Below, piece by piece: positions 1 through 64,000 of a DNA stretch of 64,000 nucleotides. The position numbers were made by a program, and so were the translations under genes. The number at the start of each line of letters is the position of its first letter. Within the stretch, counting starts at the first letter, position 1. Below the pieces are notes generated by a model that was given only the letters and a program-made list of their open reading frames with translations, was not told the origin of the DNA and did not search any database. The DNA is from Paraconexibacter algicola (GTDB lineage: Bacteria; Actinomycetota; Thermoleophilia; Solirubrobacterales; Solirubrobacteraceae): NCBI RefSeq assembly GCF_003044185.1, contig NZ_PYYB01000001.1, positions 2,190,978-2,254,977 of the forward strand, given 5' to 3'.

Positions 1-339
1 CGCGACGGTGCGGTCGAAGTCGTCGGGGTGCACCTCGCGGAGGTGCCCGAAGACCGCCGCCCCGGCGTTCGAGACGAGGACGTCGAGTCCGCCGAGGTGC
101 GCGACCGCGTCGCGCACGGCACGGCGCGCCTGGTCGCGATCCCCGAGGTCCGCCTCGATGACGAGCGCGTCGATCCCCCGCTCGGCGACCATGGCGCGCA
201 GGGCGTCCGCGCGCCGGGCGACGAGCGCGAGCCGCGCGCCTTCGGCAGCGAGGAGCGGCACTGCCGCGCGCCCGACGCCCGAGCTCGCACCGGTCAGCAG
301 GACGCGTCGGTCGGCGAGCGCTCCGGCGCGCGGGATCAC
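1..339 (-). CDS. Short-chain dehydrogenase/reductase (SDR), C-terminus cut by window edge
   Basis: Only the first 113 residues are present; the gene runs off the left edge. Residues 16-23 read TGASSGVG, the glycine-rich nucleotide-binding motif of classical SDRs, and residues 91-93 are NAG, the structural motif after strand 4. The catalytic Ser/Tyr/Lys lie beyond the edge. The GTG at 339 is preferred because it overlaps the TGA of the upstream metallothionein-like gene (GTGA, 336-339), the usual sign of translational coupling. Substrate cannot be inferred. Confidence 0.85.
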   Translation of the reverse strand, partial: MIPRAGALADRRVLLTGASSGVGRAAVPLLAAEGARLALVARRADALRAMVAERGIDALVIEADLGDRDQARRAVRDAVAHLGGLDVLVSNAGAAVFGHLREVHPDDFDRTVA

Positions 340-602
340 GACGCCGGCGCGCGGTCGCGCAGCGTGCCGTCGCCGGCCGCCGCGGAGCAGTGCGCGCAGC
401 AGTAGATCGACGCGCCGGCCTGGACGCCGTGGCCAACGATGCGGCAGCCGCAGCGCTCGCAGGTGGGCGCGAGCGCGTGGATGGCGCACTCGAAGCTGTC
501 GAACGTCCGGCGCCGCCCTTCGTGCTCGATCACGAGCGGCCGGTCGTAGTGGTTGCCGCAGGTCTCGCAGGTCGTCGGGGTGGGGGTGGGGGTGGTGGAC
601 AT
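336..602 (-). CDS. Small Cys-rich metallothionein-like / zinc-ribbon protein
   Basis: An 88-residue protein with nine cysteines: C12 and C15 (CETC), C39 (FDSFECAIH), C48, C51 and C53 (CERCGC), C68, C69 and C72 (CCAHC). This spacing, with interspersed His, matches small bacterial proteins annotated as prokaryotic metallothioneins, so metal binding (Zn or Cd) is likely. Upstream bases TAGCGG then 6 nt then ATG suggest leaderless transcription. It overlaps the downstream SDR by 4 bases, so the two are co-translated. The physiological role is unknown. Confidence 0.75.
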   Translation of the reverse strand: MSTTPTPTPTTCETCGNHYDRPLVIEHEGRRRTFDSFECAIHALAPTCERCGCRIVGHGVQAGASIYCCAHCSAAAGDGTLRDRAPAS

Positions 603-634
603 CCCCCACCGCTACCCGGGTGGACCGACCCGAC

Positions 635-895
635 TCAGTGGTTGCGCAACGCCTCGATGAGCTCGTCCTTGCGCATGTCCGAGCGGCCCTCGATGCCGAG
701 CTCGGCGGCCCGCTCGCGCAGCTGCTCGACGGTCCGGTCCTCGTAGTCCTCGGCCGCCCCGCCCTTGTGGCTGACGTCGGTGCCCGTCGCCTTCGCGTTC
801 GCGATGCGGGCGGCCTTCTCCTTGCTGGCGCCATCCTCGCGCAGCGCCTCGTACAGCTCGTCGTCCTTGACGCTGGGTCCGTGGTCCTTGGCCAT
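635..895 (-). CDS. Rho-N / SAP-like domain small protein
   Basis: An 86-residue charged protein. The N-terminal half (KDDELYEALREDGASKEKAA, then a RIANAKA stretch) is a conserved motif of a widespread family of small actinobacterial and proteobacterial proteins. The C-terminal ~40 residues (EQLRERAAELGIEGRSDMRK, then DELIEALRNH) form a Rho termination factor N-terminal (Rho_N) helical fold, which in other proteins binds nucleic acid. A GAGGAG ribosome-binding site lies 6 nt before the ATG. Family function is not established; stress-related DNA/RNA binding is a guess. Confidence 0.75.
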   Translation of the reverse strand: MAKDHGPSVKDDELYEALREDGASKEKAARIANAKATGTDVSHKGGAAEDYEDRTVEQLRERAAELGIEGRSDMRKDELIEALRNH

Positions 896-1032
896 GGGGG
901 CTCCTCGGTCGTGGGGTCGCGGTCGGCGGTCGGCTACCCGGGCCGGACGCCGGCGACGCGCGGACGGGGTTGTGCGCGGCGGTCCTGGGCACCCGCCGCG
1001 CCATGGCGCTTGCGAGAGGAACGGGTGAGGAG

Positions 1033-2187
1033 ATGATCGCCACGACGAGCCCGACGTCCCGACTGACCGACGCGTTCGACCGGCACGAGCGCGCGCTCAC
1101 GGTCGGTGTCGAGGAGGAGCTGCTGCTGCTGGACCCGTCGACCCACGACCTCGCCCCGCACGCCGCCGCGCTCGTCCGAGCGGCCGCCGACGTGGCGGTG
1201 CGGACCGAGCTGCCGGCGGCGCAGGTCGAGCTGGTCGGGCCGGTGTGCGCGGACGCCGCCGCCGTGCAGCGCGCGCTGCTGGACGCCCGCCGCCGGCTGC
1301 GGGAGGTCGCCGCTGGACGCGTGCGGCTCGCCGGTGCGGGCACGCACCCGACGGCGCCGGCGGAGGGGCCGATCAGTCCCGGCGACCGGTTCGCGCGCAT
1401 CTCCCGCGAGTACCAGTGGGCCGCCCGGCGCGGTCTCGCGTGGGGCCTGCACGTGCACGTCGCCGTCCCGGGCGCGGCCCGGGCGCTCGCGGTGCACGAC
1501 GCGCTGCGCGAGTGGCTGCCGTTGCTCGCCGCCATGGCGGGCAACGCCCCGTTCCACGAGGGCCGTGACACCGGGCTGCACTCGGTGCGGCCGAAGCTCG
1601 CGGAGGGCTTTCCGCGGCAGGGCGTCCCGCCGGCGTGGGGCTCCTGGGAGGCCTACGCGGCGTTCCTGCGCTTCACCGGCGGGCCGGACGCCGATCCGCA
1701 CGAGACCGCGCGCGAGCTGTGGTGGGAGGTCCGCCTGCATCCCGTGCACGGCACGCTCGAGGTCCGCGTCTGCGACCAGCCGGCCACCGCGGCCGAGGCG
1801 GCGTCGCTGACGGCGGTCGTGCAGGCGCTGTGCGGCACGCTCGCGGCCCGCCACGACGCCGGCGAGCTCCCGCCGCCCGCTGCCCGCGAGCGGATCGAGG
1901 AGAACCGGTGGCGGGCGCTGCGTCACGGCCTCGACGCGGTGCTGCTGCCGTTCTCGGGTCGCGAAGGTGCGGGGGAGCGCTGCGCGCGCGAGCTCGCCGC
2001 CGAGCTGCTGGCCGAGGTCGCGCCCGTCGCCCGGGCGTGCGACGGCGCGGACGCCCTGGCCCGTGCCGCCGACCTGCTGGACGCGACCGGGTCCGAGCGT
2101 CAGCTCGCGGTCGCCCGCGAGTGCGGCGTGGACGCGGTCGCACCGTGGCTCGCCGACCGGTTCGACGCCGAGCTCGACGGCGCCTGA
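1033..2187 (+). CDS. YbdK-type carboxylate-amine ligase (glutamate-cysteine ligase family 2)
   Basis: A 384-residue member of the GCS2 family, which makes gamma-glutamylcysteine or a related ATP-dependent amide bond. The N-terminal VGVEEELLLLD (about residues 24-34) is the family's nucleotide/metal-binding signature, followed by GAGTHP and GLHVHVAVP. Length matches YbdK proteins (about 370-390). I chose ATG 1033 over an open start at 970 because GAGAGGA at 1014-1020 gives a usable ribosome-binding site and the extra 21 residues are not family-like. It is a monocistronic gene followed by a convergent operon. Confidence 0.85.
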   Translation: MIATTSPTSRLTDAFDRHERALTVGVEEELLLLDPSTHDLAPHAAALVRAAADVAVRTELPAAQVELVGPVCADAAAVQRALLDARRRLREVAAGRVRLAGAGTHPTAPAEGPISPGDRFARISREYQWAARRGLAWGLHVHVAVPGAARALAVHDALREWLPLLAAMAGNAPFHEGRDTGLHSVRPKLAEGFPRQGVPPAWGSWEAYAAFLRFTGGPDADPHETARELWWEVRLHPVHGTLEVRVCDQPATAAEAASLTAVVQALCGTLAARHDAGELPPPAARERIEENRWRALRHGLDAVLLPFSGREGAGERCARELAAELLAEVAPVARACDGADALARAADLLDATGSERQLAVARECGVDAVAPWLADRFDAELDGA

Positions 2188-2205
2188 GGCGCGGCGGCGC
2201 CCCGG

Positions 2206-2862
2206 TCAGGCGGCGCGCGCGCTGATCACGCAGAGCGTCTCGTGATCGTCCGCGCCGAGCAGGCCGAGGGCGCGCAGGTGCGCCCGGCGGGCTCGCAGGA
2301 CCGGGCCGAGCGGGCCGCGGTGGTCGTCGCGGCGCAGCTCGTGCAGCCCCGCGGCGGTCATCCGGCGGACGGTCTCGTCGACCCCCGCGACGTGCGAGTG
2401 GACGAGGAGCAGCCGACCCCCGGGGGCGAGGAGGGCGGGCGCGTCGGCGAGGATCCGGTCTAGCACGGCGCGGCCGTCGTGCCCGGCGTCCCAGCGGTCG
2501 TCCGGCCGACGGACCTCCGGGGCGACCGGCACGTAGGGCGGGTTGGCCAGCACGAGGTCGAACCGCTCGTCGGGACGGAGCGCCGAGACGAGGTCGCCGC
2601 GCCGCGCGTCGACCGCGAGCCCGTTGAGCGCGGCGTTCAGCCGCACGGCCGCGACGGCGCGGGTCGAGCGATCGATCGCGACCACGTGCGCCGCTCCCCG
2701 TGCCGCCGCGGTGAGCGCGAGCGCCCCGGAGCCGGTGCAGAGCTCGAGCACCCGGGCCCCGGTGACGTCGGGCAGGCGGCCGGCGAGCAGCGCCGTGTCG
2801 GACCGCGGGCGGTAGACGCCGGGCGGCGCGACGATCCGCAGGCGGCCGAAGGAGGACAGCAC
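2206..2862 (-). CDS. HemK/PrmC-like (MTQ2-type) SAM-dependent methyltransferase
   Basis: A 218-residue class I methyltransferase. VLELCTGSGALAL is motif I, the SAM-binding loop, and DLVLANPPYVP is the NPPY motif typical of enzymes that methylate glutamine or adenine amides, as in HemK/PrmC release-factor methyltransferases. It lacks PrmC's N-terminal helical domain, like the short HemK2/MTQ2 group. GTG 2862 directly follows the TGA of the Rieske gene, so it is the last gene of a three-gene operon with the Rieske and diiron-type proteins. The target is unknown. Confidence 0.8.
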   Translation of the reverse strand: MLSSFGRLRIVAPPGVYRPRSDTALLAGRLPDVTGARVLELCTGSGALALTAAARGAAHVVAIDRSTRAVAAVRLNAALNGLAVDARRGDLVSALRPDERFDLVLANPPYVPVAPEVRRPDDRWDAGHDGRAVLDRILADAPALLAPGGRLLLVHSHVAGVDETVRRMTAAGLHELRRDDHRGPLGPVLRARRAHLRALGLLGADDHETLCVISARAA

Positions 2863-3246
2863 TCAGCTCCTCCCGGCCGCGCCGTGGCGTGCACGCCACA
2901 GCTCCGACAGCTCGCGTGCGGGCGGGGCGTCGTCGGCGATGCGGATCTCCACCGCCCCGTCGCGCTCGCGTGCCTCGTGGAGGACGAGGCACTCCGGGGC
3001 GCGCATGCGCTGCAGCTCCCCGGTGCGCACGTCCCACTCCCACGTGTGCGCGCGGCACTGCAGCACGGGACCGTCGAGGGTGCCGAGGTGCAGCGGCCAG
3101 CGCCGGTGCGGGCAGGCGTCGTCGAACGCGTGGATCTCGCCGTCGTGCAGGACGAGGCAGACGTCGCGGCCGCCGACGTGCACGGGCACGATGCCGCGCC
3201 CGTGCAGCTCGTCGGTGACCTCCTCGAGGCGGTGCCAGTCGCTCAT
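2863..3246 (-). CDS. Rieske-type [2Fe-2S] ferredoxin-like protein
   Basis: A 127-residue single-domain Rieske protein. The two cluster-binding boxes are C45-P-H47 and C64-x-x-H67 (CPHRRWPL and CRAHTWEW), with about 17 residues between them as in Rieske ferredoxins of oxygenase systems. It has no membrane segment, so it is probably a cytosolic electron carrier. The ATG overlaps the stop of the upstream gene (ATGA, 3243-3246) and its own stop abuts the methyltransferase start. The likely electron acceptor is the adjacent diiron-type protein. Confidence 0.88.
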   Translation of the reverse strand: MSDWHRLEEVTDELHGRGIVPVHVGGRDVCLVLHDGEIHAFDDACPHRRWPLHLGTLDGPVLQCRAHTWEWDVRTGELQRMRAPECLVLHEARERDGAVEIRIADDAPPARELSELWRARHGAAGRS

Positions 3247-4310
3247 GCGTCCTCCCCCACCAGGGAGCTGCGCCCGGCGGTGAAGCAGGCGTGCAGGTGG
3301 GCGGAGACGAGGCCGTGCAGGTAGCGGCCCTCGACGACGCCGCGCGCGATCTCCGGCGCGGCCGCGGGCTCGTCGCGCACGACCGGCAGCACGATCTCGT
3401 TGAGCGCGACGTCGGCGTGGCCCTCGTCGGCGTCGACGTGCAGCTCGTAGAAGCGGAGGATCTCGGGGTCGGTGACCCCGGCGCGGGCGTAGGCGGCGAG
3501 GTAGTTGCGCATCGACCCGGGCGAGTCCGCCTCGACCAGCAGGACGTAGCCGTACATGCGCCGGCACAGCCGCCGGTGCCGGCCGATCATCGCCTGGTAG
3601 TTCAGGCCCGCGAGGAACGGCCACGCCGTCCGCGGGAGGTAGTGGTCGTAGGTGGTCTCGAGGCCCAGCCGCTCCATCATCCGCGCGTACACGGTGGAGT
3701 GCATCTGGTCGTGACGGCCCCAGCCGTACTCGTCGAGCAGGAGGTCGAGCAGTCCGGCCTTCGCGGGGCCGCGCAACGTCGGGATGACCTGCGACCACGG
3801 ATCCGGCTCCTTGAGGAAGAACAGGGAGCGCTGCGCGACGACCTCCCGCAGCTGGTCGAGCGTCGCGTGCTCGCGATAGTAGGCGCCCATGCTCGGTCCG
3901 GGGAACAGGTCGCGCTCGAGCGCGAGCTCCACCAGCCACGGACGCAGCGCCTGGGGGGTGGTCGGCGGATCCTCGGGCAGCGGGGCGACGCGGGCGAGCT
4001 GCGCCTCGAAGGCGCGTTCGAGCACGAGCCGCAGCTCCAGCAGCGTGAGGTCGTGCTCGCGCTCGCGCGGAGCGTCGACCGGGGACCACCCGGCCTGGGC
4101 GCCGAGCGCGTAGAGGACGCGGTGCGCGGGATCGGCGGCGGCGGGGTCGTCCTGGTCGAACGCGCGTCGCGCGAGCTCCCGTCCCGCGTGCAGCAGGGCC
4201 GTGGCCCGGTCGGGGTCGTCGAGCAGCGGGCACGGTCCGTCGGCCCGGAGCGCCTCGTCGACGACGGACGTGACGGTCATCGGGTCCAGGGTCAGGGCAG
4301 GGGTGGACAT
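3243..4310 (-). CDS. Iron-containing redox enzyme (haem-oxygenase-like diiron, HDO family)
   Basis: A 355-residue all-helical protein. The segments YGWGRHDQMHSTVYARMM and RFYELHVDADEGHADVAL carry the E/H and E-x-x-H-type ligands expected of the haem-oxygenase-like diiron (HDO) fold, and the length fits the 'iron-containing redox enzyme' family. HDO proteins do C-H cleavage, N-oxygenation or decarboxylation; the substrate here is unknown. Start: ATG 4310 (MSTPALTL) is preferred over 4343. It is the first gene of an operon with the Rieske and methyltransferase genes. Confident of the fold, not of the reaction. Confidence 0.75.
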   Translation of the reverse strand: MSTPALTLDPMTVTSVVDEALRADGPCPLLDDPDRATALLHAGRELARRAFDQDDPAAADPAHRVLYALGAQAGWSPVDAPREREHDLTLLELRLVLERAFEAQLARVAPLPEDPPTTPQALRPWLVELALERDLFPGPSMGAYYREHATLDQLREVVAQRSLFFLKEPDPWSQVIPTLRGPAKAGLLDLLLDEYGWGRHDQMHSTVYARMMERLGLETTYDHYLPRTAWPFLAGLNYQAMIGRHRRLCRRMYGYVLLVEADSPGSMRNYLAAYARAGVTDPEILRFYELHVDADEGHADVALNEIVLPVVRDEPAAAPEIARGVVEGRYLHGLVSAHLHACFTAGRSSLVGEDA

Positions 4311-4540
4311 GCGGCCCCGGCTTCCCGGGACGGGCACGGCCAATCGCGTGTTTGCGGTCCGCGCGCCCGGGCATCCGTCCGGCGCCGCCGCGTGGATCCG
4401 GTGGAGTCGGCCGCTTCCCTCCCCGGCCGGCAGCGAGACCTCAGGGAAGGTGTCGCGAAGCTCGTCCCACGCGAACGTCGCGACCGGTCGCCCACCGGGT
4501 CACGCGGCGGCCCTCCTCACCGGGACGCGGGGCAGGGCGC

Positions 4541-5440
4541 TCAGACGGCGGTGACGACCGGGGTCGTGCAGGCGTCGAGCAGGGCGGCCCGCAGCTGCTG
4601 CCCGCGCGCGGTGACGTCCTGCTGCAGGCGCACGTACTCGGCGCGGCCCTCGGGCGTCTCGATCGTCACGGGCGTGAGCCCGAGCGCCGTGAGGTCGTAC
4701 GGGGAGGCGCGCATGTCGAGCTCGCGCACCTCGCGGGCGAGCGCGAAGCAGCGGGCGGTCAGTGCGCTCGGGACGAGCGGCCCGAGCTTGTACGCCCATT
4801 TGTAGAGGTCCATCGTCGCGTGCAGGCAGCCGGGCTGCTCGGTGTCGACCTGGGTGGCGCGGGTCAGCTCCCGGTCGTTGCGCGGTCGTGCCGCGTCGGT
4901 GAAGAACCGGTAGGCGTCGAAGTGCGTGCAGCGCAGGCGCGACTCGCGCACGACGCGGTCGGTGCCCTCCTGGCCGAGGCGCAGCGGCCAGCTCGCGTGG
5001 CGGCGGCCCTCCTGGCCCGGGGCGTGGACCATCGCCCACTCGTGCAGGCCGAAGCAGCCCAGGCGCGGCGGCCGCCCGGCGGTGGCCTGCAGCAGCGCGA
5101 CGATGTGGTCGCGCGCCCCGCCCCGGTCGGCGAGGTACGCGTCGAGGTCGAGGGTCACGCCCGTCATGCCGTCGACCTCGACGAGGTGGTGCCAGCGCCA
5201 GCCGGCGCGCTCGCGCAGGGCCGGGAGGTCCGGGGGACCGGTGAGCACCACGCCCGCGCCCGGGTGCCAGCGACGCAGCTGGCCGGGCCGCAGCGAGTAG
5301 TACGTGAAGAGGAAGTCCTCGACGGGATGGGCGCGGCCGGCCGCCGCCCGCTGTCGGTGGGCGGCGGTCAGGCCGTCGACGCGCGTGGCGTGCGCGTCGG
5401 CGAGCGCGGTCCAGGTCGGGTGCGCGAGGACGGTCGGCAC
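4541..5440 (-). CDS. Actinobacterial conserved protein of the type annotated '3-methyladenine DNA glycosylase'
   Basis: A 299-residue soluble protein. Its sequence (HPVEDFLFTYYSLRPGQLRR..WHPG, LHEWAMVH, LYKWAYKLGPLVPS) matches a conserved actinobacterial family that databases often label 3-methyladenine DNA glycosylase. I see no HhH-GPD or AAG motif to support that activity, so I treat the label as unproven. The GTG start is preceded by TATCGT-N7-GTG, a leaderless-type promoter. It stands alone, with no functional neighbours. Confidence 0.7.
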   Translation of the reverse strand: MPTVLAHPTWTALADAHATRVDGLTAAHRQRAAAGRAHPVEDFLFTYYSLRPGQLRRWHPGAGVVLTGPPDLPALRERAGWRWHHLVEVDGMTGVTLDLDAYLADRGGARDHIVALLQATAGRPPRLGCFGLHEWAMVHAPGQEGRRHASWPLRLGQEGTDRVVRESRLRCTHFDAYRFFTDAARPRNDRELTRATQVDTEQPGCLHATMDLYKWAYKLGPLVPSALTARCFALAREVRELDMRASPYDLTALGLTPVTIETPEGRAEYVRLQQDVTARGQQLRAALLDACTTPVVTAV

Positions 5441-5465
5441 CGTCCCAACGATAGGCCGACCGGCG

Positions 5466-5660
5466 TCAGTGCAGCAGTCCGCGGCCCTCGCGGATCGCCG
5501 CGGCGATCTCGGTGCGGGTTGCGCCCGCCTCCTCCGCCGCGCGCCGCAGGCGCGTGAGCTCGTGGTCGTCGGCCGCGGCCGCGCGGATCTCGTCGAGCGC
5601 CACCTCGACGGCCACGCCGTAGCGGGCGGGGTTCTCCACTTCGAATCCGTAGGTGAGCAT
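5466..5660 (-). CDS. Small hypothetical helical protein
   Basis: A 64-residue protein of unknown family, mostly helical (ELTRLRRAAEEAGATRTEIA, then AAIREG). TAGATT followed by 6 nt and the ATG is a good leaderless promoter, which supports it as a real gene despite its size. An AT-rich stretch (TAATTATTG, plus-strand CAATAATTA) lies just upstream. No function can be inferred. Confidence 0.55.
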   Translation of the reverse strand: MLTYGFEVENPARYGVAVEVALDEIRAAAADDHELTRLRRAAEEAGATRTEIAAAIREGRGLLH

Positions 5661-5739
5661 GACCCGAATCTACGACGGGCAATAATTAGGAGTCAAACGA
5701 TCGGAGGGCAGAGCGTCGCCGGTCCCGACGGTCGGGGGC

Positions 5740-6834
5740 TCAGCAGCCCGCGCCCGGCACGATCACCGCGTCCGCGGCCGTCCGGGCGGTCCAGCGGTTG
5801 ATGCTGATCCGCAAGGCGCATCCGGGCCCCCGCAGGCGCAGGTGGATCCGTGCCTCGGTGGTCCGCGTCGCCATCGTCCGCAGGGGCGTGCTCGTCGTCG
5901 CCCGCACCCGGCGGTCGAGGTCCGGGACCCATGTGGCGACCTCGGCCGCGCTCACCGGCGTACTTCGTCGCGGCGGGCCCGGCGACGGCTCGAGCACCGC
6001 CCCGAGGGCCCCGAGACCGGCAACGAACAGGCACAGGTCGACGGCCAGCCCTCGGCGGCGCCCGCGGCTCCGGGCGCGGCGCCGCGGAGTCGAGCTCCGC
6101 GGGCTGCCCGACCGACGCGCCCCGCGAGCGGGGGCGTCCGCCACGCGCGGCTCCGACGCCCCGCGCAGGCAGGCGCTCGGGGGTCGCGCGCCGCCGCGGG
6201 CGGGCATCGAAGCGTCGAGCGCCCGGAAGACCTGCGTGATCTCCTCGTCGGTCAGTGGGCCGTCCGCCACTGTGAGCTGCGCAACGGCCGCCCGCCCGCC
6301 GACGAGGACGCCGTGAACGCGCAGCAGCTCCCCCCGTGGCGTGCCCGGGTTGTCGTCGACGAGACAGAGGACGCCCGTCACCGGCGCGTCGCCCGCTCCG
6401 GCCGCCCGCAGGGCGCCGTGGACGACGGCGACCTGCTCGCGGATGCCCTCGAGCGCGCGACGGTGGCCCCACCGTCCGGTCCAGACCCCGGTCGCACGGA
6501 TGTCGACGGCGCCGGCCCACGCCTTGGCGTCGATCACGAACGCTCCGCCGGGTCCCACCACGACGTGGTCGATGTTGGCGCCGCCACGTCCGGGGATGAC
6601 CAGATCGTGCAGCACGCCGGTGCCGCATGTGCCCGCCCAGTCGCCCAGCAGCGCGCCGAGGCGCTCCTCCCCCTCGGCACCACGTCGCCATGCCCGTTCC
6701 GAGGCCGGTTCGTCGTCGAGCGCGGCGCGCAGCTCCTCGGGGGAGGCGCCTGCGGCCTGGAGGCGACGGAGCCGTGCGGCGACCCGACGATGGTGCTGAG
6801 CGCGCGCTCCGCGTCCCGGAGCGAGATCCGTCAT
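5740..6834 (-). CDS. NERD-domain protein with C-terminal membrane segment
   Basis: 364 residues. Roughly residues 45-170 form a NERD (nuclease-related) domain: the core IDHVVVGPGGAFVIDAK carries the D...DAK arrangement of this PD-(D/E)xK-like fold. A basic, low-complexity linker of about 80 residues follows, then one hydrophobic segment (VDLCLFVAGLGALGAVL) and a polar C-terminal domain, so it is probably a single-pass membrane protein. It is divergent from the pyrophosphatase gene. NERD proteins are suspected DNA-processing enzymes; activity here is an inference. Confidence 0.75.
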   Translation of the reverse strand: MTDLAPGRGARAQHHRRVAARLRRLQAAGASPEELRAALDDEPASERAWRRGAEGEERLGALLGDWAGTCGTGVLHDLVIPGRGGANIDHVVVGPGGAFVIDAKAWAGAVDIRATGVWTGRWGHRRALEGIREQVAVVHGALRAAGAGDAPVTGVLCLVDDNPGTPRGELLRVHGVLVGGRAAVAQLTVADGPLTDEEITQVFRALDASMPARGGARPPSACLRGASEPRVADAPARGARRSGSPRSSTPRRRARSRGRRRGLAVDLCLFVAGLGALGAVLEPSPGPPRRSTPVSAAEVATWVPDLDRRVRATTSTPLRTMATRTTEARIHLRLRGPGCALRISINRWTARTAADAVIVPGAGC

Positions 6835-6911
6835 CTGTCGCAGATCGGCGCCGTGCGGTCGGCCCTGGACCGGACATCCGTCCGGCGCGGCGTCCGCCCG
6901 CGCGAACCTGA

Positions 6912-6923
6912 CCGACCGGTCGG
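6912..6923. promoter_or_regulatory. 12-bp perfect palindrome between divergent genes
   Basis: CCGACCGGTCGG lies between the NERD gene start (6834) and the pyrophosphatase start (6979). Such palindromes are often repressor sites (for example TetR family), but a GC-rich 12-mer can arise by chance in this genome. Suggestive only. Confidence 0.3.
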
Positions 6924-6962
6924 CAGCGGTGCGCCACGGTGCAGGCGGACCGCCGTCGGCCG

Positions 6963-6968
6963 TAGGAT
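6963..6968 (+). promoter_or_regulatory. Predicted -10 element of the pyrophosphatase gene
   Basis: TAGGAT ends 10 nt before GTG 6979, giving an almost leaderless transcript. It also argues against the in-frame ATG at 6967, which would lie inside the -10 element. Confidence 0.5.
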
Positions 6969-6978
6969 GCTGCGTCCA

Positions 6979-8634
6979 GTGACGTCCACCGATGCCACCA
7001 CCACCCAGGTACGCCCGCGCGTATATGTGTCCGGCCACCGCAACCCGGACACCGACTCGATCGGGGCCGCGCTCGGCTACGCCGAGCTGAAGTCGCGCCT
7101 CGACCCGGCGACCGAGTACGTGCCCGTCCGCCTCGGCGAGCTGAACCCCCAGACGACGTGGGCGCTCGAGCAGAGCGGCGCCGAGTCCCCGCGCCTGCTC
7201 GAGCACATCTCGGTGCGCGCCGGCGACGTGATGCAGACCGAGTTCCCCTGTGCCGACGCCGCCACGCCGCTGCGCCGCGCCGGGCAGATGATGGTCGAGG
7301 CGGGCCTGGACCTCGTGCCGGTCGTCGACGACGACGGCATCCTCCAGGGCGTCCTCACCGAGCGCGCGCTCGCGCGCCGCTACCTGCGCGAGTCCAGCGA
7401 CGCGTCGCACCTCTACGGCGCGACCGCGGTCGGCACGATGGCCGAGGTGCTCGAGGGCCAGCTGCTCGCCGGCCCGGCGGACCGCACGGTCCACGGCCGC
7501 ATCTGGGTCCTGGCCCGCGACCTGGGCTCGATCCTCACCCGCCTGTGCGAGGGGGACGTCGCGGTCGTCGGCGACCGCCACGACGCGCAGCTGCGCGCTC
7601 TGGAGCTCGGGATCTCCGCGCTCGTCGTCACGAACGCCACCGAGGTGCCGGACGCGACGCTCGCGCTCGCGACCGAGCGGGACATCCCCGTCATCGCCAC
7701 GCCGCTGGACACGTACGTCGCCGGGCGGATGATCGGGCTCTCCTCGCCGTGCCAGGCGCTGGCCGATCCCGACCCGCTCACGATCAACACCGGCGACGTG
7801 CTCGGCGAGGTCGCCGAGGACATCAAGGACGTCAGCTACCGCGCCGCCGTCGTGGTCGACCGCGCGAACCGCCCGGTCGGGCTCGTCACCCGCGCGGACC
7901 TCGTCGACCCGCGCCCGCGCCGCGTGATCCTCGTCGACCACGCGGAGCGCTCGCAGAGCATCCCGGGGATCGAGGAGGCCGAGATCGTCGAGATCCTCGA
8001 CCACCACCACATCGGCTCGATCGAGACGACCCTGCCGGTGCGCGCGATCTTCGACCCGGTCGGGTCGACGAGCACGCTCGTCTACGAGCAGTTCCTGCAG
8101 TCCGGCTACGAGCCGTCCCGGCCGGCCGCCGGCATGCTGCTCGCCGCGATCCTCTCCGACACCGTGATCCTCACGTCGCCGACGATGACGTCGCGCGACG
8201 AGGCCGCCGTGGAGGGGCTCGCCGATCTGCTGGGCATCGACGCGCGGACGTTCGGCCGCGAGATGTTCCAGGCGGGCAGCGACGTCGCCGGCCTCGCGGC
8301 GGCGGAGATCCTCGGCCGTGACCTCAAGGCCTACGAGCTCCCGACCGGTCAGACGCTGTGCGTCGCCCAGATCGAGACGGTCGGGGACGTCCTGTCGGGC
8401 CGCTTCGCCGAGCTCGAGGCGGAGGCCGCGGCGTGCGCGCTGCGCGACGGGCACCGGCTGGTCGCGCTGATGGTCACCGACGTCGACGCCAAGGGCACCC
8501 ACCTCGTCGTGGCCGGGGACGTGCCGCTCGCCGAGCGCGCGTTCGGCGCCTCCGTGGAGGGCGGGGCGATCCCGCTGCCGGGCGTGATGAGCCGCAAGAA
8601 GCAGGTCGCGCCGAAGCTCCTGCAGGCCGCGTAG
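6979..8634 (+). CDS. CBS-domain family II (Mn-dependent) inorganic pyrophosphatase
   Basis: A 551-residue cytosolic enzyme that splits pyrophosphate to two phosphates. The N-terminal DHH half carries SGHRNPDTDSIGAALGY. This is followed by an inserted CBS domain, a DRTGG-like domain (about 120-240) and a second CBS domain (about 250-300). The catalytic half then resumes with LVDH and EILDHHHIGS, and DHHA2 is at the C-terminus. The CBS pair usually gives adenine-nucleotide control, and with a DRTGG insert diadenosine polyphosphates activate. Length matches CBS-DRTGG pyrophosphatases. GTG 6979 is favoured by the promoter position. Confidence 0.9.
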   Translation: MTSTDATTTQVRPRVYVSGHRNPDTDSIGAALGYAELKSRLDPATEYVPVRLGELNPQTTWALEQSGAESPRLLEHISVRAGDVMQTEFPCADAATPLRRAGQMMVEAGLDLVPVVDDDGILQGVLTERALARRYLRESSDASHLYGATAVGTMAEVLEGQLLAGPADRTVHGRIWVLARDLGSILTRLCEGDVAVVGDRHDAQLRALELGISALVVTNATEVPDATLALATERDIPVIATPLDTYVAGRMIGLSSPCQALADPDPLTINTGDVLGEVAEDIKDVSYRAAVVVDRANRPVGLVTRADLVDPRPRRVILVDHAERSQSIPGIEEAEIVEILDHHHIGSIETTLPVRAIFDPVGSTSTLVYEQFLQSGYEPSRPAAGMLLAAILSDTVILTSPTMTSRDEAAVEGLADLLGIDARTFGREMFQAGSDVAGLAAAEILGRDLKAYELPTGQTLCVAQIETVGDVLSGRFAELEAEAAACALRDGHRLVALMVTDVDAKGTHLVVAGDVPLAERAFGASVEGGAIPLPGVMSRKKQVAPKLLQAA

Positions 8635-8659
8635 CGCGGCCCGGCGTCCGGGCCGGATG

Positions 8660-8673
8660 CGAACATCTGTTCG
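8660..8673 (+). promoter_or_regulatory. LexA (SOS) box overlapping the dinB -10 and start codon
   Basis: CGAACATCTGTTCG fits the Gram-positive/actinobacterial LexA operator (CGAAC-N4-GTTCG) at every arm position. Its left arm, GAACAT (8661-8666), is also placed as a leaderless -10, six bases before GTG 8673, so LexA bound here would block RNA polymerase directly. Confidence 0.7.
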
Positions 8674-9722
8674 TGTCCGTCCCGTCCGTCCTGCACGCCG
8701 ACCTCGACGCGTTCTTCGCCTCCGTCGCGCAGCGGGACGACCCGGCACTGCGCGGCCGGCCGGTGAGCGTCGGCGGCGGGGTCGTGATGGCGGCGAGCTA
8801 CGAGGCGCGCGCCCGCGGCGTGCGCTCGGGCATGGGCGGCGCGAAGGCCCGGGCGCTGTGCCCCGACCTCGTCGTCGTGCGGCCCGACTTCGACGCGTAC
8901 GTGCGCGCCAGCCGCGCGGTGATGGCGATCCTCGACCGCTTCGGCGCCCGGGTCGAGCAGGCGTCGATCGACGAGGCGTTCCTCGACGTCCACCCGCGCG
9001 ACGGCCGGACGGTGGCGGCCGAACTGCGGTCCGCCGTCCGCGAGGAGGTCGGGCTGCCGATCAGCGTCGGGGTCGCGCCGAGCCGGACCGTCGCGAAGGT
9101 CGCCAGCGGCATGGCCAAGCCCGACGGGCTGCTCGTCGACGAGCCCGACGGCCTGTTCGACTTCCTCCACCCGCTCCCGGTCGGGCGGCTGTGGGGGATC
9201 GGCCCGGCGACCGAGCGGCGCCTGCAGCAGCACGGCATCCGCACCGTGGGGGACGCGGCACGGGTCGGGGACGGGGTGCTCGTCACGATCCTCGGCCGCT
9301 CCGGTGGGCGGCGGCTCGACGCGATCGCCCACGGCCGGGAGGTCCGCACCGTCCGGCCGCGCCGCGGTCGCCGCTCCTACGGCGCGCAGCGGGCGCTGTC
9401 GCGCTCGCGGCCGACCGACCTCGACGAGGCGCTCGTCGCGCTGGTCGAGCGGATCGCCCGGCGGATGGCGGGCCGCGGCCAGGCCGGCCGCACCGTCGTG
9501 CTGCGGCTGCGCTTCGGCGACTACAGCCGCGCCACCCGCTCGCGCTCGCTGCCCCGCCCGACCGCGGACGCCGACGCGATGGTCGCGCTCGCCCGCTCGC
9601 TCCTGCAGGAGGCACGGCCGCTGATCGCCCAGCGCGGCTGCACGCTCATCGGCGTCGCGCTGACGAACATCGAGACCCACGACGACGCGCAGCTCGCACT
9701 GCCCTTCGACGAAGCCGGCTGA
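8673..9722 (+). CDS. dinB: DNA polymerase IV (Y-family translesion polymerase)
   Basis: 349 residues. HADLDAFFASV carries the first catalytic Asp, SIDEAFLD the second Asp/Glu pair, and residues around GIGPATERRLQQHGI are the helix-hairpin-helix of the thumb. The C-terminus QLALPF is a consensus beta-clamp-binding motif, so this is a replisome-linked Pol IV. The GTG start overlaps a LexA box, implying SOS induction. It stands alone between the pyrophosphatase and the catabolic cluster. Confidence 0.93.
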   Translation: MSVPSVLHADLDAFFASVAQRDDPALRGRPVSVGGGVVMAASYEARARGVRSGMGGAKARALCPDLVVVRPDFDAYVRASRAVMAILDRFGARVEQASIDEAFLDVHPRDGRTVAAELRSAVREEVGLPISVGVAPSRTVAKVASGMAKPDGLLVDEPDGLFDFLHPLPVGRLWGIGPATERRLQQHGIRTVGDAARVGDGVLVTILGRSGGRRLDAIAHGREVRTVRPRRGRRSYGAQRALSRSRPTDLDEALVALVERIARRMAGRGQAGRTVVLRLRFGDYSRATRSRSLPRPTADADAMVALARSLLQEARPLIAQRGCTLIGVALTNIETHDDAQLALPFDEAG

Positions 9723-9740
9723 GCCGCGCCGCGGCGCGCG

Positions 9741-9756
9741 TTGGAGGAGTCCACCA
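9741..9756 (+). promoter_or_regulatory. Catabolic-regulon site 1 (LLM oxidoreductase)
   Basis: TTGGAGGAGTCCACCA, centred 62.5 bp before the ATG at 9811. That ATG follows a -10 (CAGGCT, 9798-9803) by 7 nt and so is the predicted transcription start. It is one of nine copies in the window. Confidence 0.65.
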
Positions 9757-9810
9757 CGGCCTCGCGGTCCGGCGCGACAGGCGGCCGGCCCGCGCGGCAG
9801 GCTCGATCCC

Positions 9811-10878
9811 ATGCACGTCGGGGTCTACGTCGATGCCCATCCCGCGGTCGCCGAGCAGGCCCGGCTGCTCGAGGCCGCCGGGTTCGACCACGTCTGGGTC
9901 TACGACAGCCCGCTCGTCTTCAGCGACCCGTACATGGCGCTGCTCGAGGTCGCACGGGCGACCGACCGCGTGCTGATCGGACCCGGCGTCACCCAGCCCG
10001 ACGCCCGGCCGGCCTACGCGACCGCCCAGGCGCTGGGGACGCTCGCGAAGGTCGCCCCCGGACGGGTGGCGTTCGGCATCGGGATCGGCAACTCGGCCAG
10101 CTGGTCGGTCGGGCGGCAGCCGGCGACCCTCGACGAGATGCACGAGCACGTCCGGATCGTGCAGGGGATGCTCCGCGGCGAGACCGTCGAGCACGACGTC
10201 GGGGGCGGTCGCCGCGCCCCGCTGCGCTTCATCCACCCGGAGGGCCGCTGGCTCGACCTGTCCCGGCACGTCCCGACCTGGATCTCCGCCTTCGGTCCCC
10301 GCGGACAGCGACGCGCGGGCGCGGTCGCCGACGTCGTCCTGATCCGCTGGGAGGGGGAGCAGCGCGTCCGCGAGGCCCGCGAGCGGCTCGCCGAGGGCGC
10401 GCGCGCCGCCGGGCGGCCCGGCGCCGGCGAGGACATCGGGATCGGCACCGTCTACTGCGTGTACCCGATCGAGGACGAGGCCGAGCTCGAGACCGACGAG
10501 GCCCGCGCCGCGCTCGGTCCGATGGTCGTCAGCCGTCTGCGCTACCTCACCGCCAACCACGCGCACGCCGACGAGGTCCCCGCGCACTTCCGTCCCGGCT
10601 TCACCGCCTACCAGGCGCACCGCGCCACGCTCGACCCGGTCGAGCGGCACCTCGACAACTACCGCGGCTACCTCGTCCACACCCCGCCCGACCTCGAGTC
10701 GTTCGTGACGCCCGAGACGATGCGCACGGTCGCGACGATCGGCAGCGCGGCGGAGATCGCGGACGAGCTCCTCGCGATGCGCGACGCCGGCGTCGACCAC
10801 GTCACGCTCCAGCTCGCCGGGCCGCCGGCGCGGTGGTGTCGGCGGATGGGCGAGCAGGTGCTGCCGCTCCTGCGCTGA
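9811..10878 (+). CDS. LLM-class flavin-dependent oxidoreductase
   Basis: A 355-residue luciferase-like TIM barrel. The N-terminus (DAHPAVAEQARLLEAAGFDH) and the GRVAFGIGIGNSASW segment are typical of the LLM family, many actinobacterial members of which use F420H2 rather than FMNH2. It carries out hydride transfer or oxygenation on an unknown substrate. The ATG is leaderless (CAGGCT-N7-ATG) with a regulon site at -62.5, so it is placed with the catabolic regulon although transcribed alone. Confidence 0.85.
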   Translation: MHVGVYVDAHPAVAEQARLLEAAGFDHVWVYDSPLVFSDPYMALLEVARATDRVLIGPGVTQPDARPAYATAQALGTLAKVAPGRVAFGIGIGNSASWSVGRQPATLDEMHEHVRIVQGMLRGETVEHDVGGGRRAPLRFIHPEGRWLDLSRHVPTWISAFGPRGQRRAGAVADVVLIRWEGEQRVREARERLAEGARAAGRPGAGEDIGIGTVYCVYPIEDEAELETDEARAALGPMVVSRLRYLTANHAHADEVPAHFRPGFTAYQAHRATLDPVERHLDNYRGYLVHTPPDLESFVTPETMRTVATIGSAAEIADELLAMRDAGVDHVTLQLAGPPARWCRRMGEQVLPLLR

Positions 10879-10886
10879 CCGTGCTC

Positions 10887-10902
10887 TTGGAGGTTTCTAC
10901 GA
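10887..10902 (+). promoter_or_regulatory. Catabolic-regulon site 2 (PucR-type regulator)
   Basis: TTGGAGGTTTCTACGA upstream of the regulator gene. With a -10 at TACGTT (10955-10960) the site is centred near -72, about one helical turn further out than the other copies. The left arm is perfect and the right arm degenerate. It suggests autoregulation. Confidence 0.5.
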
Positions 10903-10989
10903 CTCCCCGACCGAAGATGCGTCGAAGCGTCGCGGAAGTGCCTCGCCCGGGTGGTACGTTGCCTCCCAGGAGAGAGAGGAGACGGTCCT

Positions 10990-12906
10990 GTGGGTCACGA
11001 CGGTGGAACGACCGGCGCCGTGCCGGCGGAGCCCTTGCTCGACCTGGGCGACATGGGGAGTGACGTCGACTCGCGGGCCTACCGCGAGGCGATCCGCGCG
11101 TTCGCGGACGTGGCGACCGCGCTGCTGGAGACGCGCGACCGCGACGACCTGCTGCGGCTGATCGGCCGCAAGCTCTGCGAGCTCGTCGGCGCGCCGCGCT
11201 GCAGCGTCTACCTGCGCGACGACGCCTCCGGGCTCTACCGCGGCCAGGTCGGCTACGCCGACCACGACATCGACGCGATGGTCAAGAAGCTGACCTGCGG
11301 CACCGACGCCGACGGCTTCACCCGCGAGATCGTCGAGACCCAGGCGCCGGTCCTCGTCGAGAACGCGGCCACCGACCCGCGGCCCGTCCGGTCGACGATG
11401 CGCGCCTGGCACGTCGTGACGATGCTCGGCGTCCCGATGGTCCTCCAGGGCGAGGTGATCGGGATCGTCTTCCTCGACGGCGAGGACCAGGCGATGACGT
11501 TCACGGCGCTCGACCGGGCGCTCGCCTCCGCCTTCGCGGAGCTCGCCGCCGTCGTCCTCGCGCAGGAGAAGCTCAACGCCGACCTGCGCTCGACGCTCGA
11601 CACGGTCGCCCGGCAGAACCAGGTGCTGCGGCGCGTCTCCGCGGTCGACGACAAGCTCACGGGGCTCGTCCTCGACGGCCGCAACCTGCGCGAGATCGCC
11701 CAGGCCGTCACCGACCTGACGCACAAGCCGTGCTCGATCCACGACGCGCAGAACCGGCGCCTGGCGTGCGCGTCCCCCGAGACGCCCGAGGGCGGCACGC
11801 CCGTCCGCCCGCGACTCCTGGACCCCGACATGGTGCAGGTGCCGGAGATCGCCGACGCGCTCGCCGCGCTGTCCTCGAAGAAGGCCGCGGTCGTCGGCCC
11901 GTTCCCCTCGGCCGGGCTACCCAACCGCTTCCTCGTCGCGCCGGTCACCGTCCGCGACGACCAGTGGGCGACGCTCGTGCTCATGGAGCACGGTGCGCGC
12001 CTGAGCGGCTTCGACATGATCATGAGCCGGCGCACCGCCACGGTCATCGCGCTGGAGATGAGCGCGGAGCGGCGCGCCGCGAACGCCGAGTGGAACGCCC
12101 GCGCCTCGCTGGCGGGCGAGCTCATCCGCGGCAACGCGGACACCACGCAGATCGAGCACCGCGCCCAGTTCGTCGGCATGGACCTCGACCAGCCGCACGT
12201 GCTCTGCCTCGTCTCCTCGCGCAGCGGCGACGCCGCCTCGCTGCCGGACGTCCGCGCGGTCGGTGACGCGTTCCGCGACGCGGCGCCCCACCACGGGGTC
12301 ATCGCGACCGGCGTGGCCGAGGGGATCGTCGTGATCGTCGAGGCGCCCGCCGACGGGCCGACGCTCGCCGGCGTGGCCGCCGTGAAGGAGGTCGCCGCCG
12401 CGGCCCTCACCGCCCTCGACCCGGACGGCCGGCTGATCGCGGGGATGTCGACCGTCTGCCGGCGGCCGACCGACTACGTGCGCGCCTACACCCAGGCGCT
12501 CCAGGTGGTGCGCTGCCTCGACACCTTCCATCGGGCGGGATCGGTCGACCTGCTCGCCGCCGACGACCTCGGCGCCGGTCGCATGTTCCTCGCCAACGCG
12601 GACGCCGACGAGGCGGAGCGCTTCGTCGAGGAGACCCTCGGCGGGCTGCTCGACGACTCGGTGGCGGGCGACCTGCTGCTGACGCTCTGCTCGTTCTTCG
12701 AGCACGGGCGGAGCATCCGCTGGTCGGCCGCGGACCTCGGGGTCCACGAGAACACGATCCGCTACCGCCTCGCCCGGATCGAGGAGCTCACCGGCCTGGC
12801 GATCGCCACCGGCTCCGACGCGCAGCTGAGCGCCCAGCTGGCCCTGCTCGTCCTGCGCCTGCAGGGCCGCCTGCCCGCCCCGAAGGCCGCGCCGGCCACC
12901 GAGTAG
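10990..12906 (+). CDS. PucR/CdaR-type transcriptional regulator with GAF domain
   Basis: 638 residues. A GAF sensor domain occupies about residues 30-190 (CELVGAPRCSVYLRDD, TMLGVPMVLQGEVIGIVF). It is followed by a PucR-like middle region and a C-terminal HTH_30 helix-turn-helix (SAADLGVHENTIRYRLARIE, about residues 580-600), which binds DNA in PucR/CdaR activators. GTG 10990 is chosen because AGGAGAGAGAGGA at 10968-10980 is a strong ribosome-binding site; an in-frame GTG at 10951 lies in the promoter. The gene carries its own copy of the regulon motif and is the only DNA-binding activator-type gene in the cluster, so it is the prime candidate regulator. The ligand is unknown. Confidence 0.85.
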   Translation: MGHDGGTTGAVPAEPLLDLGDMGSDVDSRAYREAIRAFADVATALLETRDRDDLLRLIGRKLCELVGAPRCSVYLRDDASGLYRGQVGYADHDIDAMVKKLTCGTDADGFTREIVETQAPVLVENAATDPRPVRSTMRAWHVVTMLGVPMVLQGEVIGIVFLDGEDQAMTFTALDRALASAFAELAAVVLAQEKLNADLRSTLDTVARQNQVLRRVSAVDDKLTGLVLDGRNLREIAQAVTDLTHKPCSIHDAQNRRLACASPETPEGGTPVRPRLLDPDMVQVPEIADALAALSSKKAAVVGPFPSAGLPNRFLVAPVTVRDDQWATLVLMEHGARLSGFDMIMSRRTATVIALEMSAERRAANAEWNARASLAGELIRGNADTTQIEHRAQFVGMDLDQPHVLCLVSSRSGDAASLPDVRAVGDAFRDAAPHHGVIATGVAEGIVVIVEAPADGPTLAGVAAVKEVAAAALTALDPDGRLIAGMSTVCRRPTDYVRAYTQALQVVRCLDTFHRAGSVDLLAADDLGAGRMFLANADADEAERFVEETLGGLLDDSVAGDLLLTLCSFFEHGRSIRWSAADLGVHENTIRYRLARIEELTGLAIATGSDAQLSAQLALLVLRLQGRLPAPKAAPATE

Positions 12907-12937
12907 CCGGCCAGCCGTCCGTCGGTGCGCGCCGGCG

Positions 12938-12953
12938 CTGGAGAAGTGCACAA
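12938..12953 (+). promoter_or_regulatory. Catabolic-regulon site 3 (acyl-CoA ligase operon)
   Basis: CTGGAGAAGTGCACAA, centred 62.5 bp before ATG 13008. The -10 is CAGGCT (12995-13000) and 7 nt follow before the ATG, the same geometry and hexamer as site 1. Confidence 0.6.
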
Positions 12954-13007
12954 GGCCACGCGCGGCACGCGCGCCGCGGGCCGGGCGCGCACAGCAGGCT
13001 TGTCGGC

Positions 13008-14561
13008 ATGGGTCTGAGTCGGAACGTCTTCGGCGTGCTGGAGCGCACCGCGCAGTCGCACGCCGGCGAGCAGGTCGCCTTCGTCCACGAGGGGGAGGCA
13101 CGCAGCTTCCGCGAGGTCCGCGACCGCAGCCTGCGCCTCGCCGAGGGCCTGCGGTCGGCGGGTGTCGCCCCGGGGGACCGGGTCGCGGTCTTCCTCACCA
13201 ACGGCCACCCGTGGACGGAGGTGTTCTTCGGCCTCGCCGCGCTCGGGGCGGTCTGCGTGCCGGTCAACGTGCTGCTGCAGCCGCAGGAGATCGACCACGT
13301 CTGCCGCGACTCCGGCGCGCGCTGCCTGATCGCCGACGCGCGCGGTGCCGACGCCGTCGCGGCGCTCGCCGGGCTGCCCGAGCTGGTCGTCACCGTCGGC
13401 GACATGGCCGTGTCCCATCCCGGCCGGACCGTCGCGTACGAGACGCTGCTCCAGACGCCGCTGCCCGGGGGCGACGTCGTCGGCCCGGCCCTCGACGACC
13501 TCGCGTCGCTCTACTACTCCTCGGGCACCACCGGCCTGCCCAAGGCGGCCGCGCACACGCACGACGGGATCCTCTGGAACAGCTACCACCAGATCCACGA
13601 CCTCGGCCTCGACGCGACGACCCGCTACCTCGTCGTCCCGTCGCTGTCGTGGGCGGCCGGCTTCCACAACCTGACGCTCGCGCTGGTGATGCTCGGGGGC
13701 CGCTCGGTGATCATGTCGACGGGCGCGACCTCGCCGGAGAACCTCGTCGCCACGATCGAGCGGGAGGACATCACCCACACGTTCTTCGTCCCCGCCCTGC
13801 TGCGGCGCTTCCTGGAGGAGCCCGCGCTGCTGGAGCGCCTGCGCCGGACCCGGCTGCGCTGGCTCGTGTCGGGCTCCGAGCCCGTCCCCCGCGCGGTCAT
13901 CGAGCGGCTGGCCGCCGAGCTGCCGGCCTGCAGCATCGTCCAGGGCTATGGGCTGTCGGAGTTCCCCACCATGGCGACGATGCTCCGGGCCGACGAGGCG
14001 ATCACGCACGCCGGGTCGGCCGGGCGGCCGCTGTCGGTCACCGACCTCGCGGTGCAGCGCCCCGACGGCACGATCGCGCGGCGCGGCGAGGGCGAGATCC
14101 TGCTGCGCTCGCTGGCGACGATGCGCGAGTACGCGGGCCGTCCCGAGGAGACCGCCGCGGCCTTCGCGGACGGCTGGCTGCACACCGGTGATCTCGGCGT
14201 CGTCGACGACGACGGCTTCCTCACGATCACCGGCCGCAAGAAGGACATGATCATCTCGGGTGGGCTGAACGTGTACCCGAAGGAGATCGAGGAGGTCCTC
14301 TACCGGATCCCCGGGATCCGGGAGGCGGCGGTGGTCGGGGTGCCCGACGACCGCTGGGGGGAGACGGCGGTGGCCGTGGTCGTGGGAGACGACCTCGACC
14401 CCGAGAGCATCCGCGAGCACTGCGCCGGTCAGCTCGCGTCCTACAAGCGCCCGCGGGCCGTGCTGCTGCACGCCGACCCGCTACCGCGCAACCCGACCGG
14501 CAAGGTGCTCAAGCGGGAGTTGCGGCCCTGGGCCGCCGACCGGATCGCCGCCGCACGCTGA
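13008..14561 (+). CDS. Acyl-CoA synthetase (class I adenylate-forming)
   Basis: 517 residues; activates a carboxylic acid to acyl-AMP and then acyl-CoA. The P-loop motif YYSSGTTGLPKA is at about 166-177, GYGLSEFPTMAT is the A5-type motif, GWLHTGDLGVVDDDG carries the ATP-binding Asp, and NPTGKVLKREL holds the catalytic Lys near the C-terminus. The acid cannot be told from sequence; it falls among medium-chain and aromatic acid ligases. It is the first gene of a long operon running to 21204 (phospho-His protein, two paralogues, hydrolase, dehydrogenase). Confidence 0.9.
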   Translation: MGLSRNVFGVLERTAQSHAGEQVAFVHEGEARSFREVRDRSLRLAEGLRSAGVAPGDRVAVFLTNGHPWTEVFFGLAALGAVCVPVNVLLQPQEIDHVCRDSGARCLIADARGADAVAALAGLPELVVTVGDMAVSHPGRTVAYETLLQTPLPGGDVVGPALDDLASLYYSSGTTGLPKAAAHTHDGILWNSYHQIHDLGLDATTRYLVVPSLSWAAGFHNLTLALVMLGGRSVIMSTGATSPENLVATIEREDITHTFFVPALLRRFLEEPALLERLRRTRLRWLVSGSEPVPRAVIERLAAELPACSIVQGYGLSEFPTMATMLRADEAITHAGSAGRPLSVTDLAVQRPDGTIARRGEGEILLRSLATMREYAGRPEETAAAFADGWLHTGDLGVVDDDGFLTITGRKKDMIISGGLNVYPKEIEEVLYRIPGIREAAVVGVPDDRWGETAVAVVVGDDLDPESIREHCAGQLASYKRPRAVLLHADPLPRNPTGKVLKRELRPWAADRIAAAR

Positions 14562-14592
14562 CCAGGCAGGAACCAGGAGAGAGAGGAACCCC

Positions 14593-15324
14593 ATGACGAA
14601 CCCGATGGCCGACCCGAAGTGGAAGCTGCCCGAGTCGAGCACGCTGTCCCGGCTCACCCGCGAGGCGCTCTTCGCGACCGTGCGGCGCAACCTCGAGGCC
14701 GCGGGCCCCGACGCGCCCTGGAAGGACTTCACCGGCCCGCGCACGCTGGAGCTGCTGTCCGAGGAGGACGGCAGGCGGATCGCCGAGGAGGTCTTCGAGC
14801 AGTTCCAGATGATCGAGGGACGCAAGCTCTTCGCCGGCTGCGAGATCGCGCTGAAGGAGCGCCCGGACCTCTACGTGCTGCGCTCCGAGGCGCAGGAGCT
14901 CGAGCCGCGCACCGACTGGCCGGAGGGCGTCGTCGCGGACGGCGACAACGTCTTCCAGCACGACGACGTCGAGGGCACCGTCCTGGTGGTGCGCGAGGTC
15001 GGCGAGGTCGACCGGCTCATGCGCGAGGGCGTCCCGGAGGGCACGATCGGCGTGATCGACGACGCGGGCGGCACGATGACCGCCCCGATCCTCGAGGAGT
15101 TCGACGGCGTCGTCTGCCTGGCGGGAACGGTGCGCTCGCACCTCGCGATCATCTCCCGCGAGTTCGGGGTCCCCGTGCTGATGGGCTCGCGCACGCGTCG
15201 GCCACTGCGCACCGGGGAGCGCGTGCGCGTGACGTACTCGGTCGAGGCGCAGAACGTGGACGCGTACTTCGGTGACGCGATCAAGCCGCGCGCCGAGGTC
15301 GTCCTCCTCGACGGGGAGGCGTGA
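14593..15324 (+). CDS. Stand-alone PEP-utilising-enzyme mobile (phospho-histidine) domain protein
   Basis: 243 residues. The C-terminal half is the swivelling phospho-His domain of PEP synthase/PPDK: TVRSHLAIISREFGVPVLMG matches the TSHAAIVARELGIPAV-type signature, with the phospho-acceptor at His183. The N-terminal ~110 residues are helical and not recognised. No ATP-grasp or PEP barrel is present, so phosphate must come from another protein, plausibly the PPDK-like protein at 27661-29583. AGGAGAGAGAGG precedes the ATG. The stop overlaps the next start by one base. Compare split phenylphosphate synthase. Confidence 0.75.
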   Translation: MTNPMADPKWKLPESSTLSRLTREALFATVRRNLEAAGPDAPWKDFTGPRTLELLSEEDGRRIAEEVFEQFQMIEGRKLFAGCEIALKERPDLYVLRSEAQELEPRTDWPEGVVADGDNVFQHDDVEGTVLVVREVGEVDRLMREGVPEGTIGVIDDAGGTMTAPILEEFDGVVCLAGTVRSHLAIISREFGVPVLMGSRTRRPLRTGERVRVTYSVEAQNVDAYFGDAIKPRAEVVLLDGEA

Positions 15325-16982
15325 TGTCGGACTTCCGCCTGGACGAGCAGCAGCTGCTGCTGCTCAACGCGCAGCTGCAGCGCACGGACGACGTGCTCAT
15401 CCACAACTGCCTCACCCGCACGGCCCAGGAATCGAAGCTGTTCCCGATCATGCCGTACCTGATGATGTGCTTCTACGACGCCTACTACCGGTTCCCGGAC
15501 CTGCTGCGAGAGGCGTCGCAGATCATCTCGCCGGAGGACATGGGCGCGCGCGCCCGGGAGGTCGTCTGCGGCGCCACCCAGGTCACCTCCTGGGGCACGC
15601 TGAACTTCTACCTCAACGGCCGCACGAACCTGATCCGCGCCGGGATGCTGCGCCCCGAGGACAACCTCGAGGACCTGTGGTTCATGGTGGACTTCCACCA
15701 CCGCTTCATGCGCTCCTACCACCGCGCCTCCGGGCAGGTCTGGGCGCTGGACTCCGGCGACATCGCCCAGTCCCACGAGGAGCGCCAGCTGCAGGTCTTC
15801 GAGGCCGACGCGTTCGAGGCGGACGACGCGCTGCGCGCCGCGGCGGCGAAGTTCACCGCCGCCGGGACGCAGTACTCGTTCCTCGTCCACTGCGAGAGCC
15901 GCGTCGGCCTGCAGGCCTCCGGCCCGTACGGCCTGGGCGACCGGCGCCTGATGCACACGCGCGACTTCACGAAGCTCGGCGAGTGCGACTTCAGCTGGCT
16001 CGACGGCGTCGCCGACGGCGTCACGCACAACCAGCTGACGCTCGTGCTCATCACCGACGGGGTCGGCATCGAGGTCTCGGACTTCGGCACCGCCTACACC
16101 TCCCCCGAGGCCCACCAGGACCAGATCATCGGGGTGGGGCTCTACACCTCCGACTTCCTCTGCGACCGCTACGTGCCGGTCGGGATGGACAACGCCAAGG
16201 ACCTGACGGACACGCTCAACCAGCTGACCGAGGAGCTGAAGGTCGCGACCCGCAAGCTCTACTCGCGCTTCGCGGAGATGACGAACGACCAGATGGTCGA
16301 GGCCGGCATCTACACGTACTTCCAGGCCGCGACGGTCGGCCCGCACCTCGCGGGCACCTACCGCCAGCGGGACTGGGAGTTCATCGACGAGCGCACCCGC
16401 CGGTTCTGGCCCGTGTTCACCGAGGAGTACGCGCTCGACGCGTACGTCGACAACTTCGCCGCGCTGCTCGGCGAGAACGCGGCGGACACCGACTACTACC
16501 TGCACCCCGTCGCCTACGGCGTCTGGCGACGCGGCGGCGCGGTCGGCCCGCTGCCGACCCCCGGACGCAACGCGTCGCTGGTCCCGCAGCACGTCCTGCG
16601 CGACCACGACTACTCGCTGCGCGTCAACGCGGGCGGGCTCGCCGACGCCGTCGGCACCTCGTCGCTGCCCGCGAAGTCCACGAAGTACTCGTTCGTCCGC
16701 GGCAAGCTCAGCGAGGACGAGATGAACGCGGCCGCCCGGGAGTACGCCTCGCCGCTGTTCGAGGAGCCGTGGCGGTCGATCGACGAGCGCACGGTCAAGT
16801 TCCACTGGCAGGAGGAGGAGGTCCAGGCCTTGTACCGCTACAACCAGGAGCACTCGCGGCTGCTCGCCGGGCAGGGCTCGGCGCTGCGCCGCGCCGACAT
16901 CGACCGGCTGCGTCGCGACGCCGGGGAGCGGGCGTGGAGCGACGTCTCGGAGCTCGGTGCCCGCGGGGAGGTGACCGCCTGA
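15324..16982 (+). CDS. Unrecognised ~550-residue protein, tandem paralogue A
   Basis: 552 residues, no family recognised. There is no signal peptide, P-loop or membrane segment. Conserved blocks shared with its neighbour include HNCLTRTAQESKLFPI (near the N-terminus), LRPEDNLEDLWFMVDFH, HEERQLQVFEADAFEAD, CESR, VLITDGVGIE and RDHDYSLRVN. ATG 15324 is preferred (TGATG overlap with the preceding stop, GGGGAGG at 15313-15319). Position directly after the phospho-His protein suggests it is the substrate-handling subunit of a phosphotransfer system; this is inference from context. Confidence 0.8.
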   Translation: MSDFRLDEQQLLLLNAQLQRTDDVLIHNCLTRTAQESKLFPIMPYLMMCFYDAYYRFPDLLREASQIISPEDMGARAREVVCGATQVTSWGTLNFYLNGRTNLIRAGMLRPEDNLEDLWFMVDFHHRFMRSYHRASGQVWALDSGDIAQSHEERQLQVFEADAFEADDALRAAAAKFTAAGTQYSFLVHCESRVGLQASGPYGLGDRRLMHTRDFTKLGECDFSWLDGVADGVTHNQLTLVLITDGVGIEVSDFGTAYTSPEAHQDQIIGVGLYTSDFLCDRYVPVGMDNAKDLTDTLNQLTEELKVATRKLYSRFAEMTNDQMVEAGIYTYFQAATVGPHLAGTYRQRDWEFIDERTRRFWPVFTEEYALDAYVDNFAALLGENAADTDYYLHPVAYGVWRRGGAVGPLPTPGRNASLVPQHVLRDHDYSLRVNAGGLADAVGTSSLPAKSTKYSFVRGKLSEDEMNAAAREYASPLFEEPWRSIDERTVKFHWQEEEVQALYRYNQEHSRLLAGQGSALRRADIDRLRRDAGERAWSDVSELGARGEVTA

Positions 16983-18646
16983 TGTCCTCCTTCCGGCTCA
17001 CCGAGGAGCAGCTGATCCTCGTCAACAGCACGATCCAGAAGTCCGACAACGTGCTCGTCCACAACTGCCTGACGCGGACCGCGCAGGAGTCGAAGCTGTT
17101 CCCGATCCTGCCCTACCTGGACATGGTCATGATCGACTCCTACTACCGCTGGCCGGACCTGCTGCGCAAGGTCGCGGCGGTCATGTCCCCCGAGGACCTC
17201 GGCCACCGCGTCCGCGAGGTGTCGACGAACTTCTCGCGCATCCACTCGTGGTCGTCGCTGGCCTACTACCTCAACGGCCGCGCGATGCTGATCCGCAACG
17301 GGCTGCTGCGTCCCGAGGACAACCTCGAGGACCTCTGGTTCATGGTCGACTTCCACCAGCGCGTGACCCGGACCTACAACCGGGCCTCGGGCAACCACTG
17401 GATGCTCGACGCGGGCGACATCGCCCAGATCCACGAGGAGCGCCAGCTGCAGGTCTTCGAGGCCGACGCCTTCGAGGCCGACGCCGCGCTGAAGACCGCG
17501 TCGCAGCGGTTCGCCGCCGCCGCCACGCAGTACAACTTCCTGATCCACTGCGAGAGCCGCTCGGGGCTCGCGTCGTCGGGCCCCTACCAGCTCGGCGGGC
17601 AGCGCCTGATGCACGTCCGCGACTTCCTCAACATGACGGAGTGCGGGCTCTCCTGGATGGACGGGGTCGGCACCGACCTGCCGTTCGCGAACCTGTCGAT
17701 GGTGCTCATCACCGACGGCGTCGGGATCGAGATCACCGACTGGGGCACCGCGTACACGACGCCCGAGGCCTACCAGGACAAGGTCATCGGCGTCGGCCTC
17801 TACACGTCCGACGTGCTGACCGACCGGTACGTCCCGGTCGGGATGGGCTCCCGCAAGGAGCTCGTCGACACGTTCGACGAGCTGACGCTCGCGGTGAACC
17901 GGGCGACCCGCGAGCTGTACTCGAAGTTCGCGTCGATGGACAACCAGCAGATGGTCGAGGCGGGGATCGCGACGTACCTGCGTGCCCCCGTCGACCTGAC
18001 GATGATCGCCGGCGTCTACGACCACACCGAGTGGGACTACGTCGACGACCGCACGCGCCGCCTCTGGGAGATCTACAACGAGGAGTACTCCTACGACGCG
18101 TACGTCGACAAGTTCGCGACGCTGTCCGGTCTGCGCGGCGGGCAGAGCGAGTACTACCTGCACCCGATCACCTACGGCGTCTGGCGCCGCGGCGGCCGCG
18201 TCGGCGACCTGCCGGCGCCCGGGCGCTCCGGGGAGTTCGTCCCCGGGGACGTCCTGCGCGATCACGACTACTCGCTGCGCGTCAACCCGGGCGGGCTGTC
18301 GGACTCGACCGGATCGTGGTCCCTGCCGCCCAAGACGGGGGCCCTGACCGTGTCGTCGGGGCGCCTGACCGAGGACGAGCTGAACGCCGCGGCGCGCGCG
18401 TTCTCCTCCCCGCTGCACACCGCGCCCTGGCGGCACCTCGACGAGGCGTCGGTGAAGTGGCGCCACGACGACCCGGAGGTCGACGCGATGTACCGCTACG
18501 CCCAGGAGCGCTCCCGGCTGCTCGCCGGGCGCGGCTCCTCGCTCGTCCGCGCGGACCTCGACGAGATCCGCCGCGAGGCGGGGGAGCGGCCGTGGTCGGA
18601 GGTCTCCGCGGCCGGACCCGTCACGCCGATGGGGGTGGTGTCGTGA
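16982..18646 (+). CDS. Unrecognised ~550-residue protein, tandem paralogue B
   Basis: 554 residues, aligned end to end with paralogue A with roughly half or more of residues identical, including HNCLTRTAQESKLFPI, YLNGR, LRPEDNLEDLWFMVDFH, LITDGVGIE and the C-terminal RSRLLAGRGSSLVRAD. The ATG overlaps the upstream stop (TGATG) and its own stop overlaps the next start (GTGA), so A and B are made in equal amounts, as expected of a heteromer. No catalytic motif is recognisable. Divergent stretches (CDFSWLDGV versus CGLSWMDGV and the loops after) may set different substrates or partners. Confidence 0.8.
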   Translation: MSSFRLTEEQLILVNSTIQKSDNVLVHNCLTRTAQESKLFPILPYLDMVMIDSYYRWPDLLRKVAAVMSPEDLGHRVREVSTNFSRIHSWSSLAYYLNGRAMLIRNGLLRPEDNLEDLWFMVDFHQRVTRTYNRASGNHWMLDAGDIAQIHEERQLQVFEADAFEADAALKTASQRFAAAATQYNFLIHCESRSGLASSGPYQLGGQRLMHVRDFLNMTECGLSWMDGVGTDLPFANLSMVLITDGVGIEITDWGTAYTTPEAYQDKVIGVGLYTSDVLTDRYVPVGMGSRKELVDTFDELTLAVNRATRELYSKFASMDNQQMVEAGIATYLRAPVDLTMIAGVYDHTEWDYVDDRTRRLWEIYNEEYSYDAYVDKFATLSGLRGGQSEYYLHPITYGVWRRGGRVGDLPAPGRSGEFVPGDVLRDHDYSLRVNPGGLSDSTGSWSLPPKTGALTVSSGRLTEDELNAAARAFSSPLHTAPWRHLDEASVKWRHDDPEVDAMYRYAQERSRLLAGRGSSLVRADLDEIRREAGERPWSEVSAAGPVTPMGVVS

Positions 18647-19221
18647 ACGCGGTGCTGCACGCCGTGCGGGTCAAGGGCATCGCGTCCGAGGCCGCGATCG
18701 TCGACGCGACCGGCCTGTCCCTGGGCGAGGTCGAGCGCGAGCTCGCGACGCTCGAGGGGGACGAGCTGGTGCTGCGACGCCCCTCGCGCAAGCGCCCGGG
18801 CTGGGTGCTCACCGAGGAGGGCCGCATCCACCACGGAGCGCAGCTCGCCGCCGCGCACGACGACGCGGAGCTCGCCGCGATCGCCGAGCACTACGAGGGC
18901 TTCCTCGCCGTCAACGCCCAGGTCAAGACGGTCTCGGCGAAGTGGCAGCACGCCACCGACGACGCCGCGCGGTTCGAGCTCATCGACCGCATCGAGACGC
19001 TGCACGGCCGGGCCGCGCCGGTGCTGGAACGCGCCGGCGCGGCGGCCGAGCGGTACGGGCGCTACGGCGCCCGGCTCGGCGCCGCGCTCGAGAAGCTCGA
19101 GGACGACCAGCGGTTCTTCGTCTCGCCGCTCGTCGACAGCTACCACACGGTCTGGTTCGAGTGCCACGAGGACTTCCTCCTGACGCTCGGCCGCACCCGG
19201 GCGGGGGAGGGGTCGGAATGA
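18643..19221 (+). CDS. Winged-helix-like N-terminal domain protein in enzyme operon
   Basis: 192 residues. Residues 1-70 look like a winged helix (VKGIASEAAIVDATGLSLGE, then EVERELATLEGDELVLRRP), and the rest is helical (KWQHATDDAARFELIDRIET). It overlaps both neighbours by 4 bases (GTGA, ATGA), which is unusual for a free-standing regulator and suggests a stoichiometric accessory subunit of the A/B proteins. A DNA-binding role cannot be excluded. Confidence 0.65.
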   Translation: MNAVLHAVRVKGIASEAAIVDATGLSLGEVERELATLEGDELVLRRPSRKRPGWVLTEEGRIHHGAQLAAAHDDAELAAIAEHYEGFLAVNAQVKTVSAKWQHATDDAARFELIDRIETLHGRAAPVLERAGAAAERYGRYGARLGAALEKLEDDQRFFVSPLVDSYHTVWFECHEDFLLTLGRTRAGEGSE

Positions 19222-20180
19222 GCTTCGTGCGCACCGTGCTCGGGGACATCCCCCCCGAGCAGCTCGGCGTCACCAACGCCCACGAGCACCTGATCTGCGA
19301 GGCGGGCCCGCACCTCGCGTCCAGCCCGGAGGGCCTCGAGGACCTCCGGCTGGACAGCGTCGAGAAGGCGGTCGAGGAGCTCCGCCTGTTCAAGCAGTCG
19401 GGCGGGAACGCGATGCTCGAGGTGTCCTGCCCGGAGTACGGGCGCGACGCGGCGAAGCTCGCGGAGATCTCCCGGCAGGCCGGCGTCCACGTCGTCGCGG
19501 CGACCGGGCACATCATGGAGGGCTACTGGCGTGGCGTCGTCGACGTCGGAGCGATCTCCGACGAGGACCTCCACGCGGAGATGACCCGCGACCTGCTGCA
19601 CGGATTCCCGGAGGCGCCCGACGTGCGCGCCGGCGTCATCAAGGTCGGGACCGGCCGCGAGGCCGTCCACCCCGACGAGGAGCGCATGCTCCGCCTCGCC
19701 GCTCGCGTGCAGCGGGAGACCGGCGCCCCGATCACCACGCACACTACGGCCGGCACGGTGCCGCTGGAGCAGGTGCGGATCTTCCTCGACGCGGGCGCCG
19801 ACCCCGCGCACGTCGTCATCGGCCACCAGGACCGGCGGCTCGTCTGGGAGGACCACCTCGCGGTCGTGCAGGCGGGCTTCCGGATCGGCTACGACTGCAT
19901 CTCCAAGGACCGCTACGAGCTCGACCTGCACCGCATCGAGTTCCTCGCGCGGCTGTGCGAGGAGGGCTTCGCCGACCGGGTCGTGCTCGGCTCCGACATC
20001 GCGCGGCGGTCGTACTTCACCTCCTACGGTGGCGGTCCCGGCTTCACGTACCTGCTGTGGCGGTTCGTGCCGTGGATGCGTCAGGAGGGCATCGCCGAGG
20101 AGCACATCCAGCAGATGCTCGTGGCCAACCCCGCCGCGACGTTCGCGTTCGCGCCGGTCCCCGCGACGGCGGGCGCCTGA
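19218..20180 (+). CDS. Phosphotriesterase-family metal-dependent hydrolase
   Basis: A 320-residue amidohydrolase-fold enzyme. All binuclear metal ligands are visible: H22 and H24 (NAHEHL), K142 (GVIKVGT, the carboxylated lysine), H175 (TTHTTAG), H203 (IGHQD) and D260 (GSDIAR). PTE homologues include organophosphate hydrolases and many lactonases. In this catabolic context a lactone or a phospho-ester are both possible. ATG 19218 overlaps the upstream stop. MSFVRTVLGDI is the typical family N-terminus. Confidence 0.88.
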   Translation: MSFVRTVLGDIPPEQLGVTNAHEHLICEAGPHLASSPEGLEDLRLDSVEKAVEELRLFKQSGGNAMLEVSCPEYGRDAAKLAEISRQAGVHVVAATGHIMEGYWRGVVDVGAISDEDLHAEMTRDLLHGFPEAPDVRAGVIKVGTGREAVHPDEERMLRLAARVQRETGAPITTHTTAGTVPLEQVRIFLDAGADPAHVVIGHQDRRLVWEDHLAVVQAGFRIGYDCISKDRYELDLHRIEFLARLCEEGFADRVVLGSDIARRSYFTSYGGGPGFTYLLWRFVPWMRQEGIAEEHIQQMLVANPAATFAFAPVPATAGA

Positions 20181-20181
20181 C

Positions 20182-21204
20182 GTGCGCGCCGCCGTCCTCA
20201 CCCCGTCCGGCCTGTCGGTGCGCGACGACTGGCCCGAGCCCGAGCCCGGACCGGGCGAGGCGCTGATCTCGCTCTCGAAGGTCGGGATCTGCGGGTCCGA
20301 CGTGCACTTCGTGCTCGACGGCACCGCGAAGACCGCCTACACGCCGATCGTGCTCGGGCACGAGCCCGCCGGACGGGTCGAGGCGCTCGGCCCCGACACC
20401 GACGGGCCGGCGATCGGGACGCGCGTGGCGATCATGCCGCTCGTGACCTGCATGGCGTGCGACCGCTGCCGCAACGGCTGGTCGTGCATGTGCAAGGAGC
20501 GCCTGTGCATCGGCGCCGACGTCGAGGGCTGCTGGGCGGACCTCACCGTCGTCCCGGTCCGCAACCTCGTGCCGCTCCCCGACACCTTGAGCGACGAGCT
20601 CGCCGCGGTCGCGACGGACTCCGTCGCGACCGCCTACCACGCGGTCGCCAACCGCGGCGGGGTGACGTCCGGGTCGCGCGTCGCCGTCTGGGGCGCCGGC
20701 GGCCTGGGCCTCAGCGCCGTCGGGCTCTCCAAGTGGCTGGGCGCGTCGTCGGTCATCGCCGTCGACCCGCGACCCGAGGCACAGGACTGGGCGCTGGAGA
20801 CCGGCGCCGACGAGGCCCTGCACCCGGACGTCGCGCTGAAGCGCATCGCCGAGCTCGGCGGCGTCGACGTCGCCCTGGAGTTCGTCGGGCGCGAGGACTC
20901 CGTCGAGGGCGCGGTGCGCTCGCTGGACGACCGCGGCCGCGCCGTGATCGTCGGGCTCTCCGACGCCCGCGCGATCGCCGGACGGCTGATGACGTTCGTC
21001 CTGCGCGAGCGCGAGATGGTCGGCTCCTACGGCAACGAGCCCTCCGACGTGCGCGAGATGGTCGAGGCGATGGCCAGCGGCTCGCTCGTCCTCCCGCGCG
21101 TGGTCGGCGACGTCATCCCGCTCGCCGACGTCGTCGAGGGCGTCTCGCGCGTCCAGCGCGGCGACACCGGCGGCAGCCGCATCGTGGTCGACATCACGGG
21201 CTGA
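20182..21204 (+). CDS. Zn-dependent alcohol dehydrogenase (MDR), copy 1
   Basis: 340 residues. GICGSDVHF and GHEPAG hold the catalytic-zinc ligands, CMACDRCRNGWSCMCKERLC the structural-zinc cysteines (with extra Cys), and VWGAGGLGLSAVGLSK the Rossmann glycine motif for NAD(P). The GTG start is one base after the previous stop. It is the last gene of the operon starting at 13008. It resembles 6-hydroxycyclohexene-carbonyl-CoA or sorbitol-type dehydrogenases; substrate unknown. Confidence 0.88.
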   Translation: MRAAVLTPSGLSVRDDWPEPEPGPGEALISLSKVGICGSDVHFVLDGTAKTAYTPIVLGHEPAGRVEALGPDTDGPAIGTRVAIMPLVTCMACDRCRNGWSCMCKERLCIGADVEGCWADLTVVPVRNLVPLPDTLSDELAAVATDSVATAYHAVANRGGVTSGSRVAVWGAGGLGLSAVGLSKWLGASSVIAVDPRPEAQDWALETGADEALHPDVALKRIAELGGVDVALEFVGREDSVEGAVRSLDDRGRAVIVGLSDARAIAGRLMTFVLREREMVGSYGNEPSDVREMVEAMASGSLVLPRVVGDVIPLADVVEGVSRVQRGDTGGSRIVVDITG

Positions 21205-21248
21205 GCACCGGCGCGGCGTCCGACGAGCCGTCGCCCGCCGGACACCGC

Positions 21249-22808
21249 TCACCGGCGCCAGCGGCCGACGTCCTCGACGACGTCCAGCGCCAGGGCGTCC
21301 CGGAACCGCGCGTCGTGCGTGGCGACGACCAGCCCGCCGCGCCAGCCACGCAGCGCGAGCTCCAGCACCTCGAGCGCCTCGACATCCAGGTGGTTCGTCG
21401 GCTCGTCGAGCACCAGGCATGCCGCGCCCGCATGGGCGAGCAGCGCCAGCTCCGCCCGCGTCCGCTCGCCCGGCGACAGGGTGGCGACCGGGCGCACGGC
21501 CGCCGCCGGCCCCAGGCGGACCGCGGCGAGCGCGGCCCGGGCGGCCTGCTCGTCCAGGCCGCTCACCCGGCGCAGCTCCCCGACGAGCGTCGCCGCGGAC
21601 GGGTCCAGCGCCCCGCGCTCCTGCCCGAGCGCCGCGACCCGTCCGCCGGTCCGCCGACCGCGGACGGGCGCAAGCTCCCCCGTCAGGGCGCGCAGCACCG
21701 TCGTCTTCCCCGCGCCGTTCGGTCCGGTCAGCAGCACGCGCCGCCCCGGGGGCACGTCGAGGTCGACCGGGCCGAGCACGACGTCGCCGACCTGCAGCAC
21801 CGCGCCGACCAGGGCGACGCCCGTCCCGCCGTCGGCGGCGTCGAGCAGCAGCCGGGTGGCGGACTCCTCCCACGGCTTCTCGGGCACCTCGACCTGCTGC
21901 GAGCGCCGGCCGAAGGCGCCCATCCCGTTCTCGGCGCTCTCGGAGAACAGGTGGCGCAGCGACCGGTCCGGGTTCGTCGCAGCGCTGTTGCGGGCCCGGA
22001 CCGCCCCGGCGCGCGCGGCCTCGCGGCGGCGGACCTCGACGGCGCGCAGCCGGTCGCGCTCGGCGACCGCGGTCGCGTGCTCCTCGACCGCCCGCGCCCG
22101 GGCGCGGGCGCGCTCGCGCTCGAAGACCGCCCAGCCGCCGTCCCAGACGGTCGCCTCGCCGCGGTCGAGCTCGAGCACGCGGGTGGTGAGGGCGGCGAGG
22201 AACGCTCGGTCGTGCGAGACGATCACCGACGCACCGCGGTGCTCCAGCACCAGCGCCCGCAGCAGCTCCAGGCCGTCGGCGTCGAGGTGGTTCGTCGGCT
22301 CGTCCAGCAGCAGGACCTCCTGACGCGTCAGCGCCAGCGCCGCGAGCCCCGCGCGGGCGGCCTGCCCACCGGACAGCGACGCGATCGGCCGATCGAGCAG
22401 CGAGGCGGGCAGGCCGACCCGCTCCATCGCGACCGGGATCCGCGCGTCGACGTCCGCCGCCCCGACCGCCATCCAGGACTCGAGCGCCGCGGCGTGCGCG
22501 TCGACGACCGACAGGTCGCCCGCGGCCAGCCGCGCGTCGAGGCCGTCGAGCCGGGCGGCCGCCGCCGCGACCCCGCTGCGCGCGAGCAGCAGCGCCCGGA
22601 CCGAGGGGGCGTCCTCGATCGTCTGCGGCAGCAGCCCGGCCTGCGGGCACCGGGTGTCGAGCTCGCGCAGCAGCGTCGACTTGCCCGAGCCGTTCGGGCC
22701 GACCAGCGCGACGCGATCGCCGCGCGACAGGGAGAGCGAGACGTCGTGCAGCAGCACGCGCTCGCCGTACGAGACGGTGACGCCGTGGGCGTCGAGCAGG
22801 AACGACAA
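21249..22808 (-). CDS. ABC-F family ATPase (ribosome-associated)
   Basis: 519 residues, two ABC domains in one chain and no membrane segments, as in ABC-F translation/antibiotic-resistance factors. Walker A motifs are GPNGSGKST and GPNGAGKTT, signatures are LSGGQAARAGL and LSPGERTRAEL, and both Walker B regions read LLDEPTNHLD or LVLDEPTNHLD. A charged inter-domain linker is rich in Arg/Glu. TTG 22808 is chosen: GGAGGT lies 6 nt upstream and the N-terminus then matches ABC-F proteins (SFLLDAHGVTVSYG). It is unrelated to the catabolic genes around it. Confidence 0.88.
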   Translation of the reverse strand: MSFLLDAHGVTVSYGERVLLHDVSLSLSRGDRVALVGPNGSGKSTLLRELDTRCPQAGLLPQTIEDAPSVRALLLARSGVAAAAARLDGLDARLAAGDLSVVDAHAAALESWMAVGAADVDARIPVAMERVGLPASLLDRPIASLSGGQAARAGLAALALTRQEVLLLDEPTNHLDADGLELLRALVLEHRGASVIVSHDRAFLAALTTRVLELDRGEATVWDGGWAVFERERARARARAVEEHATAVAERDRLRAVEVRRREAARAGAVRARNSAATNPDRSLRHLFSESAENGMGAFGRRSQQVEVPEKPWEESATRLLLDAADGGTGVALVGAVLQVGDVVLGPVDLDVPPGRRVLLTGPNGAGKTTVLRALTGELAPVRGRRTGGRVAALGQERGALDPSAATLVGELRRVSGLDEQAARAALAAVRLGPAAAVRPVATLSPGERTRAELALLAHAGAACLVLDEPTNHLDVEALEVLELALRGWRGGLVVATHDARFRDALALDVVEDVGRWRR

Positions 22809-22947
22809 ACCGGACCTCCGGAGGATGCGGCAGCGGACGGGACGAGCCATCACGTCGGCCACCCGGGTGGGGCGGCGAGGTCAGGGTGATGGCGAGGTCA
22901 GCTGCGCATGGAGCGGGCCGCAGGCCCACGACCACGGTCGCACATCC

Positions 22948-23301
22948 TCAGCGATGCTGCAACACGTTCACGACCGCGCCGCCCTTCGAGCGGACGAAGA
23001 ACCGCCGCACGCCCCACGGCTCGTCGGTCAGCGGGTGGACGATCTGGTAGCCGCGCTCGACGGCGCGGGCGTGGCAGCCGTCCACGTCGTCGACCTCGAC
23101 CGACAGCACCGGGATCACCGGCGCGGTGGCGTCCTCGCGGATGACGCTCACCTGGGGGCGGGCCTCGGTCACCGTCCCGGCGGCGTAGGTGACGATCCAG
23201 CCGTGGTCCATCGCGACGTCGAGGCCGAGCACGTCGACGAACAGCTCGCTCGCCGCGGACGGGTCCCCGGCGAGGTTCGGCACGATCCGGCGCACGGTCA
23301 T
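22948..23301 (-). CDS. VOC-superfamily (glyoxalase/bleomycin-resistance fold) protein
   Basis: 117 residues, a single VOC module pair: VPNLAGDPSAASELFVDVLG at the start and FFVRSKGGAVVNVLQH at the end, with His/Glu positions of a metal site only partly clear. It is transcribed 17 bases downstream of the HAD gene and probably co-regulated with it by the divergent regulon site at 24036. It may be an isomerase, dioxygenase or lyase; no substrate inferred. Confidence 0.8.
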   Translation of the reverse strand: MTVRRIVPNLAGDPSAASELFVDVLGLDVAMDHGWIVTYAAGTVTEARPQVSVIREDATAPVIPVLSVEVDDVDGCHARAVERGYQIVHPLTDEPWGVRRFFVRSKGGAVVNVLQHR

Positions 23302-23318
23302 CCGTGCACCGTACGCGC

Positions 23319-23981
23319 CTACGGGCGGGCCAGCGCCACGATCTCGCCCGGGGTGTCGACGACGTGGTCGGGGTGCTCCTCGCGCATCTCCGCGGGGTGG
23401 AAGCCGAACGACACGCCCACGGTGATGGCGCTCGCGCCCTTCCCGGCGATCACGTCGTTGGGCCCGTCCCCGACGTAGAGCGTGCGACCCGGCTCCACGC
23501 CGAGCCCCGCGATCGCCCGGGCGACCGCCTCGGGCGCGGGCTTCGCGTCCTGGACGTCGTCCCCGGTGACCGAGAAGTCGACCAGGTCGTTGATCCCGGT
23601 GCGCACGCCCTCCAGGTCCATCCGGGCCCGCGCCTTGGACGTCGCGATCCCGATCTTCACGCCCGCGTCCTTGAGCGCCCGCAGCATCTCCATCGTCCCC
23701 GGGAACGGCTGCGTGGTCTGCGCGTTGCGCCGGTACGCGTCGTGGAACGCCTCCGCGACGCGGTCGTAGACCTCCTGGTCGCCCCTGGCGATGATCGTGA
23801 ACGACTCCAAGGCGCGCAGCTGGACGATCTGCTCGATGTCCGCGGGCTCCACCGGGAACGGCTCGCCGAGGACCTTCGTGGTCGCCTCGTGGTAGCTGGC
23901 CAGCAGGGCGGCCTTGGAGTCCATGAGGGTGCCGTCCCAGTCGAAGACGACGGCCTGGATCGTGGCTTGCGCGGTGGTCAT
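23319..23981 (-). CDS. HAD-superfamily phosphatase (phosphoglycolate-phosphatase-like)
   Basis: 220 residues. Motif I is VFDWDGTLMDS (nucleophile Asp), motif II IATSKAR, motif III lysine near AKPAPEA, and motif IV YVGDGPNDVIAG; a helical cap lies between I and II. ATG 23981 is preferred over 23990 because CAGCAT-N7-ATG forms a leaderless promoter and places the regulon site exactly at -62.5. It is likely to remove phosphate from a pathway intermediate, in keeping with the phosphotransfer genes of the regulon; that link is inferred. Confidence 0.82.
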   Translation of the reverse strand: MTTAQATIQAVVFDWDGTLMDSKAALLASYHEATTKVLGEPFPVEPADIEQIVQLRALESFTIIARGDQEVYDRVAEAFHDAYRRNAQTTQPFPGTMEMLRALKDAGVKIGIATSKARARMDLEGVRTGINDLVDFSVTGDDVQDAKPAPEAVARAIAGLGVEPGRTLYVGDGPNDVIAGKGASAITVGVSFGFHPAEMREEHPDHVVDTPGEIVALARP

Positions 23982-24035
23982 GACGCGCATGCTGCCGCGA
24001 CCGTCGCGCCGGGAGGAGCGGTCCCCGCGCGAGCA

Positions 24036-24051
24036 CTGGAGGCTTCGACAA
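24036..24051. promoter_or_regulatory. Catabolic-regulon site 4 (divergent: HAD and alcohol dehydrogenase)
   Basis: CTGGAGGCTTCGACAA. Its centre lies 61.5 bp before ATG 24105 (TCTGAT-N6-ATG) and 62.5 bp before the opposite ATG 23981 (CAGCAT-N7-ATG), so one site serves both directions with equal spacing. Confidence 0.68.
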
Positions 24052-24104
24052 CGCGCGTCGGCCGGCCGTCCCCGCGCGCGGCACCACCCCGCTCTGATGG
24101 GGGC

Positions 24105-25145
24105 ATGCAAGCAGTCGAATGGCGTGCCCCCCACGAGCTCGCGGTCGTCGAGCGCCCCGACCCCGTCGCCGCCGACGGCCAGCTCGTGCTCGAGGTCAGC
24201 ACCTGCGGCATCTGCGGCTCGGACCTCCACAGCTACAAGCAGGGCTTCGCCGCCGTCCCCGGACAGGTGCTCGGCCACGAGCTCTCGGGCGTGGTGCTCG
24301 AGGCCCCGGGCGTCGCCGGCGTCGCCGTCGGGGACCGCGTCACGGTCCGTCCCCTGACCCCGTGCCTGAACTGCGACCGCTGTCGCGCGGGTGACGTGCA
24401 CCTGTGCGAGTCCGGAGCCCAGGACAACATCGGCTACGGCACCCCGGGCGGATTCGCGGAGCGGGTCCTCGTGCCGCGGGCGGCGCTCGGCGACACGGTC
24501 TTCCTGCTGCCCGACTCGGTCAGCGACCGGGCGGGGGCGCTCGTCGAGCCGCTCGCCGTGTCGCTGCGCGCCGTCCGGCTCGCCGACGCCGGCCCGGACG
24601 ACACGGTCCTCGTGCTCGGCGGCGGCATGATCGGCCTCGGCGTTGCCCGGTTCCTGCGGCTGCGCGGCGCCGGCACGATCGTCCTGTCCGACCCCTCGCC
24701 GCTGCGCCGCGAGGCGGCGCGCAGGCTCGGCGTGGACATCGTCGTCGACCCGCTCGCCCAGGACGTCACGCAGGAGATGCGCGCGCTCACCGGGCCGGGC
24801 GGCATGGGCCTCGGGGCGCGCGTGGACGTCGTGATCGACGCGGCCGGCGTCGCCGCGGGCTTCAAGGACGCGCTGAAGTCCGTGCGGCACGGGGGCACCC
24901 TGGTGCTCGCGGCGATGTACGGGGCGCGGATCGAGCTCGTGCCCGACCGGATCGTCGAGAAGGAGCTGCACGTGCGCGGCTCGTTCGCCTACAAGGACGA
25001 GTTCCCGATGGTCCTGCAGGCCCTGCAGGACGGGGACGTCGACCCGGAGCTCTTCATCTCGCACACGTTCCCGCTGGAGCGCACGCCCGAGGCGTTCCTC
25101 GCCCAGCTGGACCGCGACACGTCGCTGAAGGTCCTGGTCGGGTGA
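24105..25145 (+). CDS. Zn-dependent alcohol dehydrogenase (MDR), copy 2
   Basis: 346 residues. CGICGSDLHSYKQG and GHELSG give the catalytic zinc site, CLNCDRCRAGDVHLC the structural zinc, LVEPLAVSLRAV the second catalytic region, and VLGGGMIGLGVARF the coenzyme motif. It belongs to the threonine/sorbitol dehydrogenase branch. Leaderless ATG with the regulon site at -61.5. It is followed after 7 bases by a quinone-reductase-type gene. Confidence 0.88.
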   Translation: MQAVEWRAPHELAVVERPDPVAADGQLVLEVSTCGICGSDLHSYKQGFAAVPGQVLGHELSGVVLEAPGVAGVAVGDRVTVRPLTPCLNCDRCRAGDVHLCESGAQDNIGYGTPGGFAERVLVPRAALGDTVFLLPDSVSDRAGALVEPLAVSLRAVRLADAGPDDTVLVLGGGMIGLGVARFLRLRGAGTIVLSDPSPLRREAARRLGVDIVVDPLAQDVTQEMRALTGPGGMGLGARVDVVIDAAGVAAGFKDALKSVRHGGTLVLAAMYGARIELVPDRIVEKELHVRGSFAYKDEFPMVLQALQDGDVDPELFISHTFPLERTPEAFLAQLDRDTSLKVLVG

Positions 25146-25152
25146 GCGGCCG

Positions 25153-26127
25153 ATGAGGGCGCAGCGCTGCGTCGCGCTCGACGGCCCCGAGGGCCTGCGT
25201 CTCGAGGAGGACCTGCCGACGCCCGACGACGAGCAGGGCACGCGCATCCTCGTCGACGTGACGGCCGCCGGCGTCTCCTTCCCCGAGCTCCTCTACTGCA
25301 CCGGCCGCTACCAGGAGCGCCCGGCGCTCCCGTTCATCCCGGGCGTGGAGGTCGCGGGGACCGTCGCGCGCGCGCCGGAGGGCGGGCGCTTCGCGGTCGG
25401 GGACCGCGTGGTCGCCGCGACCTTCTTCGGCGGCTGGGCGACCCAGGTCGCGGCCGACCCGACGATGACCTTCCCGCTGCCGCCGCAGCTCGACGACGCG
25501 CAGGGCGCGGCACTGGTCATGAACTACCAGACCGCCTACTTCGCGCTGCGGCTGCGCGGGCGGCTCGCCTCGGGGGAGACGCTGCTGGTCCAGGGCGCGG
25601 GCGGCGGCCTGGGGACCGCGGCCGTCCAGGTCGGCGTCGGCCTCGGGGCGCGGGTCATCGGGCTCGTCAGCAGCACCGACAAGGCGGACGCCGCGCTCGC
25701 CGCCGGCGCGCACGAGGTCGTGCTGGTCCGCGAGGGCTGGGCGCGCGCCGTACGCGCCCGGACCGCGGGGCGCGGGGTCGACGTCGTTTTCGACGTGGTA
25801 GGCGGCGACCGCTTCGTCGACGGCCTGCGCTGCCTGGCCGTCGACGGGCGCGTGATCGTCGTGGGGTTCACCGGCGGCCCGATCCCCGAGGTGCGCGTGA
25901 ACCGCCTGCTCCTGACGAACACCGAGATCGTCGGCGCCGCGTGGGGGCCGTACACGCGGGTGGACCCGTCGATGCCGCAGGCCGTCCACGCCGCGCTGCT
26001 GCCGCTGATCACCGGCGGCGTCGTGCGGCCGGTGGTCGGCCCGCGCTTCCCGCTGGAGGGCGCCCCCGACGCGCTGCGGGTCCTGCAGGACCGCGCGGCG
26101 GTCGGCAAGGTCGTCCTCGAGCTCTGA
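25153..26127 (+). CDS. Zinc-free MDR / NADPH:quinone oxidoreductase-like protein
   Basis: 324 residues. It is MDR-fold but lacks the zinc cysteines. GVSFPELLYCTGRYQERPAL and FIPGVEVAGTV are the quinone-reductase/crotonyl-CoA-reductase type N-terminus, and VQGAGGGLGTAAVQVG is the NADPH-binding motif. It could reduce an enoyl intermediate or a quinone. Co-transcribed with the upstream dehydrogenase. Confidence 0.85.
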   Translation: MRAQRCVALDGPEGLRLEEDLPTPDDEQGTRILVDVTAAGVSFPELLYCTGRYQERPALPFIPGVEVAGTVARAPEGGRFAVGDRVVAATFFGGWATQVAADPTMTFPLPPQLDDAQGAALVMNYQTAYFALRLRGRLASGETLLVQGAGGGLGTAAVQVGVGLGARVIGLVSSTDKADAALAAGAHEVVLVREGWARAVRARTAGRGVDVVFDVVGGDRFVDGLRCLAVDGRVIVVGFTGGPIPEVRVNRLLLTNTEIVGAAWGPYTRVDPSMPQAVHAALLPLITGGVVRPVVGPRFPLEGAPDALRVLQDRAAVGKVVLEL

Positions 26128-26157
26128 CCCCGCCGGCGGGTCGGCCGCCGGTGCGGG

Positions 26158-26203
26158 TTCTGGGTGATCTGCGGCCCGTATGTGGTCCTGCGGTCACCCA
26201 GTT
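26158..26203. repeat. Hairpin repeat, group 1 copy a
   Basis: CTGGGTGA ... TCACCCAG inverted arms around a ~26-base loop containing CCCGTATGTGGTCC. It lies between convergent genes (end of the quinone-reductase-like gene and end of the MFS gene), so it may end transcription from both sides. It shares its arms with the 36.8-37.05 kb group. Confidence 0.7.
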
Positions 26204-26278
26204 CGGCGGGCGGGCGGCACATGTGGTTCCTCCGGGGCGGCGGGTCGCGCCGCGGCGTCTGCCGCGCTGCCCGAGGCG

Positions 26279-26322
26279 CTCTGGGTGAGCCGGGGCCCGT
26301 ATGTGGTCCGCTGATCACCCAG
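26279..26322. repeat. Hairpin repeat, group 1 copy b
   Basis: A second copy with the same 8-bp arms (CTGGGTGA/TCACCCAG), the same loop core CCCGTATGTGGTCC and the same downstream word CGGCGGGCG as copy a. The 261 bases between the two convergent genes hold nothing else I can support. Confidence 0.7.
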
Positions 26323-26388
26323 TACGGCGGGCGCGCACGGGCGGCGCGGCGCGATCCCAGGGCGGGCGCCGCGGCGGGCAGACGGTGA

Positions 26389-27537
26389 TCACCGCGCCGT
26401 GGTCCGCGAGGTGTGCGCGAACAGCACGGCGACGCCGAGCGTCAGGACGGTGAGGGCCGCGAACACCTCGCGCACCGCGCCCGCTTCGACGGCCGGCCCC
26501 AGCGCGGCGATCGCCACGAGACCGCCGAGCGTGCCCGTCGTCCCGACGAACCCGACCGCCGCCCCGGGCGTCGCGGGCGAGCGACGAGCCGCCGCGTCCA
26601 CCACCGCCGCGAACGGCAGCCCGGCGGCCAGGCCCAGCGTGACCATCGCCACGACGAGCAGCTCCGGGGAGGACGCGACCGAGAGCAGCGCGGCACCGGA
26701 AGCCGCCGCCACCAGCGCGCCGAGGACCAGCCCGCGCGCGAACCCGCGCGGCCGTCCCGTCACGAGGACGCCGCCGAGCGGCCGCGTGAGGACCGATCCC
26801 GCGAGGACCGTGGCCCCCGCGACCCCGGCCGCGACCGGTCCGAACGCCCCGACACGGTCGAGGATCGTCGCGATCCAGTTCCCCAGCGAGAAGCTCAGGA
26901 CGATCGTGATCCCGAGCACCGCCCCGAGCGGCAGCAGCGCCCGCCGCCCCGGCCCGATCCCCGCAGCCGCCCGGCCGCGACCCCCGACCGGGCGCGGACC
27001 CGCACGTCGATCGGTCAGCGCCGCGACGAGGGCGAGCACCGCGAGCACGACCCCGCCCACGTACGGGGCGCGCCACCCGACCACGTCGACGAGCGCCGGT
27101 CCCGTCGCCACCGCGAGCGCGCCGCCCGCGCTCACCGCGCCTCCGACCGCGCCCTGCCCGCGCGCGCCCGCAGCGCGGACGCGCAGCGACGCGCAGACCA
27201 TCGTCGCCCCGCACCCGGCACCGGTGAGCAGGCGCAGCAGCGCGACCGCCGCCACGCCCTCGACGAGGAGCGCCGCGAGGTTGCCCGCCAGCAGCAGCCC
27301 GGCCGCTCCCGCGGCCACCGGTCGTGCCCCGACCCGGTCCACGAGCGCGCCCGCGGGCGCCTGCAGCAGCGCATGCGTCGACCACAGGGCGGACCCCAGC
27401 AGGCCGATGGCCGACAGCGACGCGTCGTAGTGCGCGGCCAGCGGGTCGGCGACCGCGCCGACCGCCGTGATGTTCCAGCCGGCCGCCACCGACACGACAC
27501 AGGCCGCGGTGACGTTTCCCCACGCGGACGCGCACAC
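26389..27537 (-). CDS. Major facilitator superfamily transporter
   Basis: 382 residues with about 12 hydrophobic segments, an early LLGSALWSTHALLQAPAGAL and a VDRVGARPV loop between TM2 and TM3 (MFS motif A variant). GTG 27537 gives a leaderless start (CAGGAT-N6-GTG) and puts the regulon site exactly 62.5 bp upstream, which decides the start. It probably exports or imports a pathway compound; direction and substrate unknown. Confidence 0.8.
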   Translation of the reverse strand: MCASAWGNVTAACVVSVAAGWNITAVGAVADPLAAHYDASLSAIGLLGSALWSTHALLQAPAGALVDRVGARPVAAGAAGLLLAGNLAALLVEGVAAVALLRLLTGAGCGATMVCASLRVRAAGARGQGAVGGAVSAGGALAVATGPALVDVVGWRAPYVGGVVLAVLALVAALTDRRAGPRPVGGRGRAAAGIGPGRRALLPLGAVLGITIVLSFSLGNWIATILDRVGAFGPVAAGVAGATVLAGSVLTRPLGGVLVTGRPRGFARGLVLGALVAAASGAALLSVASSPELLVVAMVTLGLAAGLPFAAVVDAAARRSPATPGAAVGFVGTTGTLGGLVAIAALGPAVEAGAVREVFAALTVLTLGVAVLFAHTSRTTAR

Positions 27538-27591
27538 TCTGCGATCCTGCGCGCCGCAGACGGACGTGCCGCAGACGGCGCGTGCGCGTCC

Positions 27592-27607
27592 TTGGAGGTA
27601 TCGCCAA
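27592..27607. promoter_or_regulatory. Catabolic-regulon site 5 (divergent: MFS and PPDK-like)
   Basis: TTGGAGGTATCGCCAA, centred -61.5 from ATG 27661 (GACGAT-N6-ATG) and -62.5 from the opposite GTG 27537 (CAGGAT-N6-GTG). It has the same two-way geometry as sites 4, 7 and 8. Confidence 0.68.
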
Positions 27608-27660
27608 CGGTCCGATGGGTACGAGGCGACCACCCGGGACGCAGCCGCGACGATGCGCTC

Positions 27661-29583
27661 ATGTCCAGAGCGGGAACCCACACCGTGCGCCGGTTCATCC
27701 ACACCTTCGAGTCGCCCGTCGAGAACCCCGCGCTCCTCGGCGGCAAGGGCGCGAGCCTCGTGCGCATGCGCGCGCTCGGCCTGCCGACGCCACCCGGGTT
27801 CACGATCTCCACCGACGGCTGGCGCGCGCGCCGGGAGGCGGACGCCGACGGCATCCCCGCCCAGATCGCCTCCGAGCTCGCCGAATGCGTGAGCTGGCTG
27901 GAGTCCGATCTGGGCCGGCGCTTCGAGGACCCGCAGGACCCCCTGCTGGTCTCCGTGCGCTCCGGGGCGCCGGTGTCGATGCCCGGCATGATGGACACCA
28001 TCCTCAACCTCGGCCTCAGCGACGAGACCGCCGCCGGCCTCGCCGCCGCCACCGAGGACGAGACGTTCGCCTACACGCTCTTCCGCCGCCTGCTGGAGAC
28101 CTTCGCGACCGTCGTGCGCGGCATCGACGGCGAGCTCGTCGCCGCGGCCGCCCCGAAGGACCTCGCCCCGCGCGACGCGTGCGCGCGCCTGCAGGAGGCG
28201 ATCGCGCAGCACAGCGGACGCCCGTTCCCGCAGCGCGCCTGCGAGCAGCTGTCCGAGGCGATCCAGGCGGTCTGGCGGTCCTGGGACAGCCGGCGCGCGC
28301 AGCGCTACCGCCGCTACGCGGGGATCCCCGACGACCTCGGCACCGCGGTCACCGTGCAGGCGATGGTGTTCGGGACCTACCCCCAGGAGTCCGGGACCGG
28401 CGTCGTGTTCACGCGCGACCCCGCGACCGGGTCCCCGCAGGCCTACGGGGACTACCTCGCCCGCGCACAGGGGGAGGACGTCGTCGCCGGAGGCCACGAC
28501 ACCGAGCCGCTCGACACGCTGCGGATCGAGATGCCCGCCGTGTACGCCGACCTCGAGGCCGCGCTCCCGCGCCTGGAGGCCGCGTACCGCGACATGTGCG
28601 ACGTCGAGTTCACGGTCGAGCGCGGCACCCTGTGGATCCTGCAGGCGCGGGCCGGTCAGCGCTCGGGGGCCGCCGCCGTGCGCATCGCGGTCGACCTCGT
28701 CGACGAGGGCCTCATCGCCATGGAGGACGCGATCGACCGCGTCCCCGTCGCCGCGATGACGCAGCTCCAGGCCCCGGTGTTCGCGCGCGAGCAGCAGCTC
28801 GACGTCCTCGGTGAGGGGACGCCCTCCTCCCCGGGGGCGGCCGTGGGGATCGCGGTGTTCGACACCGCCCGCGCGACCGAGCTCGCCGACGCGGGCCAGA
28901 AGGTCGTGCTGATCCGGCCCGAGACCTCACCCGAGGACATCGCGGGCATGATCAGCTCGGTCGCGATCGTCACCGCGGTCGGCGGCCGCACGAGCCACGC
29001 CGCGGTCGTCGCGCGCGGCATCGGCCGCCCCGCCGTCTGCGGCGTGAAGCAGCTCGACGTGGATCCCGCGGCGGCCGTCGCGCACTTCGACGGCCGTACG
29101 ATCCGCGAGGGCGAGCTCGTGGCGGTCGACGGCGTCGCCGGGATCATCGCCGCGGGCGACGTGCGCCTCGTGCCGGCGCAGCCGGGCCCGCGCGTCGCGC
29201 GGCTCCTGGCGTGGTGCGACGAGCGTCGTGCCCTGCCGATCTCCGCCGAGGTTCCCGACGGCTACACGACCATGGGCGGTCCGACCGACCCGGTGTCCGA
29301 GCGCGTCCTGATCGACGTCGACTGGGAGGGCCCGGAGTCCTCCGGGGTCGTCACGCGCACCGTCACCGCCGCCCTGGACGGCGGCGCGAGCGAGCTCGCG
29401 CTGGTCCTTCCCGAAGGCCTGGTGGAGGGCGACCTGCGTCCGGCCGCCGGCCCCTGGACGCAGCTCGTGGCCGACCCCGACAGCTGGTCCGCGCGGCTCC
29501 TCGCCGCGCGCCTCCAGCCGCAGGAAGTCCCTGCGTACAGCGAGGTTTCGGGCGGCCTTAGAAATGTCCACAAGCCTGCCTGA
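27661..29583 (+). CDS. Pyruvate-phosphate-dikinase-like protein lacking the PEP/pyruvate domain
   Basis: 640 residues. Residues 1-330 are a PPDK-type ATP-grasp module: GGKGASLVRM near the start, SVRSGAPVSMPGMMDTILNL around 98-117, and FTRDPATG. Residues ~385-480 are the phospho-His domain, with the acceptor His446 in GGRTSHAAVVARGIGRP. Canonical PPDK has about 870 residues, with a C-terminal TIM barrel binding PEP/pyruvate; that barrel is absent, replaced by ~150 unrecognised residues. It can therefore autophosphorylate from ATP but needs another protein or a small acceptor. Leaderless ATG under regulon control. Confidence 0.8.
   Translation: MSRAGTHTVRRFIHTFESPVENPALLGGKGASLVRMRALGLPTPPGFTISTDGWRARREADADGIPAQIASELAECVSWLESDLGRRFEDPQDPLLVSVRSGAPVSMPGMMDTILNLGLSDETAAGLAAATEDETFAYTLFRRLLETFATVVRGIDGELVAAAAPKDLAPRDACARLQEAIAQHSGRPFPQRACEQLSEAIQAVWRSWDSRRAQRYRRYAGIPDDLGTAVTVQAMVFGTYPQESGTGVVFTRDPATGSPQAYGDYLARAQGEDVVAGGHDTEPLDTLRIEMPAVYADLEAALPRLEAAYRDMCDVEFTVERGTLWILQARAGQRSGAAAVRIAVDLVDEGLIAMEDAIDRVPVAAMTQLQAPVFAREQQLDVLGEGTPSSPGAAVGIAVFDTARATELADAGQKVVLIRPETSPEDIAGMISSVAIVTAVGGRTSHAAVVARGIGRPAVCGVKQLDVDPAAAVAHFDGRTIREGELVAVDGVAGIIAAGDVRLVPAQPGPRVARLLAWCDERRALPISAEVPDGYTTMGGPTDPVSERVLIDVDWEGPESSGVVTRTVTAALDGGASELALVLPEGLVEGDLRPAAGPWTQLVADPDSWSARLLAARLQPQEVPAYSEVSGGLRNVHKPA
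29558..29573 (+). promoter_or_regulatory. Catabolic-regulon site 6 (ABC importer), degenerate
   Basis: TTAGAAATGTCCACAA, weaker than the other copies. A -10 TAGCGT at 29615-29620 predicts a start near 29628, which again puts the site at about -62.5. Here the transcript has a ~55-nt leader with its own ribosome-binding site. It overlaps the 3' end of the PPDK-like gene. Confidence 0.45.
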
Positions 29584-29682
29584 CGGCTCCTGAACAGGCG
29601 GTCAGTAGACCGCCTAGCGTCGGTCTCGAACAAGGCCGCGGCCGGTCGGTCAGCGGCGGTGTCGAGTCAGGAGAGGTTTCAG

Positions 29683-30843
29683 ATGGGTTCCACGTTCCGT
29701 GGGCGAGCAGCGCTTGGCGCTGCGCTCGCCGCACTGGTCTTCGCCGCCGGGTGCGGCGACGACGACGACAGCAGCAGCACGCCGGCGTCGTCCGGCGACA
29801 CGACGACGCAGGCCGCGTCGCCCGACACCGCCGGAGGCGACGCCGCCGCCGAGGTCGCGAAGTACACGAAGCTCACCGGCGTCGAGTTCCCGCAGCCCGA
29901 CGAGCCGTTCGACCCGGGGACCGGGAAGGTCGCGGTCATCAGCTGCGGCAACGCCGGCATCAACTGCCTGCAGGGCGCCAAGGACGTCCAGGCCGCCGCC
30001 AAGGCGATGGGCTGGACGCCGTCACCGATCTTCGACGGCGAGTTCACCCCGGCCAAGCAGGCGGGCTTCGTCCAGCAGGCCGTCCAGGAGAAGTACGACG
30101 CGATCGTGCTCGTCTCGATCGACGCCCAGTCGATCAAGGCCGCGGTCGACGCGGCGGCGGCCGCCGACATCCCGATCTCGTGCGTGATGTGCGTCAACCC
30201 CGCCTTCGCGGGCACCGTCACCGACGTGACCTCCGGGGGGATCTCCGAGGGCAAGGCCATCGGGGCCTGGATGGCGGCCAACGCCGAGGGCGGCAAGGCG
30301 AAGATCGTCGCGTACGACGACAAGTCGTTCCCGATCGTCGCCGCGCGCCGCAAGAACATGACCGAGGAGCTCGCCCGGCTCTGCCCCGACTGCGAGGTGG
30401 AGAACGCGGACTTCCCGACCTCCGACCTGCAGAAGGCCGGTGCCCCGACGTTCACCGGCATGCTCGCGAGCAACCCGGCAGGCCAGCTCGACTTCGTCGC
30501 CGGACCGTACGACCCCGCGTCGATCCCGTTCGCCAAGGCCGCGCAGCAGCAGGGCCGCGACGACTTCAAGCTCACCGGCTACGACGCGTCGCCGGACTTC
30601 GTGAAGCTCATCGCCGACGGCAGCGGCGTCGCCGCCGCCACGACCGCCGCCCCGTTCCCGTACGCCTCCTGGGGCGCCATGGACCAGGTCGCGCGGATCA
30701 AGGCCGGCAAGCAGCCGTGGGAGTCCACCGAGCTGCCCGTGGCCCTCGTCACCAAGGACAACGCCGCCCAGGTCACCGACGGGTTCTTCGCCCCGGCGGA
30801 CTTCGACTACGAGGCGATGTTCAAGGAGCAGTGGGGCAGGTAG
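29683..30843 (+). CDS. ABC importer substrate-binding lipoprotein (sugar-type, Peripla_BP_4)
   Basis: 386 residues. A signal peptide ends in a lipobox (LVFAAGC, lipidated Cys about residue 24), followed by an acidic/Ser-Thr linker. The type I periplasmic-binding fold starts at about 75 (KVAVISCGNAGINCLQG) and includes DAIVLVSIDAQSIKAAVDAA. The mature protein has several Cys pairs (SCGNAGINC, CVMC, CPDC), unusual for this family and possibly disulphides. AGGAGAGG precedes ATG 29683. It binds the imported compound for the RbsA/RbsC-type genes downstream. Confidence 0.88.
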   Translation: MGSTFRGRAALGAALAALVFAAGCGDDDDSSSTPASSGDTTTQAASPDTAGGDAAAEVAKYTKLTGVEFPQPDEPFDPGTGKVAVISCGNAGINCLQGAKDVQAAAKAMGWTPSPIFDGEFTPAKQAGFVQQAVQEKYDAIVLVSIDAQSIKAAVDAAAAADIPISCVMCVNPAFAGTVTDVTSGGISEGKAIGAWMAANAEGGKAKIVAYDDKSFPIVAARRKNMTEELARLCPDCEVENADFPTSDLQKAGAPTFTGMLASNPAGQLDFVAGPYDPASIPFAKAAQQQGRDDFKLTGYDASPDFVKLIADGSGVAAATTAAPFPYASWGAMDQVARIKAGKQPWESTELPVALVTKDNAAQVTDGFFAPADFDYEAMFKEQWGR

Positions 30844-30870
30844 CCCGCTGACCGTCCCGGGATCACCACC

Positions 30871-32313
30871 ATGAGCACGCACGACATCGCCATCAGCGGG
30901 CTGCGCAAGAGCTTCGGTCGCAACGAGGTCCTGCGCGGCATCGACCTGCGGATCGAGGCCGGCGAGTTCGTCGGGCTCATGGGACCCAACGGGGCGGGCA
31001 AGTCGACCCTGATCAAGATCCTCGGCGGGGTGTACCAGCGCTCCGCCGGGGAGATCACCTACGCCGGCGAGGCGGTCCGCAGCCTCGCCGAGCGCCCCGA
31101 GGTCGGGTTCATCCACCAGGACCTCGGGCTCGTCGACGCGCTGCCGATCGTCGACAACCTGCGGCTGGGCGAGGCGCCGATGCGGCGCCTCGGCCCGCTG
31201 CTGGACCGCGGCCGGGAGCGGCGCGCCGCCGAGGCGGCGCTCGCCCGCGTCGAGCTGGACCGGCCCGTCACGACGCTCGTCGGGGACCTGTCCCCGGGCG
31301 AGAAGACCCTGGTCGCGGTCGCCCGGCTCCTCGACCGCGGCGCGCGCGTCCTCTTCATCGACGAGACCACGTCGACGCTCCCGCCCGGCGATGCCCAGCG
31401 GCTGATCCGGACGCTGCGCGACACGGTGGCCGCCGACGGCGCGACCGTGATCATGGTCAGCCACAAGCTCAGCGAGATCCTCGACGCCACGAAGCGGATC
31501 GTCGTGATCCTCGACGGCGTGATCGCCGCCGACGTGGCGGCCGCCGGCCTCGACCGCCCGCGACTGGTGAAGCTGCTCGTCGCGCACGAGCGACCCGACG
31601 GCGGGCCGGTGCTCGCCGCCCACGACCGCGGCGAGGAGCGGCTGCGCCTGGAGGGCGCGTGCGCCGGGCGCTGCGGCCCGGTCGACCTGACGGTGCACGC
31701 CGGCGAGGTCGTCGGGCTGACCGGGCTCGCGGGCTCCGGGCTGCACGACGTCGGCTACCTCGCCCACGGCGCGCTGCGACCGACCGCCGGCCGGGTGGTC
31801 CGCGCGCCCGGCGTGCGCAGCGCGCTCGTGCCACCGCACCGCGAGTCCCAGGGCGGCTTCGCGGAGCTGTCGGTCCAGGCGAACCTGACGATCTCCGCGC
31901 TGCCGTCGTGGCGCGGCCGGGCGACCCGCCTGCTGCGCGGCCGCGCCGAGCGCAGCGACGCCCACGAGATGGTCGGCCGGCTGGACGTGCGCCCCGGGGA
32001 TCCGCAGGCGCCGTTCGGCACGCTCTCCGGCGGGAACAAGCAGAAGGTCGTGTTCGGCCGCGCGATGTTCCGCCGGCCCGACGTCTACGTCCTGTGCGAG
32101 CCGACCCGCGGTGTCGACGTGCAGACCCGCGAGACGCTCTACGACCTGATCCGCGGGCTGCGCGCCGAGGGCGCCGCGGTCCTGCTCATCTCCTCGGACT
32201 CCGAGGACCTGTTCGCGGTCTGCGACCGCATCGCCGTGGTGGAGCAGGGTCGGCTGCGCGACTTCACCGCCATCGACGAGATCACCCCCGACGCGCTGGA
32301 GGCGTTCATCTGA
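30871..32313 (+). CDS. Sugar-type ABC importer ATPase, two fused ABC domains (RbsA-like)
   Basis: 480 residues. Domain 1 has Walker A GPNGAGKST, signature LSPGEKTLVAVA and Walker B VLFIDET. Domain 2 has a degenerate Walker A (LTGLAGSGLHD), as in RbsA/MglA, signature LSGGNKQKVVFGRA, and CEPTRGVDVQT after Walker B. Only one competent ATP site is usual in this family. It is 27 bases after the binding-protein gene and overlaps the permease start by one base. Confidence 0.9.
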   Translation: MSTHDIAISGLRKSFGRNEVLRGIDLRIEAGEFVGLMGPNGAGKSTLIKILGGVYQRSAGEITYAGEAVRSLAERPEVGFIHQDLGLVDALPIVDNLRLGEAPMRRLGPLLDRGRERRAAEAALARVELDRPVTTLVGDLSPGEKTLVAVARLLDRGARVLFIDETTSTLPPGDAQRLIRTLRDTVAADGATVIMVSHKLSEILDATKRIVVILDGVIAADVAAAGLDRPRLVKLLVAHERPDGGPVLAAHDRGEERLRLEGACAGRCGPVDLTVHAGEVVGLTGLAGSGLHDVGYLAHGALRPTAGRVVRAPGVRSALVPPHRESQGGFAELSVQANLTISALPSWRGRATRLLRGRAERSDAHEMVGRLDVRPGDPQAPFGTLSGGNKQKVVFGRAMFRRPDVYVLCEPTRGVDVQTRETLYDLIRGLRAEGAAVLLISSDSEDLFAVCDRIAVVEQGRLRDFTAIDEITPDALEAFI

Positions 32314-33560
32314 TGTCCACCCCCGAGGTCCTTCCCGCCCACGCCGGCCCGCCGCCGAGCGCGCCCCCCGCGCCCGCGGCCGCACCCCGCGACGGCGCCG
32401 TCCGCCGGTTCCTGGGCTCCACCGGCTTCCAGGGCTCGATCACGTTCGTGGCGTTCCTGATCGTCTTCGCCGTCTACGTGATCTGGCTCGGCGACACGTT
32501 CGCGAGCACCGACGCGCGGTTCCTGGACATCCACCAGAACGCGCCCGTGCTGATCCTCGGGCTCGCGGTGATGGGCACGCTCATCGCCGGGCAGTTCGAC
32601 CTGTCGGTCGGCGGCATGGCGACGCTGACGACCTTCCTGGCGATCGGGCTGAAGATCAACGAGGACTGGCCGTTCGCGCTCGTGCTCGCGGTCTGCCTCG
32701 GGATCGGCGTGCTCGGCGGGCTCGTCAACGGGCTGCTCGTGATGCGGCTGAAGGTCAACACGTTCATCGCCACGCTCGGCACCGGCGGGCTGTTCGGCGG
32801 CTTCGCGTCCGTCTACGGCAAGGGCACGCAGCTCTCGCCGACCGACGACTCCGCGCCGCTCCCGGGCTGGTTCACCGGCCCCGACTCGATCGGCGCGTTC
32901 GGCCACAAGTTCCCGGCCGCGATCCTCTGGGCCGGCGTGGCGGGCGTCGCGCTCGCGGGGTTCCTGGCGCTGCGCCGCCGCCGGCCCGCGGACCGCTCGC
33001 CGCGCACGTGGGACGCGATCAGCGCCCTGGTGACGCTGCTCGTCCTCGGGCTCGCGGTCGGCGTGCTCGGCGTCGACGGCTGGATCGAGACGACCTCGTG
33101 GACGATCGGGATCCTGCTCGTCGTCGGCCTGCTGGTCTGGGTGCTGTTCACGCGCACGACCTACGGTCGGTACCTGCACGCGACCGGCTCCAACCCGGAG
33201 GCGGCGCGGCTGGCCGGGGTCAACCCGGAGAAGGAGACGATCCGGGCGTTCGTGCTCGGCGGCCTGCTCGCCGCGCTCGCCGGTGTCATCCTCGCCGCCA
33301 ACCAGGGCTCGGCGTCCCCGGACGCCGGGGTCGGCTTCCTGCTCCCCGCGTTCGCCGCCGCGTTCCTGTCGACCGTGGTGCTGTCGACGGGGCGCTTCAC
33401 GGTGTGGGGTGCGCTGATCGGCGGCACGTTCCTCGTCTGGGTCTCCCAGGGCCTGATCGTCGGGGGCCTGGCGTTCACCTACACCGACGTCGTCAACGGC
33501 GTCGTGCTCGTCCTCGCCGTCGCGCTGTCGACGACGCTCGGGCGCCGGGCCCTGCGCTGA
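32313..33560 (+). CDS. Sugar-type ABC importer permease (RbsC-like)
   Basis: 415 residues, about 10 membrane segments. GQFDLSVGGMATLTTFLAI, MRLKVNTFIATLGTGGLFGG and YGRYLHATGSNPEAARLAG are the hallmarks of the RbsC/BPD_transp_2 family. The N-terminus has a Pro/Ala-rich cytoplasmic tail. ATG 32313 overlaps the ATPase stop (TGATG). Such importers also serve non-sugar ligands in catabolic clusters of actinobacteria. Confidence 0.9.
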   Translation: MSTPEVLPAHAGPPPSAPPAPAAAPRDGAVRRFLGSTGFQGSITFVAFLIVFAVYVIWLGDTFASTDARFLDIHQNAPVLILGLAVMGTLIAGQFDLSVGGMATLTTFLAIGLKINEDWPFALVLAVCLGIGVLGGLVNGLLVMRLKVNTFIATLGTGGLFGGFASVYGKGTQLSPTDDSAPLPGWFTGPDSIGAFGHKFPAAILWAGVAGVALAGFLALRRRRPADRSPRTWDAISALVTLLVLGLAVGVLGVDGWIETTSWTIGILLVVGLLVWVLFTRTTYGRYLHATGSNPEAARLAGVNPEKETIRAFVLGGLLAALAGVILAANQGSASPDAGVGFLLPAFAAAFLSTVVLSTGRFTVWGALIGGTFLVWVSQGLIVGGLAFTYTDVVNGVVLVLAVALSTTLGRRALR

Positions 33561-33705
33561 GACGCGCGGCGCGCGCGGCGATGGCCGGCCGGTCGTCGCC
33601 GTGCGCGGAGGTGCCGCTGCGCGCCGTGGGCGAGTGCGCGCAGCTCCTCGCGCTCGACCCGACGGGCGGCACGACCGCGCGTGCCGCAGGTGCTCGCTCG
33701 CGACC

Positions 33706-34776
33706 TCAGCGCAGCCCGGCGAAGGTCGCGGCCTCTTCGAGCAGCCGCGGGACGTCGTGCTCGAGGTCGCGCGCGTACGGCGTCGTCAGCGCGCCCGCGA
33801 GGAACTGCGCGTACGCGCCCTCGACGATCGTCGCGAGCTTCCAGAACGCGAGCGTCATGTACCAGTCCAGGTGCTCCAGCGAGCGACCTGACGCCTCCTC
33901 GTAGCGGGCGGCGAGGACCGCGCGCCCGGGCGCGCCGGCGCCACGGGTGACCGCCTGGACCTTCGGCATCGCCGGGGTGGCGGGGCGCTCGTCGCCCCAG
34001 AACCCGAGGAACAGCCCGACGTCCAGCAGCGGGTCGCCGATCGTGGCCATCTCCCAGTCGATGATCGCCGCGACGGCCGGTGGCTCGCCGAGCGTCACGA
34101 GGCAGTTGTCGAGGTGGAAGTCGCCGTGGAGGATCCCCGGCTCGCCGTCGGCCGGCTGGTGGGCGGCGAGCCACGACGCGATCTCCGCGTGCCAGGGCAG
34201 CTCGCGCACGCGGTAGCGGTCGAGCTGCCGCGTCCAGCGACCGACCTGCCGGTCGAGGAAGCCGTCGGGGCGGCCGAACCCGTCGAGGCCGGCGGCCCGC
34301 CAGTCCGCGCGGTGCAGGGCGCCGAGCGCGTCCATGACCGCCTCGCCGATGCCCGTGAGCGTCGCGGCGTCCGCGACCCGGTCGCCGGGCAGGTCCCACA
34401 GCAGCGCGTGACCCTCGGCCGCCTCCATGACCAGCGCGGGGGCGGGCACGACGGCCGGGTCGTCGATCAGCGCCAGCGGTGCCGGGGCCGGGACGTCGGT
34501 CTGGGCGAGCGCGGTCAGCAGGGTGTGCTCGCGGGCCATGTCGTGGGCGCTCGGGTCGATGGCGTCGTGCGGCGGCCGTCGCAGGATCCGCCGGGCGGTC
34601 GGGGAGCGCAGCAGCAGCGTCTCGTTGGAGTTCCCGCCGCTGAGGCGGTCCAGGACGAACGGGCCCGGGTCGCCGAGGTGCTCGGTGAGCCACGCCGACA
34701 GCGGCCCGTCGACGGGCACGCCGCGGCCCCCGGGGCCGGACGCGGTGGGATCGGACGCGGACGCGGAGGAGGACAC
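33706..34776 (-). CDS. APH-family kinase, ACAD10/11- and LvaA-like
   Basis: 356 residues. The aminoglycoside-phosphotransferase fold is shown by LSGGNSNETLLL (nucleotide loop), HGDFHLDNCLV (catalytic Asp and Asn of the Brenner motif) and IIDWEMATIGDPLLDVG (metal-binding Asp). HGDFHLDN with IDWEMATIGDPL is the form seen in the kinase domain of ACAD10/ACAD11 and in LvaA, which phosphorylate 4-hydroxyacyl-CoA, rather than in drug-resistance enzymes. GTG 34776 is leaderless (GAACCT-N7-GTG), with the regulon site at -63.5. It is divergent from a short-chain dehydrogenase. Confidence 0.83.
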   Translation of the reverse strand: MSSSASASDPTASGPGGRGVPVDGPLSAWLTEHLGDPGPFVLDRLSGGNSNETLLLRSPTARRILRRPPHDAIDPSAHDMAREHTLLTALAQTDVPAPAPLALIDDPAVVPAPALVMEAAEGHALLWDLPGDRVADAATLTGIGEAVMDALGALHRADWRAAGLDGFGRPDGFLDRQVGRWTRQLDRYRVRELPWHAEIASWLAAHQPADGEPGILHGDFHLDNCLVTLGEPPAVAAIIDWEMATIGDPLLDVGLFLGFWGDERPATPAMPKVQAVTRGAGAPGRAVLAARYEEASGRSLEHLDWYMTLAFWKLATIVEGAYAQFLAGALTTPYARDLEHDVPRLLEEAATFAGLR

Positions 34777-34831
34777 GACGACGAGGTTCGCGCTCGGCGC
34801 CCGCGTGCGCCCGCGCGTGGGCGCGAGGGTC

Positions 34832-34847
34832 TTGGAGCGTTCTCCAA
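34832..34847. promoter_or_regulatory. Catabolic-regulon site 7 (divergent: APH kinase and SDR), best palindrome
   Basis: TTGGAG-CGTT-CTCCAA, the perfect form of the motif (6-bp arms, 4-bp spacer). Centred -62.5 from ATG 34902 (TATGGT-N6-ATG) and -63.5 from GTG 34776. Confidence 0.75.
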
Positions 34848-34901
34848 CCCCGTGCGGCGCAGGGCCGGGGTGGCGCGCGGTCGCGCACCTATGGTCGAGC
34901 C

Positions 34902-35675
34902 ATGTCCCACGCCGCTCTCATCACCGGCGCGAGCCGCGGCATCGGCCGGGGCGTCGCCGTCGCCCTCGCCGGCGCCGGGTTCGACGTCGCCCTCACCGCA
35001 CGGAGCGCCGACGCGCTCGGGGAGACCGCCACGGCGGCGCGCGAGGCGGGCGCGGCCACGGCGGTGGCGCTGCCCGCCGACGCCGGGGACATGGAGGCGA
35101 TGCGCTCCGTGGCGCACGACGCGGCCCGCGCGCTCGGACGCGCGCCCGACGTCCTGGTGCACTGCGCCGGGATCGCTCGCAACGGTCCCAGCGCGCAGCT
35201 GTCGCTCGGCGACTTCGAGGAGTCCCAGCGCGTCAACGTGACCGCCGCGTTCGTCCTCGCCCAGGAGCTGGCGCCCGCGATGGTGGAGGGGGGCTGGGGT
35301 CGGATCGTGACGATCGGCTCCCTGTACAGCCGCTTCGGCGTCGCGCAGACCGCCGCGTACACGTCGACCAAGCACGCGGTCCTCGGACTCACGCGCGTGC
35401 TCGCGGCGGAGTACGTGCGCAAGGGGATCACCGCGAACTGCATCGTCCCGGGCTTCGTCGACACCGAGATGGTCCGTGACGAGGTCGCGAAGGCGGCGAC
35501 GGCGCGCGGCACCTCCGAGGAGGAGATCCTCACGAAGTTCCTGCGCATCCAGCCGATCGGCCGGATGGTCACGACGCAGGAGCTCGGGGCGCTCGTCGCG
35601 TTCCTCTGCAGCGACGCGGCCGCGCCGATCACCGGGCAGGCGATCAACATCGACGGCGGCGCGCACCAGGCATGA
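34902..35675 (+). CDS. Short-chain dehydrogenase (3-hydroxybutyrate-dehydrogenase-like)
   Basis: 257 residues. TGASRGIG (residues 8-15), CAGIARNG, the catalytic Ser in TIGSLYS and YTSTK (Tyr/Lys), and the C-terminal PITGQAINIDGGAHQ typical of hydroxyacyl or hydroxybutyrate dehydrogenases. It could oxidise a 3-hydroxyacyl intermediate (compare LvaD). Leaderless and divergent from the kinase. Overlaps the following dehydrogenase by 4 bases (ATGA). Confidence 0.88.
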   Translation: MSHAALITGASRGIGRGVAVALAGAGFDVALTARSADALGETATAAREAGAATAVALPADAGDMEAMRSVAHDAARALGRAPDVLVHCAGIARNGPSAQLSLGDFEESQRVNVTAAFVLAQELAPAMVEGGWGRIVTIGSLYSRFGVAQTAAYTSTKHAVLGLTRVLAAEYVRKGITANCIVPGFVDTEMVRDEVAKAATARGTSEEEILTKFLRIQPIGRMVTTQELGALVAFLCSDAAAPITGQAINIDGGAHQA

Positions 35676-36712
35676 CGACCCGGTCGACCCGCGCCCTGGT
35701 GTTCCGGGCGCCCGGCGAGCTCGCCCTCGAGGAGCGGGCGCTGGCGCCCCTGCGCGACGGCGACGCCCTGCTGCGCGTGGAGTGGTGCGGCATCTGCGGC
35801 TCGGACCTGCACGTGTTCTCCAGCGGCTGGCGGGTCGCGCCCGGGCAGGTGCTCGGGCACGAGTTCTCCGCGACCGTGCTCGAGGCCCCGGGCGTCGACG
35901 GTGTGGCTGCGGGCGACCGCGTGGTCGTGAACCCGTTGCTCGGGTGCGCGGACTCGTCGTGCCGAGCCTGTCTGGCCGGACTGCAGCACCTGTGCCAGCG
36001 GCGTCGCGGGGTGCTCGGCCTGACCGTCCCGGGCGCGTTCGCCGACCTCGTCGTCGTGCCGGGCGCACGCCTGGGCGTGGAGCTGCACCGGCTGCCCGAC
36101 GCCGTCCCGGGCGACGTGGGCGCGCTGCACGAGCCGCTGACGGTCGCGCGGCACGCGTTCGAGGTCTCGGACGTCACGCCGGAGGATCACGTGGTGGTCT
36201 ACGGGGCGGGCGCGATCGGGCTGGGCCTGGTCCGCTGGCTGGTCCGGGCGGGCTGCGCGACGGTCCTCGTGGTGGACCCGCTGCCGGTGCGGCGCGAGGC
36301 GGCGCTGCGCCAGGGCGCCGACGCCGCGCTCGCGCCGGAGGAGCCGCTGGGACCGCTGCTCGGCGGCGCGTGGACGCCCGGCAAGGCCGACCTGGTCGTG
36401 GACTGCGCCGGGGTCGCCGCGGTGATCGAGGACGGGCTGAAGATCGTCCGCCCCGGCGGCCGCCTGACGCTCGCCGCCGTGACGCTCGGCCCCGACGCCG
36501 TGCCGTCCACGCGCGTGCTCGACAAGGAGATCACGGTGCGCGGCGCGCAGGGCTTCACCGTCGCCGAGCACACCCGGGCCGTCGCCGAGCTGCCGTCCTG
36601 GGACGCCGCCCCGTCGGTGATCTCCCACCGCTTCCCGCTGGACGGGTGGGCCGACGCGTTCGCCGCCCAGCTGGACCGCGGCGCGAGCGTCAAGGTCCTC
36701 ATCGGCGGCTGA
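35672..36712 (+). CDS. Zn-dependent alcohol dehydrogenase (MDR), copy 3
   Basis: 346 residues. WCGICGSDLHVF and GHEFSA give the catalytic zinc, CADSSCRACLAGLQHLC the structural zinc, LHEPLTVARHAF the second catalytic region, and VYGAGAIGLGLVRW the coenzyme motif. It is close in layout to copy 2 (24105-25145). ATG overlaps the SDR stop, so the two dehydrogenases form an operon that ends at the repeat-rich gap. Confidence 0.88.
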   Translation: MTTRSTRALVFRAPGELALEERALAPLRDGDALLRVEWCGICGSDLHVFSSGWRVAPGQVLGHEFSATVLEAPGVDGVAAGDRVVVNPLLGCADSSCRACLAGLQHLCQRRRGVLGLTVPGAFADLVVVPGARLGVELHRLPDAVPGDVGALHEPLTVARHAFEVSDVTPEDHVVVYGAGAIGLGLVRWLVRAGCATVLVVDPLPVRREAALRQGADAALAPEEPLGPLLGGAWTPGKADLVVDCAGVAAVIEDGLKIVRPGGRLTLAAVTLGPDAVPSTRVLDKEITVRGAQGFTVAEHTRAVAELPSWDAAPSVISHRFPLDGWADAFAAQLDRGASVKVLIGG

Positions 36713-36809
36713 CGCGCCCGGCCGGGCGCGCGGGGGCCGGCCGGCAGGCGCGCGGCGTTGCGGGCGCGCGCGGCGTTGCGGGCGCGCGTCAGGCCCGCCG
36801 CGCGCGGGT

Positions 36810-36853
36810 TTCTGGGTGATCCGAAAACCAGATACGGGCGCCGGATCACCCAG
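36810..36853. repeat. Hairpin repeat, group 2 copy A
   Basis: Perfect 12-bp arms CTGGGTGATCCG / CGGATCACCCAG around an 18-base loop (AAAACCAGATACGGGCGC). First of three tandem copies between convergent genes. Confidence 0.85.
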
Positions 36854-36910
36854 TACGCAGGGCTGGTGGGCGCTCGCGCCCGGGCCGCACGTCGCAGGCG
36901 CACACCTGCG

Positions 36911-36954
36911 TTCTGGGTGATCCGAGTGCCGGATATGGGGGCCGGATCACCCAG
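36911..36954. repeat. Hairpin repeat, group 2 copy B
   Basis: Same perfect 12-bp arms; loop AGTGCCGGATATGGGGGC. Copies A and B are followed by nearly identical spacers (about 41 identical bases at 36861-36901 and 36962-37002), so this is a tandem duplication of a ~95-101-bp unit. Confidence 0.85.
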
Positions 36955-37005
36955 TACGTATGGCTGGTGGGCGCTCGCGCCCGGGCCGCACGTCGCAGGC
37001 GCGCG

Positions 37006-37049
37006 TTCTGGGTGATCCGAGCGCCGGATATGGGTGCCGGATCACCCAG
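37006..37049. repeat. Hairpin repeat, group 2 copy C
   Basis: Same arms; loop AGCGCCGGATATGGGTGC. The 36713-37156 gap (444 bases) holds these three hairpins and their spacers. I see no gene in it. Confidence 0.85.
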
Positions 37050-37156
37050 AACGCGGGCAGCGCCCCGCGAGGCGCGCGCGAGCGACGCGGTCCGGGGCTG
37101 CGCCCGCGAGCCGCGAGCCGCGGTCCGGGCCGCGCCCGCGCCGCGCCGGCCCCCGC

Positions 37157-37795
37157 CTACCCGCCCGGCTCGAGGCCGAACACCGCGCGCAGCACCGGGG
37201 CCGTCTCGTCGGCGCGGCGGTGCAGCACGCCGTGGACGCCCAGCCGGGCGGCACCGTCGAGGTTCTGCTGCAGGTCGTCGACCATGACGCACCGCGCGAC
37301 GTCGACGCCGACCCGGGCAGCGGCGAGCGCGTAGATCCGGCGGGACGGCTTGCGGCACGCGACGTCCGGGGCGTGCGAGAGCACGACCGCGTCGAAGTGC
37401 CGGTCGAGGTCGTAGCCCTCGTAGGAGGCGTCGTCCAGCGCGTTGGACACGAGGACGCACGGCACGCCGGCGGCGCGCACCGCGTCGACGACGTCCCACA
37501 TCGCGTCGTCGCGCCGCAGTGCCGCGGTCATCCCGGCGAGCAGCCCGGTGGCGGGGACGTCCAGCCCGTCCGCGCGCAGCAGTGCGCTGAACCGCTCCTC
37601 GTACGCGGTCTCCGACAGCCGGCCGGTCTCGCGCTCGACGAGCAGCTCTCGGGCCGCGGCGGACTCCCGGAAGGCGCGGGCGATCTCGTCCCCCCGCCCG
37701 CCCGCGGCGCGGCAGAACGCGCCGAACGACTCGTGGACGTCCGTGGTCAGGACGCCCCCGAAGTCGATCAGCAGGGCCTGCGGCGGGCTAGGCAA
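37157..37795 (-). CDS. HAD-superfamily hydrolase (ACAD10/epoxide-hydrolase N-domain type)
   Basis: About 212 residues. Motif I is LLIDFGGVLTTD, motif II LVSNALDD, motif III lysine in CRKPSRRIY, and motif IV VMVDDLQQNLDGAARLG. IDFGGVLT with VDD-xxxN-xxGA is the HAD subgroup fused to the APH and acyl-CoA dehydrogenase parts in ACAD10 and to soluble epoxide hydrolase. No ATG is available near motif I; TTG 37795, overlapping the upstream stop, is my choice and is uncertain. Directly downstream of the acyl-CoA dehydrogenase in one operon. Confidence 0.75.
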   Translation of the reverse strand: MPSPPQALLIDFGGVLTTDVHESFGAFCRAAGGRGDEIARAFRESAAARELLVERETGRLSETAYEERFSALLRADGLDVPATGLLAGMTAALRRDDAMWDVVDAVRAAGVPCVLVSNALDDASYEGYDLDRHFDAVVLSHAPDVACRKPSRRIYALAAARVGVDVARCVMVDDLQQNLDGAARLGVHGVLHRRADETAPVLRAVFGLEPGG

Positions 37796-39068
37796 GCGCG
37801 CCGAGCGCGGCGAGCTGCTCGCCGTACTTCTCCAGGGCGGCGGCCCGGCGGGTGGGCACGTGCTCGCTCGGCAGGTCGTGGGGCTCGTAGCCGCGCAGGA
37901 TGCGCTTGGCGACGCCCATCTTGTGGACCTCGTCCGGCCCGTCGTAGAGGCGTGACGCACGCGCCCAGCGGTACATGTGCTCGAGCGGCAGGTCGCCGGA
38001 GAACCCGAGCGCCCCGTGGATCTGGATCGCGCGGTCGAGCACCTCGTACTGCGACGTGGCGCAGTGGTACTTGATCATCGCGATCTCCTGGCGGGCGTTC
38101 GTGGCGCCGACCTCGTCGATCTTCCACGCCGCGTGCAGCGTGAGCAGCCGCGAGGACTCGATCGCCGCGATCGACTCGGCGATCCAGTTCTGGATGACGC
38201 CCTTGTCCTTGAGGTAGGACCCGTGGACGCTCTTGCTCACGGCCCGCTCGCAGAGCATGTCGAAGGCCCGACGCGAGACGCCGATCCAGCGCATGCAGTG
38301 GTGGATGCGGCCCGGACCCAGACGCTTCTGCGCGAGCGCGAAGCCCTTGCCGCGCTCGCCGAGGAGGTTCTCGCGCGGGACGCGGACGTCCTCGTAGGTG
38401 ACCTCGACGTGCGTGTGGAGGACCCCGTGGTCCTCGGGGTCGCTCATCAGCGAGATCGGCCGCGTGGTGATGCCCGGCACGTCGGTGGGGATGATCAGCA
38501 TCGACGCGCGCGAGTGGCGGTCCGCGTCCGGGTCGGTGACGCACATGAGGATGTGGATGTCGGACCGGTCGCCGTTGCCGACGCAGTACTTCGTCCCGTT
38601 GACGACCCACTCGTCCCCGTCGAGGACGGCGGAGGTCGTGAACTGCGTCGGGTCGGAGCCGGTGCCCTGCTCGGTCATCGAGTAGGCGGACCAGATCTCG
38701 TTGGCGAGCAGCGGGTCCATCCACTTGCGCTTCTGCTCCTCGGTCCCCCCGATCGCGAGCAGCTCGGAGTTGCCGGTGTCGGGCGCGTGCACGCCGAACA
38801 CGGGCGGGGCGAGCTCGGAGCCGCCGAGGATCTCGTGCATCAGCCCGAGCTTGACCTGGCCGAAGCCCTGGCCGCCGAGCTCGGGACCGAGGTGCGCGGC
38901 CCACAGGCCCTGCGCGCGGACCTCGTCCTGGAGCGGCTTGATGATCTCCCGGAACTGGCGGTAGTCGAGGTCCAGCGTCTCGAGCGGGTAGACCTCCTCG
39001 CGCACGAAGTCGCGCATCCACTCGAGCTTGCGCTCGAACTCGGGTTCCGTGGAGAAGTTCCAGGACAT
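37788..39068 (-). CDS. Acyl-CoA dehydrogenase (ACAD10/11-like)
   Basis: 426 residues. AYSMTEQGTGSDPTQF is the FAD/substrate loop, WVVNGTKYCVGNGDRSD the middle beta-domain, RIHHCMRWIGVSRRAFD and QIHGALGFSGDLPLEHMYRW (19+ residues, C-terminal FAD-binding region) match the ACAD10/11 type. The SRLYDGPDEVHK segment near the end is the usual active-site-proximal motif. It may dehydrogenate acyl-CoA or, as in ACAD10/11 and LvaC, act on 4-phosphoacyl-CoA. GGAGG precedes the ATG. A -10 TAGGTT (39113-39108) puts its start near 39101, with the regulon site at about -62. Confidence 0.9.
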   Translation of the reverse strand: MSWNFSTEPEFERKLEWMRDFVREEVYPLETLDLDYRQFREIIKPLQDEVRAQGLWAAHLGPELGGQGFGQVKLGLMHEILGGSELAPPVFGVHAPDTGNSELLAIGGTEEQKRKWMDPLLANEIWSAYSMTEQGTGSDPTQFTTSAVLDGDEWVVNGTKYCVGNGDRSDIHILMCVTDPDADRHSRASMLIIPTDVPGITTRPISLMSDPEDHGVLHTHVEVTYEDVRVPRENLLGERGKGFALAQKRLGPGRIHHCMRWIGVSRRAFDMLCERAVSKSVHGSYLKDKGVIQNWIAESIAAIESSRLLTLHAAWKIDEVGATNARQEIAMIKYHCATSQYEVLDRAIQIHGALGFSGDLPLEHMYRWARASRLYDGPDEVHKMGVAKRILRGYEPHDLPSEHVPTRRAAALEKYGEQLAALGALA

Positions 39069-39154
39069 GTCGTTCAGCCTCCGGGCGTGACGTTGCGGTA
39101 CCGCTCGAACCTAGGTCGCGCGGGACGCGGTGCCGCGCCGGGACCGCCCGGCGG

Positions 39155-39170
39155 CTGTGGGGTTCTCCAA
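39155..39170. promoter_or_regulatory. Catabolic-regulon site 8 (divergent: acyl-CoA dehydrogenase and enoyl-CoA hydratase)
   Basis: CTGTGGGGTTCTCCAA (reverse TTGGAGAACCCCACAG). Centred -62.5 from ATG 39225 (GAGGGT-N6-ATG) and about -62 from the predicted leadered start of the opposite gene near 39101. Confidence 0.62.
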
Positions 39171-39224
39171 CGGCCGCGAGGGCCGGCCGTGGCGGCGGCA
39201 CGGTCCGGCGGGGAGGGTGGGGCC

Positions 39225-40022
39225 ATGTCCTCGCTGGTCACGGTCGAGCGCCTGCGCGACGGCGTCGCACTGCTCACCCTCCGCCGTCCGGAGAAGCTCA
39301 ACGCCCTGACCTGGGACATGATGCGGTCGTTCCTCTCCTCCCTGGAGGATCTCGGCCGGGACGAGTCGGTCCGCGTGGTCGTCCTGACCGGGGAGGGCCG
39401 GGGCTTCTGCGCCGGCCTGGACATCGGTCAGGACGACGGCGTCGGCTCCCGCGCCGACGTGTTCAGCGCGTACCGCGGCCAGGAGACCGTCGCGCAGCTC
39501 GCGCTGACGGTCCGCAACCTGCCCCAGCCGGTGATCGCCGCGGTGAACGGTCCGGCGAGCGGGGGAGGGATGGCGATCACCCTCGCCTCGGACATCCGGA
39601 TCTGCGCGCCGCAGGCGCGGTTCAACGTCGCGTTCGTCCGCATCGGCCTGTCCGGCGCGGACGCCGGCGTCTCGCATCTGCTGCCGCGCATCGTCGGGCT
39701 CGGGATGGCGTCCGAGCTGATGCTCACCGGCCGTCAGGTGCTGGCCGACGAGGCGTTGCGCATCGGCCTGGCCAACCGCGTGGTGCCCGCGGAGGCGCTG
39801 CTCGACGAGGCCGCGTCGCTGGCCGGGCAGATCGCGCAGAACTCCCCGTTCGGCGTGTTCATGACCAAGCAGGTGCTGCACCGCAACGTCGACGCGGGCT
39901 CGCTGGAGCAGGCGATCGAGCTGGAGAACCGCACGCAGATCCTCGCCAGCCGCACCGAGGACATGCCGGAGGCCCTTGCGGCCTTCAAGGAGAAGCGGTC
40001 GCCGAACTTCAAGGGTCGATAG
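39225..40022 (+). CDS. Enoyl-CoA hydratase/isomerase
   Basis: 265 residues, crotonase fold. RPEKLNALTWDM is the N-terminal motif, GRGFCAGLDIGQ the first oxyanion-hole region, and VNGPASGGGMAITLASDIRI the second oxyanion hole and active-site segment. The usual catalytic Glu of hydratases is not evident in the FNVAFVRIGLSGADAG region (Asp instead), so it may be an isomerase. Leaderless ATG. Co-transcribed with the racemase 9 bases downstream. Confidence 0.88.
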   Translation: MSSLVTVERLRDGVALLTLRRPEKLNALTWDMMRSFLSSLEDLGRDESVRVVVLTGEGRGFCAGLDIGQDDGVGSRADVFSAYRGQETVAQLALTVRNLPQPVIAAVNGPASGGGMAITLASDIRICAPQARFNVAFVRIGLSGADAGVSHLLPRIVGLGMASELMLTGRQVLADEALRIGLANRVVPAEALLDEAASLAGQIAQNSPFGVFMTKQVLHRNVDAGSLEQAIELENRTQILASRTEDMPEALAAFKEKRSPNFKGR

Positions 40023-40031
40023 GAGGCCCCC

Positions 40032-41201
40032 ATGGGTGCACTGGACGGACTGAAGGTCATCGAGATCGCGGGCCTCGGCCCCGGACCGTTCGCGTGCATG
40101 GCGCTCGCGGACATGGGCGCCGAGGTGCTGCGCGTGGACCGCGCGTCCGCGGTGGACGGCGCCGACGGCCGGCCGGAGACCACGCAGCCGGACTACCTGC
40201 TCTACCGGGGCCGACGGTCGGTCGCGCTGGACCTCAAGCACCCGGACGGCGTCGCCACCGTGCTGCGGCTCGTGGAGCGGGCCGACGTGCTGGTCGAGGG
40301 CTTCCGCCCCGGGGTCGCCGAGCGGCTGGGCATCGGTCCGGACGCGTGCCACGCGGTCAACCCGCGCCTCGTGTACGGGCGGATGACCGGCTGGGGGCAG
40401 GACGGGGCGATGGCCCGCGAGCCCGGCCACGACATCAACTACATCGCGCTCACCGGCGCGCTGGACGCGACCGGTCGGGCGGGTCAGCCCCCGACGCCGC
40501 CGCTCAACCTCGTCGGCGACTTCGGTGGGGGCGGGATGCTGCTGGCGGTGGGGATCCTCGCCGCGCTGTGGTCCGCGCGCTCGACGGGCGCGGGCCAGGT
40601 GGTGGACGCCGCGATGGTCGACGGCGCCGCCCTGCTGATGACCGGCTTCTTCGGCTGGCGGGACCTCGGGCAGTGGTCCGCCGAGCGCGGCACGAACCTG
40701 CTGGACAGCGGCGCGCCGTTCTACGACGCGTACGCGTGCGCCGACGGGAGGTACGTCACGGTCGGCGCGGTCGAGCCGCAGTTCTACGCGTCGGTCCTGC
40801 GGGTCATGGGACTGGACGGCGAGTACGACGTCGCGTCCCAGAACGACGTCGCGCAGTGGCCGGCGCGCAAGGCCCGCTTCGCCGAGGTGTTCCGCTCGCG
40901 CACGCGCGAGGAGTGGGTGCGGGCGTTCACCGGGCAGGAGGCCTGCTTCTCGCCGGTGCTGTCCCTGGACGAGGCGCGCGAGCACCCGGTCAACGTCGAG
41001 CGCGGCACCTTCGTCGAGGTCGACGGGCACGTGCAGCCGGCGCCGGCGCCGCGCTTCTCCGCCACCCCGAGTGCGACCCCGGGACCGGTCGCGCTGGCGG
41101 GCCAGCACACGGTCGAGGCGCTGCGGGACTGGGGTGTCGACGCGGGCGCGGTCGACGCGCTGCTCGCCTCGGGCGCGGCGCGGACGAACCCGCACGTGTG
41201 A
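40032..41201 (+). CDS. CaiB/BaiF-type CoA transferase family, alpha-methylacyl-CoA racemase-like
   Basis: 389 residues. VIEIAGLGPGPFACMALADM (N-terminus), RGRRSVALDLKHPDG, VEGFRPGVAERLGIGPD and RMTGWGQDG..GHDINYIALTGAL match AMACR/Mcr racemases more than CaiB transferases. The conserved HDINY and the Asp in VGDFGGGG are racemase active-site regions. It would invert the 2-methyl centre of a branched acyl-CoA before beta-oxidation, hinting at a branched substrate. GGAGG precedes the ATG. Confidence 0.87.
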   Translation: MGALDGLKVIEIAGLGPGPFACMALADMGAEVLRVDRASAVDGADGRPETTQPDYLLYRGRRSVALDLKHPDGVATVLRLVERADVLVEGFRPGVAERLGIGPDACHAVNPRLVYGRMTGWGQDGAMAREPGHDINYIALTGALDATGRAGQPPTPPLNLVGDFGGGGMLLAVGILAALWSARSTGAGQVVDAAMVDGAALLMTGFFGWRDLGQWSAERGTNLLDSGAPFYDAYACADGRYVTVGAVEPQFYASVLRVMGLDGEYDVASQNDVAQWPARKARFAEVFRSRTREEWVRAFTGQEACFSPVLSLDEAREHPVNVERGTFVEVDGHVQPAPAPRFSATPSATPGPVALAGQHTVEALRDWGVDAGAVDALLASGAARTNPHV

Positions 41202-41325
41202 GCGGCGGGCGGCGCTGCCCCTCATCCTGCGGCGCCGCCCGGGTGGGCCCGCACGTCTGTGGCCGTCCATCTGCCGCCCCTCTGGGGGCCGGAGATGGAC
41301 AGCCCGGTGCCCGCTCCGCGCCCCC

Positions 41326-42114
41326 TCAGCCCGCGTCGCCGGGCAGCACGTAGCCGCCGTCGACGGCGAGCAGCGCACCGGTCGTGTACGAGGAGGCGTC
41401 GGAGGCGAGGTAGAGCATCGTGCCGACGATCTCGTGCGCCTCGCCGCCGCGGCGCAGCGCGAACCCGGCCGCGTGGCGCTCGAACTCCTCCATGTCCCAC
41501 GCCTTGGAGATGTCGGTGAGGAACGCGCCGGGCAGCACGGCGTTCACGCGCACGGTCGGCCCGAAGGCGCGCGCGTAGGCCTGGGTCATCGCGTTGAGGC
41601 CGGCCTTCGCGGCCGCGTAGGGGATGACGCCGCCGTGCGGGGCGTTCGCCGCCGCGGAGGACACGTTGATGATCGACCCGCCGCCGTCGGCGACCATCCG
41701 CTCCCCGATGAGCGCGGACAGGCGGAACGGCCCGGTGAGGTTCACGTCGACGACCTTGCGCCACAGCTCCTCGGTGACGGTCGACGGGGTCTCGTAGAAC
41801 GGGGACATGCCGGCGTTGTTGACGAGCACGTCGACGCGGTCGAACGCCGCGTACGCGGCGGCGGCGAGGCCGTCGATCTCGTCCCACTTCCCGGCGTGCG
41901 CGGCGTGCACGACGGCGCGGCGGCCGGTCGTCTCCCGCACCTCGCGGGCGAGCGCCTCGCAGGACTCGACGCGGCGCGAGGAGATCAGCACGTCCGCCCC
42001 GGCGCGCGCGAACGCGAGGGTCGTCTCGCGGCCGAGGCCGCGGCTGCCGCCGGTGATGACCGCGGTGCGGCCGGTGAGGTCGAACGTGGAGAACGGCGCG
42101 GGGATCGAGGTCAC
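41326..42114 (-). CDS. Short-chain dehydrogenase (second in regulon)
   Basis: 262 residues. TGGSRGLGRE coenzyme motif (about 17-26), NNAGMSPF, INVSSAAANAP (Ser) and YAAAKAGL (Tyr/Lys) are all in place. GTG 42114 is leaderless (TAGCGT-N6-GTG), with regulon site 9 at -61.5. Divergent from an alpha/beta hydrolase. Substrate unknown; probably a hydroxyacyl-CoA or alcohol intermediate. Confidence 0.88.
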   Translation of the reverse strand: MTSIPAPFSTFDLTGRTAVITGGSRGLGRETTLAFARAGADVLISSRRVESCEALAREVRETTGRRAVVHAAHAGKWDEIDGLAAAAYAAFDRVDVLVNNAGMSPFYETPSTVTEELWRKVVDVNLTGPFRLSALIGERMVADGGGSIINVSSAAANAPHGGVIPYAAAKAGLNAMTQAYARAFGPTVRVNAVLPGAFLTDISKAWDMEEFERHAAGFALRRGGEAHEIVGTMLYLASDASSYTTGALLAVDGGYVLPGDAG

Positions 42115-42167
42115 GCCCCGACGCTATCCCCGCCGCCCGACGGTCCCGTAGCGGCGTCGGCGGGCGG

Positions 42168-42183
42168 TGGTGGAGAACTCCAG
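42168..42183 (-). promoter_or_regulatory. Catabolic-regulon site 9 (SDR)
   Basis: Reverse strand CTGGAGTTCTCCACCA, nearly the same as site 1. Centred -61.5 from GTG 42114. For the opposite gene (ATG 42202, TAGCGT-N7-ATG) it is centred at only -26.5, over the core promoter, so it could repress that gene or be neutral to it. Confidence 0.65.
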
Positions 42184-42201
42184 CGCGCTAGCGTGGCGGC
42201 C

Positions 42202-43080
42202 ATGAACGAGGAGCAGATCACCCGCGTCGGGGACGTCGAGCTGTGCCACCAGTCCTTCGGCGATCCGGCCGACCCGGCGCTGCTGCTCGTCATGGGTCTG
42301 GGGTTCCAGATGATCGCGTGGCCGGACGGGTTCTGCGAGCGGCTCGCGGCGCGCGGCCTGCACGTCGTGCGGTTCGACAACCGGGACTCCGGGCGCTCCA
42401 CGCACCTCGACCATCTCGGCGCGCCGTCGCGTCGTGAGCTCTTCACCGGCCGCGTCGCCGCGCCCGCGTACACGCTCGCGGACATGGGGGCGGACGCGTT
42501 CGGGCTGCTGTCGGCGCTGGGGATCGAGCGGGCGCACGTGGTGGGCGCGTCGATGGGCGGAATGATCGCCCAGACGATGGCCGCGGCCCAGCCGGGACGG
42601 GTGCTGAGCCTCACGTCGATCATGTCGACGACCGGCAGCCGCCGGGTGGGCCGGCCGACGCTCAAGGCGCTGCGGTTCCTCGTCAGCCCGCCCGCCGCCA
42701 CGCGCGAGGACTACGTCGAGAAGGGCCTGCGGGCGGCGCGCGTGCTCGGCTCCCCGACGCTGACGAAGAGCGAGGCGGTGCGCCGCGACCTGCTGGAGCG
42801 CACCTGGGACCGCGGGATCACCCCGGCGGGCTTCGCGCGCCAGCTGGCCGCGATCGTCTCCGACGGTGACCGGACGGCGGCGCTGCGCACGATCCGCGCG
42901 CCCACGCTCGTCATCCACGGCGCCGCCGACCCGCTGATCCGGCCGTCGGGCGGTCTCGCGACTCGCAGGGCGATCCCCGGTGCCAACCTGCTGCTGCTCG
43001 ACGCGATGGGCCACGACCTGCCCGAGCCGCTGTGGCCGGTGATGGTCGACGGGATCGCCGGGAACGCCGCGCGCGCCTGA
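42202..43080 (+). CDS. Alpha/beta-fold hydrolase
   Basis: 292 residues. GLGFQMIAWPDGF oxyanion region, nucleophile elbow GASMGGM (Ser about residue 117), late Asp in HGAADPLI and His in DAMGHDLP complete the triad. Leaderless ATG. It may be an esterase or lactonase; it borders the catabolic regulon but its promoter does not have the standard site spacing. Confidence 0.87.
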   Translation: MNEEQITRVGDVELCHQSFGDPADPALLLVMGLGFQMIAWPDGFCERLAARGLHVVRFDNRDSGRSTHLDHLGAPSRRELFTGRVAAPAYTLADMGADAFGLLSALGIERAHVVGASMGGMIAQTMAAAQPGRVLSLTSIMSTTGSRRVGRPTLKALRFLVSPPAATREDYVEKGLRAARVLGSPTLTKSEAVRRDLLERTWDRGITPAGFARQLAAIVSDGDRTAALRTIRAPTLVIHGAADPLIRPSGGLATRRAIPGANLLLLDAMGHDLPEPLWPVMVDGIAGNAARA

Positions 43081-43126
43081 CGCCCGGCGCCTCAGGCCGG
43101 ACCGTGCGGCTGCCGATGATCGGGGC

Positions 43127-43765
43127 GTGCGCTCCCGTCTGCTGATCCTTCTCGTGCCGCTCGCCCTCGCCGCGCCGGGGACCGTCTCGCACGCCGAGCC
43201 GTCGGCGGACCCCGCGGTGCTCTGCGAGCAGTCCCACCCGGACGACACCTGCCAGGACGGCGGTGGTCGGCGCGTGCCGGGCGGCGGGGAGAAGGTCTCG
43301 CACGTCGGGTGGCCCGCGATCACCGGCGTGTTCTGGCAGGTGAAGTCGGCGTCCGGCCGGCGGTTCAGTGGCGGGCCGGCCAACGACGAGCTGCTCGGCC
43401 ACCACGGCGACGACCGCATCCAGGGCGGTGCCGGGCGCGACGTGCTCTGGGGCGACTGGGATCCGGAGGGCAACACGACCCGCCAGCGCGACTTGCTGGA
43501 CGGCGGCCCGGGTGACGACTGGCTGTACACCTCGCACGGGCACAACACGGTGCGTGGCGGCAGCGGCGCGGACCTGGTGTGGGCGTACTACGGGCGCGGC
43601 ACGATCGACTGCGGGCCGGGGTTCGACACGCTGCGGATCCGGCTGCAGCACGGCTATCGGGTGCGGAACTGCGAGCGGATCCGGAACTTCTGCGCGCACG
43701 GTTCGAAGCCGGGCAACGCCGGAGGGTGTTACAGGCCTGGCGAGAATCCGCGCAGAGAGCGGTGA
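43127..43765 (+). CDS. Secreted protein with RTX-type calcium-binding repeats
   Basis: 212 residues with a signal peptide (cleavage near SHAEP). The centre carries degenerate GGxGxDxL-type nonapeptides (HHGDDRIQGGAGRDVLWGD, LDGGPGDDWL, VRGGSGADLV) that fold as a calcium-binding beta-roll. The C-terminus has four Cys in a basic tail (CERIRNFC, GGCYRP). GTG 43127 is leaderless (GATGAT-N6-GTG). Role unknown; extracellular. Confidence 0.8.
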   Translation: MRSRLLILLVPLALAAPGTVSHAEPSADPAVLCEQSHPDDTCQDGGGRRVPGGGEKVSHVGWPAITGVFWQVKSASGRRFSGGPANDELLGHHGDDRIQGGAGRDVLWGDWDPEGNTTRQRDLLDGGPGDDWLYTSHGHNTVRGGSGADLVWAYYGRGTIDCGPGFDTLRIRLQHGYRVRNCERIRNFCAHGSKPGNAGGCYRPGENPRRER

Positions 43766-43817
43766 GATCTGCACGGGACGTGCCGGACGGTCGGGACCCG
43801 TCGCTACGGTCTGAGGG

Positions 43818-45968
43818 GTGCACGACGCGCTGACCCAGCTGGCCTCCGTCTTCGCCGATCCCGCCGCGCCGGGGGCGTCGGCGGCGCTCGACGGGATCCG
43901 GGGCCGCTGGAGCACGTTCACGAAGGCCGAGCGGGACGCGCTGACGCCGCTGGCGAAGCTCGCGGCGCAGCGGGTGAAGGACGCCAACGTCCCGGCGCTG
44001 TTCGCGCTGGAGGAGGAGCCGGCCCCGCCGCCCGCCCCGAGCGCGGCGGCTCCGGCCCCGGTCGCGGACGTCGAGCCGGCGGGGCCGACCGCGGCCGACG
44101 AGGACGACTACCTCGCCTACCTGGCCTCGATGGAGGAGGCGGGCCCCGCGGCGGGCGAGGGCGCGCCGGTGTTCGCGGCGGAGCCGTACGCGGCGCCCGT
44201 CCCGGCCGGTCCGGCGCCCGACCGCACCTCGCTGGCGGACGTCGATCCGGACTCGCTGCTCGGGCTGCTGGGCCTGTCGCAGTTCCGTCCCGGGCAGCGG
44301 GAGGCGGTGCTGGCTGCGCTGCAGGGGCGCGACGCGCTCGTGGTGATGCCGACCGGCGGCGGCAAGTCGCTCTGCTACCAGCTGCCGGCGCTCGCCGGTC
44401 CGGACCTGACCGTGGTGGTGTCGCCGCTGATCGCGCTGATGCGCGACCAGTGCGCGCGGCTGACCGACCTCGGTCACCCGGCGGTGATGCTCGCCTCCGG
44501 CGGCGACGGCTCCGCCAACCGCGCGGCGCTCGACGGCATCCGCGACGGCAGCGCGAAGGTCGTCTTCGCCGCGCCGGAGCGGTTCGCCTCGGGCGCGTTC
44601 CGGGCCGCGCTGCGCACGCGCGCGATCGCCCTGTTCGTCGTCGACGAGGCGCACTGCGTCAGCGAGTGGGGCCACGACTTCCGTCCCGACTACCTGCGCC
44701 TCGCCGGGGTGATCGCCGAGCTCGGTCACCCGCCGGTGATGGCGTGCACGGCGACCGCGACGCCGAAGGTCGCCGACGAGATCGCGGTGCGCCTGGCGCT
44801 GCGCGACCCGGAGCGCGTGCGGTCCGGCTTCGACCGGCCGAACCTGTCGTTCGACGTGCTGCCGTTCGACGGCGAGGGCAGCGTCGCGCGCAAGCGGGCG
44901 ACGCTCGTCGCGGGCGTGTCGATGGAGGAGAACCGGCCGGCGGTCGTGTACTGCGGCACGCGCAAGAGCACGGAGGAGATCGCGGACCTGCTCGCGTCGA
45001 GCGCGCTGCGGGTCGCCGCGTACCACGCGGGGATGAACGCCGACACGCGCGCCGCCGCGCAGGACGCGTTCATGCGCGGCGAGGTCGACGTGGTCGTCGC
45101 GACGAACGCGTTCGGCATGGGCGTCGACAAGGCCGACGTGCGCAGCGTCTGGCACTGGGCGCTGCCGTCCTCGCTGGAGGCCTACTACCAGGAGGCGGGC
45201 CGTGGCGGCCGTGACGGGCAGCTGGCCCGCGCGGTGCTGCTGGCGTCGCGGTCGGACCTGGGGCGGCTCGTGCGGTTCATCAACGAGGCCGAGGTGAAGG
45301 TCGCGCAGGTCGGTGCGCTGGTCGGCCGCCTGCGGGCGCAGGCCGGGCCGGACGGCGTCGTCGAGGAGGACGCGCGCGCCGACCGCGACCGGGTGGCGCT
45401 CGCGGTCGCCGAGCGCGCGGGCGCGCTGCGCCTGTCCCCGGGCGCGGGCGGGCGGCTGCGGGTGGAGCTGCTCTCCGGCGAGCTCGACCATCGCGAGGTC
45501 GCGCAGCTGTGCCGGGCGGCGACGAACCGCCGCTGGGAGGCGTACCGCTCGATCGAGGCGTACGCCAACGGCGGGGACGGCGCGTGCCGCCGCCGCCAGC
45601 TGCTGGACCACTTCGGCGACCCGGAGGAGGGCGCGCCGGTCGGCCGCTGCTGCGACGTGCACGACCCGGTGGACTGGCTGCCGGAGATCCGGGTGAGCGC
45701 GTCGCGGTCGCGCTCCCGCTCCGGGGGCGGCGCGACCGCGGCCGACGACGGTCCGCCGGTGGCGGATCGCGACCTCGAGCCGCTGAAGGCGTGGCGCCGG
45801 TCGCGCGCGAACGGCAAGCCCGCCTACACGGTGGCCAACGACGCGACGCTGCGCGAGATCGTGCGCAGGCGGCCGAGCACCGAGCACGAGCTGCTGGCGA
45901 TCAAGGGCATCGGGCCGAGCTTCGTCGAGAAGCACGCGGACTCGCTGCTCGAGCTGCTGCACGGCTGA
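43818..45968 (+). CDS. recQ: ATP-dependent DNA helicase RecQ with HRDC domain
   Basis: 716 residues. A ~140-residue acidic Ala/Pro-rich N-terminal extension is not part of the usual enzyme. The SF2 helicase core follows: LSQFRPGQREAV, Walker A PTGGGKSLCYQL, VVDEAHCVSEWGHDFRPDY, AFGMGVDKADVR and QEAGRGGRDG. A short zinc-binding region (CRRRQLLDHFG..CCDVHDP) and a C-terminal HRDC domain complete it. GTG 43818 is leaderless (TACGGT-N7-GTG). Confidence 0.92.
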   Translation: MHDALTQLASVFADPAAPGASAALDGIRGRWSTFTKAERDALTPLAKLAAQRVKDANVPALFALEEEPAPPPAPSAAAPAPVADVEPAGPTAADEDDYLAYLASMEEAGPAAGEGAPVFAAEPYAAPVPAGPAPDRTSLADVDPDSLLGLLGLSQFRPGQREAVLAALQGRDALVVMPTGGGKSLCYQLPALAGPDLTVVVSPLIALMRDQCARLTDLGHPAVMLASGGDGSANRAALDGIRDGSAKVVFAAPERFASGAFRAALRTRAIALFVVDEAHCVSEWGHDFRPDYLRLAGVIAELGHPPVMACTATATPKVADEIAVRLALRDPERVRSGFDRPNLSFDVLPFDGEGSVARKRATLVAGVSMEENRPAVVYCGTRKSTEEIADLLASSALRVAAYHAGMNADTRAAAQDAFMRGEVDVVVATNAFGMGVDKADVRSVWHWALPSSLEAYYQEAGRGGRDGQLARAVLLASRSDLGRLVRFINEAEVKVAQVGALVGRLRAQAGPDGVVEEDARADRDRVALAVAERAGALRLSPGAGGRLRVELLSGELDHREVAQLCRAATNRRWEAYRSIEAYANGGDGACRRRQLLDHFGDPEEGAPVGRCCDVHDPVDWLPEIRVSASRSRSRSGGGATAADDGPPVADRDLEPLKAWRRSRANGKPAYTVANDATLREIVRRRPSTEHELLAIKGIGPSFVEKHADSLLELLHG

Positions 45969-45993
45969 CCGGGGGCCGCGCGCCCGCGGCGCG

Positions 45994-46938
45994 TCAGTCG
46001 TACTGCGCCAGCGCGTAGCGGCGGCGGAGGTCCAGCAGCTTGTCCGCGTACGCGGGGTCGGTCGCGTAGCGGCGCGCGATCTCGCGCAGGAACCGGACGG
46101 GGTCGTCGGTGTGCTGGAACGCCGCGGCGTAGGCGGGGTTCGTCGCGAGCCGGCGGCCGTGGTCGAGCACGGAGGCCTCGAGCGTCGGGTAGGCGCGGAA
46201 GGCGGCGATCTCGGTGGCGCTGCGTCCGGCGCGGACCTCCCAGGTCTTCTTGAAGACGCAGCCGCCGGCGAGGTCCTCCCAGCGCCACGTGCTCGCCGCG
46301 ACGTTCTGGGCCTTCATCCCGAAGAAGTTGTTGGCCAGCGCTGCGACCTTGCCGCCGCCGGTCTCCAGCACGGCCTGGGCGAGCGTCACCGACGGCGGCA
46401 CGCCGTACGTGTCGCGCGAGGCCTGGGCGGCGGGGGCGACGGCGGTGACGAACTGGCGCGCGTCGGCGAACGGCGGGATCAGCGCGAAGGGGGAGACGGA
46501 CCCGCAGCGTCCCTGCCCGGCGACGGCCGGGTCGGGTCCGGCGGCGCCGATGCCACAGTACGGGGCGACGAGCGCGCTCGTGCGGGTGGCGAGGTAGCCG
46601 TCGGAGACGTAGCCGCGCCGGCCGGTCGCGGTGCGCACGCGCGCCCACACGCGGGTGGCGCCGGCGGCGGTGGTGGCGAGCGGCCCGTTGCGCTGGCACT
46701 CGACCGTCACGCGCGTGCCGCGCGCGAGGCGGGCGAGAAGCCGGCCGGCGGGGGCGGCGCGCAGCGCGAGCGACGGCGCGGTCGTCGTCGTGGCCGGTCC
46801 GGGAGTGAGCGGCGCGGGGGCGCTCGCCTGCCGTGGTGCGACGGCCCCGCCGGTGGTGGCGGCGGCGGGCGCGGCGAGGACCAGGACCGCCAGGGCGGCC
46901 GGGAGGACGGCGGCAGGACGCAGCATGCGACGCGACAT
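45994..46938 (-). CDS. Secreted glucosaminidase (FlgJ/Mannosyl-glycoprotein GlcNAcase fold) with SH3-like domain
   Basis: 314 residues. Signal peptide (LAVLVLAAPAAA), a bacterial SH3-like domain at about 50-125 (LALRAAPAGRLLARLARGTR, GYVSDGYLA), then a glucosaminidase/peptidoglycan hydrolase domain: PSVTLAQAVLETGGG has the catalytic Glu, with NNFFGMKA and YPTLEASVLDHGRRL downstream. Likely cleaves peptidoglycan glycan chains outside the membrane. Confidence 0.85.
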   Translation of the reverse strand: MSRRMLRPAAVLPAALAVLVLAAPAAATTGGAVAPRQASAPAPLTPGPATTTTAPSLALRAAPAGRLLARLARGTRVTVECQRNGPLATTAAGATRVWARVRTATGRRGYVSDGYLATRTSALVAPYCGIGAAGPDPAVAGQGRCGSVSPFALIPPFADARQFVTAVAPAAQASRDTYGVPPSVTLAQAVLETGGGKVAALANNFFGMKAQNVAASTWRWEDLAGGCVFKKTWEVRAGRSATEIAAFRAYPTLEASVLDHGRRLATNPAYAAAFQHTDDPVRFLREIARRYATDPAYADKLLDLRRRYALAQYD

Positions 46939-47106
46939 GGTGCCGGGCGGACCCGGCCGCGCGCGCAGGTTGCCGTGCAGCGCCGAGTGCGTGGGAGCGC
47001 ACCATTGCGGTGAGCTGCCGCGCAGAGGACCGCCCGCGCCCGTCCCTGCATGAGGCCACGGTGAGATCTGCGCCTACGGTCGCGAGCACGGGGGTAGGAG
47101 GCGCCC

Positions 47107-48171
47107 ATGACCCGGACGCGAACCCTCGCCGCGACCTGCGCGGCCCTCCTGCTCCCGCTGCTGGCGTCCGCGCCCTCCGAGGCGAAGAACGTCACGAAGC
47201 TTGAGCCGTGGAAGGCGTCCAACCGCTACCTCGCGAAGGCGGACATCGACGGTCGCTCGCAGCCGAAGCTCGAGCCGCGCGCGAAGACGAACCACGTCCG
47301 CAAGGGGCAGTGGGTGAAGATCAGCTGCCAGACGACCGGCCAGTCGGCGTTCGGGTCGACGGTGTGGTCGAAGGTCGGCCGCTACTACGTGCCCGACCAG
47401 CTGCTGAAGACCTACACCGACGGGCGCCTGCGCGGCGCCCCGTCCTGCGGCCGTTCGGCGCCGTCGGCGCCCGCCCAGGGACGCTGCACGGCGGTGACGC
47501 TGTACGGGGTGCGCGGCTCCGGCGAGCCGATCGCCGGGCCCTACGGCATGTCCACCACCGTCGGGCGGACGGTGGAGCGCGCGGTCGCCGAGATCCGTCG
47601 CAAGGGCCGCTCGGTCCGCGCCCTGAACGTCCCCTACGAGGCGGCGTCGGTCGAGACGATCATCTCCGACCCGTCGCGCTTCCAGCGCTCGATGGAGTTC
47701 GGGAAGATCCTGCTGAACGCGATGATCTCCAAGCGGGTGAAGCAGTGCCCGCGCACGCGCATCGGCGTCGTCGGCTACTCGCAGGGCGCCGGGGTCGCGA
47801 GCGAGACGCTGCGCGGCCTGTCGGTCCCGGCGCTGCGGCGCGTCCGGGCGGTGACGCTGTTCGCCGACACCTACTCGGCCGGCCGCTCGGAGTACACGGT
47901 GACGCCGAACCCGTTCCGTCCCAGCGACACCGACGCGGACCGCAGCGGCAGCGGCATCCTCGGCGACCGGCGGCTGCCGCGGCAGATCCCCTACAAGTGG
48001 GACGTCTGCTTCGTCGAGGACCTCGTCTGCGACGGCCGCAGGTCATCCCTCGGACTGCTGGCCCAGGCGTCGGTGGCGAGCGTGCACACGCGCTACAAGG
48101 ACTTCGTGATCGCGGGCTTCACGCTGCCGCAGCTGCAGGGCCTGCTGATGGGCCGCACGATCCTGCGCTGA
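47107..48171 (+). CDS. Secreted cutinase-family serine esterase
   Basis: 354 residues. Signal peptide at residues 1-26, an SH3-like N-terminal region to about 115, then a cutinase fold: GVRGSGEP (oxyanion loop), GYSQGAGVA (nucleophile Ser), followed by Asp/His candidates near CFVEDLVCD and SVHTRY. Cutinase-family enzymes of actinobacteria hydrolyse lipid or cutin esters. GTAGGAGG just upstream gives the ribosome-binding site. Confidence 0.83.
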   Translation: MTRTRTLAATCAALLLPLLASAPSEAKNVTKLEPWKASNRYLAKADIDGRSQPKLEPRAKTNHVRKGQWVKISCQTTGQSAFGSTVWSKVGRYYVPDQLLKTYTDGRLRGAPSCGRSAPSAPAQGRCTAVTLYGVRGSGEPIAGPYGMSTTVGRTVERAVAEIRRKGRSVRALNVPYEAASVETIISDPSRFQRSMEFGKILLNAMISKRVKQCPRTRIGVVGYSQGAGVASETLRGLSVPALRRVRAVTLFADTYSAGRSEYTVTPNPFRPSDTDADRSGSGILGDRRLPRQIPYKWDVCFVEDLVCDGRRSSLGLLAQASVASVHTRYKDFVIAGFTLPQLQGLLMGRTILR

Positions 48172-48197
48172 GGAGCGCCTGGGGCCCGCGGGTCCCG

Positions 48198-50060
48198 TCA
48201 GTCCCAGAGCCGCTCGCGCAGCGCGCTGGCGCGCGCGGCCGGGCGGCTCACCGCGCCGCGCACGGCCTCCTCGGTGCCGACGACGACGAGCTGCTGCGAG
48301 GCGCGCGTGACGCCGGTGTAGAGCAGCTCGCGCGTGAGGATCGGCGAGTCGGTGCCGGGGAGCAGCACGGCCGCGGTGTCGAACTGCGAGCCCTGCGCCT
48401 TGTGGATCGTCATCGCGTACACGGTGTCGATCGCGCTCAGGCGCGTCGGGCTGAACTCGAGCGCCTCGCCGCGGCGCTCGAACGCGGCGGTGACGCGGTC
48501 CTGTGCCCCGGCGATCACGACGCCGGTGTCCCCGTTGTAGAGCCGCAGCGAGTGGTCGTTCTCGGTGACGAGCAGCGGCCGGCCGACGTACCACTCCCCG
48601 GCGCGCGGGTCGAACCCGTCGAGCGCGTCGGTCAGCCAGCGCTCGATGGTCCACATCCACGGCGTCGCGCCGTACGGACCGCGGCGGTGCGCGGTCAGGA
48701 CGCGGAAGGAGCCGAGGGCGGCCAGCGCCGCGCGCGGGTCGCCGGCGCGGGCGGCGTCGAGGACGGCGCGCCCGGCGGCGACGGCGGCGTCGCGCACGGG
48801 CGCGAGCAGCGGGTCCGGGTCCGGGCCGGCCTGCGCGTCGAGCGGGATCCAGCGGACGCTGGGGTCGGCGGGCTCGGCGAGCCGGGCGAGCACGGCGTCG
48901 GGGTCGCCGCTGCGGATCGCGGCGGCGAGGTCGGCGATCGCGCCGCCGAACCGGTGGGTGGTGTCGAGCACGACGACCGCGTCGCGCAGCGCCCCGTCGA
49001 CCGGTGGTGCGCCGGGATCCTCGGCGGCGGGCCCGACGACGTCGCCCAGGACGGCGCCAGCCTCCACGGAGGTGAGCTGGTCGGGGTCGCCGACGAGGAT
49101 CAGCCGGGCGTCGGGACGGACCGCCTCGACGAGTCGGCCCATGAGCGAGAGCGAGACCATCGAGGTCTCGTCGACGATCACGACGTCGTGCGGGAGCCGG
49201 TTGCCGCGGTGGTGGCGGAAGCGGCTGTGGCTGTCGGGCCGCCAGCCGAGCAGGCGGTGCAGCGTCGTCGCGCAGGTGGCGAGGAGCGCGTCGCGGGCCT
49301 CGGTGTCCAGGTCGGGGGCCTGCTCGTGCAGCGACTCCTCCAGCCGCGCGGCGGCCTTGCCGGTGGGCGCGGCGAGCGCGATCAGGGGCGGTCGCCCGTC
49401 GGCGGCCTGCTCGTGCAGGAGCGCGACGATCCGCGCGACCGTGGTGGTCTTGCCGGTCCCCGGGCCGCCCGCCACGACGGTGAAGCGCCGGTGCACGGCG
49501 GTGCGCGCGGCGCGCACCTGGGCGCTGTCGGCGGGCTCGTCGGGCCAGCGCAGCCGGTCGAGCCCGTCGTCCAGCAGCGCCGCGTTGACGAGCTCCGGCT
49601 CGCGGGCGGCGAAGCCGCGCAGGTCGGCGGCGATCCGCTGCTCCTCGCGCCAGTAGCGGTCGAGGTACAGGTGCGTGCCGACGAGCCGCAGGGGCAGTCG
49701 CTCGCCCGCGTCCTCCCCGACGGCGACGAGGGCCGGGCAGGCGCCGAGCGCGTCGAGCCACGCCGGCACGGCGGGCCACGGCAGCGCGGACAGGTCGACG
49801 GCCTCCTCGCCCTCGGTGGTCGCGCGCCGGGCGATGGTGGCGAGGTCGACGAAGACGTGCCCGAGTCGGGGGGCGCGGACGGCGAGCGCGACGGCGAGCA
49901 GCACGTCGGGGTCGTCGGCGGCCGCGAGCGCGGCGAGGCGGCGGGCGACGTGCACGTCGGCGGCGGCGAGCACGCCCGCCTCGTTGAACGCGCGCAGCGG
50001 CCCGTCGGGGGCGGCGTGCGCGACGCGGGCGTCGAAGGGGTCCTGCGCGAACGCGGTCAC
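48198..50060 (-). CDS. recD: Exodeoxyribonuclease V subunit alpha (RecD helicase)
   Basis: 620 residues, SF1B helicase. Walker A AGGPGTGKTTTVA, VIVDETSMVSLSLMG (Walker B), VGDPDQLTSVEAG and the late TIHKAQGSQFD and TGVTRAS motifs. The GTG start overlaps the recB stop (GTGA, 50057-50060). The 5'-3' motor of RecBCD for double-strand break repair and degradation of linear foreign DNA. Confidence 0.93.
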   Translation of the reverse strand: MTAFAQDPFDARVAHAAPDGPLRAFNEAGVLAAADVHVARRLAALAAADDPDVLLAVALAVRAPRLGHVFVDLATIARRATTEGEEAVDLSALPWPAVPAWLDALGACPALVAVGEDAGERLPLRLVGTHLYLDRYWREEQRIAADLRGFAAREPELVNAALLDDGLDRLRWPDEPADSAQVRAARTAVHRRFTVVAGGPGTGKTTTVARIVALLHEQAADGRPPLIALAAPTGKAAARLEESLHEQAPDLDTEARDALLATCATTLHRLLGWRPDSHSRFRHHRGNRLPHDVVIVDETSMVSLSLMGRLVEAVRPDARLILVGDPDQLTSVEAGAVLGDVVGPAAEDPGAPPVDGALRDAVVVLDTTHRFGGAIADLAAAIRSGDPDAVLARLAEPADPSVRWIPLDAQAGPDPDPLLAPVRDAAVAAGRAVLDAARAGDPRAALAALGSFRVLTAHRRGPYGATPWMWTIERWLTDALDGFDPRAGEWYVGRPLLVTENDHSLRLYNGDTGVVIAGAQDRVTAAFERRGEALEFSPTRLSAIDTVYAMTIHKAQGSQFDTAAVLLPGTDSPILTRELLYTGVTRASQQLVVVGTEEAVRGAVSRPAARASALRERLWD

Positions 50061-53000
50061 GACGAGGCCCCGCGATCGAGCACGTCGCTGAGCGCGACGA
50101 CGAGGTCGCCGGGCGGATGCCAGGAGAAGACGCCGGCGCCGGGCTCCCCGGTCATGCCGCGCAGGAACAGGTAGTGGACGCCCGCGAGGTCGGTCGCCGG
50201 GTCGTGGTCGGGCACGCGCCAGCGCAGGTAGCGGTGCAGCGCGACGGTGTAGAGCAGGCCCTGCAGCGCGTAGTGCGACGCGTACATCTCCTCGCGCAGC
50301 GCGTCGGCGTCGAACGCGGCGAGCCGGTTGGTCTTGTAGTCGGCGATCCCGTAGCGGGGCCGCGGCCCGGGCAGCCGGAAGACGAGGTCGATCGAGCCGG
50401 TCAGGTACCCGCGCAGCGCGGCGCGCAGGTCCGGGTCGGCCAGCCGCTCCGCGTAGGCGCGCAGCGGGTCGTCGGCGGGGAGGTGCTCGCGCAGCACGCG
50501 GCCGATCGCCCCGGGGGTGAGGACGCCCGTGGGCGTGGCGCCGCCGACGAGCGGCATCTCGAACTCGAGCTCGTCGAGGCGGTCGTGGCGCGCGATCGCG
50601 GTGAGCGTGACGCCGTCGAACGGGGTGCGCAGGGCGGTGGCCAGCCCGTCGACGAACACGTCCGGCGGGCCGACGTCGACCGCGCGGCGCGCCTGCGCCT
50701 CGGCGAGCCGGGCGCGCAGCTCGTCGGGCAGCGGGTCGGCGGTGAAGTCGGTGCGCTCGAGCAGGTCGTGGACGAGCGTGCCGACGTGCACGCCACCGGG
50801 CATGTCGGCGAGCGGGACCGCGGGCACGGCGGGCAGGTCGAGGGTCTCGGCGGGCTCGTCGGTGAGCAGCGCGCCGTCGGCCTCGGGCTCGCTGGCTGCC
50901 GCGGCCGGGCCGCCGGCACCCGCGTCCCCGTGGGAGGTCGCGGCGGTGATGTTCGAGTAGGACGTGCGCCGCCAGGTGCGGTCGATGCCGCGCGCGAAGC
51001 GGGCGGCGGCGAGCTCCCCGTGCTCGACGGTCTCCGCGCCCCAGCGGGCGGGCGCACTGACCGTCGAGGTCTCGACCGACACGCAGCCGGGGCAGCCCGC
51101 CGCGAGGTCGGCGAGGCGTTGCAGCACGTCCTCGTCGGACGGCACGCCCTGCCCGGCGGGCGCGATCGCGCCGCCCGGGTCGCGCGAGAACAGCAGCCGC
51201 GAGAGCGGTGCGTCCTGGGAGGCCCACGAGCCCGCCCACCAGACGACCGCCTGGTGCTGGGCGCGGGTGAGCGCCACGTACGCGAGCCGCAGGTCCTCGC
51301 CGCGCGTCTCGCGCTCGTGCTGGCGGCGGTGCGCCGCGTAGGAGCTGCCGTCCAGGCCGACGTCGATCGTGCGCCGGTCCTGGTTGTCGGGGTCGTGGAA
51401 GAAGACCGGTTCGGCCTCGCGGCTGATCCACGAGGGCTCCCACAGGTCGGGGTAGAAGACGATCGGGAACTCGAGGCCCTTGGAGCGGTGGATCGTGAGG
51501 ACCTGCACGGCGGCGGCGTCGGACTCCAGCCGCCGGGAGCGCTCCTCGTCGGCGTCGCGGGCGGCCTCGGCGATGCGCTTGCGCAGCCACGCGGTGAGCG
51601 CGGCGATGCCGAGGTGCTCGTCGGTGGAGGCCCGGTGCAGCAGCTGGCCGACGTGGCGCAGGTCGGTGAGCGCCCGTTCGCCGTCGGTGACGGCGAGCAT
51701 CCGCTCGGGGAGCCGCTCCTGCGTGGTGATCGTCTCCACGAGCGACGCGACGCCGCGCTCGCGCAGCACGTGCGCCCACGCGTGCATGCGGCGGTGGACG
51801 GTCTCCCAGTCCTCGTCGGTGGCGGCGGCGATGCGGTCGGCGGGCCAGCCGAGGAAGACGGTGAGCGCGACCGCGCGGGCGCGGGGGCTGGAGGAGGGAC
51901 GCTCGAGCGCCTCGAGCAGCCGCAGCCAGTCGCGGGAGGCGTCGGCGTCGAACACGCTCCCGGCCCCGGCGAGCACGGCGGGCACGCCGCGCGCGTCGAG
52001 CTGGGCGCGGATGGCGGCGGCGTCGCGGTTGCGGCGCACGAGCACGGCGAGGTCGCCGGGGCGCACGGTGCGCGTGCCGGTGGGGCTGCCGTCGGGCGCG
52101 CGGGTCTCGATCTCCGCGCCGCTCTCGAGCAGCGCGACGACCTGGCCGGCGACGTCGTGGGCGATGTGCGCGCGGGTGCCCGCGACGCTCGCGAAGCCCT
52201 TGGGGGTGAGCGGCACGACGCCGCTGCGGCGGTCGACGACGCGCAGCCGCAGCGCCTCCCCGACCGGGGCGCCGCGCAGCCGCGAGCCGCGGTTGGCCTC
52301 GACCGCCTCGACGTCGCGGTAGACGATGTCGGGGTGGCCGAGCTGGGAGCCCTGGAACAGCTGGTCGTAGGCGGAGATCAGCTGCTGGTCGGAGCGGTAG
52401 TTCGTGCCGAGCGTCTGCCGGTTCGTCGCGGTGCGCGCGGCGTTGAGGTACGCGTAGACGTCGGCGCCGCGGAACGCGTAGATCGCCTGCTTGGGGTCGC
52501 CGATGAGGACGAGGGTGCCGTCCTCGTGGTCGAACGCCCGGTGCATGATCGACCACTGCACGGGGTCGGTGTCCTGGAACTCGTCGACGAGCACGACCTT
52601 GTAGCGGTCGCGCAGCCGCTGGGCGACGGTCTCGCCGCTGTCGGGGTCGCGCAGCGTCGCGTCCAGGCGGGTGAGGAGGTCGTCGTAGGTCATGACCGAG
52701 CCCAGCCGCTTGCGGCGCTCGAGCTCCTGGCGGGCGGCCTGCGCGAGCCGCACGCGCATGGCGGCGTACGTGTCGGGTCGGGCGTTGCGGGGCTCGAGCG
52801 CGTCGGCGGGGTTGGCGATCGCCGCGGTGGTGATCGCGCGGGCCTCCTGCGGGCCGAGCGCGCGGTTGGGGTCCCAGTGGAAGCGGCGCACGTAGAGGTC
52901 GTCGACGACCTCGTCGATCAGGTCGCCGACGTCCTCGACGAACGTCGTGTCGGGCGCGACGTCCCCGGTGAAGCCGAGGCTGCCGAGGGCCTCGAGGCAG

Positions 53001-53395
53001 AACCCGTGCGTGGTGGTGATCGTCGCCGCGTCGAAGTCCGCGACCGCGGTGCGGAGCCGGTCGCGGGTCGTGGCGATCTGCTCCTTCGTCGCCCCGATGA
53101 TCAGCAGCATCGCGATGTCGTCGTCCTGCGGCGGCTCGGTGCCGTGGGTGAGGTGCTCGTCGAGGATCCGCTCGGCGGAGACGAGCCGGTCGCGGACACG
53201 CTCGCGCAGCTCCCCGGTGGCCATGCGCGTGAACGTGACGATCAGCAGGTCCTCGAGCGGGTGCCCGGCGGCGACGTACCGGACGGCGAGCGCGGCGATC
53301 GTGAACGTCTTCCCGGTGCCGGCGCTGGCCTCGAGGATCGCGACGCCGCGCGGCAGCGGGCCGGTGAGGTTGAACGGGGTGGGCTCCTGGGTCAC
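50057..53395 (-). CDS. recB: Exodeoxyribonuclease V subunit beta (RecB helicase-nuclease)
   Basis: 1112 residues. UvrD-like helicase core with Walker A EASAGTGKTFTIA, VDEFQDTDPVQW and VLTIHRSKGLEFP, then a C-terminal RecB nuclease with GIADYKTNRL (catalytic Asp/Lys) after a DLVF segment. The GTG at 53395 lies 7 bases after the vapC stop, so in the present layout recB is transcribed with or through the toxin gene. Confidence 0.93.
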   Translation of the reverse strand: MTQEPTPFNLTGPLPRGVAILEASAGTGKTFTIAALAVRYVAAGHPLEDLLIVTFTRMATGELRERVRDRLVSAERILDEHLTHGTEPPQDDDIAMLLIIGATKEQIATTRDRLRTAVADFDAATITTTHGFCLEALGSLGFTGDVAPDTTFVEDVGDLIDEVVDDLYVRRFHWDPNRALGPQEARAITTAAIANPADALEPRNARPDTYAAMRVRLAQAARQELERRKRLGSVMTYDDLLTRLDATLRDPDSGETVAQRLRDRYKVVLVDEFQDTDPVQWSIMHRAFDHEDGTLVLIGDPKQAIYAFRGADVYAYLNAARTATNRQTLGTNYRSDQQLISAYDQLFQGSQLGHPDIVYRDVEAVEANRGSRLRGAPVGEALRLRVVDRRSGVVPLTPKGFASVAGTRAHIAHDVAGQVVALLESGAEIETRAPDGSPTGTRTVRPGDLAVLVRRNRDAAAIRAQLDARGVPAVLAGAGSVFDADASRDWLRLLEALERPSSSPRARAVALTVFLGWPADRIAAATDEDWETVHRRMHAWAHVLRERGVASLVETITTQERLPERMLAVTDGERALTDLRHVGQLLHRASTDEHLGIAALTAWLRKRIAEAARDADEERSRRLESDAAAVQVLTIHRSKGLEFPIVFYPDLWEPSWISREAEPVFFHDPDNQDRRTIDVGLDGSSYAAHRRQHERETRGEDLRLAYVALTRAQHQAVVWWAGSWASQDAPLSRLLFSRDPGGAIAPAGQGVPSDEDVLQRLADLAAGCPGCVSVETSTVSAPARWGAETVEHGELAAARFARGIDRTWRRTSYSNITAATSHGDAGAGGPAAAASEPEADGALLTDEPAETLDLPAVPAVPLADMPGGVHVGTLVHDLLERTDFTADPLPDELRARLAEAQARRAVDVGPPDVFVDGLATALRTPFDGVTLTAIARHDRLDELEFEMPLVGGATPTGVLTPGAIGRVLREHLPADDPLRAYAERLADPDLRAALRGYLTGSIDLVFRLPGPRPRYGIADYKTNRLAAFDADALREEMYASHYALQGLLYTVALHRYLRWRVPDHDPATDLAGVHYLFLRGMTGEPGAGVFSWHPPGDLVVALSDVLDRGASS

Positions 53396-53402
53396 TGCGT
53401 CC

Positions 53403-53834
53403 TCAGATGACGACGAGGTGCTCGTCCGTCGCGTTGCGGACGGCTGAGAGCACGACCCCGTGATCGAAGGTCACGAACCGACCCTGGTGGTGTGTCGCGA
53501 GGGCGAGCAGGTAGGCATCCGTGACCTGTCGTGGTCCGTGGACCCGGGTCCGGTCGATGATCGTGTCGTCGAGGATGCTGACGTCGCACGGCCAACGGGC
53601 GTGATGACCGGCGGCGCAGGCTGCGGCCAGCACCTCGACGGCGACCGTCGGGGAGACCGGACTCGGGTACCGCGGCTGGCTGATGATGCGGACGAAGCCG
53701 TTCTCGGTGATGGCGCAGGACGCCCACCCGCTGGGACCGTTCTCCGCGAGCCACTCGTGCGCGCGGCGGTGGTCGATGTGATCGCTGTCCAGTAGCGCGA
53801 GCAGGACGTTGATGTCGAGGAGCGCGCGGCTCAC
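53403..53834 (-). CDS. vapC: PIN-domain toxin (VapC-like)
   Basis: 143 residues. LLDINVLLALLD (first acidic residue), the Glu in TENGFVRI, ADAYLL-type QVTDAYLLALA (second Asp) and FVTFDHG (third Asp) give the PIN ribonuclease active site. The GTG start overlaps the antitoxin stop (GTGA, 53831-53834). Toxins of this family cut tRNA or rRNA. It lies between recC and recB on the same strand. Confidence 0.88.
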   Translation of the reverse strand: MSRALLDINVLLALLDSDHIDHRRAHEWLAENGPSGWASCAITENGFVRIISQPRYPSPVSPTVAVEVLAAACAAGHHARWPCDVSILDDTIIDRTRVHGPRQVTDAYLLALATHHQGRFVTFDHGVVLSAVRNATDEHLVVI

Positions 53835-54067
53835 TCGTCGTCGTCCTCGCGGAGGCGGTCGATCAGCGCGTTGGTGACGGGCGCGCCACGCGGTGGCAGG
53901 GGACGGAAGCCGAGCGTGGCGGGGCCGACGTCGGACGCGGGGACGCCGGACGTGAGGGACTGGCGTGCGAGCTCCGAGAGCACGCGGCCGGCGGTGGTGC
54001 CGTCGCGCCGGGCACGCTCCTTCGCGGCGAGGAGGACGTCGTCGTCGATGTCGAGTGTGGTGCGCAT
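53831..54067 (-). CDS. vapB: VapB-like antitoxin
   Basis: 78 residues. The N-terminus MRTTLDIDDDVLLAAKERAR is the ribbon-helix-helix DNA-binding type, and the C-terminal half is the toxin-binding tail. TAGCAT-N7-ATG just upstream is a leaderless promoter inside the short gap after recC, so the pair can be expressed on its own and, as usual, autorepressed. Confidence 0.86.
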   Translation of the reverse strand: MRTTLDIDDDVLLAAKERARRDGTTAGRVLSELARQSLTSGVPASDVGPATLGFRPLPPRGAPVTNALIDRLREDDDE

Positions 54068-54073
54068 GCATCT

Positions 54074-54079
54074 GATGCT
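54074..54079 (-). promoter_or_regulatory. Predicted vapBC -10 element
   Basis: Reverse strand TACTAGCATCAG region: TAGCAT lies 7 nt before the vapB ATG (54067). Positioned between recC and the toxin-antitoxin pair. Confidence 0.5.
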
Positions 54080-54090
54080 AGTGCATCACG

Positions 54091-57000
54091 TCAGCGGTCC
54101 TGGACCTGTTCGTGGTCGAGGAGGGGCGCCCAGAGCCGCTGTGCCCACGTCGGGAACTCGGGGCGGCGCTCGAGCAGCTCCGCGAAGCTCAGGACGCCGC
54201 CGAGGAGCAGCCGGTGCTCGGGCTCGGCGTCCTCCTTGGGGAACTTGAAGTCCGACTCCCACGCCTTACTCGCGGCGTGGTCGGCGTTGCGGCCCTGCGC
54301 GGCGGCCTCCGCGTGGGCGTGCGAGGTCGCGGTCGCCAGCGGCGGCGGCTCGCGTCGGCCGCGGTCGTAGAGGTCGACGAGGTCGTGGAGGTGCGTGCGC
54401 GCGTCGTCGTAGGCGAGCTCGGGGAGCCGCGCGATCGTCGCGTCCGCCCGTCGGACGCCGCTGCGCGCGCGGCCGATCACGATGGCGTCGAGGTGCCGGT
54501 CGGGGTGGGCGACCGTGAGGACGAGCAGGCGGACCCAGTTGGCGAGCCGGTGCTTGGGCCCGACGCGGGAGTAGAGGACGACCTGCAGCTGGTCGCCGTG
54601 CAGGTAGGGGACGGTGCCGCTGAGCACGCGGCCGTCGGCGAGCGTGATGCGGGCGTCGAGGCTCGTCGCGGGCGGGCGCGGGTCGCCGAGCTGCTCGCGC
54701 GCGGCGGCGTACACGGCGCCGACCTTGCGCTCGATCGGCCGCAGGATCGGGTCGGCGAGGTGCCCGGGCGGGAGCGCGCCGCGGGCGAGCTCGGCCGCGC
54801 GGGTCTCCTGCGCGCTGCGGCCCTGCAGGCGGGCGCGCAGCATGCGGTCCCCGATCGCCCACTGCTGCAGGCCGTCGAGGTCGACGGGCAGGGCGTCCTG
54901 CACCTCGTCGTCGTTCTCGGTCAGCCGCACGCCGAGCCGCTGCCGCAGGAACGCGCGGGCGGGGTGCTCGACGAAGCGGATGAGGTCGTCGAGCTCGACG
55001 ATCGCGGAGGTCGGGGCGGGCAGGCGGTCGGTGAGGAACGGCGGGCGCTGCGTGCGCGGGCCGGTGAGCGCGCGGGCGCCCTGCAGCGTGGTGGTGTCGA
55101 AGCTCAGCGGGGTGGCGCCGTCCCGGGTCTGGAAGTTGCGCGGGTCGAACGGCTGCAACGGGTGCTCGACGACGGGCCGGGCGTCGGGCGCGGTGCGCGC
55201 GATGACGTCGAGCAGCTCGGCGACCGGGACGGCCGGGGGCTTCTGCGCGTTGGTGCGCTCGTCGTTGCCGGTGTAGGTGATGATCAGCCGGTCGCCGGCG
55301 GCGAGCAGGGCGTCGAGGAGCATCTGGCGGTCCTCGGAGCGGCCGTCGTGGTCGCCGGGCTGGTGGTCCTGGACGATGAGGTCGTCGCCGTCGCGGGGGG
55401 CCTTGCGGGGGAAGACGGTGTCGTCGAGGCCGAGCAGGCAGACGACCCGATGGGGGATCGACCGCATCGGCTGCAGCGTGCAGAACGTCAGCGCGCCGGT
55501 GCGGAAGTTCGCGCGCGTGGGGCGGCCGCGGAGGTGCTCGTCGAGCAGGTCGCGCAGCTCGGCGACGTGCAGCGGCGCGGTGCTGCCGGCGGCGTCGGCG
55601 GCGATGGTGGCGAGCAGCCGGTCGGCGGCGTCGCGCTGCCAGGCGTCCCTGGGCGTGGTGTCGGTGAGCAGGTCGGCGGCGTGCCGCAGGTGCTCCGTGT
55701 ACGCGGTGAGCGTGTGCGGCTGCTGCAGCGTGGTGATGACGGAGTGCAGCCGGTCGACGAGCTCGGCGAAGCGCCCGGCGAGGTCGATGGCGCCGGACTC
55801 GACGTCGTCGAGCGGGAGCGTGTCGTGCACGAGCGGCTGCTCGTCTTCGGTCATCGTGACGCCGAGCAGCACGCGGTCGAGCCCGGTGCGCCACGTGTTG
55901 CTCTCGAGCTTCTGGAGCTTGAACGGCGCGCGGTGCGGGGCGTCGAGGCCCCAGCGCACGCCGGTCTGCTGCGTCCAGTCGGTCAGGCGGGTGAGGTCGT
56001 CGTCGGTGAAGCGGAACCGTCGTCTGACCGGCTCGCGGTCGGCGAGGTCGAGGACCTCCGTGGCCGTGAGCCGGCGGTCGACGAGCTCGAGCAGGCGGCC
56101 GAGCGTGCCGAGGACGGGGTTGGTCTGTCTGAGTGCGCGGTCGGCGAGGCGGACCTGGAGCCGCGTGGGGTCGTTCTCGGTCTCCGGGTCACCGCTGCTG
56201 CCTCCTCCGAACGTGGCGTGGATCAGCGGCGCGAACGCCTCGATGTCCGGGCACATGACGATGACGTCGCGGGGCTCGAGCGTTGGGTCCTGTGCGAGCG
56301 CGTGGAGGATCCGGTCCTTCAGGACCTCGACCTGGCGGGCGCGGCCGTGGCAGCTGTGGACCCGGACGCTCGTGTCCTCGTCCGTGGCCGTGTGCGCTTG
56401 CGGGGTCGGCGTGGGCGCGCGGTCGTGGCGCACGTCGTGCTGCAGCTGCTGCAGGAGCGTCCGGGGCGGCGGGTGCTCCTCGTGCGTGGGGTGGTCCTCG
56501 ATCTCGTCGCCGAGGACGGTCTGCAGCTCGCGCGCGTCGCGGCCCCAGGAGGCGAGCAGGCGGTTCGTCGGGATCGTGTCGCCGCCCGCCTGCCACAGCG
56601 CGGGGGAGGGGTGCAGGAGGAACAGGTGCACCTCGCGCGTGCGCGCGAGCGCCCGGAGGATCTGCAGGTGCGCCTGCGGCAGTCGGGTGAGGCCGAAGAG
56701 GCTCAGGCGGTGCGGGAGGGTCGAGTTGGCCCCGTGCTCGATCCTCTCCGCGGCGGTTCGCAGCCGGGTGGCGGGATCGGGCGCGTCGATGCGCGCGGCG
56801 AGGCGACGCCACAGCTCGGCCTGCCAGGCCAGGTGCGGGGCGAGCTGCCCGCCCCGGCCGTCGACGTCCTCGCCGTCGGCCCAGCGCCCGAGCATCGGCG
56901 GACGGTGCAGGGCGTAGCGGTCGAACAGCTGCGCGAGGTGCCGCACGGCGACGAGCCGGCGCGGCTGCTCCTCCTCGACCCCGCTGTCCTTCAGGTGGTC

Positions 57001-57354
57001 GGCCAGCGTGCGCAGCCACGGCTCGTGGAGGTGCTCGTCGACCAGCTGCAGCAGCGGCCAGACCGTCCGCTCCCTGCGCCACGGATCGTCGTCCGGGTCG
57101 ATGCCCGTGGCCGCGCCGATCGCCTGCGTGACCAGCTCCCGCGGGGAGGGGAAGTCGATGTTGGCGACGATCCCATCTTGCGTCGTCGCCCCGAGGTGTG
57201 CGCTGAGCGTCTGCGTCAACCACCGCTCGACCCCGCGGGTCGGGACCGAGACCAGCTCCGGCGCGAACGGGTCCCCGGGCGGGGCGTCGGCGAGCAGGGT
57301 GCCCAGGGTGGCGACCAGCGCGTCGGCGTGCGTGGCGTGGTGGGCGTGGAGCAC
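54091..57354 (-). CDS. recC: Exodeoxyribonuclease V subunit gamma (RecC)
   Basis: 1087 residues. Typical RecC features: an N-terminal VPTRGVERWLTQTLS segment (inactive helicase fold), VRVHSCHGRARQVEVLKDRI, CPDIEAFAPLIHATF, and a C-terminal degenerate nuclease-like domain. In E. coli RecC reads Chi and scaffolds RecBCD. It is the first gene of the recC-vapBC-recB-recD block; GTG 57354. Confidence 0.92.
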   Translation of the reverse strand: MLHAHHATHADALVATLGTLLADAPPGDPFAPELVSVPTRGVERWLTQTLSAHLGATTQDGIVANIDFPSPRELVTQAIGAATGIDPDDDPWRRERTVWPLLQLVDEHLHEPWLRTLADHLKDSGVEEEQPRRLVAVRHLAQLFDRYALHRPPMLGRWADGEDVDGRGGQLAPHLAWQAELWRRLAARIDAPDPATRLRTAAERIEHGANSTLPHRLSLFGLTRLPQAHLQILRALARTREVHLFLLHPSPALWQAGGDTIPTNRLLASWGRDARELQTVLGDEIEDHPTHEEHPPPRTLLQQLQHDVRHDRAPTPTPQAHTATDEDTSVRVHSCHGRARQVEVLKDRILHALAQDPTLEPRDVIVMCPDIEAFAPLIHATFGGGSSGDPETENDPTRLQVRLADRALRQTNPVLGTLGRLLELVDRRLTATEVLDLADREPVRRRFRFTDDDLTRLTDWTQQTGVRWGLDAPHRAPFKLQKLESNTWRTGLDRVLLGVTMTEDEQPLVHDTLPLDDVESGAIDLAGRFAELVDRLHSVITTLQQPHTLTAYTEHLRHAADLLTDTTPRDAWQRDAADRLLATIAADAAGSTAPLHVAELRDLLDEHLRGRPTRANFRTGALTFCTLQPMRSIPHRVVCLLGLDDTVFPRKAPRDGDDLIVQDHQPGDHDGRSEDRQMLLDALLAAGDRLIITYTGNDERTNAQKPPAVPVAELLDVIARTAPDARPVVEHPLQPFDPRNFQTRDGATPLSFDTTTLQGARALTGPRTQRPPFLTDRLPAPTSAIVELDDLIRFVEHPARAFLRQRLGVRLTENDDEVQDALPVDLDGLQQWAIGDRMLRARLQGRSAQETRAAELARGALPPGHLADPILRPIERKVGAVYAAAREQLGDPRPPATSLDARITLADGRVLSGTVPYLHGDQLQVVLYSRVGPKHRLANWVRLLVLTVAHPDRHLDAIVIGRARSGVRRADATIARLPELAYDDARTHLHDLVDLYDRGRREPPPLATATSHAHAEAAAQGRNADHAASKAWESDFKFPKEDAEPEHRLLLGGVLSFAELLERRPEFPTWAQRLWAPLLDHEQVQDR

Positions 57355-57464
57355 TGGGGCGTAGTCGTATCAGGGGGCCGTCGTCTGACGGGTTAGCGTG
57401 CCGAGGGGCGTGGCGCGCCGGATGGGGGCCGGGCGCTGGTGAAGAGCTCGGACTGCCGCCCGCT

Positions 57465-58286
57465 GTGCAGGAGGCGCTCGGAGAGCTGGTGAATGCGGCG
57501 AAGGACGGCCTGTTGGCCGTGTGCGTCGCGACCGGCCTGGGGGTGTTGAACACGTTGATGGAAGAGGAGGTCGCCGCGGTCGTCGGACCGAAGCACGCGC
57601 GCGTCCCCGACCGCACCGCCGTGCGCCATGGTCGGGAGGCCGGCGAGGTGACGCTCGGAGGCCGCCGGGTCGGTGTGGATCGGCCGCGGCTTCGGACCGC
57701 TGACGTGCCGTTGAAGACCTACGCGCATTTCGCCGACCGTGACCCGTTGACCCGGGTGTTGCTGGAGCAGATGCTGTCCGGGGTCTCGACCAGGACGTTT
57801 GTCAGGACGCGTGAGCCGGTCGGCCAGGACGTGCTCGCCGCCGAGCGCTCGACGAGCAAGAGCGCGGTGAGCCGCGAGTTCGTCGGGCGCACGAGCGAGC
57901 ATCTCAAGGCGCTCATGAGCCGATCGCTGGCGGACGTTCGGTTGGCGGCGTTGATGCTCGACGGGAACGAGCTGAAGGGCCGTTGCTGCGTCGTCGCGCT
58001 CGGGGTCACGACCGATGGGATCAAGGTCCCGCCGGGGTCGTGGGACGGCTCGACGGAGAACAAGACGATCACCGTCGCGCTCCTGGCCGACCTCGTCGAC
58101 CGGGGCCTGGACGTCGAACAAGGCGTCCTCGTGGTCCTCGATGGCGGCAAGGCGCTGCGGGCCGCGGTCGCCGAGGTGTTCGGTCCCGTTCCGGTCCAGC
58201 GGTGCATCCGCCACAAGGGACGCAACGTCCTCGATCACCTCCCCGAAGGCGACCGGCCGGCGGTCAAGCGCCGTGTGGCCAGGTAA
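57465..58286 (+). pseudogene. IS256-family (Mutator-type) transposase, 3'-truncated
   Basis: About 273 residues remain of a usual ~400. The DDE core is partial: the first Asp in LMLDGNELKG and the second in VVLDGGKALR are present, as is QRCIRHKGRNVLDHLPEGDR, but the sequence stops at KRRVAR and the region with the catalytic Glu is missing. What follows is unrelated, lower-GC DNA. The left IS end may lie near 57372 (GGGGCCGTCGTCTGACGG), not proven. It marks the junction between the chromosomal backbone and an accessory island. Confidence 0.85.
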
Positions 58287-58303
58287 GCAGCTTGGACGCA
58301 GCG

Positions 58304-58591
58304 TTAGTTCACCTCGCGCCACGCCGCACGTATCGCCGCGACGAACGGCTCATCGCTCTCGCGTGCTGATGCGTCCAACTCTGAGAACGGGCGCAAGGCC
58401 GGGTGGTCTCCTTGGTTCTCCTGCATCCAAACGGACCATGCGTTGTGGACGTCCTCGTCGGTTACCTGCTCGCCTTTGGCAAGCAGGAGCACGGCGTAGA
58501 TGCGGAAAAGGAGCCCGGTGTCTCCATCTGGCATGACCTCCGAGGGCACCCGGTTTTCGATCTCGGTTGCGATTCGATCGATATACGTCAC
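58304..58591 (-). CDS. Conserved hypothetical protein of TIR-membrane operon
   Basis: 95 residues, soluble and helical (TGLLFRIYAVLLLAKGEQVT, EDVHNAWSVWMQ). I do not recognise a characterised family. Its ATG overlaps the stop of the membrane-protein gene (ATGA, 58588-58591), so it is the third gene of the TIR operon and probably works with it. Confidence 0.7.
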   Translation of the reverse strand: MTYIDRIATEIENRVPSEVMPDGDTGLLFRIYAVLLLAKGEQVTDEDVHNAWSVWMQENQGDHPALRPFSELDASARESDEPFVAAIRAAWREVN

Positions 58592-59106
58592 ACGCCTGCC
58601 TGCCTAAGTAGTTCGATGATGTAGATGAGCGCGAACACAACGGGAACGATGCGCTCGACCTCGCCGAGCTCACGGTATTTGGTCGCCCAGGCAGAGATCC
58701 TCGCACGTCGCCCGACCTCGCCTTGGGCGACCACTTCGCCCTTGTAAAGGCGGTACTCCTCCGAGAACAACTGTCGTGAAAAATCGACTTCCATCGCCGT
58801 AATTACGGCAAACTTCGCGGTGTTCAGTTTTCGGTAGCTGCTCAGTAGTAGCCCCCACGCGAGCGAGAACACGATCCCCGCCGCCGCGACGTACCAACGC
58901 AACGTCGTTCCACCGACCAATGCGACCAGCCCAGTGTTGATAGTCAGAAAGAAGCTGTTGGCGACAGCGCGTCGAGCCGACACTCGATCAGCCATCTCAA
59001 CTGCGAGCTTGTAGAGCTCGAGCCTGTGCTCCGGCATGGCGTCCGAGGCCGCCTCTGCGGCGGCGAGGTCCGGGTCTTGGGAGGAATCGTCGTCGCGCGT
59101 AGTCAT
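58588..59106 (-). CDS. Small membrane protein next to TIR gene (possible RipA- or SLATT-like effector)
   Basis: 172 residues. LELYKLAVEMADRVSARRAV is followed by two membrane helices (NSFFLTINTGLVALVG and WYVAAAGIVFSLAWGLLLSS), a long soluble segment, and a C-terminal hydrophobic helix (RIVPVVFALIYIIELLRQ). The layout resembles small membrane effectors (RipA-family or SLATT-type) that accompany TIR or nucleotide-second-messenger defence genes. Assignment is tentative. Sits 16 bases after the TIR gene. Confidence 0.7.
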   Translation of the reverse strand: MTTRDDDSSQDPDLAAAEAASDAMPEHRLELYKLAVEMADRVSARRAVANSFFLTINTGLVALVGGTTLRWYVAAAGIVFSLAWGLLLSSYRKLNTAKFAVITAMEVDFSRQLFSEEYRLYKGEVVAQGEVGRRARISAWATKYRELGEVERIVPVVFALIYIIELLRQAGV

Positions 59107-59122
59107 GTGACCCCTAGCGGCG

Positions 59123-59536
59123 TTACGCGTTCTTCCCCTCGCCCATCATCTGGTCGACTGCGGCCGCGATGAGCTTCCAGTTCCAGGCCATCGTGCGGTT
59201 GCGCTGCAGGCCCGCCGGCAAGATGCTCGTAGTGCCCGCGCCGTCGACGTACACGCCGAACACTGGCACGTCAGCTTCATGCGCCATCGCGACTTCCTTT
59301 GCGACGCCTCCCGCGGTCTTGAGGTTTCGGCCGACCAGCACGATGCACATGTTCGTGGCTGCAATCTTCTTGGCGATGGTCGCTTCCCAGGTCGCCTGCG
59401 GGAGCGAGCTCTTCGAGGACCAGTCTTGAACGGTGAACGGTGTTGGGGAATCGCTTTTCGCCTGCCCAGCGAACAGCGTCTTTGACGTCTGGTCGTTGTC
59501 GAAGTCGAAGCTGACGAAAGCGCGGGGATCGGGCAT
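59123..59536 (-). CDS. TIR-like domain protein (Thoeris ThsB type)
   Basis: 137 residues. AFVSFDFDND at the N-terminus, FTVQDWSSKSSLPQATWE, CIVLVGRNLKTAGGVAKEV and VFGVYVDGAG fit the ThsB TIR-like fold, which in Thoeris makes a cyclic ADP-ribose-type signal from NAD on phage infection. ATG 59536 with GGAGAA upstream is preferred over a longer frame. First gene of an operon with a membrane protein, in place of the usual ThsA effector. Confidence 0.8.
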   Translation of the reverse strand: MPDPRAFVSFDFDNDQTSKTLFAGQAKSDSPTPFTVQDWSSKSSLPQATWEATIAKKIAATNMCIVLVGRNLKTAGGVAKEVAMAHEADVPVFGVYVDGAGTTSILPAGLQRNRTMAWNWKLIAAAVDQMMGEGKNA

Positions 59537-59702
59537 CTTGTTCTCCAGTGGTGGCGTTGCTTCAGACGGTACGCCTGCCGCCGGTCGGGATCGATTCGGC
59601 TGATAGTGGTGACCGTCCCACACAGGCGGCTATGCTCGCGGCTCCAGCGGTCGCGTCGGGAGTCCTCGGACCGTTCTCACGTCTCGTATCGAAGCGATAA
59701 TC

Positions 59703-60197
59703 ATGGCCGCCAGCAAGAACGTCTTCGTCAGCAAGCCCAACGCGCTCAATGGGAACCAGCGGGCGTTCTGGGACAAGCTCGCTCACGTGTTGGACCAACG
59801 GAGCTTGATACCGCGGACACTGGGAGAAACGGACTACCCGAACGCGGCCCCTATCGAGGCCGTTCGGCGTTTGCTCAGCGAGTGCGAAGGTGCTCTCGTC
59901 CTCGGACTCGCGCAACTAGATGTCGGACAGGGGGTCCGCAAGGCTGGGTCGGATGCCGAAGCCGATGCGTCTGGTTCGCGGTGGCCGACCGCCTGGAACC
60001 ACATCGAGGCAGCAATGGCTTACGTGATGGAAAAGCCTTTGCTGATTGTGCACGAACCAGGTGTCGAAGGCGGCATCTTCGACGTTGGGAACACTGACCG
60101 GTACATACACAAGGCGGAGCTCACGGTCGAGTGGCTTGATAGCCCTCGGTTCCTCCAACCACTGAACGAGTGGTTCCTAGAGTTGCACGCAACCTGA
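59703..60197 (+). CDS. Rossmann-type nucleotide-fold protein (TIR/2-deoxyribosyltransferase-like), divergent
   Basis: 164 residues. NVFVSKPNALNGNQ at the start, a helix ending in TDYPNAAPIEAVRRLLSECE, then GALVLGLAQLDV and NHIEAAMAYVMEKPLLIVHE. This alternation with the acidic E-A-A-M-A helix resembles nucleoside 2-deoxyribosyltransferase/TIR-like folds seen in defence genes. Not certain. Divergent from the TIR operon (167 bases between starts), suggesting a joint unit. Confidence 0.65.
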   Translation: MAASKNVFVSKPNALNGNQRAFWDKLAHVLDQRSLIPRTLGETDYPNAAPIEAVRRLLSECEGALVLGLAQLDVGQGVRKAGSDAEADASGSRWPTAWNHIEAAMAYVMEKPLLIVHEPGVEGGIFDVGNTDRYIHKAELTVEWLDSPRFLQPLNEWFLELHAT

Positions 60198-60256
60198 GCG
60201 TGTCGTTGGTCGGGACAGCTCGCCGGTGGACCGCGGTACGCGGATGCTGCGCCGAA

Positions 60257-60262
60257 TACGCT
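60257..60262 (+). promoter_or_regulatory. Predicted -10 of small leaderless ORF
   Basis: TACGCT followed by 6 nt and ATG 60269, the canonical leaderless layout of this genome. Confidence 0.45.
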
Positions 60263-60268
60263 GACGGC

Positions 60269-60376
60269 ATGACCAGGCCATTCGACGCCTACCGCGACGC
60301 ATATGGGGCGCAGCCGCAGCCGCTGCAGGAGCGTGTCGAGGCGGCAGCAATCGCCAAGCATGGCCAAGCATGGTGA
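60269..60376 (+). CDS. Very small protein (35 aa), unknown
   Basis: 35 residues, MTRPFDAYRDAYGAQPQPLQ at the start, charged and helical. Supported mainly by its leaderless promoter. It overlaps the next ORF by 17 bases in another frame; the two might be one gene with a frameshift, or be translationally coupled. No function. Confidence 0.35.
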   Translation: MTRPFDAYRDAYGAQPQPLQERVEAAAIAKHGQAW

Positions 60377-60548
60377 GAAGTTCGGTCCGCCGATGGCCAA
60401 GGCGCTGACCGAACGCGCCGTCGGGCGTGGCGGCTGGACCGAAGGCGAGGTGGAGGCTCTCGAGGCCGACGGGGCGGCTGCCGTGGAGGAACGAGAACGG
60501 GATCGGTACGAGCAGCAGGAGCTTTTCCAGCGGGGCCGACGCAGTTAG
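60360..60548 (+). CDS. Small hypothetical protein (62 aa)
   Basis: 62 residues, highly charged (VEALEADGAAAVEERERDRY), probably a helix. It starts within the end of the preceding small ORF. Similarity to known families not recognised. The following 227 bases to 60775 show no feature I can support. Confidence 0.35.
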   Translation: MAKHGEKFGPPMAKALTERAVGRGGWTEGEVEALEADGAAAVEERERDRYEQQELFQRGRRS

Positions 60549-60775
60549 CGCACCGCCAGAGCGTCGGCGAACTGGTCGCGCTTGCCTCCTGCCCAGGCGT
60601 TGATCAGCGCTGCGCCGTGAGGAGTTAGGTCTGGAGTTCCGATTCGTGAAGCCGAACTGGATCGGGAGCAGAGCCGAGCCCCGAATCAGCCGCCTTGACC
60701 GTGCCGCATTCTTGGGACCACCAAGACCAGGAAGTCGTGACGTCGGCAGTTATCGCCGACCGACGCGAGCGGCAG

Positions 60776-61762
60776 TCATGCCGCCACCGCTAGTCGCGAG
60801 GCTGCCAGCGCCTGGGCCACCGATTCTCCGACTGCCCTTGCGACCGGGGGAGGGAACGCGTTTCCGATCTGCCGGTACTGGGCGGTCTTCCTGCCCGCGA
60901 AATCCCAGTCGTCGGGGAATCCCTGAAGACGAGCTGTCATGCGAACGGTGAGTCGCGGCTGGTGATCAGCCGGAGCCGCCGGCCCAGGAGCGGCGTCTGC
61001 AATACCCATCCCGCTGCAGCCGAGCGTCGTCCACTCACGCTTGGCGCGAGTGGGACCTAGGTCTGGACCTCCGTGTTTCTTAGAGCCGCCGACGAGAGTC
61101 GGTGCGATGCGGTCGGCGCGAGAGGCCCAGTCGTCGGCATGGGGCCAGCCATCTGCTCCCATGAGGTCTTTAAGTGCGTCGCCGACCGTAGGTGCGGGCT
61201 GGGGGCTCGGTTTGGGCCACGTCCAGTCCGCTCGGAGATCGTCACGTAGGGCCACCAGAACCGCCCGTGGTCGAAGCTGCGGAACTCCGTAGTCGGAGGC
61301 CTGCAACAGCGCCCATTCCGCGTTGCTGTAGCCGATCGCCTCGAGGCGCTCCAGAATGGCGCCACGGTAGGGCTCAAACTTTCTTCCCATAAGACCACGG
61401 ACGTTCTCGATCATCACGGCGCCGGGCTGGAGACCCTCTGCGAGGTCGAGAATGGCTGGGAAAAGGTCTCGTTCGTCGTCGGCGCCGAGTTGCTTGCCGG
61501 CCATCGAGAACGGCGGGCATGGGACGCCGCCCGCGAGCAAGTCGCAGCCGGCATGTTCGTCGAGGCAACCCTCGGCAACGACGGCCCGGAGATCACGCTC
61601 AATGACAGTCCACTTCGGCCTGTTCAGACGGAGCGTCGCGCAGGCATGCGCGTCGATCTCGACACAGGCAAGGTGCTCGAATCCCGCCTGCGCGAGGCCC
61701 AGAGCCTGCCCGCCGGCCCCAGCGCATACCTCGACGCTTGTAAGCGGTGTCGGCGTGGACAT
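60776..61762 (-). CDS. C5-cytosine DNA methyltransferase
   Basis: 328 residues. Motif I VEVCAGAGGQALGLAQAGF, motif IV GGVPCPPFSMAGK (catalytic Cys), motif VI MIENVRGLMG, motif VIII QLRPRAVLVAL and motif X QIGNAFPPPVARA, in the normal order. The target-recognition region between VIII and IX is about 90 residues. ATG 61762 chosen (MSTPTPLTSVEVC). It pairs with the HNH-like gene upstream in the same direction, forming a likely restriction-modification unit. Confidence 0.9.
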   Translation of the reverse strand: MSTPTPLTSVEVCAGAGGQALGLAQAGFEHLACVEIDAHACATLRLNRPKWTVIERDLRAVVAEGCLDEHAGCDLLAGGVPCPPFSMAGKQLGADDERDLFPAILDLAEGLQPGAVMIENVRGLMGRKFEPYRGAILERLEAIGYSNAEWALLQASDYGVPQLRPRAVLVALRDDLRADWTWPKPSPQPAPTVGDALKDLMGADGWPHADDWASRADRIAPTLVGGSKKHGGPDLGPTRAKREWTTLGCSGMGIADAAPGPAAPADHQPRLTVRMTARLQGFPDDWDFAGRKTAQYRQIGNAFPPPVARAVGESVAQALAASRLAVAA

Positions 61763-61805
61763 GCGGGGCAGGCTACGCGACGAACCGGCGGGAACCGCGC
61801 CGACG

Positions 61806-62471
61806 CTAGTCGGCCTGAAGCATGGCTCGTATCTCATTGCGCTCGGCGTCGGACGCACGGCGATACAGCGCCCAGGCTCGCTCGAGGGCAGACGACCCGC
61901 GCTCCTCGACGCCGACCCATACACGTAGCGTTGCGCGGTCTTCAGCCGACAGCGCACGGACCTCGTCGACGGCCGAGGCCGCGATCGTGCCATTCCGCAG
62001 GCTGCCGAGACACCGGTCGCACAGGCATTCGAGCCCAGCACTGCCGCCCGGACGTGAAACGCGTGCGGCGCCCAGCTTTGCACGCCTGAGCGGATCTTCC
62101 GGGTAGGAGTCGCCCGCCGTGATTCCGCAGAACCGGCACAGGTAGTCCGCGGCCGCGAGGACCGCCTGACGTTCCTTGGCCGTGGGCACTTTGGGCGCGC
62201 GCGACTCGTAGCCAGGCTCCCAAACCGCGCCGCCCATCGCCTGAAGTCGCAACTGCTCAGGCGCGAGGGTGACGTCTTCGCGGTTTGTCGCGATCACCCA
62301 GCCTTCAGCCCGGAGGTCGCGCATACGACGATCGACTTGTTCAACGCCCTCGAACGCCGCTCGGAGGTCGGCTTTAGTGAAGACGCCTCCGACGCCCACC
62401 TCGGACGCCAGCCACAGCGCGACGCGAGTTCGCGTGCCCGCGTCAGATGCGCGCCAATCCGGGAGACTCAT
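61806..62471 (-). CDS. HNH-like zinc-binding putative restriction endonuclease
   Basis: 221 residues. The N-terminal half has a winged-helix-like region (VFTKADLRAAFEGVEQVDRR). The C-terminal half contains CRFCGI and CDRC about 45 residues apart, a zinc knuckle frame like that of HNH endonucleases. The canonical His of HNH between them is not obvious (GAARVSRPGGSAG), so the nuclease may be atypical or inactive. Its position next to a cytosine methyltransferase suggests restriction. GGAGAGG, half of the adjacent palindrome, serves as ribosome-binding site. Confidence 0.65.
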   Translation of the reverse strand: MSLPDWRASDAGTRTRVALWLASEVGVGGVFTKADLRAAFEGVEQVDRRMRDLRAEGWVIATNREDVTLAPEQLRLQAMGGAVWEPGYESRAPKVPTAKERQAVLAAADYLCRFCGITAGDSYPEDPLRRAKLGAARVSRPGGSAGLECLCDRCLGSLRNGTIAASAVDEVRALSAEDRATLRVWVGVEERGSSALERAWALYRRASDAERNEIRAMLQAD

Positions 62472-62477
62472 GGTCGT

Positions 62478-62499
62478 ATCCTCTCCGATCGGAGAGGAT
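62478..62499. promoter_or_regulatory. Perfect 22-bp palindrome between divergent genes
   Basis: Arms ATCCTCTCCGA and TCGGAGAGGAT, no mismatch, no spacer. It lies 6 bases from the HNH-like start (62471) and 3 bases before a 12-codon leader ORF (62503). Both arms contain GGAGAGG in the direction of the flanking gene, so they double as Shine-Dalgarno sequences. A protein bound to the DNA, or a hairpin in either RNA, would silence both sides. Confidence 0.75.
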
Positions 62500-62502
62500 G
62501 GA

Positions 62503-62541
62503 ATGAGACGACGTTTTGCCGAGCCTGGAGGAGGCCGATGA
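62503..62541 (+). CDS. 12-codon leader peptide upstream of ParB-domain gene
   Basis: Reads MRRRFAEPGGGR then TGA. GGAGAGG 5 bases upstream is a good ribosome-binding site, and its TGA overlaps the next ATG (ATGA, 62538-62541). Coupled translation would make expression of the ParB-domain protein depend on access to the palindrome. Predicted from sequence only. Confidence 0.45.
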   Translation: MRRRFAEPGGGR

Positions 62542-63968
62542 CCGCCGTGCGCCCGCCGAACCACAACGAAGTCCGCGCCCTCATCGAAGAACGCCTCAGC
62601 GCGTTCGAGCAGGGTACGGGTGAAACCGTGAGCATCGACTGGCGCGACGACGAAAAGCGAACGCTGAGCGTGATCAAGCTCCCGGTCAACGCGCTCTATT
62701 TTAATCCGGACACGCACCGCATCCGTGCTCAGCGAACGCTCGATCCAGAGAAGGATCGTCAGCTGAGTGAAGACAAGTACAGCGCCGAAGCGCAGGCGTA
62801 CCTGCGGGATCTTCTGCGCGGTGACCCGTCCGATCCGAGCAAGGTCGACCCGGCGTTCGAGAAGCTCAAGGACGACCTCCGCGAGCACGGGCAAAACGAC
62901 CCCGGGATCGTGACGCGCGATGGCGTGCTGATCAACGGCAACACGCGGTGCGCCGCCCTTCGGGAGCTCGGCGTGGATCACATCCGCGTCGGCGTGCTGC
63001 CGACGGACACGAACCTCGATGACATCAACGCTGTCGAGCTGACGCTGCAGTTGCGGAAGGACCATCGCCGCGACTACTCATTCATGAATCTGCTGCTGGC
63101 CATCGACGAACGCGTCAAGGCCGGGTGGACGACGAAGCGCATCCAGCGCGAGTTCCGGTTCACGGCAAAAACCGTGGACAGGAATCGGTGGATCCTGAGT
63201 CAGGTACGCGAACTCATCGAACGAAGCACGGTTACTCACGCCGATGGCAGCACGACGGCGCTTCGCCTCGTCGATTTCGAGACCGATCAGGGGAAGCTCG
63301 AGGAGCTGCATCGCGCCTACACCGTTCTTAAGGCGGCGTCACCTGATCAGGCCGAGCAGCTTCGAGAGCAGCGCCTCCTCGCAATCGCGATGGATCACTC
63401 GAAGACCGACGTGCGGTTCATCGAACCGGACTTCATCGAGCGGCACGGCGCTGAGCTCAAGACGCTCGTCCCGAGCGGTGAAGTACCCGCGCCGCAGCCC
63501 GCTGCCATCCCGGGAACATCGATCGTGCCCGAGGCGCCGTCCAAAGAAGCATGGGACCTCGAGCGCTTGACGACGGAGGTCCTGCGGGCGAAGGCGATCC
63601 ACCGATCGACGGCGACGACGGACCACGACGCGCGCGAGCGCGCGAACGAGACGATCACGCGCACGAGGGCCGCCCTGAAGTCCGCGCTTGACAAGGCGGG
63701 CAAGACCGCGCTGCTTGAGAAAAAGAAGCGCGGCCCGCTGGAGCGGCTCAGCGATGCAAACGATGATGTCTTGGCGGCTCGCGACGACATTGTCGCCGCG
63801 AAGGCGACGGGTAATTTCGAGCCGGACGAACTCGACGACGTTCTCCTCAGCCTTCGTGCGGGCCTTCGAAAGCTCGCGGAGGCCGCGCGAACCGATCCCG
63901 CGAGTCCGGCCACCGGCGTGAGGTGGTTGATGCGGGTGGCTGCCTTGAGCACCGAAGAAGCGGACTGA
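62538..63968 (+). CDS. ParB-N-domain protein of defence/R-M island
   Basis: 476 residues. A ParB-like nuclease/CTPase-type domain at about 45-170: VIKLPVNALYFNPDTHRI and DGVLINGNTRCAALREL (the GNTRCAA box). A helix-turn-helix-like region follows (TKRIQREFRFTAKTVDRNRW, about 215-235), then long coiled helical segments rich in Lys/Glu. Not a chromosomal ParB: no parA neighbour and island location. GGAGGAGG precedes the ATG. Divergent from the HNH/methyltransferase pair; a stand-alone regulator or a system component are both possible. Confidence 0.75.
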   Translation: MTAVRPPNHNEVRALIEERLSAFEQGTGETVSIDWRDDEKRTLSVIKLPVNALYFNPDTHRIRAQRTLDPEKDRQLSEDKYSAEAQAYLRDLLRGDPSDPSKVDPAFEKLKDDLREHGQNDPGIVTRDGVLINGNTRCAALRELGVDHIRVGVLPTDTNLDDINAVELTLQLRKDHRRDYSFMNLLLAIDERVKAGWTTKRIQREFRFTAKTVDRNRWILSQVRELIERSTVTHADGSTTALRLVDFETDQGKLEELHRAYTVLKAASPDQAEQLREQRLLAIAMDHSKTDVRFIEPDFIERHGAELKTLVPSGEVPAPQPAAIPGTSIVPEAPSKEAWDLERLTTEVLRAKAIHRSTATTDHDARERANETITRTRAALKSALDKAGKTALLEKKKRGPLERLSDANDDVLAARDDIVAAKATGNFEPDELDDVLLSLRAGLRKLAEAARTDPASPATGVRWLMRVAALSTEEAD

Positions 63969-63969
63969 C

Positions 63970-64000
63970 TTGCTCAACCTGCAGTTCGCCACAGAGGCCG
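63970..64000 (+). CDS. Possible start of next gene, cut by window edge
   Basis: An open frame from TTG 63970, one base after the ParB-domain stop, with no stop before the edge (LLNLQFATEA). Only 10 codons are visible, so it is a guess based on operon spacing. Confidence 0.2.
   Translation, partial: MLNLQFATEA

What the first reader, a model, noticed from the sequence alone, without database searches (positions are those of the whole stretch)
61806..63968. A 22-bp palindrome whose arms are Shine-Dalgarno sites for two divergent genes
The palindrome at 62478-62499 is perfect over 22 bp. Each arm places GGAGAGG at a functional distance from a start codon: 62471 on the minus strand (HNH-like) and 62503 on the plus strand (a 12-codon leader ORF). 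The leader's TGA overlaps the ATG of the ParB-domain gene. The site could be a control-protein operator, an RNA switch, or both, coordinating a restriction gene with a ParB-domain gene.
Basis: seen in the sequence. Interest (0 to 1): 0.6.

Follow-up and report, generated by a model that had tools for sequence, protein, structure and literature searches.

The report
Palindrome between two defence operons
A perfect 22-letter DNA palindrome sits in the 66-base gap between the two halves of a five-gene restriction-modification-like defence system, where it probably serves as a local on/off site, but relatives of the system lack it, so it is a one-off feature and not a general switch.

Summary
The palindrome ATCCTCTCCGATCGGAGAGGAT (62478-62499) is real, perfect, and unique in the genome even with 3 mismatches. 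It fills a third of a 66-bp gap between two divergent genes. About 1e-5 such palindromes are expected in that gap, but 0.1-0.25 in the whole window.

The Shine-Dalgarno claim is half right. One arm is a plausible, moderate SD for the minus-strand gene, whose ATG homology supports. The other arm serves only a 12-codon ORF that relatives lack and that shuffles produce 17% of the time. The ParB-like gene has its own strong SD (GGAGGAGG, 62527-62534).

The genes are not just a restriction gene plus a ParB gene. They belong to a recurrent five-gene system: C5-methyltransferase (relatives accompany NaeI or NgoMIV), winged-helix/pseudo-HNH protein, ParB-like HTH protein, SNF2 ATPase and NOV_C nuclease. 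The HNH catalytic His is lost in all 34 ParB-linked members examined. Four relatives share the divergent layout, and none has this palindrome or a comparable one. Inverted repeats are not enriched upstream of the HNH-like gene in 33 relatives.

Best reading: a locus-specific dyad operator in a bidirectional 5' region (inferred, about 0.45). Chance and an RNA hairpin remain open. The more interesting lead is the dead-HNH system itself.

The parts
62478..62499 (.). perfect 22-bp palindrome ATCCTCTCCGATCGGAGAGGAT
   Evidence: unique in genome at up to 3 mismatches
62480..62486 (-). GGAGAGG, SD-like arm of the HNH-like gene (8-nt spacer to ATG 62471)
   Evidence: anti-SD duplex -11.6 / -7.2 kcal/mol
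62491..62497 (+). GGAGAGG, SD-like arm before the 12-codon ORF (5-nt spacer)
62503..62541 (+). 12-codon ORF (MRRRFAEPGGGR), TGA overlaps the ParB-like ATG; probably not a conserved leader
   Evidence: no matching ORF in relatives; 17% of shuffles give one
62527..62534 (+). GGAGGAGG, the ParB-like gene's own SD
   Evidence: -12.0 kcal/mol
61806..62471 (-). winged-helix + degenerate HNH (Cys4 kept, catalytic His lost) protein, 221 aa
   Evidence: start codon supported by homologous N-termini
60776..61759 (-). C5-cytosine DNA methyltransferase (ATG 61759 proposed from the alignment), predicted GCCGGC-type
   Evidence: PF00145 1.7e-64; conserved target-recognition stretch; relatives next to NaeI / NgoMIV
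62538..63968 (+). ParB/Srx-fold protein with GNTR box II, HTH region and long C-terminal helices, 476 aa
63970..64000 (+). start of the SNF2-family ATPase gene (continues to about 65766 outside the window; L002:48-1844). A NOV_C / PD-(D/E)XK protein follows at about 65753-66658 (L002:1831-2736)

Best explanation
The palindrome is most likely a locus-specific, dyad-symmetric protein-binding site (operator) in the very short 5' region shared by the two divergent arms of one defence system: methyltransferase + pseudo-HNH on the minus strand, ParB-like + SNF2 + NOV_C on the plus strand. A symmetric dimer bound there would cover the ribosome-binding region of the HNH-like gene and the start region of both transcripts, and so throttle the modification arm and the restriction arm together. 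Shown: position, symmetry, uniqueness, gene context, and two encoded proteins with probable DNA-binding folds. Inferred: that a protein binds, and which one. First candidate is the ParB-like protein (HTH of ParB/KorB type, a family known to bind palindromes and repress). Second is the winged-helix/pseudo-HNH protein, whose ancestral specificity is more likely the system's own target. A host regulator is possible.
For: Palindrome much longer than expected for this 66-bp gap and the only one of its kind in the genome, as expected of an autoregulatory site. It lies between genes that travel together. The ParB-like family has a conserved HTH-like stretch after the ParB/Srx domain, and the HNH-like family has a winged helix. 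KorB, a ParB relative, binds palindromic operators and represses (PMC11790492). Short divergent regions with one shared control protein are used in R-M systems such as Kpn2I (PMC6237814).
Against: No conservation in any relative (identity about 36-46%), including the four with the same divergent layout. No inverted-repeat enrichment upstream of the HNH-like gene in 33 relatives (Fisher p 0.79). No recognisable sigma-70 promoter in the region. No binding data.
Confidence: 0.45

Rival explanations
1. Neutral palindrome: a chance or mutational product (for example template-switch duplication of an SD-containing arm) without regulatory function.
For: Not conserved in any relative; 0.11-0.25 such palindromes expected per window and about 10 per genome; each arm is close to an SD, which is common sequence.
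Against: Expected only about 1e-5 in this gap; base-mixed, unlike the C/G-only other palindrome of the window.
Confidence: 0.27
2. RNA switch: the palindrome folds in the transcript of either strand as a 9-bp hairpin with a GAUC loop that hides the SD of the HNH-like gene (and of the small ORF) until something opens it.
For: Hairpin -14.5 kcal/mol, and it pairs exactly the GGAGAGG. Inverted repeats upstream of the ParB-like gene are somewhat enriched in relatives (p 0.005 against base shuffles).
Against: Works only if transcripts start outside the palindrome, and no promoter is seen. The ParB-like gene has its own SD outside the hairpin. The relatives' repeats differ in sequence and position and are GC-rich intercistronic stems that could be terminators.
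Confidence: 0.15
3. Operator of a host regulator unrelated to the system.
For: A dyad in a 5' region.
Against: No second copy in the genome. In 146 family genomes no copy is closer than 2 mismatches; of nine near-matches examined (one in the own genome, eight in relatives) most lie in plausible or mutually homologous coding sequence, the rest are unclear.
Confidence: 0.08
4. Methylation feedback: the system's own methyltransferase modifies the palindrome and so senses its own level.
For: A C5-methyltransferase is encoded next door.
Against: Relatives with the same target-recognition stretch accompany NaeI and NgoMIV, both GCCGGC enzymes. There is no GCCGGC from 62380 to 62640. The enzyme has no N-terminal HTH extension.
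Confidence: 0.05

Closest known systems
NaeI/NgoMIV-type (GCCGGC) type II R-M systems
   Same: Methyltransferase about 60% identical, with the same target-recognition stretch as the NaeI-linked one; in Rhodococcus pROB02 a wH-HNH relative lies between the methyltransferase and NaeI
   Different: No NaeI or NgoMIV enzyme was found at this locus; HNH degenerate; ParB-like, SNF2 and NOV_C genes instead
C-protein-controlled R-M systems (Kpn2I, EcoRV)
   Same: Short shared regulatory region; divergent genes as in Kpn2I
   Different: No XRE-type C gene recognised here; a single perfect 22-bp palindrome, not a two-dimer C-box; no conservation
KorB/ParB operators (O_B, parS)
   Same: Palindrome near the gene of a ParB-fold HTH protein
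   Different: 22 bp and single copy; box II is GNTR, not the canonical GERR (own knowledge); binding untested
SNF2-containing defence systems (DISARM DrmD, Zorya ZorD, Dpd DpdE)
   Same: SNF2 ATPase with a nuclease and, in DISARM, a C5-methyltransferase; weak profile hits
   Different: None of the other signature subunits of those systems was detected; different gene set

Membership tests
C-protein-controlled R-M system | small XRE-type HTH controller gene in the system | tested here: not met
   Proteins scanned around the site show no XRE domain; ORFs below 50 aa were not scanned
C-protein-controlled R-M system | C-box repeats conserved upstream of the controlled genes of relatives | tested here: not met
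   no palindrome in relatives, no enrichment of inverted repeats upstream of the HNH-like gene
Methyltransferase-autoregulated R-M (M.SsoII type) | N-terminal HTH extension on the C5-methyltransferase | tested here: not met
   the methylase domain begins within about the first 10 residues from the proposed ATG
HNH restriction endonuclease | catalytic His of the beta-beta-alpha metal motif | tested here: not met
   GHLIP in the NaeI-linked relative, AARVSRP here, mostly xARR in the ParB-linked clade; no Pfam PF01844/PF14279 HNH hit in 22 members while relatives L016 and L020 pass those cut-offs
ParB/KorB DNA clamp | ParB/Srx fold followed by HTH | tested here: inconclusive
   PHROG ParB-like hits, helices at 182-229, conserved HTH-like stretch; model confidence low (59.8), no Pfam ParB hit
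ParB/KorB DNA clamp | CTP-dependent clamp loading at a palindrome | not testable with these tools
   needs biochemistry
ATP-dependent restriction (SNF2 + PD-(D/E)XK) | intact Walker A and nuclease motifs | tested here: met
   VPGAGKT in SNF2; GE...GYDI...EVK in NOV_C
ATP-dependent restriction (SNF2 + PD-(D/E)XK) | restriction of unmodified DNA | not testable with these tools
   needs phage plating or cleavage assays

The most novel reading that the evidence does not exclude
The palindrome marks the control point of an undescribed five-gene, SNF2-powered restriction-modification type in which a former HNH restriction enzyme has become a catalytically dead DNA-recognition subunit and cutting has passed to a NOV_C nuclease, with a ParB-like switch loading at, and repressing from, the palindrome.
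Probability: 0.15. Interest if true: 0.65.

Novelty: new variant of a known kind. Interest (0 to 1): 0.38.

Why it matters
The palindrome alone is a candidate local operator of modest interest. Its context matters more: a recurrent defence-like system (its HNH-like gene is in 45 of 298 sampled genomes of one actinobacterial family) that pairs a predicted GCCGGC-type methyltransferase with a dead-HNH protein, a ParB-like protein, an SNF2 motor and, in some loci, a separate NOV_C nuclease. If it restricts DNA, it shows a type II enzyme recast as a subunit of an ATP-dependent restriction machine, and raises the question of how such a machine is kept off until the host is methylated; the gap with the palindrome would be the obvious place to look.

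Tried and rejected
Conservation of the palindrome: an exact scan of viral contigs found none, and family genomes gave only matches at 2 mismatches, several of them homologous coding sequence. Family-wide operator: no inverted-repeat enrichment upstream of HNH-like genes. Sigma-70 promoters and terminators: none found. Restriction-site avoidance in about 84 kb: nothing telling for GCCGGC or CGATCG. Viral relatives of either protein: none. Closer relatives in the own order and class: none for the HNH-like protein in 232 genomes, only distant ParB-like ones in 399. Foldseek on the HNH-like model: only weak hits (E above 2), several of them winged helices; the HNH part was modelled poorly. PDB profile searches: nothing convincing. 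Papers: no description of this gene set in the open-access library with the terms tried. The gene neighbourhood of the gonococcal methyltransferase relative could not be read because that record carries no annotation there.

Full report
Observation. The sequence reads ATG (62471, minus), ATCCTCTCCGATCGGAGAGGAT (62478-62499), ATG (62503), GGAGGAGG (62527-62534), ATG (62538). The palindrome is perfect and occurs once in the 4.74-Mb genome even when 3 mismatches are allowed; its 18-bp core has one other match, with 3 mismatches, in probable coding sequence. The window has 11 perfect palindromes of 16 bp or more and two of 22 bp, with 0.11 to 0.25 of the latter expected. In the 66-bp gap about 1e-5 are expected, and 1 in 200,000 base shuffles reaches 22 bp.

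Shine-Dalgarno arms. The HNH-like start at 62471 is supported by homologous N-termini (MSLPDW against MSLPSW), so the minus arm is a plausible SD (-11.6 kcal/mol with a 15-nt 16S tail, -7.2 with the core; 9% of random 22-mers reach -10 or lower with the longer tail). The plus arm ends 40 nt before the ParB-like ATG and cannot be its SD; that gene has GGAGGAGG (-12.0) at a good distance. No ORF matching the 12-codon one is kept in relatives, and one arises in 17% of shuffles. So the arms serve one real gene and one doubtful ORF.

What the genes are. The minus-strand arm holds a C5-methyltransferase (PF00145, 1.7e-64) and a 221-aa protein with a winged helix (HTH_39, weak hits in 10 of 22 family members) and a Cys4 HNH-like domain. 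The plus-strand arm holds a ParB-like protein (PHROG hits), an SNF2 ATPase and a NOV_C protein, the last two just outside the window. The gene set recurs: 45 of 298 genomes of one actinobacterial family have the HNH-like gene. In all 30 loci fetched by that search it adjoins the ParB-like gene. In the 22 wider loci that have the gene (partly the same places) the HNH-like, ParB-like and SNF2 genes are adjacent in that order, with a C5-methyltransferase close by in 20; NOV_C was recognised in four of these and in a plasmid locus without the HNH-like gene. The exact five-gene layout, (methyltransferase, HNH-like) divergent from (ParB-like, SNF2, NOV_C), is seen in L018, L072 (= L025) and L073 (= L027); L026 shows the same divergent arrangement within the stretch read.

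Dead HNH. The NaeI-linked Rhodococcus HNH reads LTIGHLIPVARGG; the 34 ParB-linked members examined, window included (LGAARVSRPGG), lack the His and mostly read xARR. Pfam HNH models pass their cut-offs in relatives L016 and L020 and hit none of 22 ParB-linked members. The four cysteines are kept. I infer a DNA-recognition rather than a cutting role. NOV_C keeps the GE...GYDI...E(V/A)K pattern, so it is the likely nuclease where present.

Predicted target. The stretch APTLVGGSKKHGGPDLGPTRAK is nearly invariant between this methyltransferase and aligned relatives, one of them beside NaeI in Rhodococcus. Others about 60% identical over the whole length stand beside NgoMIV-family enzymes in Achromobacter and Paracoccus plasmids; their recognition stretch was not aligned. 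NaeI and NgoMIV both cut GCCGGC (own knowledge). The gap and its surroundings hold no GCCGGC, so the palindrome is not expected to be a substrate of the methyltransferase.

Conservation test. None of the relatives has the palindrome. The divergent relatives have wider gaps with short, unrelated repeats. Across 33 relatives, inverted repeats upstream of the HNH-like gene are no better than shuffles (p 0.79), while the window is the extreme case. Upstream of the ParB-like gene there is a mild excess (p 0.005, base shuffles only), made of GC-rich stems in some co-directional operons; these may be terminators. All relatives are at about 36-46% protein identity, so a fast-changing operator need not be recognisable: absence argues against a general element, less against a local one.

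Mechanism. I favour a DNA operator (0.45): dyad symmetry, uniqueness, position over both starts, and a ParB-like HTH protein encoded alongside, with KorB as precedent for a ParB relative that represses from palindromes (PMC11790492). The pseudo-HNH protein is second choice, because its ancestry suggests it reads the system's own target. The RNA hairpin (-14.5 kcal/mol) stays possible if transcripts start outside the palindrome. Chance is not excluded. Shown: sequence, context, motif loss. Inferred: binding, regulation, restriction.

Corrections while working.

Noticed in passing
57465-66660 (window and L002): Island of lower GC3 (mostly 0.73-0.79; transposase remnant at its left edge 0.89; many genes further out above 0.9) carrying several defence-like genes.
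   Followed up: partly
58304-59623, minus strand: DUF7701, 8xMP membrane protein and a ThsB-like TIR protein in a row: a second candidate defence cassette.
   Followed up: no
L016:5457-9316: Rhodococcus opacus plasmid pROB02: C5-methyltransferase, wH-HNH with intact motif, NaeI and Vsr side by side.
   Followed up: partly
L030, L033, L047, L048, L031, L036, L045: GC-rich inverted repeats just upstream of the ParB-like gene in co-directional operons; possible terminators or attenuators.
   Followed up: partly
22089-22110: Second perfect 22-bp palindrome of the window, C/G only.
   Followed up: no
L005:9556-13017: DruF/DruL-like fusion (Druantia) next to the relative in Nocardiopsis ganjiahuensis.
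   Followed up: no
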